A stretch of 64,000 nt of DNA from Apostichopus japonicus (taxonomy: Eukaryota > Echinodermata > Holothuroidea > Aspidochirotida > Stichopodidae), in NCBI RefSeq assembly GCF_037975245.1, contig NC_092583.1, positions 12,237,764-12,301,763 on the forward strand, given 5' to 3'. Shown in pieces: positions 1 to 64,000 of this stretch. Numbering within the stretch: the first letter of the stretch is position 1; each line of letters begins with the position of its first letter. Under the pieces are notes generated by a model. The model had not been told where the DNA came from. It saw nothing but the letters and a program-made list of their open reading frames with translations, and searched no databases. Position numbers and translations under genes: made by a program.

Positions 1-98
1 ACCAAAGACGGAGCTGGTATTGTTCGATGCGGGCGTCGGACGCCTGTAGTGGGATTTCGGCCTTCCTTGCCGGCTTAGGGCCTCTAGACGTGCGGTTG

Positions 99-173
99 GC
101 GTCCGTGACCTGGTTGGTTGGGGTGTCCGCGTACAATGCGGGAGGCCCGGGTTCGAATCCCGGGGGAGGCTGG
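99..173 (+). repeat. tRNA-like repeat, copy 1
   Basis: A ~72-nt tRNA-like module (D-arm-like TGGTTGG, T arm CCGGGTTCGAATCCCGG) inside a longer repeat: a ~100-200-bp leader starts before it and a conserved CTGGAAGTTTTTTCACTG tail follows. Nine or more window copies and the irregular anticodon loop argue for a SINE-like repeat, not a working tRNA gene. Confidence 0.65.
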
Positions 174-467
174 AAGTTTTTTCACTGTTCTGGATTTTCC
201 TTCTCATTACGTTTTCAATTATATATATTCTTTTGCCTTTGTCGTTTACCTCCATTTCATTGACATAAAGTATGTTCAAAGTATCTCTTCCGAGATCCGG
301 CTTTAGGAATCACAAATGATTTCGAGTTATTTAGCATCATGTTTGATCTCTAGAAGTGGGCAAATATGTCACCAAAACAGAATCAGTATTGTTCGATATG
401 GGTGACTAACGCCTACAGTGGAATTACGACCTTCCTTACCGGTTTCGAACCTCTGGACAATCAATCA

Positions 468-541
468 GCGTCCATCGCCTAGTGGTTAGGGTGTCCACAT
501 ATAAAGCGGCAGGAGGCCCGGGTTCGAATCCCGGTGGAAGC
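468..541 (+). repeat. tRNA-like repeat, copy 2
   Basis: Same module with a two-base insertion in the variable region, leader from about 380 and tail running straight into the (TA)n tract at 588. Confidence 0.65.
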
Positions 542-582
542 TGGACGTTTTTTCACTGTTCTGAATTTTCCAACTCACTACA

Positions 583-590
583 GTTTAAAT

Positions 591-633
<43 letters not shown>

Positions 634-690
634 GTTTATATATATATATATATATATTTATATCTATATTTATATATTAACAACTTTAAG
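583..690. repeat. (TA)n tract
   Basis: Imperfect TA/TG repeat following tRNA-like copy 2. Confidence 0.85.
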
Positions 691-1115
691 CTGTTTTATG
701 ATTTTGGTTTATTTCTCCGATTACTTAATCAGACGGAGTTACATCAACTTTCCATAAGATGGGGAATTTGTGCACCGAAGATCTGTTCAGATAATGGCAT
801 ACACGATAACGTGGAAATGCTCACTAGTAAGTCGTGCATAATGGATGTAACAAGATAAAAGATGTCGCTTGATACCGCATATACAGAACAACAATGGTAC
901 TGTCATTGGAGAAAATGACAGGTATTGAAATATCTATCAACATTTGTTTCATATGGAAAGATCAATCATCAGTTGTCAGGGAACCTCACACTGGATGGGG
1001 TTGAAGGGGGTGGTCCACCAAATAACAGCAATGATTTTCAACACCACTGAAATATTGGTCTGACTCCTACCACTGCCCTCCTCTCATAACTGTTCAATGT
1101 AGATAGTAGATACAG

Positions 1116-11492
<10,377 letters not shown>

Positions 11493-11586
11493 GCTATTGT
11501 AAGCTATTTTACTATTTCTCAGAACAAATGATGGTACTTCCATCAGAACATCGTGACAAAATTACAACTGAGCTGTCGAACTTTAA

Positions 11587-11592
11587 AATAAA
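11587..11592 (+). promoter_or_regulatory. Polyadenylation signal of gene A
   Basis: AATAAA lies about 95 nt after the TGA of gene A. The same hexamer occurs at the same distance in gene B, which supports it as the 3' end signal. Confidence 0.6.
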
Positions 11593-11983
11593 GTTGGGCG
11601 TACGTGGATATACACCCAATGGAATGTTTCAAATGAGACGCATAGATGCCAAGTGCTGTATTATTACCTGATAGCCTGATTGAATTAAGCACTCTTAAGG
11701 TGTTTATTTTTTTTTTCATTTTTTATGATCAACATAATTCTATATACAAAAATCGTGAACAGAAAACTGCCTGAGAAATTAATCAACCAAAGACTTAATT
11801 TTAAGATTAAACTGAAACATTACATGGGTGAATATAATGCAGTTGAAAATTTATTTTGGAGACGGTTCAAATTTGGATTTACATTTCCTGATCTTAATTG
11901 TTTTCATACATTTATATAAGGCACTGGTGGCAAGTTTTAAATAATGTATTGCACTGATATTGCAGAATTGAGTTCTTAACTAG

Positions 11984-12662
11984 ACGTTTCGATCCTAGCA
12001 GAATCTTCTTCAAAGGCTAAATGACAAGTAACAGTAACAGAAGGGACAAAAACACGCACAGAATACAGACAGGTTAATGAGCATGGTGAACACAAAGAGA
12101 TGGATGTAAGGGGATTAGTAGACAAGGGATGGAGAAAAGGAAAAAAAACCAACAGGGGAAGAGGAGAGGTAGGAGATAAACAGTGGAGGGACAAAGAGAG
12201 GATTAAGGGAAGGGGGTAGGGAATAAACTGGAAAAGACAGAAAGATGTGGAGAAAAAAAGGGGTGGAAGAGAGCTATGAGAAGAGGAGTGATGGGGGGGG
12301 GGACACGGGCAGAAGGATGGGGGACAGAAGAAAAGTTAGTCCAGTTGGAGAACACTTTAACCTTCCCAACCATACCATTAACGACCCTACAGGGGAATGA
12401 ATCCTTAGGTAGCCGTCCTGACCTAGTACGAATCAGCAGAGAGAGGCTGTGGATGCAACGCCTTCGCACCATCCAGCCTCATGGGCTTAACATTCAGGAA
12501 GGATATGACTATTTTTTTTTTGTCCCTTCTGTTACTGTTACTTGTCATTTAGCATTTGAAGAAGATCTTGCTAGGATCGAAACGTCAGGCCAACCTACTT
12601 TTACACATCCTCCTACACAGGCTCTCTAGTGGATAGCAGTTTGCTAACAGTTTTATTTTATT
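11984..12662. mobile_element. Penelope-like fragment with 16-bp target duplication
   Basis: Present after gene A and absent at the matching site after gene B (near 52,035). Flanked by direct repeats TTGAGTTCTTAACTAG at 11968-11983 and 12663-12678. On the plus strand it encodes the typical end of a PLE GIY-YIG endonuclease ORF: RISRERLWMQRLRTIQPHGL followed by NIQEGYD. Two hammerhead-like hairpins lie in inverted orientation at its ends (minus at 11983-12018, plus at 12552-12590). Confidence 0.72.
12552..12590 (+). ncRNA. Hammerhead-ribozyme-like motif, degenerate core
   Basis: Core UUGAAGA (first C mutated), an unpaired A, a near-palindromic stem II ending GGAUC, GAAA, then CGUC. Stem I has a mismatch (GCAU against AGGC). 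An inverted copy sits at 11983-12018 at the other end of the same element. Probably inactive. Confidence 0.4.
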
Positions 12663-14623
12663 TTGAGTTCTTAACTAGTAAGAATAAAAACCATCTTCCT
12701 GATTGTTCAATGAAAACATAACTTACCCTCCCTCCTTCCCTCACCCACCCCTCCTCCCACTCCAAACCTGCTGCATTTTACAATGACAGAACAAAAGATC
12801 TTTTCTCGTCGTGTCTTCTTTTGTTCTTTTTATTGTCTTATGGTATACTTATCATTGTCTAAAGATAGTTGATGTAACAAGTTCCATTCGCAAGATATCA
12901 TCCAACTTATTTCAAAATTATTGTAATTAAAGTATAGTTGATTTTCACATATTTTTTATATTGTTTTTAGACATTTCATACCTTCAAATTTAAACTTGGT
13001 TTAATTTCTCTACATTCTTGGGTCTGCTTATACTCTCTGTATCTTGTTTCATGTCTTGTCAGTAGTTAAAGGGTCTCCGTCAGTTAAGAAAATATTGTTG
13101 TAATTCCAATATCTGTGAAAAGACAATCAAAGACAAGAAATGTTTTTACTGGGATGTATACACCCTGCATAACCGTTGTTCTTAGGAATCAAGTGTTGTG
13201 TGTTCCTAATTGGAAAGGTTAACGAAAATCCAATTTTAATGACTGCTTGTGTCAATATAAATAACTAATCCTGGATCCGTTCCGAACTTCTTGTAAGAAT
13301 CCTTGAAAGTAGAACTCTTAGTCACAGTATAACAAATTACTCTTTAAAATAGTAAATTAAGCTTTTGAAAAAGTACGGAAGCTGACAGAATCTACCATTA
13401 CAGACTTTTCAATAATCTCCAAACATTTTCAGACTATATATAGTATATTGTTCATAATATCCTGATGTTATTCAAGTCTAATAATTTCTTGATTGCCCTT
13501 ACAAAGTGGAAAGTAAACGTATTATGGCAACCACCCCCCCCCTCCATGCAACTCCACCCCCTCCCCTCGAAAATGAAATCAGAGTAAGAAAAGTAAAAGA
13601 GCACCAAATGAAAAGTCCATAACTTTAATCTGTGTATGGATAGAGCAACCAGTGTGATTCTACTCCTTGGCCAACAGCGATACCAAAGTTGATAGCTTGG
13701 AGTCCAATGTTGTTAGGATATGTCAGGAATGCATTTCCATCATGCATAGTCCTGCCACAGTTACTCTCCTCAATGGTGAAGCTACCGATCTGTATTTCAG
13801 GGTCTGTTACCAAGGCACTGACAATCTCAAGAAAGAGGAACCCTACTAAGCTGGATCTTATGTTTGGCAACACCAAACTGGCCGAAAAAGAGGAGCTGGA
13901 GATTCTGGGAGTCACAATTGACAGCAAGCTGACCTGGGCAAAACACATCTCCAAGGTATCATCCAGAGCTGGACAGAAACTGGGGTCCCTGAGGAAAGTT
14001 GCCAACAAATTGGACATCAGGGGACGAGCAACAGTCTACAAGGCTCAGGTCCGTAGCGTGATGGAGTATGCCTCTCTTTCATGGATGAGTGCCTCGCCCA
14101 CAACCTTAGGACTACTTGACTCGATCCAGAAGAAGGCCCTTCGCATCATTGGCACAAGTGAGGAGAAAGTACGAACTGAGTTGAACATCTCATCTCTTCA
14201 CCAAAGACGTCAGGTGGCAGCAGCGACTGTTCTCTATAAGATGCACACCAACTCGTGCCCACCGGACCTAAAGGCAATGCTACCACAACCCTTTGTAGCT
14301 ACACGCTCTAGCTTGTCGATGCCCAGCCATGCTTTCACAGTACCAGTTTCGAGGACAGTCTCCACTGGCAGGACCTTCATTCCCTCTGCGGTACAAGTAT
14401 GGAACAGCCTACCAGATAGCGTAGTTGGTGACATTTCTGACAACGGTGCTCAGTCCTTCAAGTGCAGGGTGCATCAGCATCTTATTTTCTGTGCCTGATG
14501 CTGTAGTAAGCCCCTCCCTTCTAGTTGTTCTAAGTTGCTGTGGACCACTGATTGGCCCATGTGGATTTTCTTTATAGTACCCTGTTGTCTATATTTGGTC
14601 TTGACTTCTGTCAATCTGCATTA

Positions 14624-17600
14624 GTCAGGTGGCTTAGCAACAATTTTCAGGCTTAACGTTACCGGCCGGACAAAAGTACCAAATTTGGCATGGAGTTTCT
14701 TTTCGACCTATCTATCGATTTTATCCGTGGAACCCACTTTATCGGTTCCGATTTTTCAAGATGGCGGCCAAAATCCAAGATGGCCGCCAGAAAAAAAGGA
14801 AATGTCATATATCTGGCTGTAAAAATCGGAGATGAACAAATGAGGGGTCAATTAAGGGGTTTCCGAGCTCACTGAAACAGATGATGGTCATGGTATGTTG
14901 CTTGGGCCACCCACTTCCAAGATGGCGGCCAGAGTCCAAGATGGCCCCCTGGAAAAAAAGGAAATTTCATATATTCAATCCCCAAACCCCCTGTGCCCTT
15001 TTCTGATCGGGACCATCAAACCTTCCGTCCTCAAACGTGTAAATGAAACCGGGCTAGCACCCTGACTATATGTTATGGCTGGTATTCTAATTGTGTCACT
15101 TTGGCTCAGGAAGCTACTTAGGACTTATTGGGGAACTTTGAGGTGTGATCGGCCGTGGATAGACACTGACGCAAAGCTGGTTATTATATGGGAGTTACGA
15201 GTGTCATGTAAGACTGATTACATTGAGTCAACTATATAATAGGGTAACTTGAGGGAAAACAGACCAGATGTGAATACCGACTCATTGAGAGATTTTGTAC
15301 GATTGTGCACCCTTCATAAACACAACGTCAATTGTGCGAACAACACACGCTTAAGTCAGGTCACTAGTCATCTGAGGTATTTAGGTCGTTCTTTTCGAAC
15401 CTGTACTCCAGGGCTGCTATTAGCGAGGATCTCCAGGAAGACTTGTTGTCTGGTATAGACAAGCCCCCCCCCCCCCCCCTTCATAAACACATACCAATTC
15501 TGCGAACAACACACGCTAAGTCGGGTCGCCAGTCATCTGAGGTCAACCAATAACACTAATAACCAAAACAACAACAATAACAACCAATAACACCAATAAT
15601 GAAGGCGTGAAACCATCATTCCCACACCACCCGGACAAAGGGACACTCCAGCAAAAGGTGTTGCATAGTCCTGATGGCTTTACAGCCCACACAGGGACAA
15701 ATCCCATTACCTAATCGCCACCTGACTAGGCGAAAATGGTTAGTGATGAGGACCCCATGTGCAATCCTCCTCGCCAAGTCCCGGAGACGGCTATCTAGTG
15801 ACTTACAACACACAGAACACCACACATTTGGAGAGATGGCGGTTTGGCAAGCCGAGGGGGCCACGTTCAGCAGAACATCTGGCCCACCCTCCTCTTTGAT
15901 TCTACAAAGTGAGTCACCAATCTGAGTATACACCCCGAAGGGCGTGTCGCCTTTGGCCGGTTATTGGAAAAGGATCCGGGCCAGTAGTGGCGAAAAAGAA
16001 AACCACCCCAGAACCTAACAAAAAAGGCAAACGAGGGATTCTCAAACGCAACGAAAAAACCTTTCAAAAGGAGAAAGCGCAGTTAAGATGGTAGGTGGAC
16101 CAAACCATGCCCACCCGCTCAAGGGGGTCTTTTACAGAATGGTCCTTTTGAGAAGGTTTGGTTTGCACTTTCCACAAATGAAATAAAAAATGATCCTCTC
16201 CAATCGCACCAAGGCATAATCTGGTGCAGCGATCACCGTACCAGGATACCAAAGTAGAGGAACAATAAAACGATTGACAACTGTAACCTTCCCAGGGAGG
16301 GAGAGTCACCTCCGATTGAATGTGTCGAGCCTTGCCTCCACCTGATCAGCCTTCCCGGCCCAAGTGGTGGCCTCCGGGGCACCATAACCTAGCCAGATGC
16401 CGATTACCCTGATCATGACATCTGACCAAGTAGCATCGAATGGGAGGGATTGGCCACGCCAACCTCCTGAATGCAGCCCTTTGGTCTTGGACTTGTTAAG
16501 TCTGGCACCGGTAGCCTCTTGGAAGGTGGCCAAAACCTTCGATAAAGGCTTGAAGGAGACGAGGTCCGACACAATACAAGTGACGTCATTGGCATATTGC
16601 ACGCATTTAACTCTAGCCCCACCCGGTACATTGAAAGGTCGAAACCCCAAGCATCTGTCCAGCGAGGTACTGAGCGTTTCGCTGAAGAGAACATACAACA
16701 ACGGGGAGAGGGGACAACCCTGACGGACTCCCCTTTGAACCGGGAAGGGACCAGAAGTAAATTCGTTAACAGTGACCATGCTCGTGACGTCCTTATATAG
16801 TAACGAGACCCAACGAATAAACACTGAGTTCAATCCGAAGGACTCGCACAGCACAAGTCTGGAGAGGACCTACAATATCCGGCATCACATCCGCTAAGCG
16901 ATTTCCTAATGCTTTGGCCAGGATTTTGTAGTCCAGATTTAACAGCGTTATTGTACGCCTATTAGGGTCCAAAGGGTCTCCCACTTTGGGAGGAGAACAA
17001 TATTTCCAGCCCTCTGTATTTGGCTCATGTAATTCAACTGGAAAGCGGTAGCGAACACGTCTCTAAAGTCCCCACCGAGAACCTCCCAGAAGGTCCTATA
17101 GAACTCAGCAGGGAGGCCATCGGGACCGGGGACTTTCCCTTCTTCATCGCTGCAACCGCTGTCCAGAGCTCACCAACGGAGAGATTCGAACCCAAGCTAT
17201 CGTTTTACTATGGGGGGGGGGGGGGCCTTGTCTATACCAGACAACAAGTTTTCCTGGAGATCCTCGCTAACAGTAGCCCTGGGGTACAGGTTCGAAAAGA
17301 ATGGCTTAAATACCTCAGATGCCTAGTGACCTGCTTAGCGTGTGTTGTTCCCACAATTGACGTTGTGTTTATGAAGGGTGCACAATCGTACAAAATCTCT
17401 CAATGAGTCGGTATTCACATCTGGTCTGTTTTCCCTCAAGTTACCCTATTATATAGTTGACTCAATGTAATCAGTCTTACATGACACTCGTATAACTCCC
17501 ATATAATAACAGGTTTGCGACAGTGTCTATCCACGGTCGATCACACCTCAAAGTTCCCCAATAAGTCCTAAGTGGCTTCCTGAACCAAAGTGACACAATT

Positions 17601-18225
17601 AGAATACCAGCCATAACATATAGTCAGGGTGCTAGCCCGGTTTCATTTACACGTTTGAGGACGGAAGGTTTGATGGTCCCGATCAGAAAAGGGCACAAGG
17701 GGGGTTTGGGAATGAATATAGGCTACATGAAATTTCCTTTTTTTTCCAGGGGGCCATCTTGGATTCTGGCCGCCATCTTGGAAGTGGGTGGCCCAAGCAA
17801 CATACCATGACCATCATCTGTTTCAGTGAGCTCGGAAACCCCTTAATTGACCACTCATTTGTTCATCTCCGATTTTTACAGCCAGATATATGACATTTCC
17901 TTTTTTTTCTGGCGGCCATCTTGGATTTTGGCCGCCATCTTGGAAGTGGGTTACTCAAGCAACATGCCATGATCATCATCTGTTTCAGTGACCCCGTAAA
18001 CACCTGAATTGACCCCTCATTTGTTCATCTCCGATTTTTACAGCCAGTTATATGACATTTCCTTTTTTCTTGCGGCCATCTTGGATTTTGGCCGCCATCT
18101 TGAAAAATCGGAACCGATGAAGTGGGTTCCACGGATAAAATCGATAGATAGGTCGAAAGGAAACTCCATGCCAAATTTGGTACTTTTGTCCGGCCGGTAA
18201 CGTTAAAGTTGCTAAGCCACCTGAC
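14624..18225. mobile_element. Foldback (long-TIR) element with TA target duplication
   Basis: The two ends are exact inverted copies starting GTCAGGTGGCTTAGCAAC, each abutting a TA dinucleotide (14622-14623 and 18226-18227). The arms are very long: left 14624 to about 15465, right about 17215-18225. The right arm is longer because an internal unit of roughly 110-170 bp, containing a 'GGCCATCTTGG' motif, is duplicated. Both arms end internally at a poly-C/poly-G run. The TA duplication suggests a Tc1/mariner-like end reaction, but no transposase is seen. The interior carries a reverse-transcriptase fragment. It is inserted in the LINE 3' UTR. Confidence 0.8.
15543..17440 (-). mobile_element. 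Tx1/L1-like LINE reverse-transcriptase fragment inside the foldback
   Basis: Minus-strand coding pieces in RT order: a stretch near 17,100 with KKGKVPGPDGLPAEFYRTFW (frame-shifted), then GDPLDPNRRTITLLNLDYKI, RQGCPLSPLLYVLFSETLS, the catalytic-site segment YANDVT (Asn replaces the first usual Asp of the YADD-type site), and a zf-RVT zinc finger CPCVGCKAIRTMQHLLLECP. A short AAC/AAT-type repeat at 15543-15600 forms its 3' tail. Several frameshifts and the altered catalytic residue make it inactive. Its upstream coding part extends into the right inverted arm. Confidence 0.72.
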
Positions 18226-18320
18226 TACATGGGCTATTGTTCACTTTAACATTTTATAAAAAAAAAAAAAAAAAAAAAAAAAAGATCCAAATCTTGGCTC
18301 ATTCAGCCTCGCTCATGATC

Positions 18321-20011
18321 CTGGGTACGTTCTATTAAAACACGAGTAAAAAACCAACATTCTTGAATCCAAATCATATATATGGCCCATCATGTTTATC
18401 ATAGCCCCCCCCCCCCCCCTTCTTTCAAACAGTGCTCAAGTAATTTAAGCTATATGGATGACAAATTCTAGTTTCTGATCTTATCACCATCTACCTCACC
18501 CAAGGTCACTTGTCCGCAGGCTTGAACAGAGAAATTCAAAACACTGTTGAAGTCAAGCTAACTGACCCAGTATTTCTAGTGAGCCCTATAGTGTCAAAAA
18601 GTGCATCACCAACTAATTAAATGTAAACAGAGTAAACAAAATGTGAACACAGATTTTACCACTATGTGAACACAATTTACAGTGTGCACACAATGTTTAC
18701 CACACAGTGAACAAATGGTTAGAATGTGAACATAGTGTCTTACACAAAGTGAACATGAGTTAAGAATGTGAACACACGTTCTAAAATGTGAACACAATGT
18801 GGTCATTACTATGCCCCACCTGCCCCGCTGATTATTACGGGTGCATTCTATAAAAAGAAACTAAGCATGTTGAAAACAAACTAAATGACCCAGTATTCCT
18901 TGTTAAGGCCCTTGCCCCCAAACTGTAAGACCGTCATTCTATAAGTTATATATGGCAAAAGGCAGTTTAGCGCCATCTACCTAACTCATAATCATGGGTT
19001 TTGAAGGGTGAATTATTTTACATAGACCTATTTACTCCCATTTTTACTCAACTATAATGCTGAATGGGATACTCACATCTCCGCCGTATGAAGCCAGATA
19101 GGGTCACCCTCTGCATGTTCGTACTTCACTCATGTTCTCTCCCTCTGGAGCAATAACTAAGATATTATAAAAAGAAACAGGAGCAAACGATTATTCAACA
19201 CAAAATAAATGCATGCTTATCTCCCTAAAAAGGATTTCCCCACCATTCCATTCCTTTGGTTTTTAAATGTTCCCTCCCACCTTCTTGGTTCCATATTCTT
19301 TTCAATTGAATCCTCACGGCAGAAAATTATGAATTAACAATACGGTTTCTCTCAATTACAGAATTGAACTCTTTTAGATGTAAATGAGTTTCTTTCATTT
19401 TTATACAATGCCAATAACCCTGAGAAAAAAATCCTTCAAAAAGCAGAAATTGTTCGAGAATATTTACCGATTTCGAACAGTCTGGTATCATCAGGGGTTT
19501 CTCCGGCGATGGCGATGCAAGCATCTCTGGAAGCTGTCACACCAAAATGCAGTTTCTTTCCGACCTTCTGAATACTGTAGTATATGTATACAAATGCTGT
19601 GATACGGGGGGGGGGGGGGAGAGAAAACCTGTCATTCAAAAGTCAAAACTCATAACTTTATGCATTGATAAATTTCTTCAACTTTTCCCCTCAACTGTTA
19701 CAGTTATATAGTACATGTAAATAACTTGTGTATGTACTGTACACTAGGACATAATATTCTATCCATCGGTCGGGACTGAAGAACCACTCCGAAAACCTCC
19801 CCCTCCCCAACCCACCCTCCTCTCCCCACCGCCCCCCCCCCCCCAATATGTATATGCAGTTGCGCCTCTGATCACTACCCGGCACATTGAATTTCCAATT
19901 AGATATACAGGATTCATAACTTCAAGAGTGCGGTGGCAATTTCTTTCTTAAGATTCAGAGGAATCGTTGAAGGAGAGAACGACACCATATATAACGAGAA
20001 TAGAGAACGAT
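18321..20011. other. Intron or intergenic stretch without recognised genes
   Basis: Holds the GTGAACA repeat, several poly-C/G runs (18,405; 19,607; 19,832) and otherwise unremarkable AT-rich sequence between exons of the minus-strand gene. Confidence 0.5.
18612..18805. repeat. GTGAACA-motif degenerate repeat
   Basis: At least seven ATGTGAACA or AGTGAACA motifs at irregular 20-40-bp spacing. In the second unit this lies inside the deleted segment. Confidence 0.6.
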
Positions 20012-23000
20012 CTACGTACGCAAGAATACGTGGAAGTGGAAATGGGTAATGAAGGCACCAGAGAAACCCATGTAGTTGAAACTGGTCTCATCCAAGTCAT
20101 TTCTGGAATACTCAAAGAGAGGATCGCCATCGGCCTCCAAAACTTCCTTATCGAAAACTCTAATTGTGACATCTACAACGGTATTCACTAAGGATCTCTC
20201 TGTGTCCGAGTTTACTAAATCTGTCTCATGATATGCGTGTTTGAGGTAACTGCAGTCTCGACAATCCCGGACAAAGATGGCTCGGGTTCCAAGAGCTCCG
20301 ATACCTGTGACAAAATTATGTCCATTAATGAGTTATCAATGTTGCGGTAGAGTAGAAATATAAAAACATGGGGGAAAAAAGACAAAGTCGACCTGTTGAC
20401 TGAAAATCCAAAGAATTTTATCTAATATCTAAAAAGACAGAAATTTCACGAAATGTGACAATGTCAATTTGATTGCAAATTGAATGGAGAGATACACATT
20501 ATTACAGAGGCTGGTTAGAGAAATGTTTCAAATCTTTCAAATTTTAGTCATCACCCGATGTTTAAAAATATCGGCTGAAATAATTGAAACCACTTTCCCT
20601 TTCGTTTTAATTTCTTGTAAAATGGAACTGTCAGAAAATTTCAAGTTTACCAGTCCACAAAACAATACAAAAAGAAAAAATAGAGAATAGCAATTCAAAT
20701 ATGTTGATAATTTTATTCACTTTAGTTTACCTATTTCTATCATGCCATCGGCATCTCCCTTAGTTGGCGATAAAGCGATCAATACCTCTTCGTCAGCCTG
20801 CCTATCAAAAATTGGTTAAAATGCTTCAAAATACATGCAAAATGGTCCCGACAGGATCTATTCTACGAATGTCTATGTGTGGTTTACAATGTGATTTTTG
20901 ACTATTAATATTTAATTTCTAATTCTCCTGTGATTGAGAAAAAAAACATGCAGTCCACTTCTTAAAGTACATTTTAACTAGAGCAAAACACTTGTTTACG
21001 TACATTTTGGACGGAGGATAATGACTTTAGAGGGGGTTATTGGGTGTGTGGAGGAGGGGGGGGGGGGCTACAGAACAAGTATGTTACCATTTTTGTTTTA
21101 CTAGGATAGATCCGAGTGCTGAAGTATAGGAGACAGTTAAATGAGAAGTGGTGTAAATTACTTTATACGTACATATTAAAACTTTTAACAGATCAAACTT
21201 ATCATCAAGGAGCACTTTTTCTTGTCTAATCATGATCTCCCAGATCTTTGTCTGAAAAATTTAGTAAGAGATGAGTAAGAGAAGATAGCGTTGTTCAGCC
21301 TTAATATTAGTATTAATATTCCAACAATGGGAAAATATCTCCGGCACATCAGCAGTGCCTATTGCATGTAAAAAAAGGGGGAGGAGCAAAAATGATTATA
21401 TTCCTACGTGAGCCTCGCTGCACTGTTACTGCAACCCCCTCCCCCACCTCTGTATCTTTATACTTTTGACAGTATGCCTTGTAATAATTCTCAAGAGTAA
21501 ATATAATGCACCCCAACATCTAAAGAAATCAAAAGAAAGGCTAAAGGGAGAAAAGTTACCTCTTGCTTGTGAGAAGTAGTAGTATTTGAACACAAACCAG
21601 TAATAAATGTTACTGGCTGAATGGATTCCACTTTCAAATAATGCAAATCTAATTTCGGGCAGAGAGCCTTCCTATGACATAAACTCAAGAGAGCCAACTT
21701 TTCCTACTCTGATTGCTCCACTTCTAAACGAGATCACAAACTCGACGTAATTGTCAGAATCCAATATGTCAATGGTAACTACCTCAACAAGAATACTTCC
21801 TCCATATTTGATAATGGATTTCATATTGTTTTCGGCACCGATTTCTGTAACAAAAAGAAGAAAAAAAGGAGAGTTATTGATAAGTTAAGTGAACACATTA
21901 AACTCTCGTTGGTTCAGACTTGCAGATCTCATCAGATTGTTTTTTAATTGTAAAAATTTCTCACAGGTTGAATGTGTAAAAAACTTGATTATGAACATGT
22001 TTAATGTTCTTTTATAATCCGATTGTTAAAGTTGATACAGTTTACTTGCTGTTAACTCATTAAAAGTTCATTAAATAACTCAAATAAACTTTTGTATTAT
22101 CTTTTCCTTCTTGTTCTTTTGCAATATGAGTAACACTGTTATAAGCAGTGATGAGAATTCATCATGAAATGGAACCTTTAATTTATTGCTCACTGAATGT
22201 TATACTTTTTTAAATGAACACTTTTGTTTTAAATAGGTGATAAATATAAAAAGAAGCATCTCTGTACAAACAGTTGTAAACTTACTCGAGCAAGAAGCTA
22301 AGATTTGACAGAACTACCCACCCCCCCCCCCTTAAAAAACGTTGATTTAAGCTCAAGGTCTTCACTTCTCACTCCGAAGCTGACCTACTGTATATATCAT
22401 ACCGATTTCATAATAAGCTCCGCTTAATGATGAAGACTCAGAAAGAATGATGACTCTGGATGCTGCAGCTTTGAGCCCAAAGTTTAGCTGTCTTTCGTCG
22501 GGTCCTAGTTCTGGTGTACCCACGCTGTGTGAGTTCGTGTTGGTCTGGAAGAATGTACGCAGTATGGTACCTGAAGAAATACAACGGGAAAAAAAAGTCG
22601 ATAACATTTTCTTTTACACCCCTTTTTTTGGTTTCTTTAAACTTTAATTTATCTTGATTTCTCTCGAACCGAATTTATCATCATGTTTTAGTGACTACAA
22701 GGCCATATTAAAATCAGTATTTAGTATGAGCATTAATAACGCAGTTGCATATTTTTGCTAAACGTGGCAAACGCTGTTAAACAACGGTTAACATCCACAT
22801 GTGGAACAAGCAGAAAGGCTTCACTTCAGCTGGCTGTCCAATTTACAGATTAAGTTTGTTTTGTCTTTCTTCCTCATTTTGGATGTTCTTTTCTTCCCTT
22901 ACCATTTGTTAGACCATTTCAGATGTTAAAAAAAGGCGTAAATTTCTCGTGGATGAATATCTGGCATGCGGCTTACGCTAGCCAGGGCTTGAACTCACGA

Positions 23001-23325
23001 CCTCAGAGAGTTATATCTTGAATGAAAAGCTTACCGTGTTCATAGATGAAATCGTACAACAGGAAGTCACCCTTGAAGCCGTTACGTGTGGCGAAACCGG
23101 TGAAATCGGTGAAGTCCAAGATGGTAGTACGTACTTGGTTCAATGTGTATCCGAACCGATTCTGTAATCTGACGCATGTCTCGTGGTCGAAGAAGGAAGT
23201 TATTTCGATAAAGTACACCAAACGATGGCTCAGGGCGTCCTGTACGACGGTGTTGACGTCACTACAGAAATCGTTCAAGTTATCAGGATGACATTTTTGT
23301 TCAGATCGTCGATAATCGTCGATAC

Positions 23326-25633
23326 CTTAAAAATTAAAATAAGATAGTAGATAATGTTTTATGAAGGCAAGAAGTGTTGTCAGGATAATTAATACGAAGG
23401 AATAACATTGGAAATATCTTAAAAATTGGATTGCAGTTAATGAAAGACGTGCTGTTTTAGTTTGCTTTTCTGTTTCAGCTGGACTATCCTTTTGACACCT
23501 CCATCCCCCCACCATTTATCAGTGTTTACTTTCAAATCTATCTTGGTATAACTTGTGTAGTGAATTTATCATAGACCTGGTAGAGGTGGTTTGCAAGGAT
23601 TTCTAATCATGGCGAACCACGGCTAATCATGGCTTTATTAAACTTACTCCTGATTGACTACCTCGTCGTGAATATTCAGGACTGCCATCGTGTTCGGTCT
23701 GGTTAAGATGTAGCAGAGTTCTAATACCTCAGGAACATCTACGTAACATTTTAACTCTTTGCAGTTCTGGCAATAAAAAAAATGTTACGACCGTTGATAA
23801 GTTTGCAAAAAAGATGAAATATTACTTACCGAGGGAAGAAGAAGGATAAAAATGACACTTTCAAATTCAAGTGCCAAAAATAAGAAATTTGAGATACGGT
23901 GAGGCAGGATGAGTTGACGTGACCATCTGGATTACATAAGGCAGTGCCCATACCAATCAAAATGGCTTAAACAAATTCCCAACCATCATTTCTACATAAC
24001 ACCTTATGGCAGATACAAAGGGGTTGCTATCACTGTGGAGAAAAGAACCATAACTCTGAAAGATGAAGCTTTGACCGCCCAATTTAGTGCAGATCATATG
24101 GACGTCATGGACATAAGGAAAGGTTATGCTTCAACAACAATCCCATGTATTAGATTCTTGGCCAAATGAGGATGCCGCTACATACGACCCCTGTCCTGGG
24201 ATTACCCCTGACGACACCCGTATACAGTACTTTAATGACCAGTTAATAAGTCCTGACACTAACATGTATTTACCTGGATTTAAATTGTTCCATCAGATTT
24301 AGGGAAGTGAGTACCAAACCCTACTAAATTCTGCAATTAATCATAAATTGGTTGTCGCAGACTAATAGGTACGCACCATTGGAAATATGGCGGATAATAC
24401 AAGTAATAAAAATAATTATTTGCTTACGCTAAGTAGAACTAGTTGAACTCAACAGTGTGCTGCAGTATTGTACATATCTCCACAGTCCACACCCTATTAA
24501 TGCCATGCCTATTGAAAAAAAATGTTCAGTTTGACGAAGCACTTTGCTGCATCTTTCAACTCCATATTTAGATGTTCAAAATAGTTCTCCCCCTGAATAA
24601 CAATTACTCTACCCATAGGCCCCCAGTGATCTTCAGTGTTTCTATTTTCTTATCTTACCAACATTTATTTAAAAAGGGTGGCAGAAAAATGAAACCCGAG
24701 GGAAGATTTCAGCCTTTCCAACTCCAAGTATGAACCCTTACAGTAGGCTATGTATGGTACGGTACATATTATAACATATAGGCCTGGGCTAGGCCTAATG
24801 CATGATTTGTTTTAAAATACATACTGCAGGGTGGGTAGGACCAGAGACCTGAACAAATCAGTAAAGCCTACAGTAGTCAGAAGTCACTGAAATTTACTGC
24901 CTGCTCTGGTCTCTTGACCTGCACACCACACAGTCACTGCCCTGTGTAATAGGAAAAATCATGTACAGTATTATTATTTAGGCCTATGTACAGTACTGTA
25001 GCCCTTCGCAGGGTTTGTTGACTAGAAGAAGGGCTGACATTTTCCTTCAAATTGATTTTTTGGCCACCCTTTGAAATAAATCTTGTTATGATTGGGGAAA
25101 AAAACACTGATGATCTCAAAGTTAATGGGAGACTATATTGAACACTAAAAAAGTGTGTTAAATGACGCAGCAAAGTGTTGCGTCAAACTGAATAATTTTC
25201 TCAATTAGGCCGAGCATCGACTGTGTTTGTTCATTGACTAGCCTAGCCTAACGGAAAACCTGTTGATTGTCGCAACTTCCTCAAAAAAGGGAGTGGGCAA
25301 ACGTTTTTTTTTTTAAGCCTAGGCCTTTAGGCTAATTCAAAGTGACCAACAACATTCCTTAAGCCTAGGGCCCTAGTGCTAACGGTGTAGGTCCTACGGT
25401 AAAACACCCTATTTCCGACTGTGGGCAAACAAATTTTTTTTAAGCCTAGTTACAGTATAGTTAGTCCCATAGGCCTAAGTCTCAATCATAGTCAATGACA
25501 TTTTCGGAATACCACATATTCTGTTATCATGCTTAAATTGACTCATTATTTTATCTATTTCAACGAAATAAAAGAAAATTTTGAAAAAAATATGAAGTTA
25601 AAGTTGAAGGTTTACAGAAGGTTTACAGTTGAA
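23326..25633. other. Stretch upstream of the minus-strand gene
   Basis: Contains the coding-like remnant at 24,020 and otherwise single-copy AT-rich sequence. The 5' exon and promoter of the Methyltransf_FA gene should be here, but I cannot place them. After about 24,230 no similarity to the second unit remains. Confidence 0.4.
24020..24300 (+). other. Unassigned coding-like remnant (copy 1)
   Basis: Plus-strand sequence with coding character but no intact frame: RYKGVAITVEKRTITLKDEA, TAQFSADHMDVMDIRKGYAS, then after a frame change DAATYDPCPGITPDDTRIQY and NMYLPGFKLFHQI before a stop. The first half is conserved in the second unit near 54,790. I do not recognise the family; it could be an old transposon ORF. 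Confidence 0.35.
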
Positions 25634-25643
25634 GGTTTACAGT

Positions 25644-25708
25644 CCTTTTTAGCCTCTGAAGAAGATCCTGCTAGGATCGAAACGTCAGGCCAACTTACTT
25701 TTACACAC
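25644..25708 (+). mobile_element. 65-bp insertion consisting of a hammerhead-like hairpin
   Basis: The insert is flanked by direct repeats GGTTTACAGT (25634-25643 and 25709-25718). It holds little besides a hammerhead-like motif (25652-25690) and the tail CAACTTACTTTTACAC also seen after the PLE motif at 12,590. Caution: the left flank has further GGTTTACAG copies, so the direct repeat could be partly a local tandem repeat. Confidence 0.5.
25652..25690 (+). ncRNA. Hammerhead-ribozyme-like motif, intact core
   Basis: Order of parts: GCCU (stem I), CUGAAGA (matches CUGANGA), one extra A, stem II GAUCC with loop UGCUA and GGAUC, GAAA, CGU, C at the predicted cleavage triplet GUC, then AGGC, which pairs with the opening GCCU. 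Stem III would be ACGU, self-complementary, so a full catalytic fold would need two molecules. The extra A departs from the canonical core. Confidence 0.55.
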
Positions 25709-25734
25709 GGTTTACAGTCTTGTATGAGGCTAAT

Positions 25735-26072
25735 GCCTCCTCACACGACTTTACAACTTAACCCCTGGTCATTGGTAACTTGTCACACCCACACACCAAA
25801 GTGTGCACAATTCAATCAATCTCTCCTGGGGCACCACAGTGCACCACAACCACGTGTCCCCCGGGGGACTTCCCATAGGGTGCAGCCACAAACCGGCGCA
25901 CGCAACTATATTTACAAGTTACCTCGCAGGTCCCCATTTATACACCTGGGTGAAGAGAGGCAATGGAGATAAAGCGCCTTGTCCAAGGACACAACGCAAT
26001 GATCTGGCCAGGGCTCGAACCTGTAATCCTTAGATCACAAGTCCACTGCCTTAACCACTTGACCACAACGCC
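25735..26072 (-). mobile_element. tRNA-derived SINE, reverse orientation
   Basis: Same family as the intron 13 SINEs: the reverse complement has TGGTCAAGTGGTTAAGG, GTTCGAGCCC and the 'CAATGACCAGGGGT' end. It lies just after the 65-bp hammerhead-like insertion. Confidence 0.65.
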
Positions 26073-26548
26073 ATCAATATATACAGAATAATGCTTTATT
26101 TAAATAAAAAGGACGAAAATTACCTTCGATCTGAGGGGAGAAATGGAAGATAGCCTAACACAGTAACATATAGGGTCAAACGTAAACTTAGACCTAGCCT
26201 TAAGTTATACTCGTAATTCGAACAGAAAAAATTACCTTCGAATGTTTTGTGAAGTACATCCAAACCCCAATCTTCGAGTTTATTTCCATTTATTACTTAC
26301 ACAAATACGAGATAATTAGGCTAACACTTGAAGTTAAAAGATATCATATAGTAAAGTTATTATTCTTGGAGCCTTCAAACTTTGCGTGCTCGTACGATCC
26401 GTCGGTACCGGTAAATGTGATATATTGCATTATGGGAAGTTTTCAAATAACCATATCTTCAGTCAAACCCCCACATATTGACCACACTGTGGTCCAAATC
26501 ATCGTGACTATGAACTATGGTCAACTATTTGACCATTGTGAATTTAGA

Positions 26549-27668
26549 GTGTAGCTGTTGACAGGCTTGTGGAACAACGAGTACAGACAATAAGTAAGCA
26601 GTCTTCTTTCGGTATGTAGAATCTTATTTTGTCGTTTAAAGAAATGTAAAACCAATTTATCATCTTATGCTTAGCCTGTGATAGAGTTCTTTGTGATAAA
26701 AAAAGAAAGAAAGAAAGACATTGCCCCCAAACAGATAAGAAAAGTCGTTTTTTCTTCGTTTGAGAGTTATATCATATTGTTTTAAAGTCGTGTCTGAGTC
26801 TGTCATTTTCTCAATCTTGTGATGTCATAATGCCACAATGGCATCTGAAAACTTTTAGGGTCTTTGTTTTTGGCGTTTTGTTTCTTTCAGTATTTTCAAA
26901 TTAGAATGTACCACAAATTTCTGATTTTTTAAATTTTTCTCCAGGAAACGGCGCTTTTTAATCGCAAGTTGTTCTCTATTTTTGAGTCAAAGGTTCCTTT
27001 GTTAATATATTTTTCTTAATCTCTTACCAAGAAAAAAGGAAGGAAATATGGTTCCTTCATTTAACAAAGGGTTTGTTCAAATCTACGAAAAGGGGTCACC
27101 TTTTAGGTTATAACAATAGAAATTGAAGTTAAATTTCAATGGGTTTTTCACAATTCTGGCAGCACCTGACCACCCCCCCCCCTTGCCCCTTGCTCCATCA
27201 GCCCGGCTCCACCGTCCATATTTATTTTCATTGCTACTATTTATACAGCGTCATGGTATGTATCCACTGGAGTAATATGAATACAAAATCACATCGGTGC
27301 CGATTTCTATTTAGCTGTGTATTTCATTTGTGAAAATAAATTAGAAAAATACATAAGATGTTTGATATTTTGCAGTGTCACAAACACATACAAAAATAAA
27401 CAATATAGATCATTTCTCTCGCGATTAAAACTGTCTTCATATTTTTGGCACTTATCATTTTGGCCAATTTTTTGGAATGCAGTATAGTTTGTTATTTGAT
27501 GTGACAAGTTTCTTACTCTCCTCTTAATAGCGTAACTTTTAAACATTGTTGAAACGCTGATTCCAGTCTCAATCAAAATTTCCCTTCATGTGATACATTT
27601 TCACCTCCTTTTTATGCTATTTTTCTTTCTTTGTCTCTTGAATCCCAAAGAAAATTTAGGACTCAGCC
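26549..27668 (+). repeat. Array leader repeat, copy B0
   Basis: Sequence upstream of NRF-6-like exon 1, shared with copies from about 30,441, 58,801 and 59,823. It begins near 'TGTTGACAGGCTTGTGGAAC' and contains the 'GATGTCATAATGCCACAATG' and 'AGCTGTGTATTTCATTTGTG' stretches. It must hold the promoter and 5' UTR of the array genes. I see no convincing TATA box. Confidence 0.65.
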
Positions 27669-29057
27669 ATGATCTTCTCCACCCATTTGTGAACATTTTT
27701 GTTAGTTATCGTGGTCACGGATTGATATTTCATACGAAAACAAAACTTTGGTTGTAAAATATAAGCTACTATATTTAGAGTGATATGAACCCGCCCAAAT
27801 AACATAACTAATGGTTATGATTGTCACGGATTCTTTTCAAGAGAGCAGTCGACAACGGCGTAAAGACGGACAGAGAGAGTATATGAGTTTCAAAGGTTCA
27901 ATATAATTATTAACAACAACAATAAAATTAATAGCGGTTACATAGAACAAAAAAAAGTCATCATTTTCTATATATATCCTTTTCAACTTTTAAACTTCTA
28001 TACTTCATATGGCATCCTTTCCTTCTAATGGTCCTAGTTTTGTTTTCGTTGAGGGTTCTGTCAACGTTTATGGTTAATACAAATGAATGTTCTTTCTTTC
28101 TATACGAGCGTGGGCCTTTTCCTTTTCTTAGTTTCACGTTCTCTTTCTTTCCTCGTTCAAGCTTTAATTTAGCTTCTTCCCTGCCTCTTTTGCCATCTAT
28201 AAAAGTACCAAAAACACCGAATTTAATTCGTAAAGTAATGAGTTCATGTTATCTCAATGAAGGTGGAAATTGGTTTCTTTTGAACTAAAATTCTGACATT
28301 TTATAATTAAACAAGAGCAACTTACGGTTTTGCTTTCGGTTCAAGACCGAGATTGAAAAGAGAGAGCACGTGGCTTTACTGTTCTATTTATACCCGATGC
28401 CGACGGAATTCCGATGCTCATTTACAAAGAAATGATTACGTAATGCTTAAGGATGCACAAAACCATGGCTAAATAATTAGCATCTAATTAACTAAACACA
28501 TAAAGTAATCAATAAAATACTTAAGGAGGTTATCCCAGAACGGGTTGTGACAATGATCAATGAATCAAAAGTTTAAACTGACCGAATGAATTGATTCTTT
28601 GGGCATATTTTCAGATATCGTTGTTGCAGCTGTAGTTTTGGTTACTGCTTGTATGTTAAGAGCATAAGTCGGTGTCTGTCTGTATGTTTTTTATGTTTGT
28701 ATTTGTGTCTGTCTGACTGCTTCTAAGCCTAACTGGTCGTCTGTCATCGCCTTTCTCTTTCTCCGACTCTTTTATGTCTATCCGAGTTTGTCTTTATATT
28801 ATTTATCTAATCTACATTCCATTTGCAAATATATAGTTTCTGAAAGGTTATACCGTTCTTCTATATATTTTATTTTATTTATCTACTTATTTATTCATTT
28901 ATTTTGGCTTTCAGCTCTTAATGCTTTCGGGATACCTAATACCGGGTTACTAGCAGGAACTAGAAGCTGGTACGGACATTTCAGTGGTTGCACAGAACTA
29001 CCAGATTTCCAGTACTGTATGCTAACTATGCATGTCAACACAGCAACTCTCTCGATG
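27669..29057 (+). pseudogene. Relic of an NRF-6-like gene (B0): broken exon 1 plus intact exon 2
   Basis: Exon 1 begins with the conserved start context at 27,669 but meets a TGA after seven codons (MIFSTHL then stop) and is cut off near 27,713, where the sequence jumps to intron 1 sequence, deleting most of the exon. Intron 1 then holds a 731-bp solo LTR. Exon 2 at 28915-29057 is intact, with AG and GT sites and the peptide [15 protein letters not shown]. No exon 3 follows; instead a Penelope-like fragment and the next leader repeat (30,441) begin. This is best read as a dead leading piece of an array unit. Confidence 0.8.
27822..28552. mobile_element. Solo LTR (731 bp) with 5-bp target duplication
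   Basis: Begins TGTCACGG and ends TTGTGACA, flanked by ATGAT at 27817-27821 and 28553-28557. The matching place in the gene B leader (near 31,675) is uninterrupted. Contains a TATA-like CTATTTATAC near 28,383 and AATAAA near 28,510, in the order expected of an LTR read on the plus strand. No internal retrotransposon genes remain. It sits in intron 1 of relic B0. Confidence 0.75.
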
Positions 29058-29689
29058 GTAATATTGCAAACCTGCAGTCTTTTTTAACGTTATCCGATAA
29101 TTTATACATGTTTTTTGTATATTCATAGTTGCTTGTTCATATAGCTGCATGTTTATATCCAATAGCCTGCACCCACCCAAACAATTATCCACACCCTCGT
29201 GAGGAAATATACATAGCAAATTTTTTTGTTTGTGAAGGATTTATACGCTATAGTGTGTGTGAGCCTGATATTAAGGTGCATCTGACAACACTGAACAAAC
29301 TGAAGTATGCCCCCGTCCTCCCTCTCCATCTCATGCCCATGTAACGTTAAGTTGTGTTCTCATATAAATGTGTTTGAGATGACACGACCAGGAGTATATC
29401 TTTCCCTAAAAGCCGCTAGAGTTCATGTTCTGCATATGTCGCTCACCTAGCTGGAATAGCAGTATCGCTTTAAACAGGAAGAAAGTAATGCCCTGACATG
29501 TACCTTAGGCAGCCCTCTGGATCATTATATTTACAGCATAGGGTACGACATACAACATGATACTGGATGAGTAACAGTTATGACTATGCACATTATTCTA
29601 CAGGTGCAGTGCAATCATCATACTATCTTTCACCAAGGCGTTGACGAGGTACGAGTCCGTGTTAATAGTTAATAGAACTACAGATAAAG
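29058..29689. other. Former intron 2 of relic B0
   Basis: The first ~280 bp match intron 2 of genes B and C. After about 29,340 the similarity ends and I see no feature before the PLE fragment. Confidence 0.5.
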
Positions 29690-30210
29690 GTATGTGTCTC
29701 ATTTAGGCCGTGACAGGGTTTTTGAGAGAATGACTATGAAGATTGAAATGTTCGGAAACTGGAAATCCTGCAAAAATTATCACGAATAGATTTTTTTGTG
29801 ATTATTAAAACGTAAGCGGAACCGGGAGCCTGTTTCACCTACATAATGGCCCTCTTTGCAACGTACACAAAGTACACAATGTATTTTAATTGCCTCGAAC
29901 TTCAAATTAGCTACTGAAAGCTACATAAAGAAATCGATTGGATCTTTCGTATTAAGTCTCACATCACCGGCCTCAACAAAGACTTGGTACCCCTTAACAA
30001 CTATCAGTTCTACAGACATATGTAATCCGTTCTTTGCTTTATTTGGCAAGGTATTAAAGATGGTATTAAAGATGTAGTTGCATAAGCATATGGAGAGTGC
30101 TTTAGAGAATGCTTACTGGTTCGTATGTACGGGCACAATTTTACTTTTCGAGCTACAAAAAGTAAGGAGAATAATACCCGCATGATTGACTTAAAACCGG
30201 AATTTCTCAA
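29690..30210 (-). mobile_element. Penelope-like fragment (GIY-YIG region)
   Basis: Minus-strand pieces: FNTLPNKAKNGLHMSVE, then CKEGHYVGETGSRFRLRFNN followed by HKK and, after a frame change, FPVSEHFNLHSHSL. This is the usual YVGET...R.R...H pattern of PLE GIY-YIG endonucleases. No RT block is left. It separates relic B0 from the leader of gene B. Confidence 0.6.
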
Positions 30211-30440
30211 GACGACTTGAAATACGTCCGTTAATGAGGGCAGGGATTTGTTACATTACAACTCCCTGATGAGAGTACCATTTACGACGACAAGATCTCT
30301 AGCGAAAGTCTGGGGCCGGTGTATCATACCATAGACATTCGACTTGGAATACAGGTGAAGTTGATAGTAACAACTAAGGAAATAATCGTCATCTTGTGAT
30401 TAGACTTGAAACTGAGAATCAAACGCATGATTCAGTGTGA

Positions 30441-31247
30441 GGCTAGTTGTTGACAGGCTTGTGGGACAACGAGTACAGCAAATAAGTATGCAGTTTTCTT
30501 TCAGTATGTAGAATCTTATTTTGTCATTTAAAGAAATTATTAAACTAAGTCTAATTTATCATCTTATGCTTAGCCTGTGATAGAGTCCTTTGTGATTAAA
30601 GAAAGAAAGAAAGACATTGCCCCAAACAGAAAAGAAAAATGATTTTTTTTTCTTCGTTTGGGAGTTGAATCCTATTGTTTTAAAATCGTGTCTGGTGGCT
30701 GTCATTTTGTCAATCTTGTGATGTCATAATGCCACAATGGCATCTGAAAACTTTTAGGGTCTTTGTTTTTGGCTTTTTGTTTCTTTCAGTATTTTCAAAT
30801 TAGAATGTACCACAAATTTCTGAATGTTTATTTTTCTCCAGGAAACGGCACTTTATAATTGCAAGTAGTATTTCTAGGTAAAAGGGTCCTTTGTAAAAAA
30901 AAATCTTTCTATTTAGCTGTGTATTTCATTTGTGAAATAAATTAGAAAAATAAAAAAGATGTTTGATATTTTGCAGTGTCACAAACACATACAAAAATAA
31001 ACAATATAGGTAATTTTTTTCGCGATCAAAACAATTTTTTTGGGCAATACAGTATAGTTTGTTACTTGATGTGACGATTTTCGTATACACTCCTCTTAAT
31101 AGCGTAATTTGTAAACATCGTTGAAACGCTGATTCCAGTCTCAATCAAAATTACCCTTCAAGTGATATTCTTCCACCTCCTGTTTATGCTATTTTCCTTT
31201 GTTTGTCTCTTGAATCAAGCATAGACAATAAACATTACGACTCAGCC
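30441..31247 (+). repeat. Array leader repeat, copy B (upstream of gene B)
   Basis: Leads directly into exon 1 of gene B. Shorter than B0 because a ~400-bp segment after the 'AAGTAGTATTTC' region is missing. Confidence 0.65.
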
Positions 31248-51455
<20,208 letters not shown>

Positions 51456-51550
51456 GCTATTGTAAGCTATTTTACTATTTCTCAGAACAAATAACCGATA
51501 CTTCCATCAGAACATCGTGACGAAATTACAACTAAGCTGTCGAACTTTAA

Positions 51551-51556
51551 AATAAA
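51551..51556 (+). promoter_or_regulatory. Polyadenylation signal of gene B
   Basis: AATAAA about 96 nt after the gene B stop, in the same context as in gene A. Confidence 0.6.
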
Positions 51557-53203
51557 GTTAAGCGAACGTGGCTATACACCCAATGGGATGCTTCAAATGA
51601 GACGCATATATGCAAAGTACAGTATTATTACCTGATAGCCTGATTGAATTAAGCACTCTTATGGTGTTTTTCATTTCTTATGATCGACATAATTCTATAT
51701 ACAAATCATGAACAAAAAACCTGCCTGAGATATTAATCAACCAAAGACTTAATTTTACGATTAAACTGAAACAATGCATGGGTAAATATAATGCCGTTGA
51801 AAGTCATATTTAAAGCACTAAACAAACAAAGCACAAAAAGGAGTAAACAAGGAACTAAATGATGGGAATAAAAAGTACAAAACAATAGATTTAACATTGC
51901 TGGGGAAAAGATTTATTTTAGAAACGGTTCAAATTTCCATTTCCATTTCCTGCTATTAATTGTTTTCATATATCTATAAAAGGCACTGGTGACAAGTTTG
52001 AAATAATATATTGCACTGATATTACATAAATGAGTTCTTAACAGTAGTAAGAATAAACATCATCTTCCTGATTGCACATGAAAACTTAACTAAACCTCTG
52101 CCCTCTCAACCCCCCTCCCCACCCCCACCCCAAACCTATTGCATTTTACAATTTACCATCATCCTGTAGTTTGCCATTTGTATATTGTTTATTATGTTGT
52201 TGTTTGTCTAGTCCACAAGTGGACACGAATATCAGGTTTATTGATTTATCATAAATTTATTAAGATGATTTTAACAGAAATATCTTTTCTCTGTAAATGC
52301 AGAAATCTTACCATTCATAACTTTTGTTGTAATGACAAGAAAAAGAGAACAACAGATATTTTGTCGTCGTTTCTTCTTTGTTCTTTTCATTGTCTTCTGG
52401 TATACTTTTTTATCATGACTAATCATCAAGTTCCATTCGCAAAATATCCGACAACTTATTTAAAAATGTTTGTAATTAAAGTTACACTATAGTTGATTTT
52501 CACATAGTTGGTTTTATATTTAGACATTTCATGCCGTAAAATTTAAAGTTGATCTAATTACTTTACATTCTTGGGTCTGCTTGTATTCTCGGTATTTTTT
52601 CTAATGTCTTGTATGTAGTTAAAGGGTCTCCGTCAGCTAAGAAAACATTGTTGTACTTCCAATATCTATGAAAGACAATAAAAGACTAGAAATGTTTTTA
52701 CTGGGATGTATACACCTTGAATAACCGTTGTTCTAAGCAATCAAGCGTTGTGTGAGGAGTGTTGTGACTAGACTCTATTACCCCCACCCAAACATTTTCT
52801 AATTGGCAAAAATTTGTATGAAAATCCCATTTTAATGGCTGCTTGTGTCAACAAAACTAACTAATCCTGGATCCGTTCCGAACTTTCTGGTCAGAATCTT
52901 TGAAAAGAAGAACTCTAAGTCACAGTATAACAAATTACTCTTTAAAATAGTAAATTAAGGGTTTTAAAAAGTACGGAAGCTGACAGAATCTAACCTTACA
53001 GACTTTACAAAATCTCCAAACATTTTCAGACAATAATATATTGTTCATAATATCCTGATGTTTTTCCCGTCTAATAATTTCAAATGTGCCCCAGAAAATT
53101 CTGCCACCGTAATTATAGCCCTTACAAGTGGGAAGTAAAAGCTGCATGACAAACCCCGCCCCTCTACGCAACTCCACCCCCCCCCCCGCCATCCAAAATG
53201 AAA

Positions 53204-54002
53204 TCAGAGTAAGGAAAAGAAAAAGAGCACCAAACGAAAAGGTATTCGGAGATAGCTTTCTGAGTCCACAACTTTAACTGTGTGTGGATAGAGCAACCAG
53301 TGTGATTCTACTCCTTGACCAACAGCGATACCAAAGTTGATAGCTCTTAGGCCAATGTTGTTAGGATATGTCAGGAATGCATTTCCATCATGCATAGTCC
53401 TGCCACCGTTACTCTCATTGATGGTGAAGCTACCGATCTGTATTTCAGATTCTGTTACCAAGATCTTGGCGCCTTCAGCCTCGCTCATGATCCTGGGTAC
53501 GTTCTATGAAAGAATGAGTTAAAAACCAACAATCTTGTATCCAAATCATAGATATGACCCATCATGTTTATAATAGCTCCTCCTCTCTTTCAAACAGTGC
53601 TCAAGTAATTGAAGCTATATGGATGACAAATTCTAGTTTCTGATCTTATCACCATCTACCTCACCCAAGGTCACTTGTCCGTTATTGAACAGAGAAATTC
53701 AAAACACTGTTGAAGTCAAGCTAACTGACCCAGCATTTCTTGTGAGCCCTATGATCTCAAAAAGTGCATCGTAAGATATCCAAAGTGGGCGAGTGTCGGT
53801 GAAGTCCAAGATGGTGGTACGTAATTGGTTCAAGGTGTAACCGAACCACATCTGTAATCTGACGCAAGTCTCGTGGTCAAAGAAGGAGGTAAGGTAAACC
53901 AAACTTTGACTCAGGATGTCCTGTTCGACGGTGTTGACGTTATTACAGAAATCGTTCAAGTTATCACGATGAAATGTTTGTTCAGACCGTCGATGTTGAT
54001 AC
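53204..54002 (-). pseudogene. Methyltransf_FA-domain gene copy with middle exons deleted
   Basis: Paralogue of the minus-strand gene after gene A. An upstream exon (54002 to about 53795; LNDFCNNVNTVEQDILSQ, FFDHETCVRLQMWFGYTL) and the last recognised exon (53492-53204; MSEAEGAKILVTESEIQIG, FLTYPNNIGLRAINFGIAVG, ESHWLLYPHT) survive less than 400 bp apart. Alignment to the other copy shows sequence equivalent to about 18,610-23,100 missing here, removing the exons with the core of both Methyltransf_FA domains. The last exon is uninterrupted and serves as the empty site that dates the insertion in the other copy. Confidence 0.65.
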
Positions 54003-54784
54003 CTTAAAAAATAAAACAAGATAGTAGATAATGTTTTTTAAAGGCCAGAAGTGTTGGCAGGATAATTAATACGAAGGAATAACATTGAAAATATCTTATA
54101 AATTGGATTGCAATGAATCAAAGACGTGCTGTTTTAGTTTTCTTCTCTGTTTCAGCTGGACTATCATTTTGACACCCCCCCCCCCCCATTTATCAGTGTT
54201 TACTTTCAAATCTATTTTGGTATAACTTGTTTGGTGAATTTGCCGTAAACCTGGTACAGATGGTTTGCAAGGTATTCTAACCATGGCGAACCACGGCTAA
54301 TCATAGCTTTATTAAACTTACTCCTGATTGACTACCTCGTCGTGAATATTCAGGACTGCCCTCATGTTCGGTCTGGTTAAGATGTAGCGGAGTTCTAATA
54401 TGTATGTATGTATATGTGATCTTCCCGCAAGCAGGAACTCGCGAAAGAAGCCATGGAGGCTTATAGACTCGCAAGCTGACCGAAGCCAATCTCTCATAAT
54501 ACATCAGGAACATCTACGTAACCTTGTAACTCTTCGCAGACCTGGCGAGAAAAAAGTGGTACGACCGTTGATAAGTTAGCAAAAAAGATGAAATATTAAT
54601 TACCGAGGGATGAAGGAGGGAAAAATGACACTTTCAAGTTCAAGTGCCAAAAAATAAGAAATTTGAGATATGGTGAGGCAGGATGAGTTGACGTGACCAT
54701 CTGGATTACAGAAGGCAGAGCACATACCAATCAAAATGTCTTAAACAAATTCCCAACCATCATTTCTACATAACACTTTATGGC

Positions 54785-55060
54785 AGATACAAAGGGGTTG
54801 TTATAACTGTGGAGAAAAGAACCATAACTCTGAAAGATGAAGCTTTGACCGCCCAATTTAGTGCAGATCATGTGGACGTCATGAATATAAGGAAAGGTTA
54901 TGCTTCAACAACAATCCCATGTATTAGATTCTTGGCCAAATTGAGGATGCCGCTACATACGACCCCTGTCCTGCAATTACCCCTGACGACACCCATAATG
55001 AATCACAAAAAGTACTCCATGATAAACATCCGAATAGCACACACATTGATGTAAGTAAGA
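54785..55060 (+). other. Unassigned coding-like remnant (copy 2)
   Basis: Paralogue of the remnant near 24,020, with an ORF from 54,809 encoding MEKRTITLKDEALTAQF and SADHVDVMNIRKGYASTTIP. Similarity to the first unit stops near 54,990, where the duplicated block ends shortly before a LINE. Confidence 0.35.
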
Positions 55061-55079
55061 GTTTTAACTATGTTTACAA

Positions 55080-56950
55080 TCATTTCAGCAATGTTATGAC
55101 CACCACGAAATCAATAATGTCATCGAAATAGGTTTTATGAATATTCATCACCTTTTAGCTAAGGTGGATCAATTACATGCTATTGTATATGATGGTACGA
55201 AATCATTTATTATATTTGCTTTGAACGAAACATTTTTAAATGATACAATCCAGGATTATGAAGTATGCATACCTGGTTACAATGTAATTCGTAATGACAG
55301 GACATAGAGAAGGAGGAGGGGTTGCTGTATATATATTTAAAAAAACACCAGCTTCGTTCGACATTCCAATTTGAAACAAATAGAATTGAAGGTATCTGGG
55401 TTAAAATTGTTTTACCTCATATTAAAAATGTGTTGTTATGTGTTTTGTACCGCCCACCTGATTCAACAGCCGATTGGATTGATCATTCATGAAATGTTAG
55501 CTGCCCACGTAATTCTTTTTCTGACATAGTTATTATCTGGAACTTTAACATAACTCTATTAGGTGGTAGTAACAAAATTGGACTGTTACAAAGGCAGACA
55601 CAGGTTGTAGTTATATTTAGTTATAATATTATTTCTTTGAACCAAAGTGGCTTCCTCAGGGGTCGGTATATTGGTGATAGCATTCGTAAAGTGTATGAAA
55701 GAGTACATGTTTTTCCGTTTTGTGTGGAAAAATAAACCAGACCTTATAAGTCGAAGACAATTAATACAAGGATTCCCCGATGGGGGATTGATAATGGTAG
55801 ATTTTTGTAAACATTGTATTGCTCTTAAGATCTCTACTTTTGGTCGTTTGTTGAAGAACAAGAGCTCTAGTTTTGTCTGCTGTAATTTACATAGGTACAA
55901 TATAAGTATTGACTCTTTCTTTAATGATGGGGATTTTTATGTGAAGTTAGTGAGTTCAAAAATCTGTAATCCTTTTTGGAAGAACCTTTTTGAAACTACA
56001 CAAAATTTTCTTCATGGTGTTTCTCTACTATTTACAATGATACTACTATATTAACATTGCCAATTTGGAATAGCAGTTTATTTAATGTTGGGAATAGCCC
56101 AGTATATTACAAGCGTTGGTATGACAAGAGTATACGTTTTATTGGCGATTTGATTATACTTTCGATAATTTTACTCAAGAGTTTAACATATCAACCAATT
56201 TTTTGGAGTATTATGGTATTATCAGCTCTATTAAGGAAAAACTGAAGGGTTTACCCAATGATACAATTTTAAGGGTTATTTTTCCTAATAATAGTTATAT
56301 AAATACTCTGCATGTAAGTGGTTCTTTTTGTTCTAAAGCAGTTTACAATAGATTGTTGGAGTATTCAGGTTATGAGCACAAATCCTACATTAAGTGGTGC
56401 CAGACTATTGATATCAGTAAAAAGGATTGGTCTTTTTATTGTTTTGTCCCTCTTCGGTGTTCGAGTGACGTTAAACTTAGATGGTTTCAATATAGACTGT
56501 TGCATAGGATTATTCCAACTAACAAGTATTTGCATTTAATAAAAGTTACCACTTCTGATAATTGTGACTTTTGTCAAGAATATACTGAAACCATTGAACC
56601 TTTATTTTATGATTCTCACTCGGCTAAGATTTGGAATAATTTACAAATTTTACTTAATAATGCAGGTGTGAATATAATAGTTAAAGATATCTCCATAGTG
56701 TTATTTGGTGCAAAGTTCGCTCGTGAATTAAATTTCGTTATTATATTATTCAAAAGTGACATCTTCAAGATTGCAACAAAAGATAATCCCAATGCAAAAT
56801 AAATTACTATTGTATTTGAAAGAAAATTCGGGGTACAAAAGAATATTTTAATTAGAAATATGAAAGGTGCAGAGTGGGAAAAAAGTCTCAGAGAGACTGA
56901 CTTCGACAAATTGATCCAAGATTTTGTAAGGGTCAAGTCTCGTAAAGTGT
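55080..56950 (+). mobile_element. LINE fragments: AP endonuclease piece followed by L1/Tx1-like C-terminal ORF
   Basis: At 55,140-55,500 a frame-broken endonuclease pattern: NIHHLLAKVDQLHAIVYDG, IFALNETFLNDTIQDYEVCI, PGYNVIRNDR, IEGIWVKIVLP, CVLYRPPDST. From 55,647 to 56,802, in two frames, RFVWKNKPDLISRRQLIQGF, PDGGLIMVDFCKHCIALKIS, LRWFQYRLLHRIIPTNKYLH, CDFCQEYTETIEPLFYD, the C-terminal part with a zf-RVT-like finger. The central RT domain is missing, so this is either one deleted element or two. Confidence 0.66.
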
Positions 56951-58011
56951 CTGGTCTGTAAATATATGTACTGTACTATATCCATGTTATAATTGATCAT
57001 GATTGCTCATTTGTACTGAGAGATGTGGTAGCAACCTGTTGATTTGCATACGGTAGGGGTGGTAGCAATCTGTTCATTTGTACTGAGAGAGGTGGTAGCA
57101 ACCTGTTTACTTGTACTGAAAATTGATCAGGCAAACAGGCTTGAAGGCGTCATGAAAATTCTTGAACATAAATTTACTTCAAAAATCACAAATACTGCAC
57201 CATTTTCCATCTAAGCACCCTTAATTATTCAAAAAAAAATCCACCCCTTCCCTTAGACCCCTCCCCCAGGACAGCGATCATTAGGGTGTTGTGGGCCTCC
57301 ACTACTGCAGGTTGCCCACGGGCCTCCATAATACGGCCCTGCATGTCAGGGTAGTTAAGCTTCTTATAATTTACTGGAGGCATGCAGGTTTAGTAGGGAT
57401 TAGGCCTACAAGGCGGTGGCGGTCTGCTTAAAATGGCTAAAGGAAACCCGCATAATCATGGAATATTAAGTATATTAAGTATATGAAGTATTAAAATGCA
57501 ATCCGCGTAGTAATGGTTTAAGAAAGGTAAAAGGCGGTTTGAAGGTCGTTTACTAAACGTAGTTTTCTAACTTTGGTGTGCGGAAAGGACCGTGTTTTGT
57601 TTAATACCAGTGAAACATTCTTTTAGCATGTCAACGTTTCTTCTAGATTCAGTTTGCACTCAGAGACTTTCTAAGCAAACCATCTAAACCATCTTTAAAA
57701 AAAAGAAAAATATTTCGATACTACCTAAGTTCAAGTCGTTATATCTAAGTTCCAATATATGTGAATAGCCTTTTGCGTACTGAACAACTATTGTACTGAT
57801 TTATCATAATATCTTACTTATTGCCTGGTACACCATGTCCGACTATAAGTTATTTTTTAATTAAAATACTTAGATATACTTCTACCCACAGAATAACATA
57901 CCCACAGAAATGATATAATTACCGGAAACTCAGGAGATATGAAGTACGTCGATTAGTTAGAGTACCACTTACGATGCAATTGACACCTATAAATACTCGT
58001 CATGTCGTGAG

Positions 58012-58015
<4 letters not shown>
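56951..58015. other. Intergenic stretch before the gene C unit
   Basis: Holds the ~50-bp minisatellite and a ~40-bp hAT-MITE relic near 57,240. Otherwise nothing recognised. Confidence 0.45.
57004..57120. repeat. Short tandem minisatellite
   Basis: About three units of ~45-50 bp sharing 'GGTGGTAGCAACCTGTT' and 'TTTGTACTGAGAGA'. Confidence 0.6.

Positions 58016-58079
<64 letters not shown>
58016..58079. repeat. (TA)n tract
   Basis: Pure TA, upstream of the PLE fragment near gene C. Confidence 0.9.
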
Positions 58080-58081
<2 letters not shown>

Positions 58082-58194
58082 TGGTGAAATGTTCTACGTA
58101 ATAGTAGAAAAATAATAGTAGAAACGATAAGGACAACATGTAATGCCTTTAAATCCGACATAATATTTAGAATAGATATAACTACACGCTACTC

Positions 58195-58224
58195 AAATTT
58201 TCGGACACCCTGGTCCTTCGTCAG
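58195..58224 (-). ncRNA. Hammerhead-ribozyme-like motif
   Basis: Minus strand: CUGACGA (fits CUGANGA), extra A, stem II GGAC with loop CAGGGU and GUCC, GAAA, AUU, U. The stem III bases AAUU are self-complementary. Stem I pairing is weak here. Confidence 0.42.
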
Positions 58225-58520
58225 GTGTTAAAAGAGTGATTGAAATCACTTTAGTCTACCGTAAGCCCCAGACTGCTCAAAGTGCTTGAATCCATGTGCT
58301 GACCTGATATACAATACATTGGCCAAACCTCCACTCCTTTTCGTCTGCGACTTAATAATCACAAAAGCACAATCAGACTCAACAAAACCAGTTTTCCGTT
58401 GGCTGAACATTTTAATCTTCCACAACACAACATCGTCTGTCTTAAGTTTGCCATAATCCTGGGTAATTTGTCTGACCATTATAAAAGAAAATTAAAGTAC
58501 GTTGACACTGTCATGGTCGC
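58195..58520 (+). mobile_element. Penelope-like fragment (GIY-YIG region)
   Basis: Plus-strand peptide GQTSTPFRLRLNNHKSTIRL, then FPLAEHFNLPQHNIVCLKFA and HYKRKLKYVDTV, again the PLE endonuclease pattern, with frame breaks. A minus-strand hammerhead-like hairpin lies at its left end. It precedes the gene C leader repeats, next to a (TA)n tract. Confidence 0.6.
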
Positions 58521-58800
58521 AATAGGGATATGGCTTTTCTTTCCGGGTTCAAGCACTTTGAGCAGTCTGGGGCTTACGGTAGAGTTCATGAGAGCAGGGA
58601 GTTGTTCATAACAACTCCTTGATGAGAGTACCATTTACGACGACAAGATCTCTAGCGCAAGTCTGGCGCCGGTGTATCATACCGTTAACATTCGACTTGG
58701 AATACATGTGAAGTGGATAGCAACAACTAACGTAAAAGGAAATACTCGTCATCTTGTGATTAGACTTGAAACTGAGAATCAAACGCATGATTTAGTGTGA

Positions 58801-59695
58801 GGCTAGTTGTTGACGGGCTTGTGGAACAACGAGTACAGCAAACAAGTAAGCAGTCTTCTTTCGGTATGTATAATCTTATTTTGTCGTTTTATGAAGATAT
58901 CAAACCAATGTATCATCTTATTCTTAGCCTATGGTAGAGTTCTTTGTGATTAAAGAAAGAAAGAAAGACATTGCCCCCAATTTTGTTATTTTCTCTATCT
59001 TGTGATGTCATAATGCCACAATGGTGTCTGAAAACTTTTAGGGTCTTTTTTTTTTGGGGGGGGGGGCTTTTTGTTTCTTTTAATATTTTCAAATTAGAAT
59101 GCACCACAAATTTCTGAATGTTTATTTTTCTCCAGGAAACGGCACTTTTTAATTGCAAGTAGTTCTCTGTTTCCGGGTAAAAGAGTCCTGTGTAAATATG
59201 TTTTTCATAATCTCTTACCAGGAAAAGGGAGGAAATATTGTGCCTTCATTTAAGAAAACAGGGTTGTTCTAATCTACGAAAAGGGGTCACTTTTGGGGTT
59301 TTACAAAAGAAATTGAAGTTAAATTTCAATGGGTGTTCCACAATTCTGGCAGCACCTGACCACCCCGCCCCGACCCCTGTTCCGTCTGCCCGGCTCCACC
59401 GTCCATGTTTCCATTGCTACTATTTATAAGGCGTCATGCTCTGTATCCACTTGAGTAATATGATTACAAAATCACATCGGTGCCGACTTCTATTTAGCTG
59501 TGTATTTCATTTGTGAAATAAATTAAAAAAATAAATAAGATGTTTGATATTTTGCAGTGTCACAAACACATACAAAAATAAACAATATAGGTAATTTTTC
59601 TCGCGATCAAAACTTATCATTTTGGCCAATTTTTGGGAATGCAAGTATAGTTTGTTATTTGATGTGACGATTTTCGTACACTCCTCTTAATAGGG
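58801..59695 (+). repeat. Array leader repeat, copy C0 (no exon follows)
   Basis: Leader copy that stops just before the exon 1 position, where the next leader copy is joined. This is a tandem duplication of ~1,020 bp. Confidence 0.62.
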
Positions 59696-59822
59696 GCCGT
59701 TGTATCATTCCATAGACATTCGACTTGGAATACAGGTGAAGTTGATAGTAACAACTAAGGAAATAATCGTCATCTTGTGATTAGACTTGAAACTGAAAAT
59801 CAAACGCATGATTCAGTGTGAG

Positions 59823-60614
59823 GCTAGTTTTTGACAGGCTTGTGGAACAGCGAGTACAGCAAATAAGTAAGCAGTTTTCTTTCGGTATGTAGAATCTTAT
59901 TTTGTCGTTCAAAGAAATTATCAAACTAATTTATCATCTTATTCTTAGCCTATGATAGAGTTCTTTGTGATTAAAGAAAGAAAGAAAGAAAGACATAGCC
60001 CCCAAACAGATAAGAAAAATTGTTTTTTCTTCGTTTGGGAGTTGAATCCTATTGTTTTAAAATCGTGTCTGGTGGCTGTCATTTTGTCAATCTTGTGATG
60101 TCATAATGCCACAATGGCATCTGAAAACTTTTAGGGTCTTTGTTTTTGGCTTTTTGTTTCTTTCAGTATTTTCAAATTAGAATGTACCACAAATTTCTGA
60201 ATGTTTATTTTTCTCCAGGAAACGGCACTTTTTAATTGCAAGTAGTATTTCTGGGTAAAAGGGTCATTTGTAAAAAAAAATATTTCTATTTAGCTGTGTA
60301 TTTCATTTGTGAAATAAATTAGAAAAATAAAAAAGATGCTTGATATTTTGCAGTGCACAAACACATACAAAAATAAACAATATAGGTAATTTTCTCGCGA
60401 TCAAAACAATTTTTTTTGGCAATTGCAGTATAGTTTGTTATTTGATGTGACGATTTTCGTATACACTCCTCTTAATAGCGTCACTTGTTAACATGTTTGA
60501 AACGCTGATTCCAGTCTCAATCAAAATTTCCCTTCATGTGATACCTTTTCACCTCCTTTTTTATGCTATTTTTCTTTCTTTGTCTCTTGAATCCAATTTT
60601 TTTAGGACTCAGCC
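59823..60614 (+). repeat. Array leader repeat, copy C (upstream of gene C)
   Basis: Leads into exon 1 of gene C; resembles copy B in lacking the ~400-bp segment. Confidence 0.65.
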
Positions 60615-62056
60615 ATGATCTTCTCCACCCATTTGTTGACATTTTTGTTAGTTATTGTTATCACTGCAGAGGTAAATCATTGTGAAACTGTTACCAATGA
60701 TCCTGGTAACAAAGAAAATGATGTTGAAGATATCAAGAATCAGGTTACGTATCAGGAAGGCGATGGTAGTACCTGCAAGAACGAATTGTACAACGTATTG
60801 TACAATGCAACAAACGCGCAAGTGGCAGGTTAGTCTTTGAATAAGCACAACACTTCAGAGAGTCATGTGCTTAAAGGAGTAAGAGTCTCGTGATTGCTCG
60901 CCAAGTAATGCGGTGTTTTAATTTGTTTAAAGAAAGGGCAAGGAGTGATATTTCATACGGAAACAAAAAGTTGTTGGTAAAATATCAGCTACCATAATTG
61001 GATTGATGTGACACCGCCCAAATAACATAACAAATGGTTATGAGCAATGAATCAAAAGTTTAAACTGTCCGAATTAATTGATTATTTGGGCATATTTTCA
61101 GATATCGTTGTTGCAGCTGTAGTTTTGTTTTTGCTTGTATGTTAAGAGCATAAGTCGGTGTCTGTCTGTATGTTTTTCTGTTTGTATGTTTGTCTGTCTG
61201 ACTGCTTCTATACCTAACTGCTCGTTTGTCATCGTCTTTCTCTTTCTCCGGCTCTTTTATGTCTAAAATATAAAATATATATATTTTAATTATCTTCTTA
61301 CTCATTTATTTTTATTTCTTTCGCATCCAGCTCTTAATTCTTTCGGGATACCTAATACCGGATTACTAGCAGGTACCAGAAGCTGGTACGGACATTTCAG
61401 TGGTTGCACAGAACTACCAGATTTCCAGTACTGTATGCTAACTGTGCATGTCAACATAGCAACTCTCTCAATGGTAATATTGCAAACACGCAGTCTTCAC
61501 TTAACGTTATCCAATCATTTATACGTGTTTGTTGTATATTCATAGTTGCATGTTCATATAGCTGCATGTTCATAGCCAATAGCCTGCACCCACCCAAGCA
61601 ATTATCCACACTCTCGTTAGGAAATATACATACAAATGTTCTTGTTTGTGAAGGATTTATGCGCTGTAGTGTGTGTCAGCCAAACTCTGATAATAAGGTG
61701 CATCTGTCAATACTGGACATCGATAGGCCCCTCATCCTCCCTCTCCATCTTATGCCCCCTCCATCTTATACCCCCCTCCATCTTACGCCCCTCCTCTAAA
61801 TCTTAAACCTGTGCCGAGGATCAGGATTAGCATTCACCGACAAGGGTAACAGAGATGTGTGACTGTGGGGAGGGGGGGGGGTGTTTGTGTGGGTGTATGT
61901 GTACGTATAGTACGCTACTAACTCGGAATATGCTTCATAACAGGGGCTGGGAGTCGTTATATGAGCCTATTTCGTCTCACGGAATCAACAATAAAATCCT
62001 TTTTTTCAGTTTTCTATTGTTTAGAAATGACCTATGAAACCTTACCCTGTAATATA

Positions 62057-62107
<51 letters not shown>

Positions 62108-62111
62108 CTAT

Positions 62112-62167
<56 letters not shown>

Positions 62168-63046
62168 GGCCTCTGGACGTTCGGTCGGCGTCCGTGGCCT
62201 GGTTGGTTGGGGTGTCTGCGTACAAAGCGGGAGGCCCGGGTTCGAATCCCGGGGGAGGCTGGAAGTTTTTTCACTGTTCTGGATTTTCCTTCTCATTACG
62301 TTTTCAATTATATTTATTCTTTTGCCTTTGTCGTTTACCTCCATTTCATTGACATAATGTATGTTCAATGTATCTCTTTCGAGATCCGGCTTTGGGAATC
62401 ACAAATGATTTTCGAGTTGGTTAGCATCATGTTTGATCAATGGTGTGAGGCAGGATATGTCACCAAAGACGGAGCTGGTATCGTTCGATGCGGGTGTCGG
62501 ACGCCTTTAGTGGGATTGCGGCCTTCCTTGCCGGCTTAGGGCCTCTAGACGTGCGGTTGGCGTCCGTGACCTGCTTGGTTGGGGTGTCCGCGTACAAAGC
62601 GGGAGGCCCGGGTTCGAATCCCGGTGGAGGCTGGAAGGTTTTTTCACTGTTCTCGATTTTCCAACTCATTACGTTTTCAATTATATATATTCATTTGCCT
62701 TTGTCGTTAACCTACATTTCATTAACATAAAGTATGTTCAAAGTATCTCTTCCGAGATCCGGCTTTAGGAATCACAAGGATTTCGAGTTATTTAGCATCA
62801 TGTTTGATCTCTAGAAGTGGGCAAATATGTCACCAAACAGAATCAGTATTGTTCGATATGGGTGACTAACGCCTACAGTGGAATTACGACCTTCCTTACC
62901 GGTTTCGAACCTCTGGACAATCAATCAGCGTCCATCGCCTAGTGGTTAGGGTGTCCACATATAAAGCGGCAGGAGGCCCGGGTTCGAATCCCGGTGGAAG
63001 CTGGACGTTTTTTCACTGTTCTGAATTTTCCAACTCACTACAGTTT

Positions 63047-63095
<49 letters not shown>

Positions 63096-63900
63096 ATATA
63101 TATATATATAAATATATATATATTTATATTTATATCTATATTTATATATTAACAACTTTAAGCTGTTTTGTGATTTTGGTTTATTTCTCCGATTACTTAA
63201 TCAGACGGAGTTACATCAACTTTCCATAAGATGGGGAATTTGTGCACCGAAGATCTGTTCAGATAATGGCATACACGATAACGTGGAAATGCTCACTAGT
63301 AAGTCGTGCATAATGGATGTAACAAGATAAAAGATGTCGCTTGATACCGCATATACAGAACAACAATGGTACTGTCATTAGAGAAAACGACCTGAAATTG
63401 AAATATCTATCAACATTTGTTTCATATGGAAAGATCAATCATCAGTTGTCAGGGACCCTCCAATATGTGGAGGGGGTGGACGGGGGTGGTCCACCAAATA
63501 ACAGCAATGATTTTCAACACCACTGAAATATTGGTCTGACTCCTACCACTCCCCTCCCCATCTACATACATGCAAATCGTGTTGATTGTATAACTAGCCA
63601 TTGAGGCACATTTCATCCACAACACATCCACCGCCACTCCACCGCCACCAACCCCTCCTCTCTCAACTGTTCAATGTAGATACAGTCTCTGAAGAACTTG
63701 CATTCAAACATTTTTCTACAACATACATCTTTGAGGTTAGATCTCTCCTCGGTATATATTGATATTTATTTTTCTCTCGTTCCTTTCAATGTAGCATATC
63801 TACGTTCCAGTACCGGTGTGAATTTAACCGGTGTATCATCTAAAGCCTACTGTGTACAGAATAATCGAGTGCCGTATTCAACCGGTTTTTATATTACAGG
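60615..63900 (+). CDS. nrf-6-like: NRF-6-like acyltransferase, gene C (exons 1-3; runs off the right edge)
   Basis: Third array member, truncated by the window end. Exon 1 60615-60828 encodes a signal peptide beginning [20 protein letters not shown] and the acidic segment ending NAQVAG; its donor is GTTAGT where gene B has GTAAGT. Exon 2 61331-61473 gives [15 protein letters not shown] and the conserved FSGC and FQYC. Exon 3 63686-63900 gives [20 protein letters not shown] through SKAYC and ends in phase 2 like the other copies. Intron 2 (61474-63685) contains a (TA)n tract and three tRNA-like repeats. From about 62,460 to the end, the sequence follows the start of the window (gene A) more closely than gene B. 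Exon 4 onward lies outside. Confidence 0.86.
62055..62165. repeat. (TA)n tract in intron 2 of gene C
   Basis: TA with AATA/CTA interruptions, abutting tRNA-like copy 7. Confidence 0.88.
62188..62262 (+). repeat. tRNA-like repeat, copy 7
   Basis: In intron 2 of gene C, abutting a (TA)n tract on the left. Confidence 0.62.
62560..62634 (+). repeat. tRNA-like repeat, copy 8
   Basis: Equivalent to copy 1 at the start of the window (same leader, near-identical). Confidence 0.65.
62928..63001 (+). repeat. tRNA-like repeat, copy 9
   Basis: Equivalent to copy 2, with the (TA)n tract following in both. Confidence 0.65.
63051..63150. repeat. (TA)n tract in intron 2 of gene C
   Basis: Follows tRNA-like copy 9 exactly as the tract at 583 follows copy 2. 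Confidence 0.88.
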
Positions 63901-64000
63901 GTAAGGTTTCATAGGTCATTTCAACACAATAGAAAACTGAAAAAAATTATTTTATTGTTGATACCGTCAGACGAAATAGGCTCCCGGCCCCTGTTATGAA

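Follow-up and report, generated by a model that had tools for sequence, protein, structure and literature searches.

Penelope-like element hammerheads in Apostichopus japonicus: 5' junctions pile up at the ribozyme's 5' edge and not at the cleavage site

The window analyzed here, a 64,000-nt stretch of the Apostichopus japonicus genome (C23:12237764-12301763), holds pieces of Penelope-like elements (PLEs) and other retrotransposons as well as tRNA-like repeats. Genome-wide searches covered 671.6 Mb in 35 contigs. The features considered are:

11983..12662, plus strand: single PLE insertion with inverted hammerhead-bearing arms, flanked by a 15-bp duplication TTGAGTTCTTAACTA
11983..12013, minus strand: U3 member of family A (C3 replaced by U), from the descriptor scan
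12556..12586, plus strand: second family A hammerhead of the U3 subfamily, C3 again replaced by U
25645..25708, plus strand: solo hammerhead insertion of about 64 bp, comprising the 5' strand of stem I, the ribozyme and a short tail
25656..25686, plus strand: family A hammerhead from C3 to C17, core and stems I-III complete
34470..34500, minus strand: family B hammerhead CUAAAGA (G5 to A) with an extra A
34919..35924, minus strand: disrupted PLE coding region with RT and the first part of GIY-YIG, lying upstream of the family B motif
58195..58224, minus strand: family C motif with exact core and an extra A, stem I not formed

The motif loci are called 12013-, 12552+, 25652+, 34466- and 58195- below. 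Four of them had been proposed in an initial annotation and are present where it placed them; 12013- had been overlooked and is added here, and taken as a whole that observation was partly confirmed. Our descriptor combined the core CUGANGA, 0-3 inserted bases, a stem II with 4 or more pairs, GAA and a 4-base palindrome. In the window it found two palindromic loci with an exact core and five with at most one core mismatch, compared with means of 0.0 and 0.73 (maximum 4), respectively, in 30 first-order Markov sequences. Five loci are thus more than expected by chance, although any single imperfect locus could be a chance match. The hammerhead-type assignment is supported. The core CUGANGA ... 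GAA ... UH is exact at 25652+ and 58195- and has one change each at 12552+, 12013- and 34466-. A stem II hairpin is present at all five loci, and so is the short palindromic stem III (ACGU, AGCU or AAUU) that had been described for four. The extra A before stem II, likewise pointed out at the outset, is constant: exactly one A lies between A9 and stem II at every locus and thus in three motif families, and one inserted base was seen in 147 of 148 family A descriptor matches within 361 kb of genome, overlapping loci being counted more than once.

Only 25652+ has the whole core and all stems, in the order CUGAAGA, extra A, stem II GAUCC/GGAUC, GAA, palindrome ACGU as stem III, and C17; its RNA alone folds into stems I and II. 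At 12552+, stem II reads GAUCU/GGAUC with a G-U pair and stem I has one broken pair, while stem I of 12013- is broken adjoining the core. The motif at 34466- has a formed stem I, stem II GUGC/GCAC and stem III AGCU. At 58195-, stem II is GGAC/GUCC and the palindrome AAUU, and stem I has no pair adjoining the core with C17 as written and one contiguous pair in another register. This missing stem I is the reason to consider that 58195- could well be a chance match and no hammerhead at all, a reading to which we give somewhat less than even weight: the combination of exact core, stem II, GAAA and palindrome was absent from the 30 random sequences, and with a stricter descriptor that required GAAA, 361 kb of genome yielded only family A and the window's two other loci. 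All five loci appear to fit the minimal hammerheads with short stem III known from PLEs, and judged by sequence the window motifs are real copies of this self-cleaving RNA, cleavage here being predicted.

Rfam hammerhead models did not match at E values up to 10, neither in the whole window nor in 25640-25710 alone. For the short stretch at 25652, Rfam returned only CRISPR-repeat and other look-alikes far below cut-offs. Among these, 25652-25683 weakly resembles the CRISPR-DR7 model (18 bits, cut-off 37), as each contains a hairpin with GAAAC after it.

The link to PLEs proposed in the initial annotation holds for families A and B, which have coding remnants, and stands on the motif only for 58195-. 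Remnants lie near three of the five loci (34466-, 12013- and 12552+), and none was detected at 25652 and 58195; 25652 is tied to PLEs through its family membership and 58195 only through its motif. The family B motif is placed 3' of a broken ORF at 34-36 kb with similarity to RVT_1 (E 3.5e-05) and to the start of GIY-YIG (E 0.023), neither of which reaches the Pfam cut-offs. For family A, inspection by eye of a copy elsewhere in the genome (L104) revealed an RT segment, one resembling GIY-YIG and a C-terminus common to the window's 12-kb element, then an untranslated stretch and the hammerhead. A Pfam search of two L104 segments and a PDB search gave no match, and no full-length element was found. 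A 39-nt inverted repeat (97%; 58255-58293 and 58545-58583) upstream of the 58195 motif possibly represents the arms of a decayed element.

Both 12013- and 12552+ belong to the 12-kb element. Its left arm of about 320 bp repeats the 3' region in inverted orientation, and its right part carries the ORF C-terminus. We regard 11983-12662 as one insertion because of this inverted left arm, the flanking TTGAGTTCTTAACTA duplication at 11968-11982 and 12663-12677, and a related stretch without the insertion at 51918-52152. The solo insertion at 25645..25708 ends in the tail TTTTACACA(C) and is flanked by the 11-bp duplication GGTTTACAGTC at 25634-25644 and 25709-25719. Inverted terminal arms, an optional tail and target duplication are traits of PLEs, and all occur here.

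The window contains further repeats. A series of inverted repeat arms at 14653-15351 and 17337-18206, 91-99% complementary, forms a large palindrome-like duplication, the centre of which holds an RVT_1 coding piece (16306-16869, minus strand). Seven tRNA-like matches exceed the Rfam gathering score (468-542, 32751-32825, 33801-33873, 43362-43433 and within 62188-63002); they are very similar to each other and probably represent a tRNA-derived SINE. Related repeat blocks at 1-1300, 32000-33900 and 61300-63900 lie about 30 kb apart and are 73-99% alike in the pieces listed.

Family A, comprising 25652+, 12552+ and 12013-, is abundant: 5,323 genome places (2,656 + 2,667) lie within 3 mismatches of the 31-mer, and the reversed 31-mer pattern gave no match genome-wide at the same threshold. 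The family B pattern CTGANGAN{10,24}GAAAGCTC has 276 + 261 genome matches compared with 6 + 7 for the control. The commonest form among the 100 family B matches listed is CTGAAGA-A-GAGC-TAGTTTT-GCTC-GAAAGCTC, and most of the listed relatives have a GAGC/GCUC stem II. Relative to them, the second stem II pair of 34466- (GUGC/GCAC) has changed from A-U to U-A on both sides, and one copy among the matches listed shows the one-sided state GAGC/GCAC. The stem II of 34466- is a genuine compensation, accompanied by the G5-to-A core change, and the single good case at the four loci. The initial annotation had claimed compensating differences in all stems; beyond this one two-sided swap the claim was overstated, since the loci are either different families or repeats of one. 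In particular, 12552+, 12013- and 25652+ are not independent cases of compensation because they belong to one family.

Two samples of family A copies were compared, neither of them random, as both were chosen for good matches. The first was anchored on the hammerhead by a near-perfect 31-mer and contains 104 copies (88 loci and the window); 2 of 106 copies, including 12556+, were left out as imperfect. Match extent was followed up to 70 nt upstream and 78 nt downstream, the length of the reference. The second was anchored on the tail by a perfect 52-mer and contains 89 of the 100 places listed, the other 11 being left out.

A covariation check on 58 gap-free tail-anchored copies found a single two-sided change, in stem II, and none in stems I and III. 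Stem I cells were unchanged in 223 of 232 cases (1 G-U, 8 broken), stem II cells in 339 of 348 (4 G-U, 4 broken, 1 two-sided and paired) and stem III cells in 108 of 116 (4 G-U, 4 broken). The sole two-sided paired change belongs to L117, a U3 copy. The whole core is retained in 26 of the 58 copies. In C3 copies the ribozyme (C3 to C17) has diverged by 1.35%, the downstream flank by 1.61% and the upstream flank by 4.76%, a value that includes subfamily differences; the respective values in U3 copies are 2.87%, 4.43% and 2.69%. Selection on RNA structure, as initially proposed, is not borne out: the ribozyme is not clearly better kept than both flanks, and the copies therefore do not demonstrate it. 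Family A copies mostly record their source elements.

C3 is reached by 59 tail-anchored copies, of which 31 carry C there, 27 U and 1 a deletion. The base at this position is linked to the last base of the flank (C-A 26, C-C 5, T-A 3, T-C 22; Fisher p 8e-8, three other rows being left out of the table). Exact 35-mers, of which two variants were counted, occur 897 times genome-wide with C3 and 621 times with U3, and the control matches none. From this linkage and these counts we conclude that U3 is a subfamily. C to T is a common change and U3 ribozymes are somewhat more diverged (2.87% vs 1.35%), as ordinary decay after insertion would predict, yet it is very improbable that U3 arose in this way and not from a source lineage, given the linkage to another base, the 621 exact U3 copies beside 897 exact C3 copies and the presence of U3 in both arms of the window's 12-kb element. 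Four U3 copies (L118, L120, L121 and L153) all have AUGU instead of ACGU, and this subgroup may also have lost the stem III palindrome.

In the active hammerhead core, G8 is the pairing partner of C3, and replacement of C3 by U would, like that by G, probably be strongly harmful. In an element from Anolis, C3G abolished cleavage (PMC11167929). A U3-G8 wobble may preserve some activity, a C3 partner within a dimer could cleave U3 RNA, and U3 copies may have been mobilized by the proteins of C3 elements.

Downstream of the ORF comes the motif and then a tail, either short (about 21 nt) or long (about 78 nt), where insertions end. Among the 104 hammerhead-anchored copies, 40 end 19-23 nt past C17, 39 end at 73-78 nt and 25 elsewhere; at the 78-nt end of the reference, copies diverge by eye. 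These ends mark the tail known from other PLEs (PMC3846280), in Anolis the stretch bounded by two internal RT start sites (PMC11167929). The 12013- copy ends at C17, with one ambiguous base common to copy and target. We considered this left end of the 12-kb element as a cleavage footprint and rejected it, since other inverted arms end about 21 nt further and only 3 of the 104 copies end 0-2 nt past C17.

At the 5' side, 30 of the 104 hammerhead-anchored copies stop matching 4-11 nt upstream of C3 (U4-U11), where stem I starts, and 50 run for at least 67 nt. Without 22 head-to-head copies, 23 of 39 truncated copies end in U4-U11 compared with 4.7 expected under uniformity. The 89 tail-anchored copies have their 5' ends in the tail (17), at +1 (1), in the ribozyme (12), in U4-U11 (12), elsewhere upstream (21) or match through the full 70 nt (26). 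Seven tail-anchored copies end exactly at U8, where 0.47 were expected (p 4.6e-7, uncorrected for the 122 positions); this test leaves out L136 and one of the twin places L154/L155, and its uniform null is crude. The copy scored at +1 (L136) resumes past an internal deletion. Near the cleavage site this leaves L167 (+2) and L173 (H1), with 1.4 expected for three positions, so that 5' ends show no preference for the cleavage site and do not accumulate at C17/A1.1 in the 89 tail-anchored copies. The 5' junctions pile up at the 5' edge of the ribozyme and not at its cleavage site. If T-rich targets matched TTTAGCCT by chance, or if there was shared microhomology, such a cluster might be an artefact. 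The targets are indeed A+T-rich and the final matched bases are Ts, and an end at U8 may therefore truly be at U5. We nevertheless consider an artefact improbable: the clusters at U5 and at U8-U11 are both situated where stem I begins, U4-U11 holds 30 of 104 copies in one sample and 12 of 89 in the other, and in head-to-head pairs both arms end at this same place.

Many copies are tiny, begin 4-11 nt upstream of C3 and stand solo or head-to-head, several with target duplications. A duplication score of at least 9 was reached by 9 of 35 short copies, which include arms of paired copies whose duplication sits elsewhere, compared with 9 of 676 mismatched flank pairs; among the head-to-head pairs, 9 of 11 scored at least 11. 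In L026, L052, L085, L087 and L096, at least one arm ends no more than about 6 nt from C3. Palindromic joins also fall within the ribozyme or the tail (L110, centred on ACGT, L135 and L142). In L110:1-261 a 48-nt palindrome consists of two head-to-head tails centred on the stem III ACGT. Sampled copies are single or head-to-head, with same-strand neighbours at three loci. Tandem PLE units were considered as a source of dimers and rejected, as the same-strand pair of L086 is a repeat of 4.0 kb with other sequence in it; the other same-strand pairs are L023 and L065. None of the long-tail copies examined has the element body next in direct order.

A template of cleaved RNA would predict junctions clustered at C17/A1.1; in the 89 copies they are not. 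The junctions at the 5' edge together with the abundance of U3 suggest that insertions are usually templated by uncleaved RNA and do not require an intact ribozyme in cis. Our best explanation, with a probability of roughly 0.7, is that these are minimal PLE hammerheads at the 3' end of the element, that uncleaved RNAs serve as templates and that cis cleavage is unneeded for copying. Reverse transcription would start in the tail on uncleaved RNA and read back past the cleavage site and the whole ribozyme. Many cDNAs would end at the 5' edge of the ribozyme, either the starting point of the RNA or a place where the enzyme halts; TCATTT at this edge resembles an initiator and might mark an RNA start. 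Two cDNAs from both target strands, cut and extended as in the Anolis Poseidon element PAc, would be joined to give head-to-head arms. Cleavage in dimers may still happen and would have left no mark in the sampled junctions. Points against this explanation are the end of the window copy 12013- at C17 and of 3 of the 104 copies 0-2 nt past it, a possible residual or trans cleavage of U3 RNA, a possible movement of U3 copies by proteins of C3 elements, and the choice of both samples for good matches.

The palindromic stem III could instead, in an extension of the dimer suggested by the initial annotation, pair two RNAs into working dimeric ribozymes that are under selection, cleave, and provide the cleaved RNA as the transposition intermediate. 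Cleavage as a dimer has been reported for PLE hammerheads, according to passages that cite the work (Lunse et al. 2017), the 25656 RNA by itself forms stems I and II, the whole core persists in 26 of 31 C3 copies and exact C3 copies number 897. We still hold such dimers to be unlikely as the route of transposition, as 5' ends do not pile up at the cleavage site, the U3 subfamily is abundant, family A lacks clear covariation and no long-tail copy examined continues directly into an element body.

Tentatively, the proposal that uncleaved RNA is copied can be taken further: a PLE lineage without C3 may have reached at least several hundred copies, and solo and head-to-head hammerhead units may be a regular product of reverse transcription on uncleaved RNA. 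If this is true, the hammerhead would be mainly a structural landmark, as an RNA start or a protein-binding site next to the RT start, and self-cleavage would be optional. It would also offer an explanation for the origin of dispersed single hammerheads in their thousands. The role of cleavage can thereby be tested on genome sequence already at hand, through insertion junctions and a natural C3 variant present in hundreds of copies.

Minimal type I hammerheads of PLEs were reportedly described by Cervera and de la Pena in 2014 and by Lunse, Weinberg and Breaker in 2017. The motifs described here resemble them, as far as passages citing these works tell, in core, stems I and II, a missing or 2-bp stem III, the palindrome, the PLE setting and the thousands of dispersed copies; on this comparison they would form no separate class by anything tested here. 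They share core logic and stem order with the canonical type I hammerhead of Rfam but differ in a stem III that is too short and in one extra base before stem II. A pattern scan of viral contigs gave 13 matches, none of them such a hammerhead by eye, and a search of viral contigs with the PLE protein gave none that was confirmed.

Passages in PMC6466107 and PMC7761336 already contain the idea of dimers for PLE hammerheads, and the latter, a review from 2020, describes what these hammerheads do in vivo as still a mystery. The consulted passages of the PLE literature (PMC11167929, PMC6155905, PMC10085705, PMC6466107, PMC7229834, PMC3846280 and PMC7761336) describe no C3-to-U subfamily, no 5'-edge insertions and no junction test at the cleavage site; novelty is unproven. 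The Penelope elements of Adineta vaga share inverted pLTRs, a 31-bp tail, target duplications of 8-10 bp and palindromes at inverted joins with the copies described here; the word hammerhead is absent from that text, whereas here the joins include head-to-head hammerheads (PMC3846280).

The closest experimental counterpart is PAc, in which the tail is the stretch between two RT start sites, ribozyme core mutants still inserted in vitro and both target strands were cut and extended (PMC11167929). Both systems have a hammerhead near internal RT starts and a tail between two starts. However, the PAc hammerhead overlaps the start of the ORF and PAc copies are described as tandem, while the present motif lies 3' of the ORF and the sampled copies are single or head-to-head (PMC11167929). 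Our result agrees with the in vitro data of this one Anolis element and extends them to an unrelated-looking family in another genome (PMC11167929).
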